Source: Evansella clarkii
GTDB lineage: Bacteria > Bacillota > Bacilli > Bacillales > Salisediminibacteriaceae
Assembly (NCBI RefSeq): GCF_002019695.1
Contig: NZ_KV917376.1
Location: forward strand, 4,412,974-4,476,973
Length of the DNA: 64,000 nt
Direction of reading: 5' to 3'
Shown: positions 1 through 64,000 of the stretch, in pieces
Position numbering within the stretch: the stretch's first letter is position 1
Layout: each line of letters starts with the position of its first letter
Made by a program: the position numbers and the translations under genes
Notes under the pieces: model-generated
Told to the model about the DNA's origin: nothing
The model's database searches: none
The model's input: the letters and a program-made list of their open reading frames with translations, nothing else

Positions 1-225
1 AAACAGCCTTTTAAAAGAAATATATTCAGGATGATCGGCGTAACCAATCGTTACTGCTTTATTCCTTCCCTTCTGCCTGGATATAAAGGATGACGCATTA
101 CAAGCCCCGGCAGAAACTGCGGTAACATATGGAAAACGTATATTGTTTTCCAGAAAATATTCCAGTATTCCCCCTGTATATACTCCTCTCATACCTCCGC
201 CTTCCAATATTAAGCCTGTTCGCAT
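1..225 (-). CDS. Patatin-like phospholipase, N-terminal fragment
   Basis: The gene runs off the left edge, so only 75 N-terminal residues are visible. They begin MRTGLILEGGGMRG, the glycine-rich oxyanion-hole motif of patatin/RssA-type serine lipases. About 40 residues in comes VSAGACNA, which holds the nucleophilic Ser; the usual first Gly of GxSxG is Ala here (AVSAG). The family hydrolyses acyl esters at the membrane using a Ser-Asp dyad, and the Asp lies outside the window. An AGGAGG ribosome site precedes the ATG at 225. It is a separate unit from the DegV gene to its right, whose terminator lies between them. The family is clear; the substrate is unknown. Confidence 0.8.
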   Translation of the reverse strand, partial: MRTGLILEGGGMRGVYTGGILEYFLENNIRFPYVTAVSAGACNASSFISRQKGRNKAVTIGYADHPEYISFKRLF

Positions 226-346
226 TGTCTTCCTTGCCTCCTTTACATATCTCTCATTGTAACTTATTTGGAATTTAGTTAACAATAATTAATTCTGTAT
301 GAACCTGTGGCCTAGGAAAATAAATGAGATCATCAGTGGGAAAAAC

Positions 347-389
347 AAATAAAACGAATTTCTGCTATTATCAGAAATTCGTTTTATTT
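347..389 (-). terminator. Intrinsic terminator of degV-family gene
   Basis: An 18-bp perfect stem (347-364 with 372-389) with a 7-nt loop lies just past the stop codon at 405. Read on the minus strand, the 3' arm ends in TTTTATTT and continues into GTTTTT. Few terminators in this window have stems this long. Confidence 0.85.
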
Positions 390-404
390 AACCGCACGAT
401 CGCT

Positions 405-1256
405 TCATTTATCGTCTGTATAGTACATAAATGCAATAGCACCTGGACCAGTATGCGTACTGATTATCGGGGTGGTGTCAACGATTGGTATATCTCTGAA
501 ACTGGTAGAGTCTTTAATAACTCCACGGAGCTCTCCTGCAAGTTCCCGCGCTTCCACCTGGGCAATTCCCATCCCTCTGACTATTTTACCTGCTGTTTCT
601 TCTTCAAAACGCTTTTTCATATATTTAACCATCTGCATATAGGACCTGACTTTTGAAACAGGTGTATATACTCCATCCTGAAGGGAAGCAACTGGCTTAA
701 TTTTTAACAGAGATCCTACTAAAGCCTTCCCACGGCCAATACGGCCGCCTTTAACTAAATATTCCAGCGTATCTACCATAATATATAGAGAGGTATTTTT
801 CCTGACTGTTTCCAGTCGATTTACGATCTCTTCAACAGCAGCCCCGCTCTTCGCCATTTCACTTGCTTCCTTCACCTGGAAACCAAGTGCACAGGATATA
901 TATTTGGAATCGATAACTGTAACATCGCTTTTCGACATATCCGCTGCTGTTTTTGCAGAGGAGTAGGTGCCGCTCATTCCGCTTGTCATGTGGATGGACA
1001 AAACAGGACTGCCATCCTTTCCCAGTTCATCATATACTTCAACGAAAGATCCTACAGATGGCTGAGAGCTTCGGGGCATTTCATCTGAGTTAACGAGCAT
1101 GTTCACAAATTCATGGGCTGTTATGTCCACTCCATCTATATAAGATTCATCTCCTATAGTTACAGAAAGGGGCACAATTGTTATGCCTAACTGTTCTATT
1201 TCTTCTTTTCTCATATCAAGTGTAGAATCAGTTACTATTTTTACCTTTTGGCTCAT
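405..1256 (-). CDS. DegV family fatty-acid-binding protein
   Basis: This 283-residue protein has the features of the DegV family, which bind a fatty acid between two domains and, in Firmicutes, serve fatty-acid kinase (FakB-type). It shows VTDST at residues 8-12, SSQPS near 62 and SGMSGTY near 91; these Ser/Thr residues contact the lipid carboxylate in solved members. The ATG at 1256 is preferred over an in-frame upstream start because AAAGGAGGTG sits just before it. It appears monocistronic, with its own terminator. Which of several FakB-like paralogues this is cannot be told from the sequence. Confidence 0.88.
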   Translation of the reverse strand: MSQKVKIVTDSTLDMRKEEIEQLGITIVPLSVTIGDESYIDGVDITAHEFVNMLVNSDEMPRSSQPSVGSFVEVYDELGKDGSPVLSIHMTSGMSGTYSSAKTAADMSKSDVTVIDSKYISCALGFQVKEASEMAKSGAAVEEIVNRLETVRKNTSLYIMVDTLEYLVKGGRIGRGKALVGSLLKIKPVASLQDGVYTPVSKVRSYMQMVKYMKKRFEEETAGKIVRGMGIAQVEARELAGELRGVIKDSTSFRDIPIVDTTPIISTHTGPGAIAFMYYTDDK

Positions 1257-1524
1257 TAGAACACCTCCTTTATAAATCACTCCGTCAATCATACTATAGG
1301 AACTGCTGCTTGTTAAGAATAGTTACCTTCCCGAACCTTATTCAAACGGATTTAATTAATATATTTCCGCAAAAAGACAAGTATAAAAGTAAATATAATA
1401 GGTTTCCTTCTCGTTAGAATATGGTAGAATTAAATTTGTTTTTACTTAAATCGACATTTTTCAACGAATGCAAACAAAATAGTTAAGAAAGTAAATTATT
1501 CAAAGAAAGGAGGCGTTTTACGAT

Positions 1525-2175
1525 ATGAGCCAGCAGTTTCGCGTCCCGTTCATCGCTGTAGAAGGCCCAATAGGAGCCGGCAAGACCTCCCTGGCTGAGC
1601 TGTTGTCGTACTATTATAAGTTTGCACTGCTGAAGGAGATTGTGGACGAAAACCCTTTTCTTGGAAAATTTTATGAAAACACCGAAGAATGGAGTTTTCA
1701 GACTGAGATGTTTTTCTTATGCAACCGCTATAAACAGCTGGAAGATACATACGAAAATTTTCTGTCCCAGGGGCTTCCTGTCATTAGTGATTACCATATA
1801 TTTAAAAATCTTATCTTTGCCAAACAGACTTTATCGCAGGATCACTTCGATAAATATGACCGAATTTACAGGATTCTTACGAATGACCTTCCAAAGCCGA
1901 ATATTATCATTTACCTGGACGCAAGTCTGCCAACGCTTCTTGAAAGGATAAAGAAAAGGGGACGTAAAATTGAAAAATCTATAGATCCTCTTTATCTTGA
2001 GACACTTTCTGAAAACTATCGCCAGTTTATTAAAGATCACACAAGGGTTTATCCCCATATTCCGGTATTGCAAATTAACGGAGACAAAACAGATTTTGTT
2101 AATAACCCCCATGATCTTCAGCGGATAATAGACCAGGTCACCGATATAGCGGATAAGCAGCAATCGTTATTTTAA
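1525..2175 (+). CDS. dgk: Deoxyguanosine kinase (Dgk/YaaG type)
   Basis: This cytoplasmic salvage enzyme phosphorylates deoxyguanosine. The 216 residues carry a P-loop, GPIGAGKTS, at 14-22, and an Arg-rich lid, RIKKRGRKIE, near residue 145. The overall pattern is that of the dNK family and is closer to Bacillus Dgk than to the downstream paralogue. A strong AAAGGAGG precedes the ATG. It is the first gene of a two-gene unit with dck, as in B. subtilis yaaG-yaaF, though B. subtilis has the reverse order. Substrate assignment rests on relative similarity and is less certain than family membership. Confidence 0.85.
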   Translation: MSQQFRVPFIAVEGPIGAGKTSLAELLSYYYKFALLKEIVDENPFLGKFYENTEEWSFQTEMFFLCNRYKQLEDTYENFLSQGLPVISDYHIFKNLIFAKQTLSQDHFDKYDRIYRILTNDLPKPNIIIYLDASLPTLLERIKKRGRKIEKSIDPLYLETLSENYRQFIKDHTRVYPHIPVLQINGDKTDFVNNPHDLQRIIDQVTDIADKQQSLF

Positions 2176-2230
2176 AAAAGCAACTGACAAGCACTTATAT
2201 TGAGTAATTTTTATTGGAGTGGAAAATTTT

Positions 2231-2899
2231 ATGCCAAAATTAAACCATAACTTACGCCCTGATTCCTTAATTACATTAGCAGGTACGGTAGGGGCCGGAA
2301 AGTCCACGTTAACAAAGACCCTGGCGGAAGCACTTGGATTCAAACCTTCCTTCGAAAAAGTTGACGGGAACCCGTATCTGGAAGACTATTATGACAATTT
2401 TAAGAAGTGGTCGTTCCATCTGCAGATCTATTTCCTGGCAGAACGCTTTAAACAACAGAAGAAAATGCACGAAACCGGGCTGGGGTATGTGCAGGACAGA
2501 AGCATTTATGAGGACACCGGAATCTTTGCCAGGCTTCAGTATGATAACGGAAATATGTCCGACAGGGATTTTGAAACCTATCAGTCTTTATTTGATGCTA
2601 TGGTTATGTCTCCTTATTTTCCTAAACCGGATGTTCTGATTTATATAGACGGCAAACTGCCAAGCATTTTAAACCGTATCGAGGCAAGAGGAAGGGAAAT
2701 GGAGATTAACACTCCAGTGGAATTCTGGAGTGAGTTATACAACAGATACAACAACTGGATTTCTGCATTTAACATTTGCCCCGTCCTTCATCTCGATATC
2801 GATTCTTATGACTGTTATAATGAAAAATCTGTAGAAGAAATAGTCCGCTCACTTGAGAAGCTGCAGACTGATCCTGATCTTAACTATATAAAATTATAA
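2231..2899 (+). CDS. dck: Deoxyadenosine/deoxycytidine kinase (Dck/YaaF type)
   Basis: This is the second deoxynucleoside kinase, 222 residues from the chosen ATG. It has a P-loop, GTVGAGKST, at 18-26, the DRSIYEDTGIFA substrate-site motif, and a lid, RIEARGREME. The motif block matches Bacillus deoxyadenosine/deoxycytidine kinase closely. A GTG at 2219 is in frame, but it lies inside the GGAGTGG ribosome site, so the ATG at 2231 is taken. It follows dgk by 55 bp and ends at a strong hairpin. Together the two kinases salvage purine and cytosine deoxynucleosides. Confidence 0.88.
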   Translation: MPKLNHNLRPDSLITLAGTVGAGKSTLTKTLAEALGFKPSFEKVDGNPYLEDYYDNFKKWSFHLQIYFLAERFKQQKKMHETGLGYVQDRSIYEDTGIFARLQYDNGNMSDRDFETYQSLFDAMVMSPYFPKPDVLIYIDGKLPSILNRIEARGREMEINTPVEFWSELYNRYNNWISAFNICPVLHLDIDSYDCYNEKSVEEIVRSLEKLQTDPDLNYIKL

Positions 2900-2908
2900 T
2901 AATCCCAT

Positions 2909-2943
2909 AAAAAACTGCCTTCCATTTACAGAAGGCAGTTTTT
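2909..2943. terminator. Bidirectional terminator between dck and tatC
   Basis: The stem ACTGCCTTC / GAAGGCAGT (2914-2922 with 2931-2939) has an A-run on the left and a T-run on the right. It can therefore stop transcription from both convergent genes, dck (+) and tatC (-). Confidence 0.85.
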
Positions 2944-2945
2944 TG

Positions 2946-3680
2946 TTATGGTTTTATTTCGGCTTCCTGTTCTTTTTTCATCCTTCTCCGGTACACTATT
3001 CTGGAAAGATTAATACTGACTTCATAAAGGAAGATAAGTGGCACAATTACCAGTATGTCAGAAATTAAATCAGGCGGTGAAATCAATACACTGACAACGA
3101 CGATTCCAAAATAAGCGTACTTCCTGTTCTTTTTCATGCCGTCAGGTGTAAGAACTCCAATACTTGTGAGGAACATTACGACTAAGGGCATTTCGAATAA
3201 GATACTGAACGGTACTGTCATCCTTATTACGAACTGAAAATACCTGTCCGGAGTAAACATCGTCTGAAACATTTCATCCCCCAGACCGACTAAAAAGTTA
3301 AGCACAAGGGGCAGGACTATAAAATATCCGAAAGCCAGGCCGCCGGCGAATAAAATAAACGATGCAGGAATGTACATCACTGTTACTTTTTGTTCTTTTG
3401 GAGTAAGTCCAGGTTTTACAAAAAGCCAGATCTGCAGGATAAGTATTGGCACAGTAAGCGCAATAGCTATAATACCTGCTAAGGAAAAATAAACCCATAT
3501 AATATCCAGGGGGCCGAGTACAGTCAGAGTCATATCCAGATCTTTTACAAACCACTCATAGATGTCCCTGATAAAAATGAAGGAAAGAATAAAGAACAGT
3601 ATAAAAGCGCCCAGGGTAATCATTATTCTTTTTCTCAGTTCACCAAGATGTTCCATGAGATTCATGCTTTCTTCATTCAT
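2946..3680 (-). CDS. tatC: Twin-arginine translocase subunit TatC
   Basis: This 244-residue integral membrane protein is the receptor for twin-arginine signal peptides in the Tat export pathway. The N-terminus MNLMEHLGELRKRI is the conserved cytoplasmic TatC start, and about six hydrophobic segments follow. The ATG at 3680 is preceded by AAGGAG at good spacing; a longer frame upstream would add an atypical leader. Its partner tatA lies upstream on the same strand, but 627 bp of repeat-rich DNA separates them, unlike the compact tatA-tatC arrangement of B. subtilis. A plausible substrate in this window is QcrA. Confidence 0.93.
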   Translation of the reverse strand: MNEESMNLMEHLGELRKRIMITLGAFILFFILSFIFIRDIYEWFVKDLDMTLTVLGPLDIIWVYFSLAGIIAIALTVPILILQIWLFVKPGLTPKEQKVTVMYIPASFILFAGGLAFGYFIVLPLVLNFLVGLGDEMFQTMFTPDRYFQFVIRMTVPFSILFEMPLVVMFLTSIGVLTPDGMKKNRKYAYFGIVVVSVLISPPDLISDILVIVPLIFLYEVSINLSRIVYRRRMKKEQEAEIKP

Positions 3681-3764
3681 GGCTTGACGCTCCTTAAACA
3701 TAAAAAGATGTAAGATGGAAGACACCTCACATCTTTTCAACCTATTTGTTTTAAAAGTTAGCTA

Positions 3765-4270
3765 TGTTAAACTTTGTTGTTGATTTTCGTTACAGGACGC
3801 TCTTGTCCTGTTGGCATTGCTTCAAAGAGCGTTACTTCACCGCAAAAGCGTCGATTTGTCTCGACGTATCCTCTGCGGAGGCTTAGCTGGCAGAGGAAGA
3901 GACAGTCTCGCTCGCACCTCTCACGAAAATTAACCATCCGCACAAAATCAACATCAGCCTTAAACAGAGCCTAAAAGTCATATTTCAGTTCAGAACTTTC
4001 TTATAAATCCGCTGCATGCGGACACTTTCCGCGGGCAATGCTCCAAAGAGCGTTACTTCACCGCAAAAGCGTCGATTTGTCTCGACGTATCCTCTGCGGA
4101 GGCTTAGCTGGCAGAGGAAGAAACAGCCAGCTATATGAGAGGACTTCTGTCTCTTCCTCTCAGAGCCTCCCTTGGAAGCTGCATGCATCGAGACAACTCG
4201 TAGTTTTTCATGATGCTATGCTCGCAGCTATTGCTATTCCCGCAGGAGTCGCCGCCTTCCACTCATTTAT
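3765..4270. repeat. Composite dispersed-repeat block between tatA and tatC
   Basis: This non-coding block separates tatA from tatC. A 93-bp unit occurs twice in direct orientation with few differences (3813-3905 and 4034-4126). Each copy contains two small hairpins, GTCGA..TCGAC and CCTCTGC..GCAGAGG. The left edge TTGTTGTTGATTTTCG and the later AAATCAACATCAGCC are partly inverted relative to one another. The right part holds CTATTCCCGCAGGAGTCGCCG, a string seen in dispersed palindromic repeats of many Bacillaceae. Short open frames here are repeat artefacts. Confidence 0.8.
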
Positions 4271-4307
4271 CTTTTTAAAATCTATTAGAAAAGTATTAAT
4301 TAAATAC

Positions 4308-4484
4308 CTACTGGTTTTTCTTCTCGTCTTCTTCATCTTTTGTTAGTTCTCTTGTTGAGTTTTTAAATTCTTTTAATGTTTGTCCCATAGCTCTTCCAAT
4401 CTCGGGAAGTTTTTTTGGACCAAAAATAACCAGGGCAATTACAAGAATTAAAATCAGCCCGGGAATGCCGATATTTGATAGCAT
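4308..4484 (-). CDS. tatA: Twin-arginine translocase subunit TatA
   Basis: A 58-residue protein was read directly from the minus strand. It has one N-terminal membrane helix (about residues 5-21), then the conserved [14 protein letters not shown] hinge and amphipathic helix, then a short charged tail rich in Asp, Glu and Lys. FGPKKLPE is diagnostic of TatA/TatE. TatA oligomerises to form the Tat translocation path recruited by TatC. The AGGAGGG ribosome site is well placed before the ATG at 4484. A TATAAT-like -10 lies on the minus strand at 4549-4554. Confidence 0.95.
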
Positions 4485-4751
4485 AGCTAACCCTCCTAAC
4501 GGTTTTGCTGATGTTGGTTCTTTTCAGCTCATATCAACTTACCACCTCATTATAAAGGGTGAAATGCTTTTTTGCCAGAATATGAAGGAAATTATCATAT
4601 AATCTTCATATTTAGAAAATTAGTATAGTTAAAAGTATAGAAAGTATTAATACAGCCTGTCCCCCTGCCGTATACAATTTGAATTTTTAAAAACTTTAAG
4701 GTCTAACAATGTTATAATAAGTTAGCATTGTTCATTTTAAAGGAGACACTT

Positions 4752-5645
4752 ATGTACATAGTAATTATTAATTCATACTCCGGCAGAAGAAGATATAACC
4801 TTGTTTTAAAGCTGTTGAATGAGAACCTCTCCTCTTCCTATAAAGCTTTCCTTTCCCACAAGTTTCAGGGTAAGGATATGTATGAAGAAATCAGGAATGC
4901 TATTACACCATACGAAAGCGAGCTAAAAGGCATTATTGTTGTCGGGGGTGATGGAACACTGCATCAGGCGGTAAACGAGCTGTATTCTCTAAGGCTGCCT
5001 TTCGGGCTCATACCCTCGGGTTCCGGGAACGACTTTGCCAGAGCACTTAAAATTCCCGGCACTGTCAGGAAAGCAATCGGGAGGATCAACAATGACCACG
5101 CACAACAATATGACATTCTGGAAGTGAATAATCGCAAAGTCCTTTCAATTATCGGAGTGGGAGTGGATGCGGAAACTGCTATCAACTGCCAGACTTCCAT
5201 TATTAAAAAACTGCTTAACAGAGCGTTTCTCGGCCGATTGACATATCTGGCAGTCTTTCTCAAAACTGTAACCCGCTACAAACCCCTTGATGTGAATGTC
5301 ATTAGTGAAGATGGAAATACTCATAGTTTCACTAATGTCTGGCTGCTGGCTGCCGGAAATACTTCCTACTATGGCGGTGGAATTCCCATGTGCCCGGAGG
5401 CGGATCCCCGTGATGGCGAAATCGACTTAGTGGTTGTTCACAGCCTTGGTTTCTTTCGGCTCCTTGCTGCTATTCCATCTGTCTATTTAAAAAGGCATTT
5501 ATCTCTCCCCTATATCACTTCTCTTAAAGGGAGAAAGTTTACAATACAGTCAAAAGGAAGACAGGCGGTGCAAGGAGACGGCGAAGAAATAGGAGTAACC
5601 CCCGCATACATAAAAGTACACAGAAACGCCGTTAAATTTTTTTGA
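4752..5645 (+). CDS. Diacylglycerol kinase family lipid kinase (YegS/BmrU-like)
   Basis: This 297-residue protein has the DAGK catalytic signature. VVGGDGTLHQAVNEL near residue 65 holds the nucleotide-binding GGDGT, and PSGSGNDFAR near residue 95 is also typical. It lacks a signal peptide, so it acts on a membrane lipid from the cytoplasm. The ATG at 4752 follows AAAGGAG; a longer in-frame start at 4728 has no such site. A TATAAT at 4713-4718 is flanked by the inverted repeat AACAATG / CATTGTT. The gene stands alone and ends at a strong hairpin. Whether it is DgkB or a BmrU-like paralogue is not resolved. Confidence 0.85.
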   Translation: MYIVIINSYSGRRRYNLVLKLLNENLSSSYKAFLSHKFQGKDMYEEIRNAITPYESELKGIIVVGGDGTLHQAVNELYSLRLPFGLIPSGSGNDFARALKIPGTVRKAIGRINNDHAQQYDILEVNNRKVLSIIGVGVDAETAINCQTSIIKKLLNRAFLGRLTYLAVFLKTVTRYKPLDVNVISEDGNTHSFTNVWLLAAGNTSYYGGGIPMCPEADPRDGEIDLVVVHSLGFFRLLAAIPSVYLKRHLSLPYITSLKGRKFTIQSKGRQAVQGDGEEIGVTPAYIKVHRNAVKFF

Positions 5646-5674
5646 AAAAGGGAGCAGCGCCGGCTGCTCCCTTT
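5646..5674. terminator. Terminator between lipid kinase and NRDE gene
   Basis: The stem GGAGCAGC / GCTGCTCC (5651-5658 with 5663-5670) is extended by AAAAG / CTTTT. A/T runs on both sides serve the two convergent genes. Confidence 0.85.
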
Positions 5675-5690
5675 TATAATTAAGATTCCT

Positions 5691-6440
5691 TTATACAATT
5701 TTAAAGGTAAACCTTGCTTCAGCTGCAGATGGAACATATGACCTTTCCACAAACGTACAATTATCATATTTATCAACAAGTACCACCGTACTGGACCTTG
5801 TGCCGTATTGATCACTGCTTATAAACAGCGGCGACAGCATTCTCTCAAGCTCGGTGCCCACCCCTGTATCCGGAAGCTGTTCAACTGGGAAAGCCTGGTC
5901 AGCCTTAAGGAGGGTAAATAGATTTTCCTCCAGTTCGGATGATGAGTGGACAGAAACAAGCTCCTTCATCCCGGCTTTTAATTGCTCTGTTTTCGGCCAG
6001 GGTGTGTTTAATGCTGCGTTGCTAAGGGCGTGCACACCATTTGTGAGACTAGCCTTCAGCTCTGCTCTGTTGGAAAAATAGTTTAGCTGCCGCACATTTC
6101 CATAAATGATATTAAACCCGCCATATACAGAAGCGTGCTCAAGATTACTATTAAAGACTTCCCTGTTCTCAAAGTAACTCTTAACAAGTTCTCCTCTTGA
6201 TTGTTTTCCTTCAGAATCAGCCGTCGGCTCCCTTACATTCGTCAGAGCAGCAAAATCACCAGACATTGTTAATCCCAGCCAGGTACCGCCTTTTTCCACG
6301 TCCTTTCCTGCTATCAATCCAGGAAGTCCTTCCCATTCACCAGCCTGTTTTGTTTCCCTGCTGTAAAATTCATCTCTGTTTGAAGCAAAAATAAAGGGAT
6401 ACTCCGGATGTTCATTTATCATAAAACCGATGAGACACAT
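5691..6440 (-). CDS. NRDE family protein (TANGO2-like)
   Basis: The 249-residue protein begins with Met-Cys and has ASNRDEFYSR, with the eponymous NRDE at 21-24, followed by GGTWLGLT. This is the N-terminal layout of the NRDE/TANGO2 family. These proteins have an Ntn-hydrolase-like fold in which Cys2 would be the nucleophile. Biochemical function in bacteria is not established; eukaryotic TANGO2 is linked to lipid and haem handling. The start lies 2 bp after the stop of the upstream permease gene, so the two are co-transcribed. Confidence 0.85.
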   Translation of the reverse strand: MCLIGFMINEHPEYPFIFASNRDEFYSRETKQAGEWEGLPGLIAGKDVEKGGTWLGLTMSGDFAALTNVREPTADSEGKQSRGELVKSYFENREVFNSNLEHASVYGGFNIIYGNVRQLNYFSNRAELKASLTNGVHALSNAALNTPWPKTEQLKAGMKELVSVHSSSELEENLFTLLKADQAFPVEQLPDTGVGTELERMLSPLFISSDQYGTRSSTVVLVDKYDNCTFVERSYVPSAAEARFTFKIV

Positions 6441-6442
6441 AT

Positions 6443-7783
6443 TTATAACCTCACAATTCTATTTTTAGAGAGAACATAATAAGCTGCAGCTGATAGGGCA
6501 AAAGCGATAAAACCAGGGGAGTAATCTGCAGGCAGAAGCATATACACAAGAAGGCCGAAGCCTCCTGAATAAAGGGCATTCCTATTAAGCTCTATGCTGT
6601 TCTCCGCCAGCTTTTGCAAATCAGCTTCAGAAAACTTTCTTTTCTTTATGAGCAAGAAATCGGCCACTATAACCCCGGACAATGGAATAATAAGCATTCC
6701 AAGCGCAGAAATAAAGGATGAGGCCTCATCTACTATTGCTGGATAGGTACTGAGCATTACCCCTGCTGCTCCGAAAATAAGGGCACTCTTTACTCTTCCA
6801 AGCCGGGGGACGCTGTTCAGAAGGCTGAATCCTCCTGAATAAGCATTGTTAATGTTAATAGAAACCATACTTCCAATCGCAGCTGCAAATATAATTATAA
6901 GAAACAAGACAGAGTCTGTCATTCTCGAGGTAATAAGAAAAGGATTCCAGTGTCCTGAAACAGCTGCTGTATATGCACCAAGAACTGCTGTGCAGAAAAA
7001 ACCGGCAGTATTGCCGATAAATATGCCAGTAAAAGCTCCCCGTGGAGTTTTACCGTATCTTGCTAAATCAGAAGAAGCACTAACCCCGGAAATATACTGA
7101 ACAAAAGCAAGGCTGGCAAAAAAGAACATCGTGCCTGCCGATCCGGTTCCTGATGCTGACAAAATTTCTAATGGCTGGCCCCCCACCCCTGTTCCACCGG
7201 TAAAATAGACAAACAGCATTACTGTCGCCCCGAGAAGAAGCACAGGGGTAAAATAAGAAGTAAATGTTTTTATAGCATTAAATCCTACAAGGGCTAAATA
7301 AGCCATAACCATAGCAAGGAAAACGGAGATTAGTAAAAAAGGCAGGTCAATTTGAAAAATCCTTCTGAGTATTTCCTGGACTATGTATGCCCCGCCTATA
7401 GTCTGTACACTGAACCAGTACAAGGAAGTGAGTGCCCTTACAGGTGAGGATAAATACATGGCACCTTTTGTCCCCAGTATCATTCTTACGGAAAACTGCG
7501 CCGGAAAACCATACACTGATCCTGGTAAGGATAACAGGGAAACAAAGAAAAAGGCCGCAACGGCACCAGCAACTACTGAGAATACTGCCTGCAGGAAAGT
7601 CAGCCCTCCTTCCAGCACTGCCAGCGCCGGGACAAGGAAGTTACCTGCGTTCACTGAAACCGCAGTCTGTATTTTTATGTAATCAAAAGCAGTTGTTAAA
7701 CGCATAGAAACCGGTACGGCTTCAAGTCCGAGCCGTTCTATAAAATGCTCCTTTTTTTCTGCTGCAAGTTCATTCTCTTTCAT
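6443..7783 (-). CDS. NCS1-family cytosine/purine permease-like transporter
   Basis: This polytopic membrane protein of about 446 residues has roughly 12 hydrophobic segments. The layout matches nucleobase:cation symporter-1 (CodB/PurR-type) transporters, including an unwound TM1 region around AVSVNAGNFLVP and the loop SLPGSVYGFPAQFSVRMILG. It probably imports a nucleobase or related heterocycle, but the substrate cannot be read from the sequence. The second ATG (7783) sits at better distance from AGGAGG than the first (7789). It is the first gene of a two-gene operon with the NRDE protein. Confidence 0.8.
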   Translation of the reverse strand: MKENELAAEKKEHFIERLGLEAVPVSMRLTTAFDYIKIQTAVSVNAGNFLVPALAVLEGGLTFLQAVFSVVAGAVAAFFFVSLLSLPGSVYGFPAQFSVRMILGTKGAMYLSSPVRALTSLYWFSVQTIGGAYIVQEILRRIFQIDLPFLLISVFLAMVMAYLALVGFNAIKTFTSYFTPVLLLGATVMLFVYFTGGTGVGGQPLEILSASGTGSAGTMFFFASLAFVQYISGVSASSDLARYGKTPRGAFTGIFIGNTAGFFCTAVLGAYTAAVSGHWNPFLITSRMTDSVLFLIIIFAAAIGSMVSININNAYSGGFSLLNSVPRLGRVKSALIFGAAGVMLSTYPAIVDEASSFISALGMLIIPLSGVIVADFLLIKKRKFSEADLQKLAENSIELNRNALYSGGFGLLVYMLLPADYSPGFIAFALSAAAYYVLSKNRIVRL

Positions 7784-7977
7784 TTCCATTCCTCCTGACG
7801 GGAAGAACCCAACACTTAATATAACATATTAATTCACAGAGAACTCCCTTCACTGTTGTACGTTCATAAACTGGACTGTATAATTTTAATATGAGGTTTT
7901 ATGAAACCTAACAGAGGATAATTCGTATATACAACTGCAGATAATAACTAATTCCTCATAATCAGGAGGTTATATAT

Positions 7978-9030
7978 ATGACGGAAAATAAAAATACACC
8001 GAAACCTGCTGGCCCGGAAAATACGAACAGCAGCCCGGCAGGATCCGCAGCAGAGTATGTGGAAAAAATCAGGAAAGGCAGCGATTTAAATAAAATCCTT
8101 GAAAGCCTTGGAAAAATAGGGACTGAAGAACAACAGAAAGCCGGAGAGTCTCTGGAAGCCCTCAAACGGCCAGTACGGGATATGATGACCAATAATGACA
8201 ATGACCTTCCTGACCAGCTTACAAAATTAAAAGAAATGGTAGCCGAACTGGAACCAGATTATCTTAAAGAAGGCAAGTGGCAGCGTTTCTTTAATAAACT
8301 TGCCCGTAAAAGCCCGATTGAAAAATACACCCAGAAATATCAGACAGTCGAAGCTGAAGTAGAGACAGTCGTCGGGGCTCTCCTCCATGGTAAAGACCGT
8401 TTAGAGGAAGACACAATTATGCTTCAGCAGCTTAAAGAGACCGCAAGGGAAAGAATCGTATCTCTTAATGGTCAGATCGACATTGGGAAACAGCTGAATG
8501 TAATGCTTGAAGAAGAGATGAAAAAGGAAGAATGGCAGACTGACCCAACCCCTATCCAGAAAGGGCAGCAGAAAGTTCTGTCACGGGTAAAGAATATGCA
8601 GCAGGCAGTCCTTGTGCTCCAGCAATCCCTTGCCTCTGTTGATATTATTGTAGAGAATAACGATAAACTCGAGGAAGCTATTTTTAATGCTATTACTATG
8701 ACTAAAAATATCATTACAGTTACTGCTTCCATTCAGCTGGCCTTAAGCAACCAGAAGAAAGTCATCGATGCTGTGAAGAATGTAAATGATACGACAGAAG
8801 CAATGCTTCTTTCCAATGCACAGCTTCTTAAATCTAATACTGAAGAAACACTCAAAACACTGGAAGAGCCTGCAGTTGCAATGGAAACTTTTAAGAAAGC
8901 TTATGAAGATGTTTATGCAGCGATTGAGATGACAGAGCAGTCTAATGAAAGAATAATACAGTCCAGTAAGCAGTTTATCGAAGAAATGGATGAGTTAAAC
9001 CAGCAAATGGAACGGAAGCTGTTAAATTAA
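7978..9030 (+). CDS. TelA-family toxic anion resistance protein
   Basis: This soluble, mostly helical 350-residue protein has long coiled-coil stretches and matches the TelA/KlaA family (Bacillus YceH). The hallmark region around residues 205-265 contains QKVLSRVKNMQQAVLVLQQS and QLALSNQKKVIDAV. The first 30 residues are a disordered Pro/Asn/Ser-rich leader. TelA proteins are linked to tellurite and other stress resistance and often pair with XpaC-like proteins; the next gene downstream has an XpaC-like C-terminus. AGGAGG precedes the ATG. The molecular mechanism is unknown. Confidence 0.88.
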   Translation: MTENKNTPKPAGPENTNSSPAGSAAEYVEKIRKGSDLNKILESLGKIGTEEQQKAGESLEALKRPVRDMMTNNDNDLPDQLTKLKEMVAELEPDYLKEGKWQRFFNKLARKSPIEKYTQKYQTVEAEVETVVGALLHGKDRLEEDTIMLQQLKETARERIVSLNGQIDIGKQLNVMLEEEMKKEEWQTDPTPIQKGQQKVLSRVKNMQQAVLVLQQSLASVDIIVENNDKLEEAIFNAITMTKNIITVTASIQLALSNQKKVIDAVKNVNDTTEAMLLSNAQLLKSNTEETLKTLEEPAVAMETFKKAYEDVYAAIEMTEQSNERIIQSSKQFIEEMDELNQQMERKLLN

Positions 9031-9039
9031 CAGAAAAGC

Positions 9040-9340
9040 GTAAGCACCTTGGCCACGAGCGACACTCTTTATCTGCGGCGAGTAACCGCAGACCCAAGCA
9101 CTGCCTCTTCCTCTGCGAGCGTAGCTGCGCAGTGGATCTGTCGAGGCAACTCGCAGCGTTTCAAGAGGCTATGCTCGTTGGGACAGCTTACTCGACGATG
9201 CCTGACGGAAGCCGCTCTTTGGCATACTAAAAGGCCTGAATTGACCTCAATAGCTGTCTCTTCCTCTTCGAGCAGCACTTCGAGGTGTATCCGTCGAGAC
9301 AACTCCAAGCATACTCGTGATGTAAACGCTCGTCGCTGAA
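9040..9340. repeat. Dispersed repeat block between telA and the XpaC-like gene
   Basis: The block is GC-richer than its flanks. It contains two related units, about 9105-9175 and 9255-9320, each with a TCTTCCTCT string followed about 35-40 bp later by GTCGAG(A/G)CAACTC. These match, in opposite orientation, the 93-bp units near tatC (TCTCGAC ... AGAGGAAGAGACAG) and the copy at 53 kb. Open frames on both strands here run through repeats and have no ribosome site. Confidence 0.7.
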
Positions 9341-9459
9341 GCTAAACAACTATCGTGGGAAGTTATACTTTCTTATCTTATAAAAATATAGGACAGCTTT
9401 CGTAAAAATTAAACTTCTGACTTCGTAATAATTGGACTCATGTAAATGAGGTGAACGTC

Positions 9460-10398
9460 TTGAACTGGCGTGATCGCGTATGGGAACAAAAATGGCTGGA
9501 GCCATTCCTCCCCAACTACTTAAAGCCATTAAATGACAGCAAAGTTGAAACAGAAGAAACAAGAGAACTGGTCAGTGAAGCAGCGGAATTTCTGTCTGAC
9601 CTGGCTACTTTATCTGAGCTTCCAAGAGTAAATAAAACTTTCAAACGAAACATTAAAGGCTATTTGTTTAAAGTGAAAATAAAACAAAAAAAGATATACC
9701 TGGAGCTCCTTGATACAAAAAAGTCACCAGTCTCTGTAAAGAAAAGAATATATATTACTGTTTTCCGAAAGCAGTTCAAAGCAGAAAAAGGGATGGGCAA
9801 ATGTGCAGACTCTACAATATATTATACGTCCGGCACCCGTACTATCGTACGAAATGTAAGAAACCATCCATTATTCCAGCCGGTATTTTATGAACTTCAC
9901 CGGCTGGACCTTTCACTTGCAGGCAAGACACTTACCGAAATAGAGACTGAAGAACAACAAAAGGCATTAATGAAGCCGGAGCCTGAACCTGCAAAAGAAG
10001 ACGAGACGAAAATCATACTGACAAATCTGGACTCCTTAAAAAAACAGTACCAAAAGTCAGAACCAGCATTCCATAAGCAAATTAATCAGCTCCAGGAAGA
10101 TATCCTTGTCTGTATTAAGGATATTCATCTGCTGGATATTGAAGAGAAACATCATCTTAAAAGAATGGTAACTTATGATCTGCCTAACCTTCTGGAAACG
10201 TATGACTCACTGTCAGAAGACCAGAAGGAAAAAACGTTTGATGAAGTCATGTCTACCATAAATTCCATGAGGGACTTTGTTATTAAGCAGACGGAACAGC
10301 TACAGACTTCAAGAATGGACAGAATGAAGCATCTCCTCAAATTAAATGAAGTCCGTTATAATAACAATTCCGGAGACGTGAAAAAAGATGCAGAATAA
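9460..10398 (+). CDS. Uncharacterised protein with XpaC-like C-terminal helices
   Basis: About 312 residues, not firmly recognised. Residues 1-150 are basic and mixed alpha/beta. The C-terminal third is helical and contains VTYDLPNLLETYDSL followed by a helix of Glu/Met pattern, resembling the C-terminal LPTTLKLLEKY block of XpaC proteins that accompany TelA. No signal peptide or membrane segment is visible. A TTG at 9460 follows GAGGTGA at proper distance; the in-frame GTG at 9451 overlaps that site. It follows telA on the same strand after a 430-bp repeat block, suggesting a displaced telA-xpaC-type pair. Confidence 0.55.
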   Translation: MNWRDRVWEQKWLEPFLPNYLKPLNDSKVETEETRELVSEAAEFLSDLATLSELPRVNKTFKRNIKGYLFKVKIKQKKIYLELLDTKKSPVSVKKRIYITVFRKQFKAEKGMGKCADSTIYYTSGTRTIVRNVRNHPLFQPVFYELHRLDLSLAGKTLTEIETEEQQKALMKPEPEPAKEDETKIILTNLDSLKKQYQKSEPAFHKQINQLQEDILVCIKDIHLLDIEEKHHLKRMVTYDLPNLLETYDSLSEDQKEKTFDEVMSTINSMRDFVIKQTEQLQTSRMDRMKHLLKLNEVRYNNNSGDVKKDAE

Positions 10399-10482
10399 AC
10401 TTAAAGAGCCGGTACAGTAATAAAAATCCAGAAAAACAGTTGAAATAATATATATTATGTTAACAACATATAAAGACAAGAT

Positions 10483-10515
10483 GCCTGGATTTTATTATCC
10501 AGGCGTTCTGTTTGT
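10483..10515 (+). terminator. Probable terminator after the XpaC-like gene
   Basis: The hairpin GCCTGGA / TCCAGGC (10483-10489 with 10498-10504) is followed by the T-rich GTTCTGTTTGTTTG. Confidence 0.6.
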
Positions 10516-10802
10516 TTGTGTTGGGTTATTCAACTAAACTACTCGTTTTATAATGTATGGGCTTTTGGCGGTGTGGATTCTCGTTCCGCTCACAATAACT
10601 GGGCACGTATCGCAACACGTACGGATCCTATTTGTTAAATTTCTTATCTTAAGAAGATTTTAGGATTCTGGGGTTAAAAAGGGGCTTTATGACGGTGAAG
10701 CGGCTCCTCATTCCGTTAATGGGCTAAAAATTGGTGATTTTAGTGGTTTGGCCAATTCAAATAACGATTAATAACATATCCAGTAATTAATAATATAAGA
10801 AA
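10516..10802. repeat. Non-coding gap with two diverged repeat copies
   Basis: No gene is supported here. Two related segments of about 45 bp (10559-10603 and 10682-10725) share the pattern GGGCTTT..G.CGGTG ... CTC.TTCCG ... GGGC. The rest is AT-rich. They may be remnants of an old insertion. Confidence 0.4.
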
Positions 10803-10840
10803 AAATAACAGACCATCCCCTAAGATTTGGTCTGTTATTT
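10803..10840 (-). terminator. Terminator of the sigI-rsgI operon
   Basis: A 13-bp perfect stem, AAATAACAGACCA / TGGTCTGTTATTT (10803-10815 with 10828-10840). On the minus strand its 3' arm runs into a T-tract (TTATTTTTTCTTAT). Confidence 0.8.
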
Positions 10841-10914
10841 AAAATGCTCTTTCATATATTTCTTCATGGAAAGGGAACCATTTTGCACAGAAGGGCTATC
10901 CCTTTTTTCTATGT

Positions 10915-12312
10915 TTACTTATTTCCTTTTCCGGGATTACCACCTGATCCAGATGGATTTCCTCCAGAACCGGAATGAGGGGGAGCTCCCTTCCCCTGAC
11001 CGTTTCCAGTGTTTCCTTTGCTGTCACCCGGCGCACTATTCCCCTTATTTCCACTGTTCCCTTTATTCCCGTTGTTTCCGTTGTTTCCTTTTTTATCTGA
11101 ATTACCGCTGCTATTCCCTTTACTTTTCTGTTCACTGTTCGTGTTGCCCTGGCCCTGGCTGTTATTGTTATTGTTATTGTTATTGTTATTACTATTACCC
11201 TTAGTTTCCGGCTTATTCCCATTTTTACTTCCCTGATTCTGGCTGCTGTTTTTTTCTTTTAACTGGGATGGGTGGTTCTCCGGTTTTTTGCTTTTCTCGG
11301 CTGAACTGTTTTTGTTTTGCGAAGGATGTTTATCAGACTTGCCAGCTGGACTGCTGTTTTTTTCTTCACTATTGTTTTCTTCGCTCTTTTCCTCCTGATC
11401 AGCTTCATTATGATCTTGTTGTGCATTATTTTCTTCTGACTCTTTTTGTTCAGGAACCTGGAACGAAATTACTTTAGTATCATTTATCAGTTCATCTAAA
11501 TTAATAGTTTCAGCTCGTTTTTCTTTCTGGGCAATGGAGTGGTTTGTCCGACTGACTTTCACGTTTTCGGGAGAAAGAAGAGCAGTGACTTCTTTTCCCG
11601 TATCTCCCTGAATATTGTTAATAGTTTCGTTTTTAACCTCATTAATCTCAATGGTGTGCCCCTCGTTTACTGCATCGTTAAAAAGGAGAAATTTTACAGG
11701 AGATAAGGATACTTCTCTGGCCTCTCTCATGATATGCTCTTCGAGGCTTAATGTTATGAAATTAACAGTAAACTCATCCTGTATTGATTCTATCCAGTCT
11801 TCGTAACTTTCCCCCCAAGTCATTTCATCAAAAAGATTCAGGGGGGAAGAAATATAAATATCCCTTGGTTCAGCCATTATTTCCGACCCAAGCCCCTGCT
11901 CGATAGCAGCTTCCACAGCCGAATATAACGGCCTGCCGTCTAACTGGCCATCGAGTTCATCGAGCAAATCCCTGCCTTTTTCGTTATACCCGTAAACAGA
12001 AATAACTTCAAACTCCTCATCTACGGAGAATTCAATGCTTGGGTTCATATCAAGAGCAACAACACCATGGACTTTTTCAGGAGAAAAAAAAGTAAATCCC
12101 GGATACACGAGCAGAATAATAAGCCCTGCTGTCAGTGGAAGGCTGTATGCTTTATTCTTATATATAGGATACTGAAAAAAAGAAGCGGGCATATAAACAA
12201 CTTCTTCTCCTACTTCAGCTTTTCTGTTTAATCTGGCTCTGACAAATTCTCCTTTCCCGGTCATAACAATCATATACCGTTTATTCTTTTCCATGACTAC
12301 CCCTTTTTTCAT
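10915..12312 (-). CDS. rsgI: Anti-sigma factor RsgI with Asn/Gly-rich tail
   Basis: This 465-residue membrane protein has the RsgI layout. A cytoplasmic N-terminal domain (about 1-55) binds SigI, one membrane helix follows (about 60-80), and then an extracellular RsgI domain begins VHGVVALDMNPSIEFSVDEE. The last ~190 residues are low complexity (Glu/Asn/Ser/Lys, then poly-Asn and Gly-Asn-Lys repeats). The ATG at 12312 overlaps the sigI stop as ATGA and has GAAGGAG upstream. It probably anchors SigI and releases it on an envelope signal. The tail differs from the carbohydrate-binding RsgI ectodomains of clostridia. Confidence 0.9.
   Translation of the reverse strand: MKKGVVMEKNKRYMIVMTGKGEFVRARLNRKAEVGEEVVYMPASFFQYPIYKNKAYSLPLTAGLIILLVYPGFTFFSPEKVHGVVALDMNPSIEFSVDEEFEVISVYGYNEKGRDLLDELDGQLDGRPLYSAVEAAIEQGLGSEIMAEPRDIYISSPLNLFDEMTWGESYEDWIESIQDEFTVNFITLSLEEHIMREAREVSLSPVKFLLFNDAVNEGHTIEINEVKNETINNIQGDTGKEVTALLSPENVKVSRTNHSIAQKEKRAETINLDELINDTKVISFQVPEQKESEENNAQQDHNEADQEEKSEENNSEEKNSSPAGKSDKHPSQNKNSSAEKSKKPENHPSQLKEKNSSQNQGSKNGNKPETKGNSNNNNNNNNNNSQGQGNTNSEQKSKGNSSGNSDKKGNNGNNGNKGNSGNKGNSAPGDSKGNTGNGQGKGAPPHSGSGGNPSGSGGNPGKGNK
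11158..11193. repeat. Hexanucleotide microsatellite in rsgI
   Basis: A run of GTTATT units inside rsgI encodes a stretch of about ten Asn on the minus strand. Each unit is six bases, so unit gain or loss would change the tail by two residues without a frameshift. Confidence 0.8.
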
Positions 12313-13052
12313 GAAACCCACTCCTTCAAATAATCCTGTAAGTAACGATAATCCTCCAAGAGCACGAGACATAATGTTATTATGTATTTTCTGTTTCTCT
12401 CTATTGTTTTACGGCTCATTGAAATACTCTTAGTCAGTTCTTTCATTGGAAGACGCTGTTTTTCCAATAAAAACTCTTTAAACTTTTCATTACTTACAAC
12501 CACCTGAGCTATCTCCAGCATATTTTCTCTGGCATCCTGGTGTTTTGGCGACTGTGCAGCCACTTCAGACAGGCTGATACCGAATTCTCCGAGCTTTTCC
12601 TGGAGATGTAAAATTTCTTCCCGTCGATGTTCTGTTTCTATTATCTCTTTATATTCCTTAAACGACGCCTGGACCTCCGCAAGATTTTCCATATTCTCTT
12701 TATCTTCTTCTGTAAAATCTATGGAAAGGGTTACACGCCTTCTCTGTTCCTGCCTTATGTAGTCAATGACTCTGCGTCTTATTACTAAACTTGCAAAAGA
12801 TAAAAAAGAACTGCCTTTATTAGAAGAATACTGTTTTATCGCTTCATTAAAAGCCATTAATGCAACGCTGAACTCCTCATCTTCACTTGTTCGTATATAC
12901 CTTTTACAAACCTTGGCAGTAGTTTTGCGAATAAACGGGATGTATTGTTCAATAAACAAATTCTCCTGTTCTGAATCACCTTCCTGGATTGCTGCGACTG
13001 TCTGCTCTATTGTATCTGTTTCTTTCTCTTTATACATTAGGCGCTTCAGCAC
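12309..13052 (-). CDS. sigI: RNA polymerase sigma factor SigI
   Basis: The 247-residue protein has a sigma region 2 (residues ~25-110, with EEFSVALMAFNEAIKQY and SSFLSFASLVIRRRVIDYIR) and a C-terminal helix-turn-helix region ending in MSRKTIERNRKYIITLCLVLLEDY, both characteristic of SigI. SigI answers heat and envelope stress in Bacillus. The GTG at 13052 sits six bases after GAGAGGTG; an earlier GTG overlaps that site. A C-rich/CGAA promoter-like pair lies just upstream. sigI and rsgI overlap by four bases, the usual sigma/anti-sigma arrangement. Confidence 0.92.
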   Translation of the reverse strand: MLKRLMYKEKETDTIEQTVAAIQEGDSEQENLFIEQYIPFIRKTTAKVCKRYIRTSEDEEFSVALMAFNEAIKQYSSNKGSSFLSFASLVIRRRVIDYIRQEQRRRVTLSIDFTEEDKENMENLAEVQASFKEYKEIIETEHRREEILHLQEKLGEFGISLSEVAAQSPKHQDARENMLEIAQVVVSNEKFKEFLLEKQRLPMKELTKSISMSRKTIERNRKYIITLCLVLLEDYRYLQDYLKEWVS

Positions 13053-13083
13053 AAAAAACACCTCTCAGTTTCAATTATATTTA

Positions 13084-13112
13084 TTCGATTTCTTCTTTTA
13101 ATTTTAGGGGGG
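13084..13112 (-). promoter_or_regulatory. Candidate SigI-type autoregulatory promoter
   Basis: On the minus strand CCCCCC (13112-13107) is followed 19 bp later by CGAA (13087-13084), about 30 bp before the sigI start. SigI promoters are described with a C-rich -35 (ACCCCC) and a CGAA-like -10. The spacing here was read by eye and is not verified against a consensus. Confidence 0.45.
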
Positions 13113-13259
13113 CATTTTAACATATTAACTTTATTTGCTAAAAACAGCAGGGGACTATAGTACTATAATTTGTTTACGTTTGTGTGTTAGAAGGTTTACA
13201 AAGATGTAACGATTAACTACAATGAAGAAAATATACTACTGGAAAAGGAGATGTAAAAA

Positions 13260-14210
13260 ATGATTGCAGATGTTTTCCCTGTGGATGAAAGAACTTTCTG
13301 CGTTGATGGTTTCGATATGGGGACGGCCAAAAGAACTGGGTCTTATGTCCTGGATGAAAGACCACATGGTGTTGCTTTAATAGAAACAGGCCCGAGTATC
13401 TCAATTCCTTATATAAAACATGCTTTGAAATCGAAGGGGATCACTCCTGATGAAATAAAATACATTATTGTAACACATATTCATCTGGATCATGCTGGCG
13501 GAGCTGGATTATTACTTAAAGAGTGCCCGAAAGCGAAAGTAATTGTACATCCTGCCGGCAAGCGGCATCTCGAAAATCCTGAACGGCTTATACAAGGGGC
13601 AAAAGCAATCTATGGTGCTCAATTTAACGACTTTTTTGAACCTGTGCTTCCTGTACCAGGACCAGCGCTTATGGAAATGAAAAACAAAAGCACCCTGACC
13701 TTAAGTCCCGGCAGAAAACTTACCTTCTACCATACCCCTGGACATGCCAGACATCATTTCAGCATTATGGACTCACGGACGAACACTTTCTTTACAGGGG
13801 ATACTTTAGGTATCAGGTACCCTCAGCTGGAAGAAAGTGGTGTTCAATTATTTCTTCCTTCTACCTCTCCAAATCAATTCGATCCTGATGCTATGTTAAA
13901 TTCTGTTTCTCTGGCAGAAAACCTCCAGCCAGACAGGATTGCATTCGGCCATTTTTTTATAAGCGAGGAACCGGCGAAAGTATACAGAGATATAAATAAA
14001 TGGCTCCCTGTATTTATAGAAAAGGGAAAATACGTACTGAAAAAAAATCAAGACTGGAATGCTTTAAAAGAAATTCTTCTTGTAGAAGTAAAAAGAGAGC
14101 TGGACGAATTCGGTATTCCTGAAGACGATCCTGTTTATGAAGTGATTCAGCTTGACTTAACTGTCAGTTCTCTGGGTATAGTTGACTATTTAACAAAACA
14201 AAAAGTCTAA
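13260..14210 (+). CDS. MBL-fold metallohydrolase
   Basis: This 316-residue cytoplasmic protein has the metallo-beta-lactamase metal site H73-I-H75-L-D77-H78 followed by AGG. Further ligands are likely in HTPGHARHH, TGDTLGI and FGHF. It is a complete, probably active, two-metal hydrolase of the glyoxalase II/lactonase superfamily; the substrate cannot be inferred. AAAGGAGATG precedes the ATG. It is divergent from sigI and has no obvious operon partner. Confidence 0.85.
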   Translation: MIADVFPVDERTFCVDGFDMGTAKRTGSYVLDERPHGVALIETGPSISIPYIKHALKSKGITPDEIKYIIVTHIHLDHAGGAGLLLKECPKAKVIVHPAGKRHLENPERLIQGAKAIYGAQFNDFFEPVLPVPGPALMEMKNKSTLTLSPGRKLTFYHTPGHARHHFSIMDSRTNTFFTGDTLGIRYPQLEESGVQLFLPSTSPNQFDPDAMLNSVSLAENLQPDRIAFGHFFISEEPAKVYRDINKWLPVFIEKGKYVLKKNQDWNALKEILLVEVKRELDEFGIPEDDPVYEVIQLDLTVSSLGIVDYLTKQKV

Positions 14211-14274
14211 TTTAAACCTTCACCTTCTTCAAGGATTATTCATAGTTGTATGGTTTTGCCTGCATGAAATATAT

Positions 14275-14363
14275 TATAATAGGAGGAGAAAATTCAATAC
14301 TTGTAAACAAACTGTTCTGAAAAGCCAGGCTGTAAAGTCCGTTTACAAAACAGCCTGAACGGA
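14275..14363 (+). promoter_or_regulatory. Promoter and structured leader of the DUF2777 gene
   Basis: A TATAAT at 14275-14280 is followed by three mutually competing pairings: TTGTAAAC with GTTTACAA (14301-14308/14341-14348), CAGGCTGT with ACAGCCTG (14326-14333/14350-14357) and TCCGTT with AACGGA (14338-14343/14358-14363). No T-tract follows. A switching leader is possible but unproven. Confidence 0.3.
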
Positions 14364-14420
14364 TGTATGATTTAGTATATAAACAGAACACTTACAAACA
14401 CATCAAAGTGGGGAAATATT

Positions 14421-15383
14421 ATGGACCGTAAAACAGCATTTAAATATAAAGGTAAAGAAGTAATCCTGGACGAAGGGAATAAAGGCAGCTATGTTGCCGT
14501 TCTGGAAAATATCCTTGCTGATCCAGGCAAGCCATGGCGGGCAATTCTCAGAATTACGGGAGTGTATGACTATCCTGATTTCAGTGAAGAACTTGAGCTG
14601 GCACCCCCGCATTTAAAAGCGAATGACAGGATCGAATGTCCCGGACAGCGAATAAAAGTGCTGAAACATAACTTCATATACGGATATGACGAGTCTGTTA
14701 CGAAAGCTCTTAAAGTAAAATGGGATAAGATTCAGGAGCTGAATGAGAATACAGAAATTATGCTTTCGACTATTCAGCAGGAATTAAGACGGCTTCATGC
14801 TGAACATCTGCTCTTTGAAGAAAGTTATGTGTATTACGAACTCGTGGAAAAGTCAGGCAGCAGCTATATTGTAGATAAAGATAAAGGTGAGATACTGGCC
14901 TTAGATGGTTGTCCATTTGAATTTGAAGTGAGGTCAGGTGACGAGTGGGTCCCCGCCCTGCATCTGGATGGCACATTATTTGAATTTGCCGACGGACAGC
15001 AGATCCGCCTTAAGTATGGCAGCTTAATCAGACTTAATAAATCACAGTTTGATCCATACAAAATTTTAATTAACGAGCTGGAACATCCTTCGTTAATAGC
15101 CCTCGAAAGAGGACTTCAGCAACTGGGAATTGGTCATGAGCACTCGGTATACTGTCATAACTCCCTCCTGCTTCAGATGATGGATTCCTTTACTCGTGAC
15201 ACATTTTCCGGCGTAAACTTTCTTTCCTACGCAAGTGAGAAAAAGCAATTCGTTGTGCAGCATCATTACGAACGAACGTACAGAAAAAATGACGATGATC
15301 ATACTTATGACAGATTTGAATTTACTTCCGATAGTGGGGAACGCATACTTACCACGTATACAACCCAGTTTTCTGGAGAATAA
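14421..15383 (+). CDS. DUF2777-like protein
   Basis: A 320-residue soluble protein of unknown function. The C-terminal part has YCHNSLLLQ, GVNFL, VVQHHYER and DRFEFTSDSGER, which fit the conserved C-terminal block of the Bacillus DUF2777 family. The conserved Cys/His residues (CHN, QHH) hint at metal or nucleic-acid contact but prove nothing. The N-terminal 150 residues are beta-rich and much less familiar. It is convergent with ydbT and separated from it by only 14 bp. Confidence 0.6.
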   Translation: MDRKTAFKYKGKEVILDEGNKGSYVAVLENILADPGKPWRAILRITGVYDYPDFSEELELAPPHLKANDRIECPGQRIKVLKHNFIYGYDESVTKALKVKWDKIQELNENTEIMLSTIQQELRRLHAEHLLFEESYVYYELVEKSGSSYIVDKDKGEILALDGCPFEFEVRSGDEWVPALHLDGTLFEFADGQQIRLKYGSLIRLNKSQFDPYKILINELEHPSLIALERGLQQLGIGHEHSVYCHNSLLLQMMDSFTRDTFSGVNFLSYASEKKQFVVQHHYERTYRKNDDDHTYDRFEFTSDSGERILTTYTTQFSGE

Positions 15384-15397
15384 AAAAGAGCGGAGGA

Positions 15398-16945
15398 TTA
15401 TTCCTTCCGCTCTTCTTCTGTTTCTTCATAGGAATACCATTGAAACTGATCGTCTCTCTGTTCTTTGCCTATATGCTTCAGGGAAAACGTTTTTCCTACA
15501 ATGCTCGTTATAATTGACACATGGATAGTGAATAAATCATCAAACTTCTGCAGAACATTTTGTGTGGAAGTCATTGCCTGAATTCTTTTTCTCGGCACGA
15601 TTACTTCTGAACGGGCAACAGACCTTGATCTGATCCATACCATACCTGAGCCGTTTCCGATCCCCGCGTCAATATACTGCCAGTAGCCATAAACCGCCGC
15701 AACCATCGGCAGTATGAGAGAGAGCCAGCCAAAGGGGGCAAAATAAGTAATAATGGCGGCTGCAGCCAGAGCAGGCATCAGCAGTCTCAGCATATATCTT
15801 CTTAAGCTTTCTTTAGGCAGTGCGCTGTATTCGCGCTTCACTGCATATTCAGGAAGAATATCAATGAGAAGACTGTCTACTTCTTTCATTTTACAAAGGG
15901 GAATGAGAATGGTTGATAGATCCTCATCCTTCCTGCCCCCTCCTTTACTTTCCACATAGACAGCTGTGTAGCCAAATGGCTGCCTCAGTAAGTTCTGAAC
16001 GAGCCGTACTGCAGTAATTTTATTTGCCGAAAGTGTGAGCTGCCTCTGTTCGAGGACGCCTCTTGAAATATGAATTTCATCGTCTTTTTTACGAATAGTG
16101 AAGTATCCATACTTCAGGACAGTTCTGATAATAGTAATCAGCCAGCCAATAAGGAGTATCACTACGATCCAGAATCCAATCAGCATTACTCCTGAATGAA
16201 TAATCCAGCCAATCATTCTCTCATATAAAAATGGAGGTATAAACTGCTGTACCTGAGAAACAATGGCTGCAACAAAGGTTGCCGCTATACCTATTCCGCT
16301 GGATGTTAAAGCTGCAGCAATTAAACGCTGAGGCGACAGCTTCCATTTATACGTCCCCTCTTCCTCTGCCTCTTCAGGTTCAAGTATCTCGTCATCCATT
16401 ACTGCAGATGTTTCATAAGCTAAGCCAGTTTCTGTTTCCTCTGTGAATACATCGGAAGCTTCATATGCTTCAGCTTCCTCGGGTTCAGAGACAGAGGCAC
16501 TTTCTTTAAGAAGCAGTTCACGTTTAATGGCAGCTGCTTCTTCTTTTCTCAGGGCAATTAACCTGAATTCAGGTTCACCACCGCCTCCTGCGGTCTCAAT
16601 CCTCAGCTCTACAAGCTCAAATAACCGCTGAAGGATGTTTGCATTAATATCGATGCTTTGTACCCGTTCTTTTCTGATATATCTTTTTTTACGGAAGATA
16701 AGACCTTGTCTTACCTGCAGTTCATCCTCCTGGAGCTGGTAACGGAAAGTCCACCACTTAATTATCCCGCTTACGAGTGAAACAAATAAAATCCCCGCAA
16801 ATAAAATGGTATAAAATAAGGTCCCTCCAGCCTGGGAAGACTGGCCAAAAATAAGTACAGCAATCATAGTAATAAAAACTTCTTTCAGATTACTGAGGAA
16901 ACCGATAAATATCGCTGCTGAATGCTGCCGCCTCCATTTATTCAT
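15398..16945 (-). CDS. ydbT: YdbT-type membrane protein with bacterial PH domains
   Basis: This 515-residue membrane protein has pairs of hydrophobic segments alternating with bPH2 (YdbS/YdbT-like) domains. An example is IRKKRYIRKERVQSIDINANILQR-type sequence near residue 85, repeated in variant form twice more (TLSANKITAVRLVQNLLRQP; IVPRKRIQAMTSTQNVLQK). An acidic linker of ~50 residues separates the first two. Function is unknown; in B. subtilis ydbS-ydbT has been tied to resistance to antimicrobial peptides made by relatives. The start overlaps the ydbS stop, so the two are translationally coupled. Confidence 0.85.
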   Translation of the reverse strand: MNKWRRQHSAAIFIGFLSNLKEVFITMIAVLIFGQSSQAGGTLFYTILFAGILFVSLVSGIIKWWTFRYQLQEDELQVRQGLIFRKKRYIRKERVQSIDINANILQRLFELVELRIETAGGGGEPEFRLIALRKEEAAAIKRELLLKESASVSEPEEAEAYEASDVFTEETETGLAYETSAVMDDEILEPEEAEEEGTYKWKLSPQRLIAAALTSSGIGIAATFVAAIVSQVQQFIPPFLYERMIGWIIHSGVMLIGFWIVVILLIGWLITIIRTVLKYGYFTIRKKDDEIHISRGVLEQRQLTLSANKITAVRLVQNLLRQPFGYTAVYVESKGGGRKDEDLSTILIPLCKMKEVDSLLIDILPEYAVKREYSALPKESLRRYMLRLLMPALAAAAIITYFAPFGWLSLILPMVAAVYGYWQYIDAGIGNGSGMVWIRSRSVARSEVIVPRKRIQAMTSTQNVLQKFDDLFTIHVSIITSIVGKTFSLKHIGKEQRDDQFQWYSYEETEEERKE

Positions 16946-17417
16946 CAGGATCAGCTTCCCTTGCCAGTTCTGCAATATGATCCCTCAGGATATTAGCTTT
17001 TTCCTCATCGAGCCCTGGAATTTCATGAGTGGTAGCAGCAGTTGAGATCGTTACCGCAGACAGCTGATAATGTCTGAGCAGGGGTCCTTGAGCTGTATCT
17101 ACATGCTGAACTCTGATCATTGGAATAATTACTCTTCTTATTACAAATACACCATACATAAGCTCAACTTCATTATCGTAAATCTTATAACGCCATCTTT
17201 TCCATTGCATTTTCGGGATGATAAGTATTTTAAAAATTCCCGCCAGAATAACTAAACCGGCAAGCACGTATAAAGGCCATTCCGGGATTGGAAAATAGCG
17301 CGTCGCCACCCAGTAACCCACTGGAACAAGAAGCAGAAACAACCACTCTGCAGCAGCGACGATTGTCCATACCTTTAATACTTTTTGATCTAGCGCCTGA
17401 TCTGGTTTCTCCCTCAT
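16938..17417 (-). CDS. ydbS: YdbS-type bacterial PH domain membrane protein
   Basis: The 159-residue protein has two adjacent membrane helices (about 20-65) followed by a bPH2 domain with VIRRVIIPMIRVQHVDTAQGPLLRHY, the family signature also seen in YdbT. The start at 17417 follows GGGAG at six bases, and the length then matches B. subtilis YdbS exactly. It is the middle gene of a three-gene operon that ends with ydbT. Confidence 0.87.
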   Translation of the reverse strand: MREKPDQALDQKVLKVWTIVAAAEWLFLLLVPVGYWVATRYFPIPEWPLYVLAGLVILAGIFKILIIPKMQWKRWRYKIYDNEVELMYGVFVIRRVIIPMIRVQHVDTAQGPLLRHYQLSAVTISTAATTHEIPGLDEEKANILRDHIAELAREADPDE

Positions 17418-17427
17418 ACTTGTCTCC

Positions 17428-17634
17428 CTACTCATCGTCCAGATAAATAATGGTTACGCCGTTTTCTTCAAGGAGTGAAATGACTGCATTGTTCAGCCTG
17501 TCATCCCGCAGCAGACCGAGAGAGCGCGCCAGTTCAAGCTCTTCCAGTTCTCCATTTTCCGCGTCTTCAATAAGTTCCACTATTTCATCCATGTTATTTT
17601 GTTTTAGTTCCTGAATCAGTTCATCTCTTTTCAT
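17428..17634 (-). CDS. Small acidic protein resembling sigma-70 region 1.1
   Basis: A 68-residue acidic protein. It begins MKRDELIQELKQNNMDEIVELIEDAE and ends in LLEENGVTIIYLDDE. The spacing of helices and the closing 'ELGI-x-V-x-DE'-like strand resemble sigma-70 region 1.1, the domain that guards DNA-binding sigma regions, but no sigma core follows. GGAGG precedes the ATG. It ends 10 bp before ydbS and is the first gene of the ydbST operon. The resemblance was judged by eye, and the protein may simply be an uncharacterised small helical protein. Confidence 0.6.
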   Translation of the reverse strand: MKRDELIQELKQNNMDEIVELIEDAENGELEELELARSLGLLRDDRLNNAVISLLEENGVTIIYLDDE

Positions 17635-17715
17635 AACCAGATTCCTCCATATATTTCGCTTCATGTGTACTTTATCATAACCATTTTTTTATTGCCATTT
17701 CTTTTATTATTTAAG

Positions 17716-17800
17716 ATCTGTTTAGCTTTGTTGTTGTTTTTCGCTACAAGAAACTCACGTGCCCAAGGCATAAAAAAATCAAAATCAGCCATTATCTAAA
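17716..17800. repeat. Remnant of dispersed repeat downstream of cvfC
   Basis: TTTGTTGTTGTTTTTCGCTACA ... AATCAAAATCAGCC matches the edges of the repeat near tatC (TTTGTTGTTGATTTTCG ... AAATCAACATCAGCC), with most of the interior missing. Confidence 0.55.
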
Positions 17801-17824
17801 AAATCCGTCACTTGGACGGATTTT
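17800..17824 (-). terminator. Terminator of cvfC
   Basis: AAAATCCGTC / GACGGATTTT (17800-17809 with 17815-17824), with a 5-nt loop. On the minus strand it is followed by further T's (TTTTTTAG). Confidence 0.8.
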
Positions 17825-17829
17825 CTTTT

Positions 17830-18954
17830 TCAGGAACGGTCAAAGGCTTCTGTCATCTGTTTCCAGACTGAGCCCTTTGCCTCTTCACCTTCTTCAATTC
17901 GCGTGAGTGCTAACTTAGCCTGCATGGCTACTTCAAATTCAGGATCATCTACAGCTTTTTGCAAAGCAGGGACAGATGTCTCATCACCTGCTTCATAGAG
18001 AAACATTGCAGCACGCCAGCGGACTAATTTGTTCTTGTCCTCCAGTGCCTCAATCATCGCAGGGATAGCTTCAGGACTTCCAATATCCGATACGGTATCG
18101 CCAGCAGTTCTCCTTACTGTTACAGAAGAATCTTTTAGAGCCTTATAAACATAAGGAAGCACTTTTTCATCTTCTATCATACCTAAATAAACAACAGCGA
18201 GACGCCTGATGGAAGCTTTTTCATCATTAAGGGCTTTCTCCAGGACAGGCAGATCCTCAAGCTTCGGATCCATTTGTTCAAGGACAGCGAAGCGCTTTTT
18301 CCAGTCAGGATCATCCAGCATTTCTTTTGTAACTTTAATCCACTTTCTGTTTCCTTCTTTTTGCTTTTCTGGCTCATGCGCCTGCTGGACAAGTTCATTC
18401 AGGCGTTCTTTCGTATAGGTTGCTTTAATCTCTTCGGCAACCTCTTCGGCAACTTCCTGGAGGTCGCCATAGCGTGGGCGCTGTTCCTCCCATTTCCGCT
18501 GCATAACTACATTATCCTCAGGCTTCGTTGCCTTTACCATAGCTTCTTTAAAATCATCAGTAAGCCCGACACGAACCTCTTCTTCTCCAGTTGATACTTT
18601 CACCTGTATTGGAATTCCTTTAAATTTATGCACATATACATTGACTTCCCCGAAGTGTTCATCGACAGATTCATTCTGTGCTCCCGTTTCTTCTGCTTCT
18701 TCTCCAAATACTTTTCTTACCTCCGGGAGAATTTCTTTCCAGTCAACTTTCGCGTTTCTTTCCACCGCAATAAAGTCAGCCACATGATAAACACCTTTGA
18801 CTCCATTAACTGCTAAAATATCACGGACAAACCCGGGCGCATCCTCTGCATTTTCTTTTTTATAATTATGGCTTTTCCCCTGTGGAAGTTCTTTATCGAG
18901 TGTAAACTTCATTGTATTAGGGCTCGGTGTTGGCTCTACGGAAACAATTTTCAT
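17830..18954 (-). CDS. cvfC: CvfC/YpgR: Nfu N-terminal domain fused to HEAT repeats
   Basis: The 374-residue protein starts with an Nfu/NifU N-terminal-type domain (TPSPNTMKFTLDKELPQG; NGVKGVYHVADFIAVER). From about residue 200 it continues into PBS-lyase-like HEAT repeats (LNDEKASIRRLAVVYLGMI; LKDSSVTVRRTAGDTVSDIG; LEDKNKLVRWRAAMFLYEAG). The iron-sulfur CxxC domain of true Nfu is absent. This layout is that of 'conserved virulence factor C' of Staphylococcus and B. subtilis YpgR; the molecular role is unknown. It is monocistronic, with its own terminator. Confidence 0.87.
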   Translation of the reverse strand: MKIVSVEPTPSPNTMKFTLDKELPQGKSHNYKKENAEDAPGFVRDILAVNGVKGVYHVADFIAVERNAKVDWKEILPEVRKVFGEEAEETGAQNESVDEHFGEVNVYVHKFKGIPIQVKVSTGEEEVRVGLTDDFKEAMVKATKPEDNVVMQRKWEEQRPRYGDLQEVAEEVAEEIKATYTKERLNELVQQAHEPEKQKEGNRKWIKVTKEMLDDPDWKKRFAVLEQMDPKLEDLPVLEKALNDEKASIRRLAVVYLGMIEDEKVLPYVYKALKDSSVTVRRTAGDTVSDIGSPEAIPAMIEALEDKNKLVRWRAAMFLYEAGDETSVPALQKAVDDPEFEVAMQAKLALTRIEEGEEAKGSVWKQMTEAFDRS

Positions 18955-19037
18955 GTTCGCAACCCCTTTCCACTGCTTATATAGTATTTATATCGTATCA
19001 TAAATGGTGTGTCTGAAAAACTTTCCGGCATCGTTTT

Positions 19038-19463
19038 TCATTGGGACAATACTTTTCCAGCAGCCTGCAGAATCTCCTGAAAAGATGCTTTATCATTAAA
19101 CCTTGCTGCTATTTCATGGTCAGCGTTTAAAAGATAAGTAGTTGGTACAGACATACACTGATACAAGTCATAAATGTTTGTTCCGTTGTCTTTTAAAGAA
19201 AGAAAAGTAAATCCCTGCTCTTTGTAAAACTTTTCGCCTGCGTCCGGAGCAGCTTCTCTTCCCGTAACATTGATCATTATCATAGCTAAATCATCCGTCT
19301 GCATTGCCCTGTTCAGGTGTTCTTTAGCAGGAAGATCCCTCTGGGAGTCAGGACACCACGATACCCAGAATGTAATTAACACTGCCTTGCCTGTATAGTC
19401 TGCTAAGGAAATTTGTTTTTCCGTCCCCATTTCAGGCAAAGTAAATGAAGGTGCTTCTGGCAT
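19038..19463 (-). CDS. TlpA/ResA-like thioredoxin-fold protein with CPDS site
   Basis: A 141-residue peroxiredoxin/TlpA-like domain. It has APSFTLPEMG, then the active-site region FWVSWCPDSQRDLP, and the cis-Pro strand MSVPTTYLL. The usual CxxC is C37-P-D-S40, so the resolving Cys is missing. The ATG at 19463 with AAGGAGGG upstream is chosen; no signal peptide remains, so it is predicted cytoplasmic. It lies 28 bp after a thioredoxin-like gene with an intact CGTC, suggesting the two act together. Confidence 0.75.
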   Translation of the reverse strand: MPEAPSFTLPEMGTEKQISLADYTGKAVLITFWVSWCPDSQRDLPAKEHLNRAMQTDDLAMIMINVTGREAAPDAGEKFYKEQGFTFLSLKDNGTNIYDLYQCMSVPTTYLLNADHEIAARFNDKASFQEILQAAGKVLSQ

Positions 19464-19491
19464 AAAATTTGTTCCCTCCTTTTTAATCGAT

Positions 19492-19803
19492 TCACTGCTC
19501 TTTAGCAAAGCTGTACAGTTTTGTCACTGATTCAAAAGCATAAACCTTATCTCTTAATTCACTATTTTCTATGTACAACAGGCAGGGAACACTGGAGATT
19601 TCCCATTTTGCAGCTTCTTCCTTAAAGTAATTAATATCTATCTCTATTATTGCTGGCACTCCTTCAGTCTGTTCAAGTACAACGAGTAACTGTTTCGCCA
19701 GCCGGCATGTTCCGCACATTGGCGTAAAAGCATAAACTAACAGAGGCTCCCTGCTGTCTTCGATTATTTTACTAAGCTCTCTGCCGGAATTTATTTTCTT
19801 CAG
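19492..19803 (-). CDS. Thioredoxin family protein (possible CTG start)
   Basis: The protein has a thioredoxin fold with the redox pair C30-G-T-C33 (TPMCGTCRLAK) and a cis-Pro in SSVPCLLY. From the chosen start it is 103 residues, a normal thioredoxin length. GGGAGGG at 19812-19818 is eight bases before a CTG in frame; no ATG, GTG or TTG lies at proper distance. An ATG further upstream (19836-19839 area) would add a hydrophobic stretch and has no ribosome site. It is the middle of AEC transporter-Trx-TlpA genes on one strand. Confidence 0.7.
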   Translation of the reverse strand: MKKINSGRELSKIIEDSREPLLVYAFTPMCGTCRLAKQLLVVLEQTEGVPAIIEIDINYFKEEAAKWEISSVPCLLYIENSELRDKVYAFESVTKLYSFAKEQ

Positions 19804-19840
19804 TATCTTTCCCTCCCATAGAAAACAATTTAACATCATA

Positions 19841-20749
19841 CTATAAAATAACAAAGAGTAAAACGGTAACCGATATTACACTTAATATCGTTGTAATCAA
19901 TGTGATACTTGAGACAAGCTGCACTCTCGTATTAAACTGCATTGCATATATTGCTGTTGTTACCGCTGCAGGCATGGAACTTGCTATGATCAGAACTTGC
20001 TGCATGAGAAGGGACATTGGGAGTATTTCAGTCAGCCCCCAGGCGATAAAAGGAGACAGAATGAGCCTGATGATGACACCATAGGATATATACCCCCACT
20101 CCAGGCGGTCAAGGCGGATCTCTGCCAGCTGCATGCCTAGCATTATCATAGTAACCGGGATAGCCGCATCAGCGATAAGATCAATAAAGTTGAATACTGG
20201 TTCTGGTACTGTGATGCCTGACCAGTTAACCACCCCAACTATGAAAACAGCATATGTCGCCGGCATCTTAAAAACTGTGGCAACGGCCGTCCTGACTCCT
20301 GTTCCGCCTTTAGCGGCGTAATATACTCCGGCAGTTGTCATGATAAACGATTGTACAACCATATAAATTACTGCATAGGCAAAACCCTCAGGTCCGAAAG
20401 CGAATAAGACAATAGGAACACCGTAATTACCTGCATTCATAAAAGCTGTTGATAAAATCAGCCCGCTTTCCGTATCAGAATCCAGGCCCCGGAACCGAGA
20501 GTATATTTTGTTTATCCCTATATAAATTAACAAATAAATAACTGCAAACACAACCAGGACTATATGGTCTGCTGACAGCTCTGAATTATACAGTGTTCTG
20601 AAAATAAGCGCGGGAACAAGGATATAGATAATTAATGATGATATAGGGAGTAACGAAACTTTTTTCCACTTCTGAAAAACATACCCTGTTAAAAAGATAA
20701 GCATGACAGGCAGAACTACCTGAAAAAACAACATCCGAAACACTTCCAT
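19841..20749 (-). CDS. AEC family transporter (auxin efflux carrier fold)
   Basis: A 302-residue membrane protein with ten hydrophobic helices. The inverted-repeat fold of the AEC/BART family is recognisable from LPVMLIFLTGYVFQK, FMNAGNYGVPIVLFAFG in the first half and ASSMPAAVTTAIYAMQF in the second. Bacterial members carry malate, malonate or other organic acids; the substrate here is unknown. The ribosome site before the first ATG is weak (TTGGA), so the start could be six residues further in. It begins a strand that continues into the two thioredoxin-fold genes. Confidence 0.82.
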   Translation of the reverse strand: MEVFRMLFFQVVLPVMLIFLTGYVFQKWKKVSLLPISSLIIYILVPALIFRTLYNSELSADHIVLVVFAVIYLLIYIGINKIYSRFRGLDSDTESGLILSTAFMNAGNYGVPIVLFAFGPEGFAYAVIYMVVQSFIMTTAGVYYAAKGGTGVRTAVATVFKMPATYAVFIVGVVNWSGITVPEPVFNFIDLIADAAIPVTMIMLGMQLAEIRLDRLEWGYISYGVIIRLILSPFIAWGLTEILPMSLLMQQVLIIASSMPAAVTTAIYAMQFNTRVQLVSSITLITTILSVISVTVLLFVIL

Positions 20750-20816
20750 TCCAATTAAAGGGATTAAATGTCAGCTGTACCGGCACCTTTCACCTTTATA
20801 TTTTCGTTTTATGTAC

Positions 20817-21146
20817 ATGAATTAATTTCATAATTAAAGATTTAAATCTTTAATACGAACATTATCTTAAAAGGTTACTTTGTTGTTCGATTTACGCTTC
20901 AGAAGCTGGCAGAGAAAGAGAAAGCCGCCGTCTTACACTGCAATCGAAAAGAAACGTTCGTCTTGTTTTATCCCGATGTAACCGTCCGTAAAACTCCCGC
21001 CTCAAAACAGGAGTGGAAGCCAAGATGTTTAGGCGGGAGATAACGGACGCTAACATCCCGATTGGTTCAACTAACAATCAGTGGGGGATGAATCCCCCAA
21101 CTGATGGAAGGTTCACTTTATACAAAGTCTATATATGAAATTCATT
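20817..21146. repeat. MITE-like terminal-inverted-repeat element, interrupted copy
   Basis: The left end ATGAATTAATTTCATAATT and the right end TATATATGAAATTCATT are partial inverted repeats of one another. Matching ends and internal segments (CGATTTACGCTTCAG; GCCGTCTTACACTGCAATCG) occur at 34599-34847. This copy lacks the middle of that one and is split by the 150-bp element at 20972-21121. No coding capacity is visible. Confidence 0.75.
20972..21121 (+). mobile_element. 150-bp two-hairpin PATE-like element, copy A
   Basis: It starts CCCGATGTAACCGTCCGT right after TTTAT and ends GGTTCACTTTAT. A long interrupted stem pairs GATGT/ACATC (20975-20979/21053-21057), CGTCCGT/ACGGACG (20983-20989/21043-21049) and CTCCCGCC/GGCGGGAG (20994-21001/21032-21039). 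A second hairpin ATCAGT..ACTGAT spans 21077-21105 near the right end. The 34.8-kb MITE copy shows the uninterrupted site. Subterminal hairpins, TTTAT specificity and the lack of transposase fit a non-autonomous IS200/IS605 element; the right part resembles a TnpB omega-RNA scaffold (inference). Confidence 0.7.
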
Positions 21147-21169
21147 CAATTTCCTAAACAATAATAAAA

Positions 21170-21185
21170 CCTGGCGAAAGCCAGG
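21170..21185 (-). terminator. Terminator of pncA
   Basis: CCTGGC-GAAA-GCCAGG. On the minus strand it is followed by TTTTATTATT. Confidence 0.85.
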
Positions 21186-21202
21186 CATAAGTTAAAACTA
21201 TT

Positions 21203-21775
21203 TTACTTAACTTCCATTCCTTTTTCTAATACTTTCGCTCCTAAAGAGCCGCTAAAATGAGTCAGAGCCCATTCATGGCCAGATGGGTTAAAGCTGTCTA
21301 CAGCATCCTTATGAACTGTTACAGAAAACCCGAGATTATAAGCATCGACAGCAGTATGAAGGACACATATATCCGTACATACCCCCGCAAGATGAATCTC
21401 AGTAATTCCCCGTTCTCTCAGCTTTAACTCCAGGGTGGTTCCTGCAAATGCACTGTATCTCGTTTTATCCATCCACTCTACATGTCCTGTGCCGCTATAA
21501 TAGAGCTGGTTATAATATTCTCCGAGCAGACCGTATAATTTTCGTCCCTTCGTTCCTCTGATGTTATGAGGTGGAAACAATTTTGACTCCGGATGGTAAG
21601 GGTCATTCTCCTCATGTACATCTACAGCGAATACCACATACTCATCATTTTCTGCAAATTCTTTCGTGAGTTCTGTAATCCTGCCTTCTATAGCCTGTCC
21701 TCTTTCACCGCAGGTAAGCTTTCCATCATCAGCTACAAAATCGTACGTATAATCAATAACTATAAGTGCTTTCAT
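21203..21775 (-). CDS. pncA: Nicotinamidase / isochorismatase-family hydrolase
   Basis: This 190-residue cytoplasmic hydrolase converts nicotinamide to nicotinate for NAD salvage. The catalytic set is visible: Asp8 in VIDYTYDF, Lys in WMDKTRYSAF, and Cys in GVCTDICVLHTA. Metal-site residues lie in FAVDVHEENDPYHPES (DxHxxxDxxHPES). That motif is typical of nicotinamidase rather than isochorismatase. The ATG at 21775 follows a GAGGGGGG ribosome site. The gene stands alone between the MITE and ytzC. Confidence 0.88.
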   Translation of the reverse strand: MKALIVIDYTYDFVADDGKLTCGERGQAIEGRITELTKEFAENDEYVVFAVDVHEENDPYHPESKLFPPHNIRGTKGRKLYGLLGEYYNQLYYSGTGHVEWMDKTRYSAFAGTTLELKLRERGITEIHLAGVCTDICVLHTAVDAYNLGFSVTVHKDAVDSFNPSGHEWALTHFSGSLGAKVLEKGMEVK

Positions 21776-21852
21776 ACCTGGCCCCCCTCTATATACTAGT
21801 ATCATTATAACATTGTTACAAAGAAAACTCTCAGCGTGGACAGCTTACCATT

Positions 21853-21880
21853 AAAAAAAATAACCCGCATGTATACGGGC
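21853..21880 (-). terminator. Probable terminator of ytzC
   Basis: CCCG(N8)CGGG, followed on the minus strand by TTATTTTTTTT. The stem is short but the T-tract is strong. Confidence 0.5.
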
Positions 21881-21898
21881 TATCCGACTATAAAGCCT

Positions 21899-22156
21899 TT
21901 AAATACCTAGAATCATTTTGTTCTGAAGCTGATGTACCCTTTGCTGAAGCCTGAACAGTTCATCCCGGTCTTCCGCAGAAGCACTTCTCAGCAGGTTATC
22001 CAGTTCCAAATTTGCTTCTTCCAGTTTCATTTGGGCATTCGTAAACTCTTCCGGATTGCTCTGCTGAATTCTTTTAGATTCTTTCAGCTGCTCCTCTGCA
22101 TAAGCCATGACATCCGTGATCTCTTTTACCGCCCCTGTTATATGGGAATTAGTCAT
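21899..22156 (-). CDS. ytzC: YtzC-like DUF2524 protein
   Basis: An 85-residue helical protein. It has AYAEEQLKESKRIQQSNPEEF, AQMKLEEANLELDNLL and a C-terminal LQQRVHQLQNKMILGI, matching the coiled-coil DUF2524 (YtzC) pattern of Bacillus. No enzymatic motif is present and the function is unknown. The start at 22156 follows GAGGTG; the longer frame has no ribosome site. Confidence 0.8.
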   Translation of the reverse strand: MTNSHITGAVKEITDVMAYAEEQLKESKRIQQSNPEEFTNAQMKLEEANLELDNLLRSASAEDRDELFRLQQRVHQLQNKMILGI

Positions 22157-22310
22157 GATTTTCACCTCAATAATAAACTTGGCAGTTTGCCACGTTTTTA
22201 TACAGACGGTCAAACCAGAAATATTTTATGTATTTTCTGATTTGTTCAGCATTTTAATAAGCTATAATATATAATGAATATATGTTAAAACCGGGAGGGA
22301 GACACGCTCT

Positions 22311-22940
22311 ATGAAAATTAAATATAATATTATCCCGAAAGAAGATGTAAAATTTGTAACAGACAAATACACGATCAGAGAAGCTGCAGAAGAGCTCGAA
22401 CAAACCGGATACAGATGTATTCCTATACTGGATAAGAGCGGAACCATTTTTCTTGGTAATATTTATGCACAGGATGTTTATAAGGCAATAGTTAAAAACC
22501 AGTATTCCTGGGATGATTCTGTCATGCTTCTGAAAGAGGATGAAGAAGTTCACACAGATGAGCAAGCCTCCTTTATCCGTATATTTTCAAAAATAAAAAA
22601 GTATCCTTATCTGGCTGTTCTCCATGATGATAATACTTTCGCAGGTATTCTGACGCACGCTAACGTTATGGAGATTCTTGAAGACTCCTGGGGGGTTAAG
22701 ACAGGAAGCTATACACTGAATGTTTCCACACAGGAATATCAAGGGGCACTTAATTCTATTTTTTCTGTCATAAAGAAAATTACAAGTGTTCAGAGTCTCC
22801 TGACTCTTGATAATGAAAGCAAATTCTTCCGAAGAGTAATCATCACACTGCCTCGGGAAACTACCGAAGAAACACTGGAAAAAGTGGTTTCCCGTCTTGA
22901 AAAAGAAGGGTTCCGGGTTTTTGAGGTAGAGAAAATTTAA
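22311..22940 (+). CDS. cbpA: CBS-domain protein, CbpA-type (c-di-AMP binding)
   Basis: A 209-residue cytoplasmic protein with two CBS motifs (residues ~15-60 and ~85-125: YRCIPILDKSGTIFLGNIY; YPYLAVLHDDNTFAGILTH) and an ACT-like C-terminal part (VITLPRETTEETLEKVV). The layout and phrases such as MEILEDSWGVKTG match the cyclic-di-AMP-binding CbpA family of Listeria and Bacillus. By analogy it would sense c-di-AMP. The AGGGAG ribosome site is good. It has no co-transcribed neighbour. Confidence 0.75.
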   Translation: MKIKYNIIPKEDVKFVTDKYTIREAAEELEQTGYRCIPILDKSGTIFLGNIYAQDVYKAIVKNQYSWDDSVMLLKEDEEVHTDEQASFIRIFSKIKKYPYLAVLHDDNTFAGILTHANVMEILEDSWGVKTGSYTLNVSTQEYQGALNSIFSVIKKITSVQSLLTLDNESKFFRRVIITLPRETTEETLEKVVSRLEKEGFRVFEVEKI

Positions 22941-23110
22941 TACAGTGGAAATCATGGCCGGGGATTACTCCCTGGCCTTTCTATATTAAATAAATAAGCG
23001 GCCTGAATTTTATGAATTTACCATATATTAACTCCCTAAAGAATGTATAGTTATTTTCCTCATTCCGTGTTAAAGTTTAATGTTGGAAGATAATTAGGAG
23101 GCTGTTGTAA

Positions 23111-23728
23111 ATGACCTGGGATATTCTGAACATAATTGGCACGATTGCTTTTGCCCTTAGTGGAGTGAACGTGGCCATGGAGGAAAAATATGATTTAATG
23201 GGAGTATATGTGCTTGGTTTCGCTGCCGCTTTCGGAGGTGGTGCTGTGAGGAACCTGTTTATCGGGCTGCCTGTTTCCGCTCTATGGGAACAGGGGTATC
23301 TGTTTACCACTGCATTTATTATAATGACGGCAGCGTTTTTTACAACGGCGATATGGGCCACATTGTGGGAGAAATGGGGAGCGTTTTTTGATGCCATCGG
23401 GCTTGCAGCCTTCGCGATCCAGGGAGCGTTGTTCGCAGTTTCTATGGGACACCCAATGAGTGCTGTCGTTTTCGCCGCGGTGCTTACAGGTACTGGAGGA
23501 GGCATAATCAGAGATGTCCTTGCAGGAAGAAAACCACTCGTACTAAGAGAAGAAATATATATTTTATGGGCCGTACTTGGAGGCGTGGCAATCGCTGCCG
23601 GCTTAGCACAATCAGGCCTCGCCCTCGCTGTATTATTTTCGGCAATTGTCACACTCCGTATGCTTTCCGTACATTATAAATGGAAACTGCCAGTTAGAGC
23701 GGCAGGAGAAAAAACAGAAAGTATATAA
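23111..23728 (+). CDS. TRIC-type cation channel family protein
   Basis: A 205-residue membrane protein with seven hydrophobic segments in two related halves: GTIAFALSGVNVAMEEKYDLMG ... AFGGGAVRNLFIG and GLAAFAIQGALFA ... GTGGGIIRDVLAG. The paired GGG-x-x-R motifs identify the UPF0126/TRIC family, whose bacterial members form trimeric potassium-permeable channels. AGGAGG precedes the ATG. It ends at a strong bidirectional hairpin. Confidence 0.9.
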   Translation: MTWDILNIIGTIAFALSGVNVAMEEKYDLMGVYVLGFAAAFGGGAVRNLFIGLPVSALWEQGYLFTTAFIIMTAAFFTTAIWATLWEKWGAFFDAIGLAAFAIQGALFAVSMGHPMSAVVFAAVLTGTGGGIIRDVLAGRKPLVLREEIYILWAVLGGVAIAAGLAQSGLALAVLFSAIVTLRMLSVHYKWKLPVRAAGEKTESI

Positions 23729-23732
23729 AGGA

Positions 23733-23764
23733 ATGAACCCCCATCAGTAAATATGGGGGTTCAT
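23733..23764. terminator. Bidirectional terminator between TRIC gene and yppE
   Basis: ATGAACCCCCAT / ATGGGGGTTCAT, followed by TTTTTAT on the plus strand. Confidence 0.88.
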
Positions 23765-23766
23765 TT

Positions 23767-24132
23767 TTATATATTCCGGGAAAGTGTCTCCAGCGTATAT
23801 AGAATCGATTTATTTCTTTCAATAAACCGTTTCCTTTTTGTATCCGGCTGAAAACAGGTTACTGCTTCTATTCCTATATTCTCGTGTACATCTTCAATCT
23901 GTTTCACATGAAGATATTTTGGCTGCTTCTCCTTTACGAAAGGAACTGCCAGCTCAATCCATTCATCGGCGGTTTTATGAACTGTATCGGCAAATGGTTT
24001 GACTACCTTTACAAAATCGGCTGCTTCCTTTGTTTCCTGATGCTTTTCAAAGTATTGCAAAGCCTTTTTATTATATTCAAGCAATTTTCCTGTTAAATGA
24101 TTTAATTGATCAGTTTCCCTAATGGCCACCAT
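23767..24132 (-). CDS. yppE: YppE-like DUF1798 protein
   Basis: About 121 residues, helical. It has ADFVKVVKPFADTVHKTADEW, QPKYLHVKQIEDVHENI and CFQPDTKRKRFIE, the conserved positions of the DUF1798 (YppE) family. No enzymatic motif is visible; function is unknown. The ATG at 24132 or the GTG at 24129 could be the start, both right after GAGGAGGTG. Position near recU agrees with the yppC-yppG neighbourhood of B. subtilis. Confidence 0.8.
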   Translation of the reverse strand: MVAIRETDQLNHLTGKLLEYNKKALQYFEKHQETKEAADFVKVVKPFADTVHKTADEWIELAVPFVKEKQPKYLHVKQIEDVHENIGIEAVTCFQPDTKRKRFIERNKSILYTLETLSRNI

Positions 24133-24262
24133 CAGCACCTCCTCTGCCATTGTAACAGATCAGCAGACGCAGAAGAAAGAAGGAGGATGCCAGTCAATCC
24201 GGATATCTTTCGTGCAGAAGGTGCTTGAGGGAGTATCAACAGCAAAATATCAGAAAGCTTAA

Positions 24263-24775
24263 TTAAAAACTGAAAATACCTGCCAGTCTGTTTCGTTTTG
24301 GAGTTTTTTCAGCTTTTTTATCATGGAGATGAATGATTTTTTCAGCATTTGCCTGGAGAAGGTTTTCTATTTTCGCAAGACGGGTGTTAAATTGGTCAAT
24401 GGAATTGGTAAGTTCATCGATTTCTTTCCTGTGCTGAAGCATTTGATACTCCACCACTTCATCTGCTTTATTCTGCAGCTGTTTATCAAGCTGGTCTACC
24501 TGCAGCAGCAGACTGCAGAACTTTTCATCGAGCATAGCAGCTGTCACCATTTTTACTTCCTCGGTTTCAGCCTTATGCCGTACAGGCTGTTTTCGCTTAT
24601 TCCCTGTTTCTTTAGCTATCTTATGAAGCTTTTTATAATTATCTTCATTTATCTCATAATGGCCCGCTCCGCTGATTTCGCAATCAAGGCTGTGCTGTTT
24701 TATCCATCTCTGAATTGTCTTCTGGTTTACACCTAACTCCTCTGCTACTTCCTTTGTCCTCCACACCTTTTTCAT
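24263..24775 (-). CDS. racA: RacA-like chromosome-anchoring protein
   Basis: A 170-residue protein. An N-terminal MerR-like helix-turn-helix (WRTKEVAEELGVNQKTIQRWIKQHSLDCE; GHYEINEDNYKKL) is joined to a long coiled coil (residues ~85-150) and a basic C-terminus ending RNRLAGIFSF. RacA binds centromere-like sequences near the origin and tethers them to the pole through DivIVA at sporulation. The domain order and length fit RacA well, though generic MerR-coil proteins look similar. It diverges from recU. Confidence 0.72.
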   Translation of the reverse strand: MKKVWRTKEVAEELGVNQKTIQRWIKQHSLDCEISGAGHYEINEDNYKKLHKIAKETGNKRKQPVRHKAETEEVKMVTAAMLDEKFCSLLLQVDQLDKQLQNKADEVVEYQMLQHRKEIDELTNSIDQFNTRLAKIENLLQANAEKIIHLHDKKAEKTPKRNRLAGIFSF

Positions 24776-25131
24776 ACATAAAACCCCTTTCTCCCAGCTT
24801 TACTTCTCTAATTCTTCATTCATTAACCAACTCCTCCGACGGTGACAAAACTAGTTTGCTTTCGGCAAAGAAAGAAGAAAACTTCTTTATTTTTACAGCT
24901 TAAGTTAAAAAGGTGCAGTATATCTGCAGCTTATCGTTAAAGTATATGTTTGAGAGCGAGTAAAATACTTCTGTCTGTCCTGGAGCTTTTAAGGTTTTTG
25001 AAACGTTTTTATGTAAAAAACGTATATACAAGTGGGCATACTTTTATTAAGTTTAGTAAGAAAAGGCTATTTGCTTAAAATTTAATTATGTTAATATATA
25101 GTGATGGCTCTGGAAAAAAGGATGTGAAACA
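24776..25131. other. Divergent intergenic region racA-recU
   Basis: This 356-bp AT-rich region holds no supported gene. A short hairpin AAAGAAG / CTTCTTT (24871-24888) followed by ATTTTTA is present. Promoters for racA and recU must lie here but none stands out. Confidence 0.5.
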
Positions 25132-25743
25132 ATGCCACTGAAATATCCGAATGGAAAAAAATATAGTCCAAAGCGCACCCTTTCGAAACCAAACAGCGTC
25201 AATAAAAAGGATGAAAGATACAGTAACAGGGGGATGACTCTTGAGGAGGATATTAATGAAACGAATGAGTATTACAGAGCACACGGGATAGCAGTCATTC
25301 ATAAGAAGCCTGTCCCGCTGCAGATTGTTAACGTCCATTACCCTAAGCGGAGCGCCGCTGTTGTTACAGAGGCATACTTTAAAAAACCATCCACCACCGA
25401 CTATAACGGGGTTTATAAAGGAAAATATATTGATTTTGAGGCAAAGGAAACAAAAAATAAAACCAGTTTTCCCTTAAAGAATTTTCACGATCATCAAATA
25501 ACCCATATGAGACAAGTTACAGAACAAGGCGGTCTCGCTTTTGCCTTATTACGTTTCACTGTCACAGACGAAGTTTATTTTATACAGGCTGAGGCATTAT
25601 TTGCTTTTTTAGAAGATAATGCAGACAAAAGAAAGTCTATACCGAAGAAAGATATTGAGGAACAAGGAATTTTAATTCCTCTCGGTTTTCATCCAAGGAT
25701 TGACTACCTGAAGATTCTGGATAAAATAATTACTGATATATGA
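25132..25743 (+). CDS. recU: Holliday junction resolvase RecU
   Basis: The 203-residue protein has the RecU layout: a basic flexible N-terminus ([11 protein letters not shown]), [17 protein letters not shown], and the nuclease core [21 protein letters not shown] with PD-(D/E)xK-type acidic and Lys residues, then HDHQITHM. RecU cleaves four-way DNA junctions during recombination and chromosome segregation. It precedes ponA by 50 bp; the recU-ponA pair is conserved in Bacillus. Confidence 0.95.
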
Positions 25744-25793
25744 GTTTATCAATCAAACAGTATATTGATTGTATCTGAAAGGAAGATGCAAAA

Positions 25794-28544
25794 ATGTCTG
25801 ATAACTACCGGACAAGAGAAGAACGAAGAAAAGCAAAACAGCAAACTAAAAAAACGAATACGAATAAAAAAGGTAAAGGTCTCTTTAAAAAGAGTTTAAC
25901 TGCTTTTGGTATTATTATGCTTATTATGTTAATCGGCGGAGCCGTTTCCGTGTTCGGCATTCTGAGAGGTGCACCGGACCTTGACCCGGATAGGCTTACT
26001 CTTGCCCAGAATCCGGAAATTTATGATCGGAACGGGGAACTAATGACTACCCTGCAAACTGCGGAGAACAGGAGATCAGTTAATATAAACGATGTTCCAG
26101 ACCTCATGAAAGATGCTGTTCTGTCTGTAGAAGATGTTCGCTTTTACGATCATTTTGGTCTGGATATGCGTCGGATCGGCGGTGCTGTCGTAGCTAACGT
26201 TACCGGCGGCTTCGGAAGCGAAGGTGCAAGTACCATTACACAGCAGGTAGTTAAAAATCTGTTTCTGACTATGGATAAAACAATGGCCAGAAAAATACAG
26301 GAACAATATTTGGCAATCCGACTTGAACAACAGTACACGAAAGACCAGATTTTAGAAATGTATCTCAACGCTATCTACTATTCCGGAGGCCGTTACGGAG
26401 TGGTGGAAGCAGCTGATTATTATTTCAGCAAGGAATTAGATGAGCTTACAGTTGCAGATGCTGCCCTTTTAGCCAGAATACCGCAGCGTCCTAACCACTT
26501 TAATCCATTCAATAATCCGGAGGGTGCGGAACAACGAAGAAACATAGTTATCGGATTAATGGAGAAGCACGGTAAAATATCAGCTGAAGAGGCTGAGGAA
26601 GCAAGAAGTATTTCTGTACAGGATCAGTTAAACCGAAGTGAAAGGGATCCGAACCCTTATCAAGTTTTTCTGGAGCAGGCGCTGACCGAAGTGGAAGCAA
26701 TCGACGGCATTGAGCCAAGCGATATTTACACTTCAGGCCTAAAAATTCACACTACACTGGATCAGGACCTGCAGCAGTATGTGGAACAGGTCATGGAATC
26801 AGGAGATCCATCCATTTTCCCTAATGATAAAATACAAGCGGGAATTACATTACTGGATACAAAGACTGGTGAAGTGCTTGCAATAGGTGGACTAAGGGAA
26901 GAGCCTGAAACACAGTTCAGCTATAACTGGGCTACGAAGCCAAGAAATCCACAGCAGCCAGGTTCAACAATCAAACCAATTCTTGATTACGGACCGGCAG
27001 TAAATGAATTAAAATGGTCTACCTACCACCAGATTGTAGACGAACCATATAACTTTGTTTCCACAGGAGATCCTGTGCGAAATGCAAGCGGGAACCACCG
27101 GGGCTCTGTTTCAATGAGAGAGGCTCTAAAAGACTCACTCAACGTACCTGCTGTTAAAGCGTTTAATGAAGTTGGTGTTGACAAAGCAAAAGCATTTGGT
27201 GAGAGACTCGGCCTTAATCTGGATTCCATTACGGAGGCGTATTCTATTGGAGGCTTCTCTAAAGGAGTCACTCCATTTGAAATGGCCGGTGCGTATGCGG
27301 CATTTGGTAATAATGGCCAATATAATCGTCCACATACAGTTACCCGTATCGAATTTCAGGACGGACAGACAATTAACCTGTCTCCAGAGCCTGTCGCTGC
27401 TATGGAGGATTACACAGCCTTTATGCTTACAGATATGATGAAAACAGTTGTTCAGTCCGGTACTGGAACAAATGCTGCTGTATCCGGCGTACCGATTGCT
27501 GGTAAAACAGGATCTTCCAATCTGGACCGGGAAGTCCGGGAAAGATACGGACTGACAAGCGGCGTAAGGGACTCCTGGTTTGCTGGTTACTCCACTGAGT
27601 TAACTGCCGCTGTATGGGCCGGATATGCGAGTCCTGAAGACGGTGTTATACAGTTAGGTACAGATGATGCAAGAGTGGCTAGCAATCTGTTCAGAACCGT
27701 TATGTCTTATGCCCATGAAAACCGGGAGGTATCTGACTTTGTACAGCCTGATTCAGTAGTAAGAGTAGCAATTGAGAGGTCAACTGGCCTTCTGCCTAGT
27801 GAATATACTCCTCAGAGTGAAATAGTTAATGAATATTTTGTCAGGGGAACTGAGCCTAGCAATGTTTCAGAGGAGTTTGAACAAACGGAAGCCGATTCTG
27901 TTCGCGGCCTCCAGGCTGTTTATAACGAAGAAGCCCATGAAATTCAAATAAGCTGGGATTACCCGGAAGATTTAAGAGATCAGTTCAGTTTCAGGCTGGA
28001 AATTAAAGGACCGGACCAAAGTGATTTTAATACAGTTGATATAACGAAAAATATGGAATACAGATTAAGCTCTCCGGAATACGGCGAGACGTATACGATA
28101 CGTGTGACCGCTATTTCTGACAGCGACAGTAATTTAACAAGTGATCCTGCGGAAACTCAGGTGACTATACCTGAAGAGGAAATCGAAGAAGAAGAAGAAA
28201 TTATTGACGACCTCTTTGAAGATGAGAATAATGAAAACGAAGCTCCTGAGAATGAAAATAATGACCAGGGAGAAAATGAAGGCAACCCTGAAGAAAACAA
28301 TGATGGGAACGATCAAAACGAAGATCAAAACCAAGGTGACCAGGGGAATGGCCCGGGGCAAGGCAATAACCAGGGTAATGGCCAAGGACAAGGCCAGGGA
28401 CAGGGGCAAGGCAACCAGGGCTCCGGACAAGGTCAGGGACAGGGAAACCAAGGTCCTCCTGATCAGGGTCAAGGAAACAACGATGAAGATGATAGCTCTG
28501 GAAATAACAACTCTGAAGAAAACAATGATTCTGCAGATGAATAA
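25794..28544 (+). CDS. ponA: Class A penicillin-binding protein 1A/1B (PonA)
   Basis: A 916-residue bifunctional peptidoglycan synthase. A basic cytoplasmic start and one membrane anchor (~33-55) lead into the GT51 glycosyltransferase (SVEDVRFYDHFG; GASTITQQVVKNLFL) and then the transpeptidase with all three motifs: STIK (PGSTIKPILD), SLN (DSLNVPA) and KTG (AGKTGSS). A fibronectin-III-like domain (~700-790) follows. The last ~110 residues are acidic, then Gly/Gln/Asn repeats, then acidic again. The tail resembles that of B. subtilis PonA but is longer in GQ repeats. It is co-transcribed with recU. Confidence 0.95.
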   Translation: MSDNYRTREERRKAKQQTKKTNTNKKGKGLFKKSLTAFGIIMLIMLIGGAVSVFGILRGAPDLDPDRLTLAQNPEIYDRNGELMTTLQTAENRRSVNINDVPDLMKDAVLSVEDVRFYDHFGLDMRRIGGAVVANVTGGFGSEGASTITQQVVKNLFLTMDKTMARKIQEQYLAIRLEQQYTKDQILEMYLNAIYYSGGRYGVVEAADYYFSKELDELTVADAALLARIPQRPNHFNPFNNPEGAEQRRNIVIGLMEKHGKISAEEAEEARSISVQDQLNRSERDPNPYQVFLEQALTEVEAIDGIEPSDIYTSGLKIHTTLDQDLQQYVEQVMESGDPSIFPNDKIQAGITLLDTKTGEVLAIGGLREEPETQFSYNWATKPRNPQQPGSTIKPILDYGPAVNELKWSTYHQIVDEPYNFVSTGDPVRNASGNHRGSVSMREALKDSLNVPAVKAFNEVGVDKAKAFGERLGLNLDSITEAYSIGGFSKGVTPFEMAGAYAAFGNNGQYNRPHTVTRIEFQDGQTINLSPEPVAAMEDYTAFMLTDMMKTVVQSGTGTNAAVSGVPIAGKTGSSNLDREVRERYGLTSGVRDSWFAGYSTELTAAVWAGYASPEDGVIQLGTDDARVASNLFRTVMSYAHENREVSDFVQPDSVVRVAIERSTGLLPSEYTPQSEIVNEYFVRGTEPSNVSEEFEQTEADSVRGLQAVYNEEAHEIQISWDYPEDLRDQFSFRLEIKGPDQSDFNTVDITKNMEYRLSSPEYGETYTIRVTAISDSDSNLTSDPAETQVTIPEEEIEEEEEIIDDLFEDENNENEAPENENNDQGENEGNPEENNDGNDQNEDQNQGDQGNGPGQGNNQGNGQGQGQGQGQGNQGSGQGQGQGNQGPPDQGQGNNDEDDSSGNNNSEENNDSADE

Positions 28545-28548
28545 GCAA

Positions 28549-28576
28549 AAAGAGAACGGGGTATCCCGTTCTCTTT
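28549..28576 (+). terminator. Terminator of recU-ponA
   Basis: The 12-bp perfect stem AAAGAGAACGGG / CCCGTTCTCTTT with a GTAT loop is followed by ATTTAT. On the minus strand it can also stop ypoC. Confidence 0.88.
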
Positions 28577-28592
28577 ATTTATAAATTCCTTA

Positions 28593-29123
28593 TTATTTAT
28601 TTTTCATCAGAAAAACAGCCCATTTTTTACCCGACTCAATATACAGCTCGTTCAAAGTAATAAACGCATGGAATTGATTCGGTGAAGAAATGATATACTG
28701 AAGGCGGTCTGAAACATTCAATGGGGCATACTGAAAAGCTGAAACCGTTTCTGTTACCCCCTGAAGGCTTTTAACAGGCTGCCTGTTTACCCAATGCATA
28801 ACCTGAATATAGATAGCGGTATACATAATAATGAGTGGTCTGGCCTCTGTCTTGTTTCTGACTTTAAAGAGATCCTCCAGCTGCGGTCTTCCCTCTTCCC
28901 TCCATAACCCGTATGCTAACTTTGAAACCTCTTCTGAATTGTCCCATGGAGTAAATAATGGTCCATTTTTATTATAAATGAAGGCAATGTCAGACAGAAA
29001 ATGACCGTTCTGCCAAATTTCCTTTATAGAATGAAGATCTTCTTTAAGCTCCGCTGTATCCCCTGCTTTATAAAAAGGCTCAAGATGAAAATCCGGAGGT
29101 ACAGAAACTATCCGTCTATCCAA
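28593..29123 (-). CDS. ypoC: YpoC-like protein
   Basis: A 176-residue soluble protein of unknown function. It has WQNGHFLSDIAFIYNKNGPLFTPWD and QVMHWVNRQPV, and sits directly after nth as ypoC does in B. subtilis; the assignment depends on this synteny plus length. Translation appears to begin at a TTG overlapping the nth stop (GTTGGATAG), implying coupling. A GGGG-AA site precedes it. Confidence 0.72.
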   Translation of the reverse strand: MDRRIVSVPPDFHLEPFYKAGDTAELKEDLHSIKEIWQNGHFLSDIAFIYNKNGPLFTPWDNSEEVSKLAYGLWREEGRPQLEDLFKVRNKTEARPLIIMYTAIYIQVMHWVNRQPVKSLQGVTETVSAFQYAPLNVSDRLQYIISSPNQFHAFITLNELYIESGKKWAVFLMKNK

Positions 29124-29778
29124 CAGTAATTCCCCGCTTCTTCATTCTTTTTTTGCCTTCCCTGCAAATTTCCAGCAGCGGGCATACCTCACACTGAGGG
29201 GACTGGGCCTTACAGTGATAGCGGCCAAAAAAGATCAGTCTGTGATGTGTAACTGACCAATCTTCTTCAGGTATTTTTCTCATTAGTGTTTTCTCAACTT
29301 CCAGCACAGAATCCTTCCAGCGGCATATTCCGAGACGCTTACTGACACGTTCTACATGGGTATCAACAGCAATGGCAGGTACATCGAAAGCAACAGAAGC
29401 TACTACGTTGGCGGTCTTCCTGCCTACTCCGGCAAGTTTAACCAGCTCATCCTTCTCTTTAGGTACTTCCCCGCCATAATCCTCTATTAACGACTGGCAA
29501 AGCTTCTGGATGTTCTTAGCCTTACTCCTGAACAGTCCAATTGATTTAATATCCTGTTCAAGTTCTTCAAGAGGTACAGCCAGATAATCTTCCGGCTCCT
29601 TGTATTTCTCAAACAGTTTAGGAGTGACCTTATTAACCAGGGCATCTGTAGCCTGTGCAGAGAGAAGCACTGCTATTGTAAGTTCAAAAGGATTAGTATG
29701 AGTCAGCTCACATTCAGCATCTGGAAACATTTTTGCGATTTCGGAAAGGGCATATTCGATTAGATTATTATTAAGCAT
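29116..29778 (-). CDS. nth: Endonuclease III
   Basis: This 220-residue DNA glycosylase/AP lyase repairs oxidised pyrimidines. It has the HhH region LAGVGRKTANVV with catalytic Asp in AVDTHVERVS, catalytic Lys near ELVKLAGVGRKT, and a C-terminal [4Fe-4S] motif C-x6-C-x2-C-x5-C (YHCKAQSPQCEVCPLLEIC). All are intact. It lies between dnaD and ypoC, the conserved Bacillus order. Confidence 0.96.
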   Translation of the reverse strand: MLNNNLIEYALSEIAKMFPDAECELTHTNPFELTIAVLLSAQATDALVNKVTPKLFEKYKEPEDYLAVPLEELEQDIKSIGLFRSKAKNIQKLCQSLIEDYGGEVPKEKDELVKLAGVGRKTANVVASVAFDVPAIAVDTHVERVSKRLGICRWKDSVLEVEKTLMRKIPEEDWSVTHHRLIFFGRYHCKAQSPQCEVCPLLEICREGKKRMKKRGITVG

Positions 29779-29795
29779 TTTCTGTTCCCCTCCCC

Positions 29796-30524
29796 TTACC
29801 TTTTTCCGCCTTGCAGCCAGTTATAACGGGGATGTCTAGGTTTATTAGAGTTAGAGTCATTCACCGCTGCAGGTTCAAACATATTTTTGTTAGGCTGATT
29901 CCTTCTTATACGTTCCCCATGCTCTCTTGCCTGCTGGACCGACCGCACCCCGTTCTTTTTCCATTCGAAAAGAATCCTGTCTATGTATCGGAAGTTCATC
30001 TTCGAGGAAACTACCGCTTCCCTTAAAGCCGCTTCAATGATTTCAGGAGCATGTGTATCATCATCAAGCCACATCGAAATCATTTCCATTTCCATTGGTG
30101 ATAGCGGCCGTGAGAATTCCTCTTCAAAACGGCGGAACAATCGTCCTTCTTCCACTTGCTTTGACTGTTTGCCCTTATCGATAGATTTTCCAGCTAAATA
30201 CATTGTCACTTTTTCAAATAAAGGCTTTAAAGAAAAGCTCTCGGAAAGGCGCCCATCTTCATCCTGTTTTTCCTCTATTGCAAGGAAACCTTTCATTAAC
30301 AGTTCCTTAAGTTCGTTAGCACACTGCAGTTCATCTATTGTCATCCGCTCCTGCAATTCAAATGGTGTAGGAAAAAAATTCCCTTCCTGTGAGAACTGGC
30401 GAATATGCATCAGGAGCATAAACTGCTGTTCTGAAATACCTAATTCTCCATAGCACTTAATAACTGATGAAGGAATGGTAAAAGGATCGTCCATATAAAG
30501 CTGAAGCATAAAGTCATTGTTCAT
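29796..30524 (-). CDS. dnaD: Replication initiation protein DnaD
   Basis: A 242-residue protein. An N-terminal winged-helix DnaD domain (LGISEQQFMLLMHIRQFSQEGNFFPTP) and a C-terminal DnaB2-type domain (FSRPLSPMEMEMISMW; ALREAVVSSKMNFRYIDRILFEWKKNGV) are both present. The closing YIDRILFEWKKNGV is the DnaD-family hallmark that contacts DNA. DnaD acts in primosome assembly at oriC. GAGGTGG precedes the ATG at 30524. Confidence 0.95.
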   Translation of the reverse strand: MNNDFMLQLYMDDPFTIPSSVIKCYGELGISEQQFMLLMHIRQFSQEGNFFPTPFELQERMTIDELQCANELKELLMKGFLAIEEKQDEDGRLSESFSLKPLFEKVTMYLAGKSIDKGKQSKQVEEGRLFRRFEEEFSRPLSPMEMEMISMWLDDDTHAPEIIEAALREAVVSSKMNFRYIDRILFEWKKNGVRSVQQAREHGERIRRNQPNKNMFEPAAVNDSNSNKPRHPRYNWLQGGKR

Positions 30525-30765
30525 TTTATCCACCTCACCCTTCATTATAACATGTTATTTCGTGTCGAACCGTGCCAAAATCAAGAAGTTAATATAGAAA
30601 TATTTGAATAAAAGGTTGCGACAAGACGCTACTATCTTAAGGTGTTCTCTTGCTTTAATAAAAAAGCAGATACAGGCAGGATATATTTGTGATCTTCATA
30701 TTCTTTATTTAAGCTGCTTTCATTAATTATACATCACTGTCCTGATAAATTTGGCTGTGATGGAA
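30525..30765. other. AT-rich gap upstream of dnaD
   Basis: About 240 bp between the asnS terminator and dnaD. No open frame, repeat or clear structure was seen. A promoter for dnaD is expected, since asnS ends at a terminator. Confidence 0.4.
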
Positions 30766-30801
30766 AAATAAACAGCCTCCTGGAAAAGGGGCTGTTTATT
30801 T
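30766..30801 (-). terminator. Terminator of asnS
   Basis: AAATAAACAGCC / GGCTGTTTATTT (30766-30777 with 30790-30801), with flanking A/T runs. Confidence 0.85.
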
Positions 30802-30834
30802 TTAAATATGTGAATGCAGTACTAAAATACTGAT

Positions 30835-32124
30835 TTATGGATACAGACGGTTTAAAAGTCGAGGGAATGGGATGGTTTCCCTTACATGTTCTGTACCGCA
30901 AACCCACCCGACTGTTCTCTCAAGACCAAGCCCGAATCCGGAATGAGGGACTGAACCATATTTCTGAAGATCCAGATACCACTGGTAGGAATCCAGAGAC
31001 AGGTTATGTTCATCAAAGCGCTGTTTCATGAGTTCTTCATCGTCGATTCTCTGGCTTCCTCCGATAATTTCTCCATAGCCCTCCGGTGCAATCAGATCAG
31101 CACAGAGTACAACTTCTGGTCTGTCAGGATGAGGTTTCATGTAAAAAGCCTTAATTTCTGCTGGGTAATGAGTAATAAATACCGGCTTATCAAATTTTTC
31201 TGCAATGGCAGTTTCATGAGGCGCCCCGAAATCTTCGCCCCATTCGATTTCATGTCCGTCCTTTTGCAGCATCTCCACTGCTTCGTCATATGTGATTCTA
31301 GGGAATGGAGCTATTACATTTTCGAGTTTTGTTGTGTCTCTTTCAAGAGCTGCAAGCTCCTGTTTGCAGTTACGAAGTACAGACTGAACAATAAAGGAAA
31401 CATACTCTTCCTGAATTTTGAGGCTGTCTTCATGGTCCATAAACGCCATTTCAGGCTCAATCATCCAAAATTCAATAAGATGTCTTCTTGTTTTGGATTT
31501 TTCTGCTCTGAAAGTAGGGCCGAAAGAAAATACTTTTCCTAAGGCCATCGCAGCAGCTTCCATATAAAGCTGTCCGCTTTGTGAGAGGAAGGCATCTTCA
31601 TCAAAATACTTCGTATGGAACAGGTTAGTTGTCCCTTCAGCAGAACTGCCTGTTAATATCGGCGGGTCTACCTTAACAAATCCCTGTTCATTGAAAAACT
31701 CGTATGTAGCCCGGATAATTTCGTTTCTTACCTTCATAACCGCATGCTGCCTTTTAGAGCGGAGCCACAGATGCCTGTGATCCATCAGAAATTCAGTACC
31801 ATGTTCTTTCGGAGTAATTGGGTAATCCTTCGCTTCATGAATAATTTCCACTGACTTCACAGTCAGTTCATACCCTGAAGGTGCCCTGTCATCTTCACGC
31901 ACGACTCCTGTAACAAATAAAGAGCTTTCCTGAGTAATCTCTTTGCTGAGTTTAAATATTTCTTCTCCAACTTCAGCTTTAACTACCACTCCCTGAATAA
32001 ATCCTGTTCCATCACGCAGCTGAAGAAAAGCAATCTTTCCGCTGGATCTTTTATTTGCAAGCCAGCATCCTATAGTAACAGATTGTCCTACATATTTACC
32101 TATTTCTGCAATTGTCGTTTTCAC
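30835..32124 (-). CDS. asnS: Asparaginyl-tRNA synthetase
   Basis: A 429-residue class IIb synthetase. It has an N-terminal OB fold ([27 protein letters not shown]), class II motif 2 ([21 protein letters not shown]) and motif 3 ([13 protein letters not shown]). Asn versus Asp specificity fits the length and the conserved aspB-asnS-dnaD order. It charges tRNA-Asn with asparagine. No T-box is visible in the 130-bp gap before it. Confidence 0.95.
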
Positions 32125-32164
32125 TCTATTCCCTCCAAAAAACTCTGTTTAAAGAAATATATGA

Positions 32165-32191
32165 GGCTGCCCGTTTTTATTTTGGGCAGCC
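32165..32191 (-). terminator. Hairpin between aspB and asnS
   Basis: GGCTGCCC / GGGCAGCC with an 11-nt AT loop. On the minus strand the downstream sequence is only moderately T-rich, so it may be a leaky terminator or an mRNA-processing structure; the plus strand has a better T-run. Confidence 0.5.
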
Positions 32192-32257
32192 GCCTTTTTA
32201 TGGCTTGTTCTGCATCTTATTTATTATACCTTCGTCTGAAAATGGAAGTCAATCAGA

Positions 32258-33445
32258 CTAAGCTTTACTGTGATTTCTAACAAAGCTTTCAATACGCTTT
32301 AATGCTTCCTGGAACTGCTCAAGACTTGTTGCATACGACAGGCGGATATTGTCATCTGCTCCAAACCCGCTTCCTGGCACTACCGCAACTTTTTCCTCTT
32401 CCAGGAGCGCTTTAACCCAGTCATCTGTTGAGGCAAAACCTCCATTTGTAACTGCTTCTTTTACATTTGGGAAAAGATAAAAAGCACCTTGTGGTTTTAC
32501 ACAAGAGAAACCTGGAATATTATTTACCTGTTCATAGACAGTGTTCAGTCTTTCCTCAAATGACTGCCGCATTTTTTCAACGGACCCATCCTCGTCCTCA
32601 TAAGCTGCGATTGCTCCGTACTGTGCCATTACTGCAGGATTTGATGTAGTATGGCTTGCAAGGTTAGTCATTGCTTTAATAAGGTCTTTTCTTCCGGCTG
32701 TATAGCCAATACGCCAGCCTGTCATGGAATGTGATTTAGAAACACCATTTACAATAAGAGTCTGTTCTTTCAGTTCCGGTGAAAGCTGAGCGATGGAATA
32801 ATGTCTGCCATTTCCGTATATAAGCTTTTCGTAAATTTCATCTGAGATAATAAGGATGTTATGTTTCAGGCAGAGCTCGCCAATTTGCTGAAGCTCTTCT
32901 TTCGTATACATAACACCTGTAGGGTTACTCGGTGAATTGATGATAACTGCTTTTGTATCAGCACTAACAGCAGCCTCGAGCTGTTCCGGAGTAATTTTAA
33001 ACTGATTTTCTTCTTTTCCTTCAACGATAACAGGTTTTCCGCCGGCAATTTTTACTTGTTCGGTATAGCTTACCCAGTAAGGTGCCGGGATGATTACTTC
33101 CTCCCCGTCTTCCAGGAGGGTCTGGAATAATAAAGCAAGTGCATGTTTTGCACCGTTTGTTACAATAATTTCTTCAGGCTTGTATTCAAGCTGATTATCC
33201 TCTTTGAATTTGTTTATTATTGCTGCCTTCAGTTTTGGCAGTCCTCCTGATGGAGTATATTTTGTATGCCCTGCAAGCATGGACTTATAGCTTGCTTCAA
33301 TTATATAGTCAGGAGTATTAAAATCCGGTTCTCCTGCCCCGAGACCGATGACATCATGGCCCTCTTCTTTAAGTTCTTTAGCTTTCGCTGTGATCGCAAG
33401 TGTTGAAGAGGGAGTAATTGCTGTTACTTTTGATGAAAATTTCAT
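32258..33445 (-). CDS. aspB: Aspartate aminotransferase (class I PLP)
   Basis: A 395-residue fold-type I aminotransferase. The PLP Lys lies in SKSHSMTGWRIGY; other signatures are PSGGLPKLKAAI, NSPSNPTGVMY and ISDEIYEKLIYG. AspB interconverts aspartate/2-oxoglutarate and oxaloacetate/glutamate, feeding asparagine, lysine (via dapB here) and pantothenate beta-alanine routes. It sits in ypmA-ypmB-aspB order as in B. subtilis. Confidence 0.94.
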   Translation of the reverse strand: MKFSSKVTAITPSSTLAITAKAKELKEEGHDVIGLGAGEPDFNTPDYIIEASYKSMLAGHTKYTPSGGLPKLKAAIINKFKEDNQLEYKPEEIIVTNGAKHALALLFQTLLEDGEEVIIPAPYWVSYTEQVKIAGGKPVIVEGKEENQFKITPEQLEAAVSADTKAVIINSPSNPTGVMYTKEELQQIGELCLKHNILIISDEIYEKLIYGNGRHYSIAQLSPELKEQTLIVNGVSKSHSMTGWRIGYTAGRKDLIKAMTNLASHTTSNPAVMAQYGAIAAYEDEDGSVEKMRQSFEERLNTVYEQVNNIPGFSCVKPQGAFYLFPNVKEAVTNGGFASTDDWVKALLEEEKVAVVPGSGFGADDNIRLSYATSLEQFQEALKRIESFVRNHSKA

Positions 33446-33466
33446 ATTTTTCTCTCCTTGCTCTTA

Positions 33467-33973
33467 TTAATTTCTGAATTGATAATGGCGGATGTATGTT
33501 CCGTCATTAAATGTCATATAATAAAACGAATGTCTGTCTGCCTGGTCTATGTATGTGATTTCATAAACGGGAGTGCTCCCGATCATACCTAAATTAATGC
33601 TTTGAATCCGGTCTATATCCAGCCGTGAAGCAGCGATATCTCTTGCCTCTTCCCTGGTTATCCCTTCTTCCTTTAAGCGGGTAATAACCCGTTGCTCCTG
33701 TTCCGCTTCCAAAGCCTCTTCCGACAGCTCTTCCACCCAGATGTATACTTCATTACCCGATGTATCAATTCCGTCAATAACCTGATATGCACGTCTTCCG
33801 TGATAATAGTTAACATCACGCACCTCTGCCAGATCTGTTTCTTCAAATGCCAGTGCCACAGCAGCTTGCTGTCTTTCCGTCAAAGGTTCCGCAACGGAAT
33901 TGTACAGATAAAACATAAACCCGGCTGCTCCCGCTGCCAGAACGGCAAGCACCGCAATTATCCATGCTTTCAT
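33467..33973 (-). CDS. ypmB: YpmB, membrane-anchored PepSY-type protein
   Basis: A 168-residue protein with one N-terminal membrane anchor (~3-26) and an extracytoplasmic region with two PepSY-like segments (EEGITREEARDIAASRLDID; STPVYEITYID). The family (DUF5590) is found next to aspB in Bacillus. Function is unknown; PepSY domains often restrain peptidases. Confidence 0.85.
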   Translation of the reverse strand: MKAWIIAVLAVLAAGAAGFMFYLYNSVAEPLTERQQAAVALAFEETDLAEVRDVNYYHGRRAYQVIDGIDTSGNEVYIWVEELSEEALEAEQEQRVITRLKEEGITREEARDIAASRLDIDRIQSINLGMIGSTPVYEITYIDQADRHSFYYMTFNDGTYIRHYQFRN

Positions 33974-33985
33974 TTAAACACCCGC

Positions 33986-34165
33986 TTACGTTTTATAAAT
34001 CGTAAAAACCATTTTATTCTCTTCCTGTTCGTCAAGGGCGAGCCCAAACATTAAATCTCTGTCCTTCAGTGTACGATTCAGCGAGTCGACGATTTTGTAC
34101 AGATCGCCGGATTTTTCCACTTTAACAGTGGCTAATGTTTCTATTCCCTTTCCCTCTCCAGCCAT
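33986..34165 (-). CDS. ypmA: YpmA, small DUF4264 protein
   Basis: A 59-residue protein read from the minus strand. It includes GIETLATVKVEKSGDLYKIV, LKDRDLMFGLALD and the closing MVFTIYKT, matching YpmA. AGGAGG precedes the ATG. It lies 12 bp before ypmB. Function is unknown. In B. subtilis dinG is immediately upstream; here 3 kb of other DNA intervenes. Confidence 0.85.
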   Translation of the reverse strand: MAGEGKGIETLATVKVEKSGDLYKIVDSLNRTLKDRDLMFGLALDEQEENKMVFTIYKT

Positions 34166-34598
34166 TTCGACTCCTCCTGCTTAGTTAAAATTTCTTTAGT
34201 TTTGCTTCAGGGCGATCGTATGCTCCTTACTATTGCCACCGTCCACTAATATCAGCAATTAGCTCAAAAAAATGACTTTCCTTAACGGAGAAATATTGTT
34301 AATCATACTCCTTCTCCTGAAGGCGATACTAATATTAGCGCTCCGGAGTAAAGGATGATGAGCGTGGACGATTATAAAAACAGATACACTGCATCTGCTG
34401 CCTCCACAGCAGTCGTGTATCAGCAGCAAAAACATCTTTTTTCTCTGCGGTCACGCCACCGTCCAGACCATTTTAACATAATTTCGCTTAATTTCAGACA
34501 AACAAAGTTCCCGGATATGTGCAACAAAACTTAATACCAGCCTGCATCTCACTCTCATGGGCACCTGGTGATATCCAGGTGCTTTATTACATATGCAG
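34166..34598. other. Non-coding gap with unassigned structured segments
   Basis: No gene is supported. CGTCCAC (34240-34246) can pair with GTGGACG (34364-34370). A long hairpin GATACAC/GTGTATC with inner CTGCTG/CAGCAG spans 34383-34421. GCCACCGTCCA occurs twice (near 34235 and 34445). GCACCTGG/CCAGGTGC (34561-34582) followed by TTTATT looks like a plus-strand terminator with no gene before it. This may be eroded mobile DNA. Confidence 0.45.
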
Positions 34599-34847
34599 AT
34601 GAATCAATTTCATAATTCAAGATTTTCGATTTTAATGCACACTTATCTTAAAAAGTTACTTTATTGTTCGATTTACGCTTCAGACGGACGCGTTCTGCGG
34701 GCACGGCTTCAACTAATTTTTGCCGGCTGAAAGCCGTCAAAAATGGATTTTCAGCTCGCGCTATTCCCGCAAGAGTCGCCGTCTTACACTACAATCGAAA
34801 AGTAATGTTCGTCTTTTTTTATTCAAATCTTATATATGAAATTCATT
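34599..34847. repeat. MITE-like terminal-inverted-repeat element, uninterrupted copy
   Basis: This 249-bp unit begins ATGAATCAATTTCATAATT and ends TATATATGAAATTCATT. Inside are CGATTTACGCTTCAGACGG and GCCGTCTTACACTACAATCG, which are near-inverted. The middle includes CTATTCCCGCAAGAGTCGCC, the core string of a dispersed repeat common in Bacillaceae. It matches the copy at 20.8 kb and supplies the empty TTTTAT site for the element inserted there. Confidence 0.75.
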
Positions 34848-34869
34848 ACTAAGAATACCGATTGCACTT

Positions 34870-36180
34870 TCAGCACTCAGGCCTTAAAAAATTATTAGCT
34901 TCGAATTTTATTTTTTCTTCATCAAGAGTAGTTAATTCCTTATCTTTCAATAACTGCCTGCCTTGAACAAATACATCAGTTACATCAGAACTTTTAGCGG
35001 CGTAAACAAGATGGGATATAATTCTCGACTCATTCCAGGGACTCAAATGTACAGCACGCGGATCAACGAGGATAAAATCAGCCTGATAATTCTCCCGGAT
35101 TATCCCTGTATCAGAGATACCCAGTGATTTCGCCCCCTGTCCGGCAGCCATTTTTAATACAGCTTCTGCAGTTGTAGCCTCAGGATCTTCCAGACGTCCT
35201 TTATGGATGAGGGCTGCGAATCTCATTTCCTCGAACATATCCAGGGTATTGTTACTCGCGGTTGAATCCGTACCGAGAGAAACAGAAATTCCTTTGTTCA
35301 TCATTTCGGGAACAGGAGCAATACCTGAACCAAGTTTCAAATTACTTTTCGGATTGTGGGAAACAGAAACTTTTTCCTTCGCAAGTATCTCTATGTCTTC
35401 CTCATTTATATGTACACAATGTGCGGCAAGGCACGGAACGGAAAAGATCCCGAGCTGCTGCAGATGCTTAACTGGGCTCAAATGGTACTTTTCTATATGC
35501 TGTTCCACTTCTTTTCTCGTTTCCGCAACATGTGTATGGATGGCAATATTGTGCTGAACCGCCCTGTCTGCCACTTTTTCAAGAAATGCAGGTGGACAGG
35601 TGTATGGAGCATGCGGGGCCAGGGCAACCGATATTCTGTTATTACCGGCTCCGTTAAAATCTTTAAACAGCCGGACAGATTCCTCCAGCTTTTCATCCTG
35701 CTCCTTTTCCGGCGCAAGGCCGATCATCCCTCTGCATAATACAGCTCTGAGTCCGCTCTCTATCGTGTCCTTTGCTACAGTGTCCATATTCAGGTGGTAC
35801 ATATCAAGAAATGAGGTAGTGCCTGATTTGATCATTTCAGCCATAGCAAGAGAGGCTGCATTTTTTACAATTTCCTCAGTGAAGTTTCTTTCGTTTGGCC
35901 ACATAACTGTTTCAAGCCAGGTCATCAGAGGCATGTCGTCACCTGCCCCCCGCAGGAAGGCACTCCCTAGATGTCCATGGGTGTTCATCAGGCCTGGCAT
36001 GAGCCATTTACCTTTCCCATCAATCACATTACCAGCAAGCTCCACATCTTTTTCTGCTGGCTTCCCAGTTGATATTTCAATGAACTTCCCGTTCTTCACT
36101 TTAACATATCCCTGAAAAACTGTTTCCCCGTTTTCTTTATCATCCAGAGTAACTATTGTAACAGAATGTATTAAAAGCAT
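34870..36180 (-). CDS. mtaD: MTA/SAH deaminase-type amidohydrolase
   Basis: A 436-residue metal-dependent deaminase of the ATZ/TRZ branch. It has the HxH metal site in MPGLMNTHGHLGS, His in THVAET and AHCVH, and Asp in LGTDSTASNN. These match 5'-methylthioadenosine/S-adenosylhomocysteine deaminase, though related enzymes act on other purines or pterins. CGGAGGGG precedes the ATG. It and the following MBL-like gene interrupt the otherwise conserved dinG-ypmA order. Confidence 0.82.
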   Translation of the reverse strand: MLLIHSVTIVTLDDKENGETVFQGYVKVKNGKFIEISTGKPAEKDVELAGNVIDGKGKWLMPGLMNTHGHLGSAFLRGAGDDMPLMTWLETVMWPNERNFTEEIVKNAASLAMAEMIKSGTTSFLDMYHLNMDTVAKDTIESGLRAVLCRGMIGLAPEKEQDEKLEESVRLFKDFNGAGNNRISVALAPHAPYTCPPAFLEKVADRAVQHNIAIHTHVAETRKEVEQHIEKYHLSPVKHLQQLGIFSVPCLAAHCVHINEEDIEILAKEKVSVSHNPKSNLKLGSGIAPVPEMMNKGISVSLGTDSTASNNTLDMFEEMRFAALIHKGRLEDPEATTAEAVLKMAAGQGAKSLGISDTGIIRENYQADFILVDPRAVHLSPWNESRIISHLVYAAKSSDVTDVFVQGRQLLKDKELTTLDEEKIKFEANNFLRPEC

Positions 36181-36216
36181 TTTTCCCCTCCGATATGAAC
36201 ATACTGCCCTGTTTTT

Positions 36217-37110
36217 TTACCAGATTTGCTTCAATATATGCAGCCATCCAGCATGCAGCATATCTCTGGTATCAGATGGTTTTAACGTAATGATATCATA
36301 GTCCTCTTCATTACATTTTATCGTAACCGTTCCCATCCTGCTTGTCTGATAAATATCTATCCATGTTGCTTCGAGTCTTTCGAGTACATGGCTGCTTGGC
36401 GGTTCATTCCCATCCCTGAAAATAACAGCGACCTGCGGGTCCACTTCTTCCAGCAGTTTCTGCGATGTCGCACGGTCACTCGCAAAGTCCGGAACTTTAA
36501 AAATAGTCGATTTCAGGTCAAATTCCCGGACCAGTTCATTTTCAACCTGAATATCAGCAAGGCTTATATACAACAATTTCTTGTTATTGTTTTGAAGAAA
36601 AAATACCATTCCGCCTTTATCTGTCCCATTATTTTTCTCCACATACAGGACATCGAGCTGAAGGCCATCCGTAATAGTATACTGGCTGCCTTTTTCAAGA
36701 GTATTTATTTTGCCTTGATATGTTTTAAACAACGGCTCCGAGGACTTCAGGATCTCCTCGGACAGGAAGATTTCCCCCACGTCATAATTCTCAAGAATCC
36801 ATTGTAAATTCCCGGCATATTCGCCCTGGCTGCCAGTTAAAATAAGCTTATCGACCAGATCTGCCTGATACAGTTCAAGCCTTTCCCTCAGCTCTTCCCT
36901 GCTGTTCTTGTGGCCTGTGTTTATCAGGACTGTTTCTCCCTGTTTATTTTGAACAAGCATCGCTTCTCCGTGGGTGAGATCAAAAAAAGTAAAGGCTGTC
37001 TCCCCTTCATCAAGATTCAGTTCTACAAACCCTGCAGAAACTGCAGTCTGGAAAAATAAAATACTAACCAGGCAAATAAGTATAGACCGTGTCAGAAAGG
37101 TTGTACGCAT
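36217..37110 (-). CDS. Exported ComEC-type MBL protein lacking metal ligands
   Basis: A 297-residue protein with an N-terminal signal peptide (~1-26). The fold features THGEAMLVQNKQGETVLINTG resemble the ComEC/Rec2 C-terminal beta-lactamase-like domain. Where the metal motif HPHADH should follow, the sequence is LTGSQGEYAGNLQWIL, so all first-shell His/Asp ligands are gone. It is probably a catalytically dead, secreted or surface MBL protein. It sits 36 bp upstream of the deaminase gene; co-transcription is likely. Confidence 0.7.
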   Translation of the reverse strand: MRTTFLTRSILICLVSILFFQTAVSAGFVELNLDEGETAFTFFDLTHGEAMLVQNKQGETVLINTGHKNSREELRERLELYQADLVDKLILTGSQGEYAGNLQWILENYDVGEIFLSEEILKSSEPLFKTYQGKINTLEKGSQYTITDGLQLDVLYVEKNNGTDKGGMVFFLQNNNKKLLYISLADIQVENELVREFDLKSTIFKVPDFASDRATSQKLLEEVDPQVAVIFRDGNEPPSSHVLERLEATWIDIYQTSRMGTVTIKCNEEDYDIITLKPSDTRDMLHAGWLHILKQIW

Positions 37111-37211
37111 TCTAAAAACCTTCTTTCAAGATTCATTACAAAGCTTGTTTCCATGAAATTTACCTGTCAAAACGGAAAAAATCTGTTTTTGTTGTACATT
37201 CAGTGCCATGC

Positions 37212-39998
37212 CTATTTTATCCAGTCAGAAAGTTCTTCCTCCAGTTCATCCAGAGGCTTTTCCAGTACTGGAATATCAGGCAGAGACTTTATAAAGGATC
37301 CGCCATACCGGGTCGTGACAATTCTTCTGTCGAGAACAATCACCGCTCCTTTATCCGAACTGGTCCTGATCAGCCTGCCAAATCCTTGTTTAAAGCGAAG
37401 TATGGCCTGCGGCAGGGCAAGCTTCATAAATGGGTTAATCCCTTCCTCTTTAAGTCTTGAGGATTTCGCCTGAAAAACCGGATCATCAGGGGGCGAAAAA
37501 GGCAGACGAACAATGACTGTAACACTCAGATCTTTGCCGGGGATGTCCACACCTTCCCAGAAGCTGCTTGTACCGAGAAGGATGGATTGCTCGAACTGCT
37601 GAAAGTTTTTTGTCAGTTTTGACCTGCTCCCGCTTTGTACTCCCTGGGCAACGAGCATGAATTCATCATCCAGCATATCTTTAAGATGGTAATAACATTT
37701 TTTGAGCATGTCATAAGAAGTAAAAAGGACAAGCATTTTGCCTTTAGTTATTTGTGCAATTCGGTAAAGCTGGACAACCGCGGCTTCAATATAATTATTT
37801 TCCCCTGCTTCCTGGATGAGAGGCATGTCAGTCGGAATCATTAATTGTACCTGCTCGCCCCAGTTAAACGGAGACTCAACAATTTCACTTTCTGTCGGAA
37901 AGTCTTCCAGGCCGAGCCGCCGGGTAATATAATTGAACTTTTTCCCTACAGCAAGAGTGGCGGATGTAAAGATGATACTTTCTTTTTTCCTGAAAAGCCC
38001 GTCAGCAAGAAGATCTGCCACTTCGACAGGCCGGCCATGGACGTATACAGACTGTTTCGGACCTTTAATTTCAGCCTCCATCCAGTAAATCATCGATTCA
38101 TCGTGGTCCAGGAGAAGGCTCTCAAACATCGCAAGGACTTTTCCGGTCCGTTCAAAGAAATTTCGCAGCGTTTCATTAAATCCGGGAATAAATTTATTAT
38201 CGTTCTCATTTTCCTCCAGTATATCCTGAAGAGTATCAAGAGATAAGTACACTTCCCGCAAAGCACTCCTGCATCGCAGCGCGGCTTCTGTTACAGGAGA
38301 CCACTGCTGGTCTCCATGGTCTATTTTCTTTGTATACCTTCCCCGCTCATTATATTTTGTATTCTTCCCTTGCACATATTGATTCAGAAGCAGAAATAAT
38401 TCGTACCATTCCTGCTTTAAATTAATCCCCTGCTCATTCAGCCGTGACACAAAATTTTTCGTGCTGCTGCTGCTCAAAGCACTTAAAGAAGCCAGCCAGC
38501 CCTCGCCATCTTCCGTCCCCATTTCCTTCAGAAGATGTGTGAGAGACAGATAGTCCAGCTGGAGGCCAAACTGTTCTGTAGCTGTATCCTCCAGATGGTG
38601 AGCTTCATCAAAAATTATGTGCTTAAATCCGGGAATAATTTGATGTTCTGCTTTACTGTCCGCCAGTACAAGAGAGTGGTTAGTAATGATTAGGTCGGCT
38701 TCCTTCGCCATCCTTTTCGCACGCTGGTAAAAACATCTTGAAAACCACGGGCAATCTGGTCCTGTACAGGAAATTGCGTCACTTGCTATCTCCTGCCAGA
38801 AGCGGCTTGACCTGGGGGCAAGAGATAATTCCTCTACGTCCCCTGTTTCCGTTTCAGTCAGCCATACTAATATTTGCGCTTTTAAGAGAGACCTTTCATA
38901 GGAACCTGATAAATCGTTCTGGAGCAGCTGCTCAAATTTGTGGAGACATATATAATGGCCTCTGCCCTTTAGCAGTGCGTATTTCACTGAAAAAGGAAGT
39001 ACATTTTTTAAAGCAGGGATTTCTTTTTTAACAAGCTGTTCCTGAAGCTGGATAGTCTGCGTGCTGATAACTACCGGCTCTCCTGCATGCTTAGCTTTAA
39101 AAGCTGCCGGGACAAGATATGCAAGAGTTTTACCTGTGCCGGTCCCAGCTTCAATAAGGCCAAAAGTTTTTTCGGTCAGTCTCTCATGGACAAATTCCAT
39201 CATCCTCAGCTGCCCGGGTCTTATTTCATAATTCGGCATTCTTTCTTTGCACCATGCTTCGTTGGTGAGATAATCACTGAAATACCGGGAAAAATCCGGC
39301 AGCTCCCCGTCACTTTGTTCATTCTTTTTCTTCACAGCTTTTCTGATAACCAGCTCTCTGTACTCTTCCAGGTGTTCCGCAGTTTTCTCTGACATTTTTG
39401 CTAACTGCCATTTATGTATTAAAGAAGCAGTATGGCTTTTAAAAGACCCTGAAAGTTTATTAAGCTGCCGCAGGACACCGAAAGGGAGAGCTGAAATTTT
39501 TTCAACGATTTGAATAAACAGCTGGGCTGTCGCCTCCGCATCACTGTCAGCACGGTGGGGCTGGTCATGATTTACTGAAAAGTATTCGGAAAGCCGTGAC
39601 AGCCTAAAGCTGTCAGCCGAAGGATAAGCAATTTTTGATAACTCAACTGTGTCAATAACAGGGCCTGCGTATGGCGAATAACCTGCAGCTGTCAGTTCTT
39701 CATTTATAAAATTAAGGTCAAATTCAGCGTTATGAGCCACAAAAAAAGCACCGTCCAGTGCTTCCAGTAACGGAATTACTGCTTCTTTAAACAGAGGCGC
39801 TTTTTCCGTATGATTTTTATTAATGCCAGTCAGCGACTGAATAAACGGGGGTATACTCCGTTCAGGGTTAACATAGCTTGAATATCTGTCTGTAATCTCC
39901 ATATTTTCCACGACTACATAAGCAAGCTGAATAACACGGTCACCTTTAGCGAAAGATACCCCAGTTGTTTCCACATCTATGATAACAAACCGTTCCAT
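37212..39998 (-). CDS. dinG: DinG: exonuclease-helicase
   Basis: A 928-residue protein. An N-terminal DEDDh 3'-5' exonuclease (VIDVETTGVSF; HNAEFDLNFIN; HRADSDAEATAQL) is fused to an XPD/DinG-type superfamily 2 helicase (EAGTGTGKTLAY; FDEAHHLED; FGRLIRTSSDKGAV). Four Cys in the insert (ISCTGPDCPWFSRCFYQRAK) could hold an iron-sulfur cluster, as in Gram-negative DinG; B. subtilis DinG is reported to lack one, so this should be treated as open. It resolves or degrades branched and 5' structures. Confidence 0.92.
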   Translation of the reverse strand: MERFVIIDVETTGVSFAKGDRVIQLAYVVVENMEITDRYSSYVNPERSIPPFIQSLTGINKNHTEKAPLFKEAVIPLLEALDGAFFVAHNAEFDLNFINEELTAAGYSPYAGPVIDTVELSKIAYPSADSFRLSRLSEYFSVNHDQPHRADSDAEATAQLFIQIVEKISALPFGVLRQLNKLSGSFKSHTASLIHKWQLAKMSEKTAEHLEEYRELVIRKAVKKKNEQSDGELPDFSRYFSDYLTNEAWCKERMPNYEIRPGQLRMMEFVHERLTEKTFGLIEAGTGTGKTLAYLVPAAFKAKHAGEPVVISTQTIQLQEQLVKKEIPALKNVLPFSVKYALLKGRGHYICLHKFEQLLQNDLSGSYERSLLKAQILVWLTETETGDVEELSLAPRSSRFWQEIASDAISCTGPDCPWFSRCFYQRAKRMAKEADLIITNHSLVLADSKAEHQIIPGFKHIIFDEAHHLEDTATEQFGLQLDYLSLTHLLKEMGTEDGEGWLASLSALSSSSTKNFVSRLNEQGINLKQEWYELFLLLNQYVQGKNTKYNERGRYTKKIDHGDQQWSPVTEAALRCRSALREVYLSLDTLQDILEENENDNKFIPGFNETLRNFFERTGKVLAMFESLLLDHDESMIYWMEAEIKGPKQSVYVHGRPVEVADLLADGLFRKKESIIFTSATLAVGKKFNYITRRLGLEDFPTESEIVESPFNWGEQVQLMIPTDMPLIQEAGENNYIEAAVVQLYRIAQITKGKMLVLFTSYDMLKKCYYHLKDMLDDEFMLVAQGVQSGSRSKLTKNFQQFEQSILLGTSSFWEGVDIPGKDLSVTVIVRLPFSPPDDPVFQAKSSRLKEEGINPFMKLALPQAILRFKQGFGRLIRTSSDKGAVIVLDRRIVTTRYGGSFIKSLPDIPVLEKPLDELEEELSDWIK

Positions 39999-40025
39999 CG
40001 TTTTTCCTCCACAACACCATCGGGC

Positions 40026-41084
40026 CTAGATCTCTGCAGCTTTTTCGGATAACTCCGATAAAAGAGGGTCAGTAATGTTATGTGCTTTTATTTCCGTGAG
40101 CGCTGAATCTATTTCCTGCCTGTCAGCCCAGCTGATTAGCAGCCACAAATAGGAAATCCAGCCATTACTATTTCTTTTATCCTGCTCAAAAAGCATCCGA
40201 AAAAACTTCTTTGCCTCCTCACGCTCATCCAGCAGCCCGTAATTCCAGGCCAGGCCGTGATAAACGACTGCAGGGTCACAGCCTTGTTTTTCTAGTTTTC
40301 TGTAGCAGTACAGGGCTCCGGAAAACAGCTCCATCTCTTCAAACTCCAGGGCAAGAGTCAGCAGGAGCTCCTTTGAATTAAATTTTTCAGCTGCATGGTA
40401 CCATACTTCCATTGCCTCTGTATGGTTCCCTGTCTCCAAATAACATTTACCGAGCCAGAAAAAAACATCCGGATCCACATCGCCTGCAGATATCGTCTTT
40501 TTAAAATAAGGAAGTGCCTCATCAGGCATCTCCATAAGTAAATAACAGATTCCTAAATTATACACTACATCAGGGTTAAAGAGGAGTAATTCAGCTTTTT
40601 CTAAATAAAGAACTGCCTGTTCTGTGTTTTGCCGCTGTCCTTCCTGAAGTCCCAGACCGAGATAGGAAAAATGTTTTTCCAAAGGGTCGCTCGTCTGGTG
40701 CAGAACGTTTAAAAAGGATTCTTTTGCTTTGTCACCATCACCAGTATATAAAGCCGCATAGCCTGTATATAAATTCTTCCTTGGGGAAAGCAATTTCTCT
40801 TTTGCTTCCGCAGAAAAAAATTCAAGCGTCTTTTCATAAAGGCCTAAATTAAAATAACTGATTCCTTCACAGTTTTCATTTTCTTTATTAAAAGAATAAG
40901 GAGCAGATGTTACAAGTTTCTCTTTAATTTCATCAAGAAGCTCCAGTCTCTCGCTCCACTTTTCAAGCATCTTTTCATGCTGTTCAGCCAGCTGGGCCAG
41001 CCAGTAACTTTTTTCATACTCCGATAAATGTGACCCTTGTTCATTAAGCCAAGCGTATATCGTGTCCCATTTCTCCATATTCAA
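40026..41084 (-). CDS. Tetratricopeptide repeat protein
   Basis: About 352 residues of mainly TPR-type helices, with A/G-Y/W-L pattern repeats (GISYFNLGLYEKTLEFF; VVYNLGICYLLMEMPDEALPYFKK; VFFWLGKCYLETGNHTEAMEVWYHAA; VVYHGLAWNYGLLDEREEAKKFF). No signal peptide. A TTG at 41084 is seven bases after GGGAGGG; the ATG two codons later is also possible. It lies between dinG and panD, a position without a TPR gene in B. subtilis. It is probably a scaffold; the partner is unknown. Confidence 0.75.
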   Translation of the reverse strand: MNMEKWDTIYAWLNEQGSHLSEYEKSYWLAQLAEQHEKMLEKWSERLELLDEIKEKLVTSAPYSFNKENENCEGISYFNLGLYEKTLEFFSAEAKEKLLSPRKNLYTGYAALYTGDGDKAKESFLNVLHQTSDPLEKHFSYLGLGLQEGQRQNTEQAVLYLEKAELLLFNPDVVYNLGICYLLMEMPDEALPYFKKTISAGDVDPDVFFWLGKCYLETGNHTEAMEVWYHAAEKFNSKELLLTLALEFEEMELFSGALYCYRKLEKQGCDPAVVYHGLAWNYGLLDEREEAKKFFRMLFEQDKRNSNGWISYLWLLISWADRQEIDSALTEIKAHNITDPLLSELSEKAAEI

Positions 41085-41214
41085 AATATATCCCTCCCTG
41101 CTGCCTGGTCCTGTAGTTTCAGTGTTCCAATGCACAGGGGAGAGATATACAGCTTTATTAAAGGACAATTTTGTAAAAAAAAACGATCGTTGAAGGTTCA
41201 GTTACTTTCAGTGT

Positions 41215-41598
41215 TTATCTGACTGTAGCTGCTGGTTCAGTATGCATCATTTCAATGATTTCATTTTTATCATTCAAAATAGCAACTTTTGGTTGATGAG
41301 TGGAGCATTCTTCTTCCTTAACCCATTTATATGAAATAATGATTACTGTATCCCCTGGCTGCACGAGACGGGCAGCCGCTCCGTTCAGGCAGATTGTTCT
41401 GGAACCTCTTGATCCTGGAATCACATATGTTTCCAGCCTTGCTCCGTTATTATTATTTACCACCTGTACTTTTTCATTTGCAAGTACTCCAACAGACTCC
41501 ATTAGATCCTCATCAATTGTAATGCTTCCAACATAATTTAAATTTGCTTCTGTAACCGCAGCGCGATGCAGTTTCCCGCTCATCATTTCTCTGTACAT
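41215..41598 (-). CDS. panD: Aspartate 1-decarboxylase proenzyme
   Basis: A 127-residue pyruvoyl enzyme making beta-alanine. The self-cleavage site Gly24-Ser25 in [11 protein letters not shown] is intact, with Tyr22 and Lys9/His11 in place, and the C-terminal barrel [19 protein letters not shown] follows. It is the last gene of panB-panC-panD; the spacing to panC is 24 bp. Confidence 0.95.
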
Positions 41599-41622
41599 GT
41601 CTTGTTCTCCCCTGTCAACTTT

Positions 41623-42483
41623 TTATTGCTCTGATTCCTTGCTTAATAGAATATTATCAATCAACCGAACCGTCGAATACTTAACTGCAGCAGCAATGAT
41701 TACTGCTCCGTTTATTTCCTCTGTTTTTTCAAGTTCGGGAAAAGTTCTTATCTCTGCATAATCCACCGTGCCGCTTATTCTCCTGTTTAAAGATTCCTGC
41801 AGGAAATTTTCATAATAAGCAGAATCTTTTCGGGAACCTTTAAGAATAAGCTCCTTTGTTTCGCTGAGCACTTTATATATTTCCGGAGCTTCTGCTCTCT
41901 CCTCGTCATTAAGATTTACATTACGGGAACTTTTGGCCAGCCCGTCCTCTTCTCTTACCGTCCTGCCTCTGACAATGTCAGTTTTCAGGTGGAAGTCTTT
42001 TACAAGATTTTCAATTACTGCGACTTGCTGTGCGTCCTTCATGCCAAAGTAAGCCCGGTCAGGCGACACAATGCTGAATAACTTCATAACTACCGTGGCC
42101 ACTCCGTCAAAATGACCTGGCCTTGACTTGCCGCATAAAACATCCGCCCCTTTTTTTACGATGAGAGAGGAAGTCATTATACGAGGATACATTTCTCTCA
42201 CGTGAGGAACGAACAGGACATCGACACCGTTCTGCCTTGCAAGCTTTTTATCCCGCTCTAGGTTCCTGGGATATTCCTCAAAGTCTTCTCCTTCGCCGAA
42301 TTGCAGAGGATTAACAAAAATGCTCATGACTGTATAATTATTTTCCTCCCCTGCCTGTTCTGCAAGAGAAAGATGCCCTTCATGGAGAAAACCCATTGTC
42401 GGTACAAAACCAATTGTTTTTCCGTCTCTTTTAATTGTTTCTGTCCAGTCCTGCATTGCTTTTACAGTGGTTATTACTATCAT
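41623..42483 (-). CDS. panC: Pantothenate synthetase
   Basis: A 286-residue ATP-dependent ligase joining pantoate and beta-alanine. The HIGH-like motif lies in PTMGFLHEGHLSL, then FVNPLQFGEGEDFEEYPR, GVATVVMKLF and the KMSKS-like end KSSRNVNLNDEER. The ATG shares its A with the panB stop (TAATG), indicating translational coupling. Confidence 0.95.
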   Translation of the reverse strand: MIVITTVKAMQDWTETIKRDGKTIGFVPTMGFLHEGHLSLAEQAGEENNYTVMSIFVNPLQFGEGEDFEEYPRNLERDKKLARQNGVDVLFVPHVREMYPRIMTSSLIVKKGADVLCGKSRPGHFDGVATVVMKLFSIVSPDRAYFGMKDAQQVAVIENLVKDFHLKTDIVRGRTVREEDGLAKSSRNVNLNDEERAEAPEIYKVLSETKELILKGSRKDSAYYENFLQESLNRRISGTVDYAEIRTFPELEKTEEINGAVIIAAAVKYSTVRLIDNILLSKESEQ

Positions 42484-43316
42484 TATTTGCCTCCATAAAG
42501 CCTTTGTTCATTATCTTTCACTGCCTGGAAAACGTGTTCTTCTTCCGGGAAGGTCCCGTTTTTTACATCTTTATGATAAGCTGTTAAAGCTTCCTTCACT
42601 GATGAAGATATATTTGTATATCGCTTAACAAATTTAGGAACATAGCCTTGTGTATAGCCGACTAAATCGTGATAAACGAGTACTTGTCCGTCTGTAAATC
42701 TTCCTGCTCCAATTCCAATAACCGGAATAGACAACAGGCTGCTGATTTTTTCTCCGAGTGCTTCAGGCACACATTCGAGCACAAGCATACTGACTCCAGC
42801 TCTTTCTGCCTTTTCAGCATCAGCAATGAGTTTTTCTGCTTCACTGCTCTCTTTTCCCTGGACTCTGTATCCCCCTAATACACCTACAGATTGAGGCGTA
42901 AGCCCTAAATGGGCAACGACCGGAACCCCTGCGGCTGTCAGTTTTTCTGCAGTTTCAAGGACGGCTCCACCGCCCTCCATCTTTACAGCATGGGCCCCGC
43001 CTTCCTGAAGGAGTATCCTGGCTGCTGCGAAAGCCTCCTGTTCCGAAGCATGATATGACAGAAAAGGCAGGTCACTAACTATGAATGTACTGCCGGCACC
43101 TCTTTTAACGGCTTTCGTATGGTGAACCATATCCTGAACAGTTACTGGAATAGTTGATTCATAACCGAGTACCACCATTCCCACAGAATCCCCTACAAGC
43201 AGCGTGTCAATTCCAGCTTCTTCAGCCAGCTTTGCACCTGGGGCGTCGTATGCGGTAAGCATCGAAATTCTCTCGCCATTCATTTTCATTTTCTTAAAGT
43301 CAGCTGTAGATTTCAT
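42483..43316 (-). CDS. panB: 3-methyl-2-oxobutanoate hydroxymethyltransferase
   Basis: The 277-residue first enzyme of pantoate synthesis, using methylene-tetrahydrofolate. Motifs are [31 protein letters not shown], and [11 protein letters not shown]. The ATG at 43316 with AAAGGAG upstream is taken; extending the frame 44 residues upstream would read through the leader. It is the first gene of panBCD, preceded by a structured leader with an intrinsic terminator. Confidence 0.95.
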
Positions 43317-43404
43317 CCTCATTCTCCTTTCTGATTTGCCTGAGAAAAAGGGAAATATGTTGGCAAATGTGCTTTGAGCTGAAAATAGCATACTCCTAAT
43401 TACA

Positions 43405-43590
43405 GCAAAAAACCTTCTTCCAGCAGGAAGAAGGTGAACACACTCCAAACCTTGATAAAGGGCATACTTCTCCCTTCATCATGTCACACCCTCTGTCCCA
43501 GTCCGGACTGCGGATCAAGGCAGAAATAATTTTTTGTAATACATCCAATCACAGGTACAGTTCCAGAGGATACTGCCCAACTTGAGTATA
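43405..43590 (-). promoter_or_regulatory. Structured panB leader with intrinsic terminator
   Basis: Read on the minus strand from the birA end: CCTTGAT (43520-43514) can pair with ATCAAGG (43456-43450), enclosing the 12-bp palindrome CAGTCCGGACTG (43510-43499) and a hairpin GATGAAGGG / CCCTTTATC (43480-43454). The last shares its ATC with the outer stem, so the two compete. A perfect 9-bp terminator CCTTCTTCC-TGCT-GGAAGAAGG (43434-43413) then runs into six T's, about 90 nt before panB. The 'pan' RNA motif is known upstream of panB in Firmicutes; whether this is it was not tested. Confidence 0.55.
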
Positions 43591-43611
43591 ACAAATCTTT
43601 TTAAAACTATG

Positions 43612-44580
43612 TTAACTTTTTGCGAAGCTTATATCTGCCGAGTATATCTTTCTCAGTTCTCCGGCATCATCTCTCAGAAGTAAAACACCATCTTCATCAA
43701 TTCCTTCAGCCACACCGGTGGTCTCCCCTTGCAGGTTCGAAGCGGTAATACGGCGCCCTATTGTGGAAGCATGAGCTTCCCACATAGGTTTTATCACTGA
43801 AAAACCTTTCGACAAGTACAGCTCATAAATCCATTCGAACTCTTTCAGCAGTACTGCAATTAAAGCAGATCTGCTGTATGTCCTGCCGGTTTCCGCAGCA
43901 AGTGAAGTTGCGATCTGGCTTAGTTCCCCTTCAAAACCTGTCTGATTAACATTCAGGCCAATTCCAATGATTACAGATTTTACCCTGTCAGGATCTGCCT
44001 GCATTTCTGTCAGGATGCCCGCTATTTTTCTCCCGTTCAGTAAAATGTCATTAGGCCATTTTATATGAACTTCCGCATTTGCTACCGCCTCCACAGCTCT
44101 TACAGCAGCCACGGCTGTAATTAAAGTAAGCTGCGGTGCCTGGCGCATACTGATATCAGGGCGCAGTATGAGACTCATCCAGATACCGGAGTTTTTTACA
44201 GATTCCCATTTCCTTCCAAGCCTTCCCCGGCCTCCTGTCTGTTCGTCTGCAATAACCACAGTCCCTTCGTCAGCTCCTTCACTCACCAGTTTGTTAGCTG
44301 TGGTCTGAGTAGAGTCCAGGGAATCGAAATAAACAATTCGGTGGAAAAGAGAATTTTCTTTTATCCGTGAAACAATTTCATGCTCGCTTAACGGATCTCC
44401 TTCAGTAGCAATGCGGTATCCTTTATTCGGTACTGCGGCTATGTCATAACCTTCTTTTCTGAGTGCGTCAATATATTTCCAGACCATAGTCCTGCTGCAG
44501 CCGAGCATTTCGCTTATTTTTTCACCAGATAAGTGTTCTTCTGAATGGTCCCTTAATAATTGCAATACTTTTGCCTTCAT
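43612..44580 (-). CDS. birA: Biotin protein ligase / biotin repressor
   Basis: A 322-residue bifunctional protein. The N-terminal winged helix (EKISEMLGCSRTMVWKYIDALRKEGY) is joined to the ligase domain with GGRGRLGRKW (biotinyl-AMP loop), WPNDILLNGRKIAGIL and an SH3-like C-terminus. It activates biotin, biotinylates carboxylases and represses biotin genes. The ATG at 44580 overlaps the cca stop as ATGA and has AGGGAG at 8 bp. Confidence 0.94.
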   Translation of the reverse strand: MKAKVLQLLRDHSEEHLSGEKISEMLGCSRTMVWKYIDALRKEGYDIAAVPNKGYRIATEGDPLSEHEIVSRIKENSLFHRIVYFDSLDSTQTTANKLVSEGADEGTVVIADEQTGGRGRLGRKWESVKNSGIWMSLILRPDISMRQAPQLTLITAVAAVRAVEAVANAEVHIKWPNDILLNGRKIAGILTEMQADPDRVKSVIIGIGLNVNQTGFEGELSQIATSLAAETGRTYSRSALIAVLLKEFEWIYELYLSKGFSVIKPMWEAHASTIGRRITASNLQGETTGVAEGIDEDGVLLLRDDAGELRKIYSADISFAKS

Positions 44581-45743
44581 TCCCATTTCTCCCTTTTAAG
44601 CCATTCTAAAATTCGAGCCGTGTCATTTTCCACTTTGCCAAGGATGACTGCTTCTTCCACGGAATTAAGGACTTTCCCTATCCATTTCCCTGGCTTATGA
44701 GGAAACTCTCTCATAAGTATATGTCCATTGAGCTTCAAATCTTTTTTCGATTGCAGAGGAAGCTCCCTGAGCCGGCTGATCAAATAAGGAACATCAGGTT
44801 CTCTTTCTTCCCGGAGAGCAAGAAGCTTTTCCGCCGCAGGGATTAACTCAGACCCCAGGCGGTACAACGCGAGATCTTCCCATTGCTTCCCGGACTGTCT
44901 GGACGTTTCTTCGAGTACAGCCATCACCGACTTAATAATTTTTCCAGATCGCTTATAATAGTGAAGAAGTGTGTTCGCTTCCTCCCGATGCACGAAGCCG
45001 GCTATGATGCTCCACCATTCCACCGGAGTCCGGACAGGAAATCCGCTGCCTTCATTTGCACCTGCTTTTTCAGCGAGACTGATGCAACAGGCACCGAAAT
45101 GGGGAAGCTCTTTTATGACAGGGTGTGATAATAAAAAAATGAGCTCATTAATATCCAGTTCGTTTTCCGCTGCCTTTTCAAACTCAGCAGCGACACGTTC
45201 CACTGCACATCGTCTGATGAGGGGGGCCAGTTTCTCCATCGCTTCATTTGTCCCTGTTTCAATCTCAAACCCAAGTTGAAGAGACAGACGAAGCGCCCTC
45301 AGCAGTCTCAGCGGATCTTCTCTGAAGCGGGCCGCCGGGTTTCCAACGGACTGTAGTAACTTCTTTCTGATATCTTCCTGACCATGAAAAGGATCAATTA
45401 TTCTTCCTTCTTCTGTCATAGCCATAGCGTTACAGGTAAAATCCCTCACTGATAAATCTTCTGTAAGACCTCCATCTGTATGTGTCCTGGATTTAAATTC
45501 ACTGACCTCTACTGTTCTTCCTCCAGCAGAGACAAGAATGGTCCCGTGGTTAACTCCAGGCTCTGCAGTACGTGGAAAGATATTTTTTACAGTATCCGCC
45601 GTCGCATCCGTACAAATATCAATATCTCTTACTCGCTTTCCCATCACTTTATCTCTGACAGCCCCGCCTACGATGAACGCTTCATAGCCTTCCTTTCTGA
45701 GCTCTGCAAGGACATAGCTGGCAGCTTCGTCCCAGCTTACCAT
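44577..45743 (-). CDS. cca: CCA-adding tRNA nucleotidyltransferase
   Basis: A 388-residue class II nucleotidyltransferase. It has GGAVRDKVMGKRVRDIDICTDATA (GG and DxD catalytic residues), RDFTCNAMAM, EDPLRLLRALR and FEKAAEN, the usual neck. It adds or repairs CCA at tRNA 3' ends. The start overlaps bshA by seven bases; the stop overlaps birA, a tight operon conserved in Bacillus. Confidence 0.94.
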   Translation of the reverse strand: MVSWDEAASYVLAELRKEGYEAFIVGGAVRDKVMGKRVRDIDICTDATADTVKNIFPRTAEPGVNHGTILVSAGGRTVEVSEFKSRTHTDGGLTEDLSVRDFTCNAMAMTEEGRIIDPFHGQEDIRKKLLQSVGNPAARFREDPLRLLRALRLSLQLGFEIETGTNEAMEKLAPLIRRCAVERVAAEFEKAAENELDINELIFLLSHPVIKELPHFGACCISLAEKAGANEGSGFPVRTPVEWWSIIAGFVHREEANTLLHYYKRSGKIIKSVMAVLEETSRQSGKQWEDLALYRLGSELIPAAEKLLALREEREPDVPYLISRLRELPLQSKKDLKLNGHILMREFPHKPGKWIGKVLNSVEEAVILGKVENDTARILEWLKREKWE

Positions 45744-46885
45744 TGCTCGTCACCATTTTTTCCATCGATTGCTTCCTGATAAATCCTTTCATAATGAGAA
45801 ACAATTTTATCCTGATGGAAGTCCACCTGAGCTGTTCTCAGAGCATTTTCAGACATTCTGCTGTGTAATTTATCGTCTGTTAACAAATTGATTGATTTTC
45901 CGGCTATATCTTCAATATCGCCAAGTTCACAAATATATCCGCTCTCACCATGTTTAATCACTTCAGGGATTCCGCCAATGTTCGTGCCAATGACCGGTAC
46001 ACCACATGCCATTGCTTCAAGAATTACAAGGCCGAAGCTTTCTTTTTCAGATAAAAGAAGTTTCAGGTCACTCATAGCGAGAAGATCCGCTACTCTTCTT
46101 TGATTGCCAAGAAATTTAATTCTCGACGATATTCCAAGACGCTTTGCAAGTTCATTTACAACGGGGAGATCTGGCCCTTCTCCGATGAGCAGAAGGACAG
46201 CGTCTAATTTTTTCTGTACTTCAAAAAAAACTTTCACTACATCCGAAACTCTTTTAACCTGGCGAAAATTTGATATATGGACAATAATTTTCTGGCTTGG
46301 TCCAATTCCGTATTCTTCACGAAGGTTAGTGGTTCTGCGAGGGTAATAAACACGGTGATCAATGCAGTTATAAACCGTTTCAATATCCCTTTCAATCTTA
46401 AGAAGCTGTTTTGTATCTTCTGCAAGGTTGCGGGAAACGGCAGTCACTACGTCAGAACGCTCAATACCAAAACGTATCATGTCAGACAAGGAAGGGTCAT
46501 GGCCAAGAATTGTTATATCTGTTCCATGCAGCGTTGTTATTACCTTCAAATGATCGCCTACCATTTCTTTAGCGAGAAAAGCGCTGATCGCATGGGGAAT
46601 AGCATAATGCACATGAAGAATATCCAGCTGCTCCCGTTTCGCAACCTCAGCCATTTTGCTCGCTAAGGCAATATCGTACGGAGGATAGCGAAATACAGAG
46701 TACTGATTAACCTCCACCTCATGAAAATAAATATTTGCACTGCCATTTTCAAGCCGGAACGGAATACTGGAGGTAATAAAATGAATTTGATGCCCTTTTT
46801 CCGCAAGTGCTTTACCAAGCTCTGTAGCAACTACTCCGGAACCGCCTATTGTCGGGTAACATGTAATACCGATTTTATAATTCAT
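45737..46885 (-). CDS. bshA: N-acetylglucosaminyl-malate synthase BshA
   Basis: A 382-residue GT4 glycosyltransferase for the first bacillithiol step, joining UDP-GlcNAc to malate. The start MNYKIGITCYPTIGGSGVVATELG, then HVHYAIPHAISAFLA, TTLHGTDITILG and the E-x7-E region SEKESFGLVILEAMACG are typical. The ATG lies two bases past the bshB1 stop. Confidence 0.94.
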   Translation of the reverse strand: MNYKIGITCYPTIGGSGVVATELGKALAEKGHQIHFITSSIPFRLENGSANIYFHEVEVNQYSVFRYPPYDIALASKMAEVAKREQLDILHVHYAIPHAISAFLAKEMVGDHLKVITTLHGTDITILGHDPSLSDMIRFGIERSDVVTAVSRNLAEDTKQLLKIERDIETVYNCIDHRVYYPRRTTNLREEYGIGPSQKIIVHISNFRQVKRVSDVVKVFFEVQKKLDAVLLLIGEGPDLPVVNELAKRLGISSRIKFLGNQRRVADLLAMSDLKLLLSEKESFGLVILEAMACGVPVIGTNIGGIPEVIKHGESGYICELGDIEDIAGKSINLLTDDKLHSRMSENALRTAQVDFHQDKIVSHYERIYQEAIDGKNGDEQW

Positions 46886-46886
46886 T

Positions 46887-47603
46887 TTAAATATGATCTC
46901 CCAGTAAATGATGTATAAGTACAGGTTTTTCAGAAATAAATCCTTCTGCATATTCGACCCCGGCCTCGAATCCTAATACTCTCTCACGGGATTTCAGCCG
47001 ATCTATGTATCCGTTATTAAGCGGGGTTGGTGTTTGGGAAGCCCCCCCCTGAAACTGACTTTTATAACTTGCTAACGCATCGAGCTTTACTGAAAGGAAA
47101 CCAGAAATATCAACGACAAAATCAGGAGCTTCACTACCGTTTATTTGGTAATAATATAAGGCAGAAGGCCGGTATGCCGGAAAAGGGCACCTGTCCATAT
47201 ATTTTTTAATACCGGCGGAAAAAACAGCCTCCCTAACAATCTCTCCGCAATGTCCATGATCAGGATGTCTGTCTTTCCAGTGAGGAGCAAAAACCAGCCC
47301 GGGCCTGTATTCCCTGATAATTTCTACTAATGCTTCAATCGCTTCCTCTTTGTATACGTTAAGCTTCCTGTCCGGAAAGGATAGCTGACGGCGGCTGGAA
47401 ATCTTTAAAATTTCTGCCGCTTTTTCTGCTTCTTTCTGCCTTTCTTCTACTGTTCCGTTCGATGAAAGTTCTGCCTTAGTAAGGTTTACAATCCCGGCAG
47501 CATAACCTTTATGGCAATACTTTGCGACCGTACCGCCCATACCTATTTCCACATCATCAGGATGGGCGCCCACCGCAAGAATATCAAGCTTTCTCCTGCT
47601 CAT
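46887..47603 (-). CDS. bshB1: Bacillithiol deacetylase BshB1
   Basis: A 238-residue zinc hydrolase (PIG-L/LmbE family). It has the metal motif [12 protein letters not shown], the second site [13 protein letters not shown], and AGVEYAEGF near the end. It removes the acetyl group from GlcNAc-malate for BshC. The start is uncertain: the ATG at 47603 or one three codons upstream, both lying within the mgsA 3' end. Confidence 0.93.
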
Positions 47604-48021
47604 CAGAATCATCTTCTTTCTTTTTTTCCTTTATTAATTCCCGCCATTCAAAATCTCCCCTCTGCATACCTCTTAACAGTATTTCTGCGGTGGCTATATT
47701 CGTAGCCAGAGGGATGCTGTATACATCGCACAGGCGGATAAGCGCACTTATATCAGGTTCGTGAGGCTGGGCTGTCAGCGGATCTTTGAAGAAGATAACA
47801 CAGTCCATTTTATTTTCAGCAATCATAGCACCGATCTGCTGATCTCCTCCGAGGGGCCCTGACTGGTATTTATGTAGTTTCAGAGATGTAGCCTCCATTA
47901 TCCTTGTGCCTGTCGTTCCGGTTGAAAACAGGTTATGCTCTTTTAACAGATCTTCATATGCAGTCGCAAACTGCACTATCTCATCCTTTTTCTCGTCATG
48001 AGCAATAAACGCTATATTCAT
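47584..48021 (-). CDS. mgsA: Methylglyoxal synthase
   Basis: A 145-residue lyase making methylglyoxal from dihydroxyacetone phosphate. Motifs are [24 protein letters not shown] (phosphate site) and [14 protein letters not shown] with the catalytic Asp. The charged C-terminal tail ([15 protein letters not shown]) is longer than usual. GGGGG precedes the ATG at 48021. The pathway product is detoxified by bacillithiol-dependent enzymes, so its place beside bshB1 is functionally sensible. Confidence 0.94.
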
Positions 48022-48034
48022 CTGCATCCCCCTA

Positions 48035-48829
48035 TTATTCAATAATTTGTTCGAGACCGTAAACAAGGATATCAAGCTTCATAACCTCTTCACACGCAAG
48101 CTTTACTCCAGGCATGAAGGATGTTCTGTTATAGGAATCATGGCGCACCTTTAACGACTGGCCTTCCCCGCCGAAAATGACTTCCTGATGGGCTACAAGG
48201 CCTGGCAGCCTGACACTGTGGATTCTCATTCCTTCAAAATCAGCTCCTCTTGAACCTTCAAGCTGTTCCGTTTCTTCAGGATGTCCTTGCTTCTTCGCTT
48301 CTCTCACTTCAGAAATAAGCCTTGCAGTCTTAGCTGCTGTTCCGGATGGTGCATCAAGTTTACGATCATGATGCTGCTCAATTATTTCCACATCAGGCAT
48401 ATATTTAGCTGCCATCTGGGAAAACTTCATCATTAATATCGCCCCTATAGCAAAGTTAGGAGCTATGATTGCGCCAAGCTGTTTATTTTCCGCAATCTGA
48501 GACAGTTCTTCAATATCCTCATCTGTAAAACCAGTGGTGCCTACAACAGGCCTTACTCCATATTCAAATGCTGTGAGCATATGTTTTTTTCCGGTCTCAG
48601 GAGCAGTCAGATCTATTAACACATCACATTCTTCTTTTTGGAAGCATTCCTCCATATCCGTGTAGACAGGTATATCCAGCGGCTCCATTCCCTCTGCTTC
48701 TCTCATAAGCATTCCGTTAAACTTTCTGTCTATTACTGCCACAAGTTCAAAGCTTTCTTCTGCATGAACCATCTTAACAGCTTCCTGACCCATTTTACCT
48801 CTTGGTCCCGCAATTGCTATTCTGATCAT
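48035..48829 (-). CDS. dapB: 4-hydroxy-tetrahydrodipicolinate reductase
   Basis: A 264-residue NAD(P)H reductase of lysine and dipicolinate synthesis. It has the Rossmann start [20 protein letters not shown], and the substrate motif [15 protein letters not shown]. Dipicolinate made by this branch is needed for spore cores. It begins 3 bp after the ypjD stop. Confidence 0.95.
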
Positions 48830-48832
48830 TTT

Positions 48833-49168
48833 TTATTTACTCCCTTCGATTTTTGTCCAGCGGTCTTTATCTCTTGTCCGGAACTTTTCCATGACTATAT
48901 CAAACGCTTCTTCCATATCTATATCCAGTGAATTAGAAAGGCAGATTAACACGAATAACAAGTCTCCTATCTCCTGTTCAATCGTCTTTTCTTCTTCACT
49001 GGATTTCTTCGGTTTTTCCCCATAATAATGATTGATTTCTCTTGCCAGTTCACCTGTTTCTTCAGTGAGACGGGCCATCATTGCGAGGGGGCTGAAATAC
49101 CCTTCCTTAAACTGGCTTATGTAATCATCTACTTCCTTCTGCAACTCCTGCATCGTTTTATCAGCCAT
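48833..49168 (-). CDS. ypjD: YpjD, MazG-type nucleotide pyrophosphohydrolase
   Basis: A 111-residue protein. It has RLTEETGELAREINHYYG and IEQEIGDLLFVLICLSNSLDIDM, the paired EExxE / ExxD magnesium motifs of MazG-like NTP pyrophosphohydrolases. It probably cleans abnormal nucleotides. GAGAGG precedes the ATG at 49168. It is the first gene of the ypjD-dapB-mgsA-bsh-cca-birA strand and diverges from ypjC. Confidence 0.88.
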   Translation of the reverse strand: MADKTMQELQKEVDDYISQFKEGYFSPLAMMARLTEETGELAREINHYYGEKPKKSSEEEKTIEQEIGDLLFVLICLSNSLDIDMEEAFDIVMEKFRTRDKDRWTKIEGSK

Positions 49169-49304
49169 TATATACGCCTCTCTTTCCTTCGCTTCCCTAA
49201 AAAAGATACATACTAATGGTAGCGAAAACAAGCATGTTTGACAATGTTTAAGAGAATATATGCAGTAAGTGATAGTTCTTAAGGCAATCCTGTTTTCAAA
49301 AAAT

Positions 49305-49333
49305 TTGAACCTCTTATATTAATACTTTATAAT
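49305..49333 (+). promoter_or_regulatory. Sigma-A promoter of ypjC
   Basis: TTGAAC (49305-49310), a 17-bp spacer, then TATAAT (49328-49333), 36 bp before the GTG start. This is the cleanest housekeeping promoter I noticed in the window. Confidence 0.75.
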
Positions 49334-49368
49334 AGAGCAGTTAATGGAAATGCCTGGAGGTGGTTTAA

Positions 49369-50241
49369 GTGGCCGGTTCGATTAAAATTCAAAATATAAT
49401 TTTTATCCTGATAGGGACAGCCATCATGTCATTCGGACTCGTTTATTTCAATATGGAAAACAACCTTGCTGACGGAGGATTTACTGGAATAACACTGATT
49501 CTTTATTTTGTCTTTTCCATCGATCCTGCATACTCTAACCTCGTTTTAAATATACCGTTATTTCTGATCGGGTGGAAGGTTCTTGGCCGCAATGTTTTTA
49601 TTTACACAATTATCGGGACATTCGCTGTTTCTCTTTTTCTCTGGCTGTTTCAAAGGTACCCGATCATTTCTCTGCCTCTGCAGGACGACATGACGCTTGC
49701 CGCTTTATTCGCAGGGGTATTTATAGGAGTTGGCCTGGGAATTGTTTTCCGTTTCGGAGGTACTACAGGCGGGGTAGATATAATTGCCAAAATGGGGTTT
49801 AAATACCTGGGCTGGAGTATGGGGAAAACGATGTTTATGTTTGATGCTGCGGTTATCACTACTTCCCTCGTCTATCTTAATTACCGGGAAGCTATGTATA
49901 CCCTTGTAGCTGTTTTTATAGCCGCTAAAGTTATTGATTTCATGCAGCAGGGTGCTTATTCAGGTAAGGCTGCCATGATAATTTCCGACCATGGTCCGGA
50001 AATAGCTGCAACTATTCTCAGGGAAATGGACAGGGGTGCTACTATTTTAAAAGGGAAAGGTTCATTCACAGGTATTGAGCGGGAAGTACTGTACTGTGTA
50101 GTGGGAAGAAACGAGATGGTGAGGCTGAAAAATCTTATTGCGAAAGTAGATCCCCACGCGTTCGTTACTTTAGGGGATGTTCAGGATGTTATGGGAGAAG
50201 GCTTTACATTTGACGAACATAAGCGGCCATTAGAGCGGTAG
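49369..50241 (+). CDS. ypjC: YitT-family membrane protein (YpjC)
   Basis: A 290-residue membrane protein. About six helices (residues 5-170; GGFTGITLILYF, FRFGGTTGGVDIIAKM) are followed by a cytoplasmic DUF2179 domain (GREVLYCVVGRN-like block; KVDPHAFVTLGDVQDVMGEGF). YitT proteins are linked to substrate transport but not well characterised. The GTG start follows GGAGGTGG. In B. subtilis ypjC also lies near ypjD-dapB. Confidence 0.85.
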   Translation: MAGSIKIQNIIFILIGTAIMSFGLVYFNMENNLADGGFTGITLILYFVFSIDPAYSNLVLNIPLFLIGWKVLGRNVFIYTIIGTFAVSLFLWLFQRYPIISLPLQDDMTLAALFAGVFIGVGLGIVFRFGGTTGGVDIIAKMGFKYLGWSMGKTMFMFDAAVITTSLVYLNYREAMYTLVAVFIAAKVIDFMQQGAYSGKAAMIISDHGPEIAATILREMDRGATILKGKGSFTGIEREVLYCVVGRNEMVRLKNLIAKVDPHAFVTLGDVQDVMGEGFTFDEHKRPLER

Positions 50242-50420
50242 CAGAGTTTATCACCTGGCTGGAGGCGGGTTGAATATTCTTAACCATCGTGTGTGCAGGG
50301 TTCTTTCTAAGGTGGTTTCAGGACAAATTCCAGGTATTTCCCGGATAGTTGTCCCGCAAAAAAGCCAGAAAACTCTTCCACCTCCTGCAAAGCAATCAAA
50401 CCCTTTCCCCAAAAAGAAAA

Positions 50421-50440
50421 GAGCCTGGATTCCCAGGCTC
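50421..50440 (-). terminator. Terminator of yugP-like gene
   Basis: GAGCCTGG-ATTC-CCAGGCTC. On the minus strand it is followed by TTTTCTTTTT. Confidence 0.85.
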
Positions 50441-50449
50441 CTTACATTT

Positions 50450-51139
50450 TTAGTCTCTGTTCATAGCAACAAACATGAGGATAAACCTTACTAGTTCCAT
50501 AACCGCTACGAGTGCGGCAGCAACGTAAGTGAGTGCGGCAGCATTTAATACCTTTTTGGTTTCCCGTTCCTCTTCATTCCGTATAACCCCTACAGAAACT
50601 ACCTGCTCCATTGCACGGTTGGAAGCATTAAACTCAACCGGAAGAGTAATGACCTGGAACAGTACAGCAGCAGACATAAAGATAATACCAGCGAGGAACA
50701 TGTTCGTGGCTCCCATGAAAATCCCAGCAAGGATTAGGAAAAATGAAATATTTGAGCCGAAGTTCGCGACCGGTACAAGAGCATGACGGAAACGGAGGAA
50801 AGCGTACCCTTCCGCATCCTGGATCGCATGTCCAACTTCGTGGGCTGCCACAGCAGCACCAGCCACGGAATTACCGTAATAATTTTGTTCAGATAAACGG
50901 ACAGCCTTCTTACGAGGATCGTAATGGTCTGTCAGCTGGCCTTTGACTGGTTCAACCGTAACATCGTAAAGACCATTGTCATCTAATATTTTTCTGGCAA
51001 CCTCCGCTCCGGCCATACCTGAAGAAGAAGCTACCTGAGAGTACTTCTGATAAGTGCCTTTCACTCTCATCTGAGCCCAGAGAGGCACTAAAAATAATAT
51101 AGCAAGGTAGATGAGAAAACCCCCGAATGTTTCAAACAT
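50450..51139 (-). CDS. yugP: YugP-type zinc membrane metallopeptidase
   Basis: A 229-residue membrane protein with a zincin motif HEVGH (AAVAAHEVGHAIQD), a second likely ligand in EFNASNRAM, and four membrane segments. This is the PF04298/YugP family. Substrates are unknown; related peptidases act in envelope quality control. It is monocistronic, with a terminator beyond its stop. In B. subtilis yugP lies elsewhere, so it has moved relative to ypjB/ypjC. Confidence 0.88.
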   Translation of the reverse strand: MFETFGGFLIYLAILFLVPLWAQMRVKGTYQKYSQVASSSGMAGAEVARKILDDNGLYDVTVEPVKGQLTDHYDPRKKAVRLSEQNYYGNSVAGAAVAAHEVGHAIQDAEGYAFLRFRHALVPVANFGSNISFFLILAGIFMGATNMFLAGIIFMSAAVLFQVITLPVEFNASNRAMEQVVSVGVIRNEEERETKKVLNAAALTYVAAALVAVMELVRFILMFVAMNRD

Positions 51140-51227
51140 CTCTCCATTCCTCCTATTTAGTTAACTCTTAGCTTGTTAATATCAATTTTAGTCAAACTTT
51201 TATAAACTGTCAATTAAGAAGATTTAT

Positions 51228-51374
51228 CCCGATGTAACCGTCCGTAGTACTCCCGCTTCAAAGCACGAGGTGAAGCGAAGATGTTCAGGCGGGAGAAACG
51301 GACGCTAACATCCCGATTAGTTCAGTTAACAATCAGTTGGGGATGCCCCCCCACTGATTGAAGGGTCACTTTAT
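51228..51374 (+). mobile_element. 147-bp two-hairpin PATE-like element, copy B
   Basis: It starts CCCGATGTAACCGTCCGT after TTTAT (51223-51227) and ends GGGTCACTTTAT. The same stems as copy A are kept: CGTCCGT/ACGGACG, CTCCCGC/GCGGGAG and GATGT/ACATC, with a right hairpin ATCAGT..ACTGAT at 51332-51358. Differences from copy A in the right hairpin (T bulge and four G:C pairs instead of an A bulge and five) leave the fold intact. The final TTTAT carries the stop codon of ypjB. Confidence 0.7.
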
Positions 51375-52192
51375 CGGTTCCGCCTTTTTTCGGGCTTATA
51401 TTCTTCCTCTTTTTCACCTTTATACTTTCTCCAGCCACTGTAAGTGAGAGCTGTGACAATCGCCCCTCCAATTGTTAATATTACCCATATTAACGAAGGG
51501 TCTGAAGCCTCCTCCTTCTTACCTTCAAAAATTTCTGTCAGCATCGCTTCCAGGAGATTCAGCCTGTCGAGGAGGACTGCTGTGTTCTCCCCTTGCAAAC
51601 CTGTGTTTTTCAGATAATTGACAAGGGCATTAAACTGCTGAAACTCTTCAGGTTTAAGACTTACAGACCAGGCTGGCTTCACTATCTCGTAAGCCCCGGT
51701 AAACTTCTCGATATTTTGAGTAAATTTACTCTTATCCCCTTCTTCTGCTGCAGATTTTAAAGCAGCGGCAGGTTCAAAAAGAGAGCTCTTTGTCTTTTTC
51801 CATAATGGCTGATGGGCTTTATCGTACACATCTACCAGGAGTCTCAGTTTTGCAGCCTTATTTACCCGTTCTTCATGGGGAAGCGAGACACTTACTACGG
51901 CCTCGTCAACTTCTTCATAAACTGAAGTAATCACTTGCAGCTCAGACATTGACAGATGATAATCCGACGCTCTGATGGATAAAAACTGATCTGAAAAACT
52001 ATCGAGCAGCTGATGAGCCTCCTCATAACGGTTTTCCCTGATATACTGCAATATAGTATCGCTCGTATGATTAAGCTGTCTCCATAATTCCGCACCTGTT
52101 ATTTCTCCCTCCCCATTCGCACTTACTGATGCGAATGGCAGGAATAATACTGTGCATAAGATAAGGATTAAAATTAATAATCTTTCGGCCAT
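51371..52192 (-). CDS. ypjB: YpjB-type sporulation protein
   Basis: A 273-residue protein with a signal peptide (~1-25), a helical extracytoplasmic domain (ELWRQLNHTSDTILQYIRENRYEEAHQLLD) and a C-terminal membrane helix near residue 240, followed by a basic tail EKRRNR. This fits B. subtilis YpjB, a mother-cell-expressed sporulation protein. The TAA stop lies in the TTTAT at the right end of the inserted element; before insertion the same TTTAT would have given the same stop. Confidence 0.85.
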   Translation of the reverse strand: MAERLLILILILCTVLFLPFASVSANGEGEITGAELWRQLNHTSDTILQYIRENRYEEAHQLLDSFSDQFLSIRASDYHLSMSELQVITSVYEEVDEAVVSVSLPHEERVNKAAKLRLLVDVYDKAHQPLWKKTKSSLFEPAAALKSAAEEGDKSKFTQNIEKFTGAYEIVKPAWSVSLKPEEFQQFNALVNYLKNTGLQGENTAVLLDRLNLLEAMLTEIFEGKKEEASDPSLIWVILTIGGAIVTALTYSGWRKYKGEKEEEYKPEKRRNR

Positions 52193-52351
52193 GCCTGTCC
52201 CTCCCCTTATTCATACTCTAACGTATGAGGGAGTGGACAGGAATAGACCGGAAAATTATTCAGTTCTAACTGCATTGGTTATCAGGATTTTTAATACCCT
52301 TTAAATTCTTCACGTACCTGATAGAAAGCATTGTTCACTTGTCTGTAGCTT

Positions 52352-52945
52352 TTAAAGTTCTCTTTTTTCTATATATTTATTACACACATATACTGTCAAT
52401 AAACAGCCAATACTCAGCCAGAATGTAAAATAAGCGATTTCATTTATATATGAATAGATAGAACTGGAAACCCACGGATGCATACCATAGATATAATCAA
52501 TAACATCATTATGCAGAGTCCATACAGCGGCTGCTATTAAGTGCCAGGCCTTTATTCTGTAAAAAGGCGAGTACAGCAACCCTTGTACAGCCATTCCCAG
52601 GTGAGAGCCAATCAGCATATATTGCTGCCATGTGAGCGTGTCTCCAGCGGCCGCTGCAGCAACAATCATAGCTACTGCCCAAATTCCGTACTTCAGCAGC
52701 GTTACGGCTGCTAAGGCTTCGATTAAGGGAATGCTTTTCCTCAGGAGAAATGCAGCTAATACGAAACAAAAGAATAAACTTGCTGTAGGGCTGTCAGGAA
52801 CGAAAATGAGAAATATGCCAGGAGTGCGTTCCAGTTGAGGGATGTACCATATGTAGCCGTATATAGTTCCTAATATATTAATTATGAGAAGTATCCAAAG
52901 GAATGCTCTGTCTCTCAACATTGTAATTAAATATTCTTTCCACAT
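52352..52945 (-). CDS. ypjA: YpjA-type DUF1405 membrane protein
   Basis: A 197-residue membrane protein with about six helices (FLWILLIINILGTIYGYIWYIPQL; PDSPTASLFFCFVLAAFLLRK). The phrase VPDSPTASLFF is the DUF1405 signature. Function is unknown. The ATG at 52945 follows AAAAGGACAG. It precedes ypjB by 159 bp in the qcr-ypjA-ypjB order of Bacillus. Confidence 0.82.
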   Translation of the reverse strand: MWKEYLITMLRDRAFLWILLIINILGTIYGYIWYIPQLERTPGIFLIFVPDSPTASLFFCFVLAAFLLRKSIPLIEALAAVTLLKYGIWAVAMIVAAAAAGDTLTWQQYMLIGSHLGMAVQGLLYSPFYRIKAWHLIAAAVWTLHNDVIDYIYGMHPWVSSSIYSYINEIAYFTFWLSIGCLLTVYVCNKYIEKREL

Positions 52946-53049
52946 AAGCATCTGTCCTTTTTGCTTTTCCAATATATTTGAAGGCTTGGTTAAATACAGG
53001 TGTAGGGGTAAAAGACTCTCGCTTGCACCACAGGCATAAGCGTAACATC

Positions 53050-53145
53050 TGCTTAATCTTCACGGCTCCCTTGCAAATGCGTCGATTTGTCTTGACGTAT
53101 ATTCTGCGGAGCTGTTCTGAAGAGGAAGAGACAGTCTCGCACATT
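53050..53145. repeat. Dispersed repeat unit between qcrC and ypjA
   Basis: AATGCGTCGATTTGTCTTGACGTAT ... CTGCGGAGCTG ... AGAGGAAGAGACAG is the same sequence family as the 93-bp units at 3.8-4.1 kb, with an internal deletion. No gene is present. Confidence 0.7.
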
Positions 53146-53202
53146 CACCTGCAATCAACTTACCCAAAAAAACATTCTCTATTAACAGAGATTATTTGAA
53201 AA

Positions 53203-53232
53203 AAAGCTGACTGAACAAGTTCAGTCAGCTTT
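53203..53232 (-). terminator. Terminator of qcrABC
   Basis: AAAGCTGACTGAA-CAAG-TTCAGTCAGCTTT, with an A-run at its left that gives U's on the minus-strand transcript. Confidence 0.9.
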
Positions 53233-53245
53233 CTCCATTCATTTA

Positions 53246-54043
53246 CTATTCATCGTCTCCGCCGTCGCCGTTTGGATCCTGGCCGTCGTTTGCGATAAAT
53301 TCAGCAAGTGTTTCAAGTTCTTCATCGGTTCCATCGAACTGTCCAGGAGGCATATCTCCAAGACCGTTTTCGATGATATCCTTAACTTCCTCTGCAGTGT
53401 ATTCACTTGCAAAGACACTTGGACCTGCGGCTCCGCCAAGCATGTCACCGCCATGACAGCCTATACAGGACTGCTGATTGAGATAAATCTCAAAGGCCTC
53501 GGATTCTTCATCGACTTCTATATCATCGACGATTTCACCCTGCTGTGCTGCAGCTTCCCAGTCATGCTCATCTACTGATTCCCATGTCAGGAAAATGACA
53601 GATATGACACCAAGCATCATTAGTCCGCTGGCGATTGGACGCTTAAATGGTCGTCTTTCAACACCTCTGTCAAGCCATGGTGCAAGAAGAAGCGCACCGA
53701 AAGCAATACCAGGCATAACCACTGCCCCAATAACAGTATATGGACCTGCAGCGAATTCATATTTCAGTAATTGATACAAGAATAAGAAATACCAGTCAGG
53801 CAATGGTATGTAGCCCGAGTCCGTCGGATCTGCCACACGTTCAAGCGGTGACGGGTGCGCCACTGTTAAACATAGATAACCGACGAGAAAAACAGCCCCA
53901 ATCATCCATTCACGAAGCAGGAAATTCGGCCAGAATGCCTCTGTTTTACCTGGGTATTCAGAATAATCTTTTGGTATGTTCGGCTTTCTTTCAGCCGGTA
54001 TTCGGGAATCCTCGACAAATTTCATACCTTTCCCGCGTTGCAT
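53246..54043 (-). CDS. qcrC: Menaquinol:cytochrome c reductase, cytochrome b/c subunit
   Basis: A 265-residue fusion of subunit-IV-like membrane helices (NFLLREWMIGAVFLVGYLCLTVAHPSPLE; PLPDWYFLFLYQLLKY) with a C-terminal c-type cytochrome. The haem motif CIGCH lies near residue 188, with an axial Met likely in GDMPPGQF. The acidic C-terminus faces outside. It belongs to the bc-type complex with QcrA and QcrB, passing electrons from menaquinol. Confidence 0.95.
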   Translation of the reverse strand: MQRGKGMKFVEDSRIPAERKPNIPKDYSEYPGKTEAFWPNFLLREWMIGAVFLVGYLCLTVAHPSPLERVADPTDSGYIPLPDWYFLFLYQLLKYEFAAGPYTVIGAVVMPGIAFGALLLAPWLDRGVERRPFKRPIASGLMMLGVISVIFLTWESVDEHDWEAAAQQGEIVDDIEVDEESEAFEIYLNQQSCIGCHGGDMLGGAAGPSVFASEYTAEEVKDIIENGLGDMPPGQFDGTDEELETLAEFIANDGQDPNGDGGDDE

Positions 54044-54074
54044 AGCTTTCCCTCCTCTTCAAATCCGTTCCATC

Positions 54075-54746
54075 TTACAATGGACCGGAGATTCCTTGCT
54101 TACGAATCATGATAAAGTGGGCTGCAAGTAATCCCAGTAAAGCTCCAGGCAGGAAGAATACATGAATGGCAAAGAACCTGGTCAGCGTCTGAGCACCGAT
54201 AATTTCTCCGCCGGCTAACAGAGCCTTCGCAAATCCTCCCACAACCGGAACACTTTCTGCAATTTCAAGTCCTACTACTGTTGCAAAGTAAGCTTTCATA
54301 TCCCATGGAAGGAGATAGCCTGTGAATCCAAGGCCAAGCATTACAAAGAACATCAGAACTCCAACAACCCAGTTTAATTCACGTGGTTTTTTATATGACC
54401 CAGTGAAAAATACCCGGAGAGTATGAAGGAACATCATGACGATAACAAGACTCGCCCCCCAATGGTGCATACCACGAACGATCACACCATGTGTTACCTC
54501 ATTCTGCAGGAAATAAACTGATTCATATGCATGAATAATATCCGGTACATAATACATTGTTAAAAACATTCCGGAAAGGATCTGGATAACGGTTACGAAA
54601 AATGTCAATCCTCCGAAACAATAAACAAAAGCTGAAAAATGATGGGCCGGGTTAACGTGTTCCGGAACCTCATGGTCGGCGACATCCCGCCACATAGGCG
54701 TAATATCAAGACGTTCATCCACCCAATCATAAATTTTTTGTAACAT
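54075..54746 (-). CDS. qcrB: Menaquinol:cytochrome c reductase, cytochrome b subunit
   Basis: A 223-residue cytochrome b6-type protein. Its four helices contain haem b His residues (MHHWGASLVIVMMFLHTLRVFF; FFAIHVFFLPG...HFIMIRK). Cys43 (FVYCFGG) matches the Cys that binds a covalent haem in b6 and Bacillus QcrB. The quinol-site region GFTGYLLPWD is present. It is the middle gene of qcrABC. Confidence 0.95.
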   Translation of the reverse strand: MLQKIYDWVDERLDITPMWRDVADHEVPEHVNPAHHFSAFVYCFGGLTFFVTVIQILSGMFLTMYYVPDIIHAYESVYFLQNEVTHGVIVRGMHHWGASLVIVMMFLHTLRVFFTGSYKKPRELNWVVGVLMFFVMLGLGFTGYLLPWDMKAYFATVVGLEIAESVPVVGGFAKALLAGGEIIGAQTLTRFFAIHVFFLPGALLGLLAAHFIMIRKQGISGPL

Positions 54747-54761
54747 CCGTTACGCCCCCTT

Positions 54762-55259
54762 CTACCGTTGCATAGGTCTTCCTAAATACACGCTTCCGTC
54801 ACGTACTTCCACTTCATACACGTCAAGCGGGCGCGTCGGTGGCGTTCCTGCAATATTTACTCCATCCTTCTCAAAACGCCCGTGGTGGCATGGACAGTAA
54901 AACTGATTTGGATGATCATCATGCCCTTCCCAGTTAACTGTACATCCCAGGTGAGTACATGTAGGCGATAATGCAACAATCTCGTCGCCTTCTCTGTATA
55001 TCCACGCAGATCTTGGCTGGTCAGATGTATACCAAGCATCCTCTACTTCCACCTGGAAGTCGAAACGCTGAGGCTCCTCTGTTAAATCATCGAGAGTTGT
55101 AACTTGTACAAAATCAGATTCGCCGCCTGCCTCTAGAGCCGGGTCAAGTGCGAACCGAACCATTGGACTAATCATCCCCGCAGCCATAAAGCCGCCGACG
55201 CCCATCAGACAATAAGATAAAAACTGGCGTCTGGACACTTTGTGTTTCTTTTCTTCCAC
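54762..55259 (-). CDS. qcrA: Rieske iron-sulfur subunit with Tat signal
   Basis: A 165-residue protein. The twin-arginine signal S9-R-R-Q-F-L14 is followed by a hydrophobic segment. The Rieske ligands are C101-T-H103 with C106, and C122-P-C124-H125 (CTHLGC; CPCHHGRF), giving the [2Fe-2S] cluster and disulfide. It is anchored at the outer face of the membrane. QcrA is a known Tat substrate in B. subtilis; tatA and tatC lie at 3-4.5 kb here. Confidence 0.96.
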   Translation of the reverse strand: MEEKKHKVSRRQFLSYCLMGVGGFMAAGMISPMVRFALDPALEAGGESDFVQVTTLDDLTEEPQRFDFQVEVEDAWYTSDQPRSAWIYREGDEIVALSPTCTHLGCTVNWEGHDDHPNQFYCPCHHGRFEKDGVNIAGTPPTRPLDVYEVEVRDGSVYLGRPMQR

Positions 55260-55523
55260 GACCTTCCCTCCTCACATCTATGTAATCTAAACGACACACA
55301 AAATAAGATACTAAGACATAATCATGATAGCCCAATAATTCTACGAATGTCAACAAATTCTATTAGAACTTGGTTAAAAAATCGGCTGCCTGTACACGTA
55401 CTGGCAGAAAAACCATTGAGCCGCTTAAATCAGCACTTTTTCGCCTAAAACCAGAGCATTATATTCAGAACATTATGAAAAAGGCGTGAAATAGTATACT
55501 CAGAAAACATCAGAAATCAAATG

Positions 55524-56000
55524 TTAAGATCGTTCTTTCGGTTCCTGCTGCCATTTATCGGTAATTAATGGAAGCATCTGTTTCATCTGCTGGTTTAAAA
55601 TCTCCTTCGCATAGGAAGCATCCATGGATTCCAGTGATAATGACGGCATCCAGATAAGCATGTCCGGAAGTTCGTTTTCGAGTTTTTTCCAGTCCCCGTC
55701 AGAAGTAACATAGACGATATGTTTGAAACCGTTTTTAAAAAAGTGCCTGTCCCATTCAAGAAGGCGTTCTAATTTTTGCTCATCTGCTTCACCGGATAAA
55801 TAGGTAAAAGGTGCTATTTGAAATATCCTGCCTTTGAACTGTCTTTCCAGTTCTTCTGTAACAAGAGATGTAAACTCTCCCATTGATACCTTTCCTTTTG
55901 GATCTTTTTCCCAGTCGAGGGGAATCAGCGGGATCACCGCTGTGTCAACGTACTCTTTTGAATTTAGATATGTATCCATTTGCTGTGTAGTCCACTTCAA
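55524..56000 (-). CDS. ypiF: YpiF-like DUF2487 protein
   Basis: A 158-residue soluble protein. It has AVIPLIPLDWEKDPKGKVSMGEF, FKGRIFQIAPFTYL and FKHIVYVTSDGDWKK, fitting DUF2487 next to ypiB and qcr in Bacillus. Function is unknown. A TTG start follows AAAGGAG at ten bases. The 264-bp gap before qcrA shows no other gene. Confidence 0.78.
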   Translation of the reverse strand: MKWTTQQMDTYLNSKEYVDTAVIPLIPLDWEKDPKGKVSMGEFTSLVTEELERQFKGRIFQIAPFTYLSGEADEQKLERLLEWDRHFFKNGFKHIVYVTSDGDWKKLENELPDMLIWMPSLSLESMDASYAKEILNQQMKQMLPLITDKWQQEPKERS

Positions 56001-56064
56001 TGCAATTCCTCTCCTTTGCTGATTTGATTATAAAGTCTGTTAATTTCCAAAAGAAAAGCCCTAA

Positions 56065-56616
56065 TTAGTACAGGGCTTTTAAATCATTGTATTGTTTTAC
56101 GAGATCATGAAAGGTCCTTTCGTCTCCATCAGCGAGCGCACGGTCAATTGCTTTTTCCAGTCCGGAGAGCTGATAGTCCCGGACCGCCTTATCCAGCACC
56201 ATTTCGGCGAGAAGGCTTTGTACATTAGCCTCTTCCTTGTTTACAGGCAGATAAGGATTCTCCTCCAGTACAGCCATATATTGCGGTATTGACTGCTTGT
56301 TCTGAAAATTGAGCTGAATATAAACGTCTTCATTCCTGTTCAGGCGAATGTCATGAAAGGACTTCTCTGCGTCCATCGTCACATGCTGGTTCTTATGGAA
56401 AGCAAAAGGAACGCTGTCCACATCACTTGCTGAAATTACGAGCGCCTTCGGGCAATAGTCCGCCTGTTCCACAAAATGCACCCGTTCCATAAGAAGTTCA
56501 TCACTCATAAGAAAGTTCAGGAGCCAGGCACATTCTCTCCGCTTAAGCTGATACTGATCCAGAAACCATTTTAAGAAATCACGTTTTTCCATAACAGGAA
56601 CAGGGTTGTTCATCAT
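56065..56616 (-). CDS. ypiB: YpiB-like UPF0302 protein
   Basis: A 183-residue soluble protein. It has FLKWFLDQYQLKRRECAWLLNFLMSDE, VHFVEQADYCPKALVIS and a helical C-terminus LEKAIDRALADGDERTFHDL, fitting the UPF0302 family. In Bacillus, ypiB is linked to lysis control under heat shock together with clpXP mutants; its mechanism is unknown. GGGAGG precedes the ATG. Confidence 0.8.
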   Translation of the reverse strand: MMNNPVPVMEKRDFLKWFLDQYQLKRRECAWLLNFLMSDELLMERVHFVEQADYCPKALVISASDVDSVPFAFHKNQHVTMDAEKSFHDIRLNRNEDVYIQLNFQNKQSIPQYMAVLEENPYLPVNKEEANVQSLLAEMVLDKAVRDYQLSGLEKAIDRALADGDERTFHDLVKQYNDLKALY

Positions 56617-56765
56617 AATTCCTCCCTCTTTTTCTGAGTAATACTTGAGGAAGACAATCTTAGCTGCAGCAGCAACGAAGTATACTGAGACACTTTCATG
56701 CTTTCTATTTTACTAATATATTCTTTACAGAGTCAAAAATTCCTTTATAAAATTTCGATTATCCC

Positions 56766-57812
56766 TTAAATAAATTTACTTTGACCTGTACTTTTCCTCT
56801 GAGCAAGAGTTATATAGCAGCATCCGTCCAGCACTGTGCAGGAAAGAAACCCTATATATTCCAGAACTTTAAACAATCTTTTCTCAATGATATCAGCAGG
56901 AGTGTCATAATAATATACTTCTACGTATTTTTCAAGAAATTCAGCTGTCTCTTTTTTTGCTGCAGCCATTTCTGAAGAAAGCCCATGGCTGAGCATATTG
57001 ATGAGAAAAGGAAGACTTGGAACTGCACGTTTGTATACAGAAATATAAACCCGCATCAGTCTGTCCAGGATTTCGTTAAGGGATAAGTTCTGCCCGGCCT
57101 CCCACTTTTCTGTAACGATAAGTTTTTCTCCTGCTTCACAGATCCATCCCTGGCTGAACACAAAATCATAGAGCAGGGAAAAACAGTCGGGATAATAGTT
57201 AAAGTAACGTCCATAACCAAACCGCCATTGCTCTTCAGGGAGCTTTTCCCCCAGGGACAGCAGATTCAGAATTCTTTCCAGTTCCCTTTTATTAATAATT
57301 TTGTTCTTTGAAAGTTTTACAGGCCTCTCTGCCAGATACTCCATAAAAAGGAACAAATCATTAATAATATTTGCCGTATTATTGTTTTGACTGTCAGGGA
57401 TATAAATGAATGTATCAGAAAACTTTCTGCATACGAACGTGTGAATTTTCTGGCGCAGCTCATCCGGCAGCAGCCAGCCTCCCTTTTCTGTTTTGTATAT
57501 CCAGCCGTCTTCTTTCAGAATGGTAATTAACCTTTCGAATTTCCCTCTTTCAGATTTGTTTATAAAGGTAATAAGCTCACTGTCTGTAAACGAATAGTGA
57601 AATGTAGAGTACACAAACGGAAGGAGAAGCTGCTGACCGGCTGCTTCGAGTTTCCCCCATTTTCCCAATGCCAGTTCCTCATTAAGAAGTTCGTTAATCA
57701 GACCCCCTGCAAGCTCTTGTCTGGAATACAAGTTGCACGAGACCCCCAGCGCTTTTGCCCTGCTAACTAATTCTGACTGTGGCTGAGATAAAAGAACTTC
57801 CGTTAAATTCAT
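56766..57812 (-). CDS. Uncharacterised protein, helicase-N-domain-like
   Basis: A 348-residue protein, not firmly identified. It starts with a SAP-like helix pair (LLSQPQSELVSRAKALGV). From ~150 the block DLFLFMEYLAERPVKLSKNKIINKRELERIL resembles the PF13625-type region found beside XPB/Ssl2 helicase N-termini and in standalone Bacillus proteins. Winged-helix-like segments (KFERLITILKEDGWIYKTEKGGWLL) surround it. No ATPase motif is present. It lies between ypiB and ypiA. Confidence 0.55.
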   Translation of the reverse strand: MNLTEVLLSQPQSELVSRAKALGVSCNLYSRQELAGGLINELLNEELALGKWGKLEAAGQQLLLPFVYSTFHYSFTDSELITFINKSERGKFERLITILKEDGWIYKTEKGGWLLPDELRQKIHTFVCRKFSDTFIYIPDSQNNNTANIINDLFLFMEYLAERPVKLSKNKIINKRELERILNLLSLGEKLPEEQWRFGYGRYFNYYPDCFSLLYDFVFSQGWICEAGEKLIVTEKWEAGQNLSLNEILDRLMRVYISVYKRAVPSLPFLINMLSHGLSSEMAAAKKETAEFLEKYVEVYYYDTPADIIEKRLFKVLEYIGFLSCTVLDGCCYITLAQRKSTGQSKFI

Positions 57813-57864
57813 AAGGTGCACCTCTTCTCTTATTTTGCCTTTTATTATTCCTCACAAAAAGAAA

Positions 57865-57890
57865 AAGCATCCGGAATTTGCCGGATGCTT
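57865..57890 (-). terminator. Terminator of ypiA
   Basis: AAGCATCCGG-AATTTG-CCGGATGCTT, with TTTTTCTTTTT on the minus strand. Confidence 0.88.
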
Positions 57891-57894
57891 ACGT

Positions 57895-59160
57895 TTATTC
57901 GGTTAAATTAGCAAGTCTCTCTTCAATGTCCAGCCGGTCAGGCTGCAGAGAGAGGAGCTTCTTCAAATATGAAATTCCGGAATCTTTTCTGCCAGCTTCT
58001 AAATTTGCGTAGGCTGCTTCTTCAAGCAGTGTCTCATCTTCTTCAAATGCTTCCAGTGCATTTTTATATGCTTCTGCAGCTTCTTCAAGCCTGTCGTTTT
58101 CATAAAGGGCTTTACCCTTGTATCTTTCGAAGAAGGGGTCATATTCCCCATAATCATGGAGAAACGTTACCAGATCAATAGTTTCGTCATACATTTCCTC
58201 TTCCCGGAAATAAAGCAGCAGTTCCTTCACTGCAGAGACATTTGAAGGATTGATTGCAATAACCTTCTCAAGATAATTCTGCCCTTCTTTTCCGTTTCCT
58301 GCTGAAAACTGAAGCCTTGCCATTTCCAGATATAGTTCCTCATTATACTCGTCACGGCTAATCCCTTCCTTTAGAACTTCGAGCGCATCCTCCATTCGGT
58401 TCAGGGAGCGGAGCGCTTTAGCCAGATACGGAAATAAAGTAGTATAATCAGGATCTGTTTCCTTTAATTTCGTAAACTGCTTCACTGCAGTTTCATAATC
58501 ATCCACCTGCAGGGCTGTATATCCATAACCGAATAATCCGTCAGAGCTTTCCTCTTTTTGAAGACCTTTTTCATAGTACTCCAGAGCTTCCTCGAACTGC
58601 CCTGTCGCCCCATATGCTTCAGCAATACGTAAAGCAGGATTGAGAGGATGGTCTTCCGGGAGCTTGTTCTGATGGATCACCTTTTTAAAATAAGGAATTG
58701 AGTGATGATAATCTCCGCGGTTTAAATAAAACTCACCGAGCCCAAATTGAATTACAGGCTCTTCCGGAGCGAGCTTTTCCGCCTGGAGCAGCTTTTGCTC
58801 AGCAACTTCTTCAAGTCCCTGGTTTTGGTATATATCAGCCAGCAGCAGCTGGGACTGGATAAAGGCCGGGTCGCTTTCATCAATTTCGTTCAGCATCTCA
58901 ACAGCTTCGTCTTCCCTGCCCAGTTCACTGTAGCATTCTGCAGCAAAAGCAAACAGTTCTCCATTTTCCGGGTAATTGAACATGAGCTCTTCAACGAGAG
59001 GAAGAGCTCTGTCTACTAAGCCAAGTTCGTAATATAATTCAGCGATAGTTCTTTTCGTTTCGTCATCAGCCTTGCCAGAAAGCTTTTCCACTTTCTGCAG
59101 CCCTTCTTCATGCTGCCCGTTTTCTATTAATTGTATCGCGTTCCGCAGTTGTTCGTTCAT
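57895..59160 (-). CDS. ypiA: YpiA, TPR protein
   Basis: A 421-residue soluble protein made of about ten TPR units (EELMFNYPENGELFAFAAECYSELGREDEAVEML; YFKKVIHQNK; ALEYYEKGLQKEESSDGLFGYGYTALQ). It sits just upstream of the ypiB/ypiF/qcr genes, as YpiA does in B. subtilis. AAAGGTG precedes the ATG at 59160. Function is unknown; strongly acidic. Confidence 0.85.
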   Translation of the reverse strand: MNEQLRNAIQLIENGQHEEGLQKVEKLSGKADDETKRTIAELYYELGLVDRALPLVEELMFNYPENGELFAFAAECYSELGREDEAVEMLNEIDESDPAFIQSQLLLADIYQNQGLEEVAEQKLLQAEKLAPEEPVIQFGLGEFYLNRGDYHHSIPYFKKVIHQNKLPEDHPLNPALRIAEAYGATGQFEEALEYYEKGLQKEESSDGLFGYGYTALQVDDYETAVKQFTKLKETDPDYTTLFPYLAKALRSLNRMEDALEVLKEGISRDEYNEELYLEMARLQFSAGNGKEGQNYLEKVIAINPSNVSAVKELLLYFREEEMYDETIDLVTFLHDYGEYDPFFERYKGKALYENDRLEEAAEAYKNALEAFEEDETLLEEAAYANLEAGRKDSGISYLKKLLSLQPDRLDIEERLANLTE

Positions 59161-59276
59161 AATAATCACCTTTCACTATTCGACTCATTAACCATTTTAA
59201 CCAATAGTATTAAAGAGTCAAACAATTGGCTGCTACAGAGTGAAGGACATTGCCTCCCCTTCCCTACCTCAGCCAG

Positions 59277-60173
59277 CTAATCCTCATATTTATAAATCTC
59301 CTGTATCGGAAGGAATTTTTCCGGAATAAGATTGGTTAACTCTTTTCCTTTTATGTTTGAGAGTTTCCATTTGGTCCCTGTTTTCACTATCTTCCCTTTT
59401 AAAACAATAATGTCAGGAACCTTAAATGGCTGCGCAGCCTGTTCGGCTGAGGAAGAATACATAAGATAATCAGCATCGCTGCCCATTACAAGAGATCCCT
59501 TTTTAGGAAAGAGACCTGTTCTTTTTGCAAGAAAGGGAGAAACGGGAATGCCTGGGTCGGGAAAACTATAATAGGAATTGAATTTAAATACATCTACGAT
59601 ATGTTTCCAGGAGGCGTATATTTTTGCTTTTTCTTTCATATCAGTTACTTTTTCTAATGGTTTACAAATCAGCATCATTCTTTTTGGAAACATAGCTTCA
59701 GCAAACCGCTGCCAAGGAGCAGCAGCTATTTCATAGGCTGACTCAGCATAAAAAATTACTATTGGTACCGACTGCTGCCTTAGGCTGCGCATCCAGCTTT
59801 CAGACATTCTCGCCAGGGGGAGCTTCACTGCCTGTATATAATCAACAGGACAATCGGAAAGCTTGTGCCTTGTGTCCTGCAGGCAGTCGTCACTTTCACT
59901 TTCATATTCGATATTCACAGCATGTATAAGAGTTGTAAAGCCATGAAGCAGCTTCTGCTTGACATAGGATATCCCATTACCTGCTGAAAATTGTTCTGCT
60001 GCCTGAGTATCAAGAGTAATTTTTCCAGGGAAGACATTAAATTCTTTCGTATTCATTTTAAATATCCCTGCAGGACTCACAGGGAATTCTGCATACCTTA
60101 CTTTTCCTCTGTCTATCCATAAACCTCGTGATTTATTCATGGTCTCGTCCCAGATATTCATAATATACTTCAA
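59277..60173 (-). CDS. Degenerate amidohydrolase-like protein
   Basis: A 298-residue protein. It opens with the small beta domain of amidohydrolases (RGLWIDRGKVRYAEF) and ends KKGSLVMGSDADYLMYSS ... VLKGKIVKTG, the usual closing strands of dihydroorotase-like enzymes. The HxH that should follow PGKITLDT is replaced (QAAEQF), and no other metal-site His/Asp cluster is evident. It is therefore probably a non-metal pseudoenzyme. A TTG start follows AGGAGGGG. It lies 50 bp after aroA and may be co-transcribed. Confidence 0.65.
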   Translation of the reverse strand: MKYIMNIWDETMNKSRGLWIDRGKVRYAEFPVSPAGIFKMNTKEFNVFPGKITLDTQAAEQFSAGNGISYVKQKLLHGFTTLIHAVNIEYESESDDCLQDTRHKLSDCPVDYIQAVKLPLARMSESWMRSLRQQSVPIVIFYAESAYEIAAAPWQRFAEAMFPKRMMLICKPLEKVTDMKEKAKIYASWKHIVDVFKFNSYYSFPDPGIPVSPFLAKRTGLFPKKGSLVMGSDADYLMYSSSAEQAAQPFKVPDIIVLKGKIVKTGTKWKLSNIKGKELTNLIPEKFLPIQEIYKYED

Positions 60174-60224
60174 AAAGCTCCCCTCCTCTCATAGACAAGC
60201 TATGAAAAGAAGAGAGCTTTTATG

Positions 60225-61514
60225 TCAGCCATTAATCAGCATATTTAAATCCTTAAAGAAGTGTGGATAGGAAACTGCAACGGCTTCTGTATTCTTAACT
60301 GTAACTGGTCCGTCGGCAATCAGCCCGCATAAAGCCATTGCCATGCCAATTCTGTGGTCGCCAAAACTGTCAGCACTCCCGCCCTGAAGCTCAGACGGAC
60401 CGTTAATAATCATTCCGTCACTGGTCGCTTCAATATCAGCTCCCAGTTTTTTCAGCTGGTTAACCATAGTGTCAATACGGTTGGTTTCTTTTACCTTAAG
60501 TTCCTCAGCGTCTTTAATTACCGTCCTGCCCTCCGCCTGGGTTGCGAGTACAGCTATTGCAGGTATTTCGTCTATTAACCTTGGTATCAATTCTCCGCTT
60601 ATTGTAATACCCTTCAGGCGGCTGGATTTGATTTCAATTGTTGCTGAAGGCTCATTTCCTGATGATTCTTCCTCTTGTATTGTTACATCTGCACCCATTT
60701 GCTCCAGTACATCAAGAATACCGGTTCTCGTAGGGTTTATACCCACATTTTCAAGCCTTACTGAGCTGGACGGTGTAATAGCGGCTCCAGCGAGGAAAAA
60801 TGCTGCGGATGAAATATCCCCCGGAACCTTTACAGTGGTGGCAGTAAGTTCTGGTTGCCCGTATACAGAAGCGTTCGTTCCTTCCACCTCCACTTTTGCA
60901 CCAAAAGCTTTGAGCATCCGCTCTGTATGGTCTCTTGATCGATAAGGCTCCGTTACCGTCGTTTTACCTTCAGCCCCAAGTCCTGCTAGCAGGACAGCCG
61001 ATTTCACCTGAGCGCTGGCAATGGGGGAGTGGTAATGTACGGGTACAAGATTGCCGCCTCTGATTGTCAGTGGTGTAAATCTCCCATTATCCCGCCCGTC
61101 AATTTTTGCATTCATCATTTTTAGCGGCCCTGTCACTCTCCCCATAGGCCTTTTAGCAATAGAATCATCACCTGCCAGGACAGCGGAAAATGGCCTTGTG
61201 GCAAGGATACCGGACAGGAGCCGGATCGTTGTACCGGAATTGCCTACATCCAGTATGGAATCAGGTTCCTGAAGACCCTCCAGTCCCCTGCCTTCCACGA
61301 TAATTTTATCGTTCTCTTCATGAATAACAACACCCAGCTGTTTCATACAGCGGATGGTGCTCAGACAGTCATCTCCTTTAAGAAAACCGGTTATTTCCGA
61401 TGTGCCTTCAGCAATTGAAGAAAACATAACTGCTCTATGGGAGATAGATTTATCTCCCGGGACAGATAATTCCCCGTTTAATCCCTGTGGTGCTCTGTTA
61501 ATAATTTCTTCCAT
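60225..61514 (-). CDS. aroA: 3-phosphoshikimate 1-carboxyvinyltransferase (EPSP synthase)
   Basis: A 429-residue enzyme joining shikimate-3-phosphate and PEP. Motifs are [54 protein letters not shown] and [13 protein letters not shown]. The layout is typical of Gram-positive class II EPSP synthases ([15 protein letters not shown]). In B. subtilis this gene is called aroE. It follows tyrA by 12 bp, within the trp-hisC-tyrA supraoperon. Confidence 0.95.
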
Positions 61515-61526
61515 TTTTTTCAGCTC

Positions 61527-62630
61527 CTAAAGCAATTCATGTGTTTCATACATATGGTCATGGAGAATCTGTTTTGCTGTAACTAGATCTTCTCTTGAAC
61601 GGAAACTCAGCTGGAGGACACCCATAATATCCTCCCTGGCCTCGATGATTCTAATATTGGTAAGACTGATTTCCTTCTTGGCCAGTATTCCAGTGACGTC
61701 AGATATTACCCCAGGATGGTCAGGGATGTCCACATATAGATCATTGAACGGCATGAGAGCGCCTTTTTTACGGGCGGGCAGCTGATCACGCAATGCTTTT
61801 GCCTCAGCGAAGAAGTTGTAAATCCCAATTTTATCTTCTTCTTCCAGCATATTCTTTACTTCCTGAAGGGCCCCGTCCCATTCTTGAAGCATTTCCAGCA
61901 GTACTTGCCTATTATGTAACAGGATATCACGCCACATAGCAGGTGAAGCAGAGGCAATCCTGGTCAAGTCTCTGAAACCTCCTGCAGCCAGCCGGGAAAC
62001 AATAGGATTTTCCTTTCCCATCTCTCCCGCTTTCAGAACAAGAGAAGAAGCAATAATATGAGGCAGGTGGCTGATCATACCTGCAAACCGGTCATGTTCC
62101 TCAGGGTGCAGCTCAATAAATTTTGACCTCGTGCCCCGCAGCCAGTTTTGAAGCTGGATAATTTTAGATGCTGGTGTCCCTTCCGGTGGAGTAAGTATAT
62201 AAAACGCGTTCTCAAAAAGCCTTTCATTTGACGCGGTTACCCCAGTTTTATGGGAGCCTGCCATCGGGTGCCCGCCGATAAAGGCCGCTCCCTTTTCTGA
62301 AAACACCCTGGCCTTATCCATGATCGTTGTTTTCGTGCTCCCTACGTCTGTAATAATGCAGTCTTTCTTTAATTGCAATTCGGAAAGCTCCCCAAGCATT
62401 TCCACAGCGCTTTGAACAGGAACAGCAAGAATAATAAGATCTGCATTTACTGCTTCTTTTTTATAGTCAACAGCTGTTTCATCCACAATTTTAAGAGACA
62501 AAGCGAGTTTGTTTACTTTGTCATCCGCATCCCAGCCAATTAATGTGCAGCCGGGATGCTCTTTTTTTACATTTAAACTTAGTGATCCTCCGATCAATCC
62601 TAATCCTAAAACTAAAACACGCTTTGCCAA
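61527..62630 (-). CDS. tyrA: Prephenate dehydrogenase with ACT domain
   Basis: A 367-residue protein. The NAD-binding start LGLGLIGGSLSLN, the prephenate site GGHPMAGSHKTG and PEEHDRFAGMISHLPHI are all present. An ACT domain follows (~300-367: DIPDHPGVISDVTGILAKKEISLTNIRIIEAREDI), implying allosteric feedback by an aromatic amino acid. A TTG at 62630 follows AAGGAGGTCC and is preferred to the longer frame that overlaps hisC. Confidence 0.93.
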   Translation of the reverse strand: MAKRVLVLGLGLIGGSLSLNVKKEHPGCTLIGWDADDKVNKLALSLKIVDETAVDYKKEAVNADLIILAVPVQSAVEMLGELSELQLKKDCIITDVGSTKTTIMDKARVFSEKGAAFIGGHPMAGSHKTGVTASNERLFENAFYILTPPEGTPASKIIQLQNWLRGTRSKFIELHPEEHDRFAGMISHLPHIIASSLVLKAGEMGKENPIVSRLAAGGFRDLTRIASASPAMWRDILLHNRQVLLEMLQEWDGALQEVKNMLEEEDKIGIYNFFAEAKALRDQLPARKKGALMPFNDLYVDIPDHPGVISDVTGILAKKEISLTNIRIIEAREDIMGVLQLSFRSREDLVTAKQILHDHMYETHELL

Positions 62631-62643
62631 AAATAGGACCTCC

Positions 62644-63726
62644 TTATTTAACCAGAACCGCAAGCTCCTTTAAGAGTCTTTCATTTTGCTCTTTATTGCC
62701 AAGGGTTATCCTTACTGCGGAAGGATATCCGAGGGCTTCTCCGTTTCTTGTAATAAACCCTTTTGAAAGAAGGTAATTAAACACATCTCCTCCTGGTTTA
62801 TTAAAATCGATTAAAATGAAATTTGTTTGCGAAGGGAAGAAATTCAGGTTATTCTCTTTGCAGAATTCCTCATACCTTTTCATTTCAGTTCTGTTTTTTT
62901 CATAACACTCACTAATAAAGTCTTTATCTTCCAGTGCAGCACAAGCAGCCTTCTGTGCCAGTGTATTTGTATTAAATGGCTCACGTCCCGGGTCAATTGC
63001 TTTAACTACTTCCTCATGGGCAATTCCATAGCCTATCCTTAATGATGCCAGTCCGTATGCCTTTGAAAAAGTCCTTAAAATAATAAGGTTAGGAAAATCC
63101 TTCAGCAATGGAAGTGTTTGTGGGTAGTCTGCCGCTTCCACATACTCATAATAAGCTTCATCACTTATAACAAGGACATCAGAAGGCACTTTTTTAAGGA
63201 ACTCACTGAACGCTTTTTCGCCGACATATGTACCAGTTGGGTTATTGGGATTACAAACAAATACCATTTTAGTATTTTCATCTATAGCCTCAAGCATAGC
63301 GTCCAGATCGTGTACTCCGTCTCTTAGTGGTACCTCTTTTACTTCCGCTCCCTCAATCACAGCATTATGCCGGTACTGGGGGAAAGTTGGTGCAGCTGTT
63401 ACAATGTTATCATTTTTTGTCAGAATAGCTCTGCACAAGATGAGGATTACTTCGTCAGAACCGTTGCCAAAAATAAGTTCCGTTTCCTTAACACCAAGTG
63501 ATTCAGCTGTTTTTTCACGAATTTCTCTTGCGTAGCCGTCAGGATACACTGCCAGATCTGTCAGCGCCTGGCTGATTGCCTCTTTCACTTTAGATGAATA
63601 ACCATATGGGTTTTCATTTGATGCAAGCTTTACCACTTCACTAAGACCTAGTTCTCTTTTTACTTCTTCGATAGGTTTTCCAGGCTGATACGCGACCATG
63701 CCCACCATTGATTCTTTAACCTTCAT
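62644..63726 (-). CDS. hisC: Histidinol-phosphate / aromatic aminotransferase
   Basis: A 360-residue PLP aminotransferase. It has [39 protein letters not shown], and the PLP Lys in [15 protein letters not shown]. Position between trpA and tyrA matches the B. subtilis aro supraoperon, where HisC serves both histidine and tyrosine/phenylalanine synthesis. GGAGGG precedes the ATG. Confidence 0.94.
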
Positions 63727-63842
63727 ATGCGTCCCTCCGCTTTCTCCTTCGTTATCACGAGTTTATTCATTAATAAAAGCAGGAGCAGTCTGCGTGTATT
63801 CCGGCAGCTGCTTCCCGCATTTTATATATATACTCTATCCTA

Positions 63843-64000
63843 TTATGAAATTAACTCTGTGACAAACTCATTTATCTCATTTAGAGCATCTTTTCTGTAT
63901 TTTTCATCAATTAACTGTTTTTCGTTCTTTGCAATTATTTTAACAAGGGCGCTTCCTACGATTACACCGTCAGAAATAGAATTGAAGTAGTTTACATGTT
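63843..64000 (-). CDS. trpA: Tryptophan synthase alpha subunit, C-terminal fragment
   Basis: The gene runs off the right edge; about 52 C-terminal residues are visible. They read ...ISDGVIVGSALVKIIAKNEKQ..., the phosphate-binding ADGVVVGSALV block of TrpA, followed by a short helix and a stop. It lies 116 bp upstream of hisC with no strong terminator, consistent with a trp-hisC-tyrA-aroA readthrough operon. Confidence 0.9.
   Translation of the reverse strand, partial: HVNYFNSISDGVIVGSALVKIIAKNEKQLIDEKYRKDALNEINEFVTELIS

Follow-up and report, generated by a model that had tools for sequence, protein, structure and literature searches.

The window, a stretch of 64,000 nucleotides from Evansella clarkii (genome G000), carries a non-coding element of 150 bp which lies inside a MITE-like repeat, is directly preceded by GTCTTGTTTTAT and terminates with the letters CACTTTAT. 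The element, its parts and a second, diverged copy in the same window are distributed as follows, G005 being a congener of G000 and g6 a further genus of the same family.

20808-21158, no strand assigned: host MITE-like repeat carrying the element, with imperfect inverted ends; a paralogue lies at about 34.59-34.85 kb
20967-20971, plus strand: TTTAT target, situated in the left flank and not part of the element; TTTAT in 35 of the 45 best-scoring copies of G000 and G005 and in 18 of 18 of genus g6
20972-21121, plus strand: element, 150 bp, non-coding, with left end CCCGATGTAACC and right end GGTTCACTTTAT
20975-21057, plus strand: hairpin 1, predicted from folds and from compensatory changes across genera, with the stacked stems GATGT/ACATC, CGTCCGT/ACGGACG and CTCCCGCCT/AGGCGGGAG and internal loops
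20988-20993, plus strand: GTAAAA, just 5' of the inner stem, which 56 of 66 copies have in their first 26 nt
21077-21105, plus strand: hairpin 2, predicted from folds and compensatory changes, with ATCAGT/ACTGAT and GGGGGA/TCCCCC and a one-base bulge
21117-21121, plus strand: TTTAT with which the element itself ends at the right; TTTAT in 40 of 45 copies, including all eight with ATTAT, TTAAT or GTTAT at the left
51228-51374, plus strand: second, diverged copy of 147 bp, 87% identical, which also follows TTTAT and ends in CACTTTAT

An initial annotation, made from the sequence alone, had described a 150-bp element with two hairpins that entered after TTTAT and itself ends in TTTAT, and this description is confirmed to the base. 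It had also stated, correctly, that the alignment with the MITE copy at 34.8 kb runs across the junction without a gap; the empty site that it recognized there does exist but is paralogous, and orthologous empty sites were found separately in relatives. The predicted fold is far more stable than those of shuffled sequences (z of -5.3 for RNA and -6.3 for DNA, no shuffle among 200 reaching this stability in either case). Among 20 chosen copies from four subfamilies and three genera, 19 of the 43 predicted pairs show a compensatory change, i.e., both sides are altered and the pair is kept in at least one copy, and several predicted helix pairs are disrupted in as many as 6 of the 20. The GTAAAA motif, situated on the 5' side of an internal loop, is kept in 56 of 66 copies while the adjacent helices change. 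It could pair with TTTTAY and might be a candidate target guide, a role modelled on the guide scheme presented in PMC6006769. By eye, no terminal inverted repeat is visible when the left end CCCGATGTAACC is compared with the reversed right end ATAAAGTGAACC, and an Rfam search of 20500-21500 returned no family at gathering score and two matches below threshold only.

The element is abundant in a few genomes of the family. When no more than 3 mismatches are allowed, the 22-mer of the left end has 87 matches in G000 and 88 in G005, and the same pattern reversed has none in either genome. BLASTN in G000 gave 119 candidates, 40 of which were scored, the 39 besides the query copy being 90-93% identical. 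Across nine Evansella genomes, BLASTN detects the element in two, and no left-end match occurs in the other seven congeners. A covariance model built from 26 chosen copies is positive in 5 of 35 genomes of the family (G000, G005 and the three g6 genomes G023, G029, and G030), each with at least 87 matches, and finds no match in the other 30. A plasmid of Pseudalkalibacillus carries relatives with the same layout, and two plasmids of Peribacillus asahii carry right ends; phage records contain no match to the element, and viral contigs none to one right-end pattern. A Bacillaceae-type right end is also present (L083, 2501-2580) on a plasmid labelled Klebsiella grimontii, which could reflect transfer or else a problem of labelling or assembly.

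Several arrangements of individual copies merit description. Tandem insertions occur at L210 and L212, one copy beginning right after the terminal TTTAT of another. Short derivatives at L258, L271, L274, and L277 have lost the core or one hairpin and retain a TTTAT-like left flank and the TTTAT end. Three copies from two species (L001, L010, and L038) occupy the identical position in three different MITE copies, where they adjoin ACAAAG[TC]CTATATATG.

Target sites were compared in the 45 best-scoring copies, 30 from G000 and 15 from G005. TTTAT is present at the left in 35 and at the right in 40 of them, 31 having it on both sides and 14 showing other combinations, and in genus g6 it stands on both sides in all 18 best-scoring copies. 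The expectation of the initial annotation that a genome search would reveal many copies, always after TTTAT, therefore holds for their number (87 left ends in G000) and for most of their targets, but not for all (35 of 45). Departures from TTTAT are more frequent at the left (10 of 45) than at the right (5 of 45), and those at the left recur as TTAAT, ATTAT, and GTTAT. In all eight copies with one of these three pentamers at the left, the right end is TTTAT, and not one of the 45 copies has an identical non-TTTAT pentamer on both sides. Four of eight listed non-canonical sites were searched with joined flanks, and an empty orthologue was encountered for each of the four. At L048, the target reads GTTAT in the occupied allele of G005 and also in the empty allele of G000, and the right end of the element is still TTTAT. 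The other three empty sites read TTTAG, TTCAT, and TCTAT, unlike the occupied target, and because of this drift they are less decisive than L048. The alternative mentioned in the initial annotation, a 145-bp element with a 5-bp TTTAT duplication, is disfavoured, since an odd target never recurs at the right among the 45 copies and one odd target has been found empty in a relative. Target duplication is excluded cleanly at one site, L048, and elsewhere by the statistics of odd targets.

The comparison of occupied and empty sites among relatives, which the initial annotation had proposed, was also fruitful in genus g6, where six of the eleven sites tested yielded nine aligned occupied/empty pairs. 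In eight of these pairs there is no gap at the junction, and the ninth has a 5-base difference four bases off. TTTAT is kept in five of the nine empty alleles, the other four reading TATAT, TTTAC, TTTAG, and CTTAT. Among the remaining g6 sites, L202 is empty in both relatives if judged by score alone, L207 and L209 each have a copy in a relative, and L201 has no counterpart among the matches listed. Flank identities are 177/180, 171/179, and 148/173 between G023 and G030, and 161/175, 160/177, 159/176 and lower with G029; from these flanks, G023 and G030 look nearest each other of the three g6 genomes. G030 alone has a copy at L196 and at L204, both sites being empty in G023 and G029; the empty alleles of L204 have TTTAC and TTTAG, which favours an insertion there over a loss. 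At L203, G023 and G029 carry copies that have in common a base lacked by the other subfamily-B copies compared, and G030 has a cleanly empty site with its TTTAT intact. This fits a precise loss in G030, an event that could also arise by slippage between the TTTAT edges, without an enzyme.

The orientation of the copies follows replication. From the GC skew of 20 sampled stretches, G000 switches near 1.3 and 3.4 Mb, and the skew of G005 is irregular. In G000, 64 of 87 copies run with the leading strand (by segment 8 of 13 in 0-1.31 Mb, 32 of 39, and 24 of 35), the bias being weak in one arm and some insertions being common to G000 and G005. In G005, this is the case for 60 of the 84 copies listed, or for 59 under an alternative origin estimate. 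The TTTAT background, determined for G000 only in 18 of the 20 stretches, with the two at skew switches omitted, is nearly balanced between strands (622:605, and 140:127 outside ORFs of at least 100 codons), and relative to TTTAT outside long ORFs the orientation bias in G000 has a p of 4e-5. It follows from the leading-strand bias of the copies that the strand carrying their TTTAT is the lagging-strand template, the same template that IS608 and ISDra2 use (PMC6006769). The orientation bias is partly confounded with gene direction: among 45 copies examined for gene context, those between tandem genes comprise 15 sense and 11 antisense, and 14 of the 19 between convergent or divergent genes follow the leading strand.

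A search for an autonomous copy in G000 began from both ends of the element. The 87 left ends head 83 full-length, gene-free copies and 4 fragments; 70 of them coincide with listed full-length matches of the model, and the other 17, which were fetched, comprise 13 full-length copies and the 4 fragments. The right-end motif has 89 matches, and nine stretches at unpaired right ends turned out to be 5 near-full-length copies and 4 right halves, in addition to decayed sequence beside P0001, a resident RAYT. Neither tnpA nor tnpB is present in any inspected G000 copy; in three of the eight fragments, for which ORFs were listed, there is no transposase, and the remaining fragments were read by eye. 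Copies carrying tnpA or tnpB between the same ends, as envisaged by the initial annotation, are thus not among the 87, and no IS with the element's ends was found.

In a screen of 152 loci around Y1-like matches, some of them overlapping and the set not exhaustive for other genera, an element match occurs only beside two IS200 copies of G029 and beside P0001. The G029 IS200 was discarded as a partner, its ends being unrelated by eye to those of the element. In the positive genomes G023 and G030, there are no PF01797 (Y1) matches at all; these genomes are assembled in 1 and 2 contigs and are 99% complete, and element copies differ between the two. Each of G000 and G005 possesses four Y1 genes, which their mutual similarity marks as RAYT-like, and the four G000 proteins have as their nearest NCBIfam model that of the REP-associated transposase, with scores below its cut-off. 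The mobilising enzyme has either been lost, or resides on an unsampled replicon, or falls outside PF01797.

The surroundings of the RAYT genes have repeats of their own. Upstream of the RAYT gene in both Evansella species there are decayed, partly repeated element-like fragments (L034, 1950-2345, and L053, 1285-1420, the latter weak), and downstream of the P0001-type RAYT there are tandem palindromic arrays of the GGCACC type (L034, 430-1240, and L053, 2100-2760). Other RAYT loci, L055 and L056, have different arrays.

Probably, the element is non-autonomous and transposes as single-stranded DNA in the manner of IS200/IS605, moved in trans by a putative HUH-type enzyme. Such an enzyme would recognize the hairpins and would cut 3' of TTTAT in the left flank as well as 3' of the TTTAT that ends the element, and the strand would be inserted 3' of TTTAT on the lagging-strand template, the target not being duplicated. 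The single-stranded intermediate and the type of enzyme are, like the presumed guide role of GTAAAA, deduced from the behaviour of the copies. Odd targets that are unduplicated and leave the right TTTAT in place, clean empty sites, an orientation that follows replication, and covarying hairpins bear out that part of the initial annotation which saw here a mobile, gene-free element with IS200/IS605-like insertion. The element's classification among the PATEs of a known IS is not established, because no inspected copy contains tnpA or tnpB, no IS with the same ends was found, and two positive genomes are devoid of a Y1 match. A literature search, in which long match lists were viewed in part and outside of which most subscription journals lay, found no description of the element. 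In this high-copy Bacillaceae family several signs of single-strand transposition coincide, but no enzyme turns up in genomes that ought to encode it. A search for the mobilising gene is feasible, since there are pairs of species that differ in their copies and whose genomes are nearly complete.

A wider version of this idea, conceivable if not probable, is that TTTAT-targeting single-strand elements form a Bacillaceae-wide family, perhaps with bcr1 among them, whose enzyme belongs to none of the known Y1 families; it is suggested by copies that appear to have moved in a lineage whose two sister genomes lack a Y1 match. It seems unlikely that the element integrates as a double-stranded circle by means of a tyrosine or serine recombinase with TTTAT as the crossover region. 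One edge could then hold the TTTAT of the circle and the other that of the target, and the precise loss fits as well, but non-TTTAT pentamers are commoner at the left than at the right (10 versus 5 of 45) with recurrent variants at the left, and neither covarying hairpins nor an orientation bias would be expected. Very unlikely is a 145-bp MITE that a DDE transposase mobilises, duplicating 5 bp (TTTAT) of the target. In the 31 of 45 copies with TTTAT on both sides such a duplication would look identical; however, no terminal inverted repeat is seen by eye, the odd left pentamers ATTAT, TTAAT, and GTTAT are paired with TTTAT at the right in eight of eight cases, the odd target of L048 exists unoccupied, and the orientation is linked to replication.

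That the element is REPIN-like and moved by a resident RAYT such as P0001 we regard as highly improbable. P0001 adjoins decayed element matches in G000 (nhmmer E of 7e-5), the G005 orthologue, at 64%, shows a weaker match (E of 0.09) and, by eye, a ATAAAGTGAA end, and the nearest relatives of P0001 are found in the two positive Evansella genomes. However, RAYT relatives are also encoded in all seven element-free Evansella genomes, and P0001 has no match in the positive G023, G029, and G030, the first and last of which lack any Y1 match. Furthermore, 80 further RAYT loci gave no match to the element model and one 10-bit right-end match, and P0001 has, by eye, its own palindromic array downstream. 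P0001 as mobiliser was dropped as the main explanation once G023 and G030 proved to lack a Y1 match. Scarcely credible is a structured regulatory RNA or the guide RNA of a solo TnpB that was spread by selection, for which strong folds, covariation and an insertion 3' of TTTAT reminiscent of TnpB target-adjacent motifs may be counted, but against which stand the lack of an Rfam family at gathering score in 20500-21500 and the polymorphic sites with clean empty alleles. A TnpB guide RNA was also rejected by direct comparison: the right ends of the two TnpB genes of G000 look different by eye from that of the element, blastn giving an 18-nt match at one only.

Returning to single-strand transposition in the IS200/IS605 manner, IS608 and ISDra2 are among the closest known systems, which are described as inserting 3' of a target of 4-5 nt without duplicating it, as having hairpins near their ends and as using the lagging-strand template (PMC6006769, PMC7290912). 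In contrast to them, the element is gene-free, and at its left it forms a long stacked hairpin where theirs measures 20-25 nt. With REP/REPIN sequences and their RAYTs (PMC2817692) the element shares a dispersed, palindromic nature and a presumed movement in trans, which for those sequences is ascribed to a Y1 enzyme. It differs from them by its length of 150 bp versus 20-40 bp and by the two positive genomes without a Y1 match, and the Evansella rows of the alignment, inspected by eye, show no GT(A/G)G head 5' of the hairpins. The PATEs of Haloquadratum are reported to have near-terminal palindromes that match those of IS605-type transposons, and strain-specific insertions exist where the IS200-type transposases of one strain are all broken (PMC3119063). 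Like the PATEs of that report, the element possesses near-terminal palindromes, has neither terminal inverted repeats nor target duplication, and is too short to code; unlike for the PATEs, no IS with matching ends was found. Finally, a similar TTTAT riddle is posed by bcr1, a repeat of the Bacillus cereus group whose description the reference list in PMC6542083 dates to 2004. The mobility of bcr repeats is tied there to TTTAT motifs, and bcr1 is located on some plasmids (PMC6542083); bcr1-3 are elsewhere characterized as structurally and functionally MITE-like (PMC3446304). No B. cereus-group plasmid was matched by blastn of the element at E up to 1, and the likeness is one of description: both are high-copy repeats of Bacillaceae linked to TTTAT, and by this analogy bcr1 may be of the same kind as the element.
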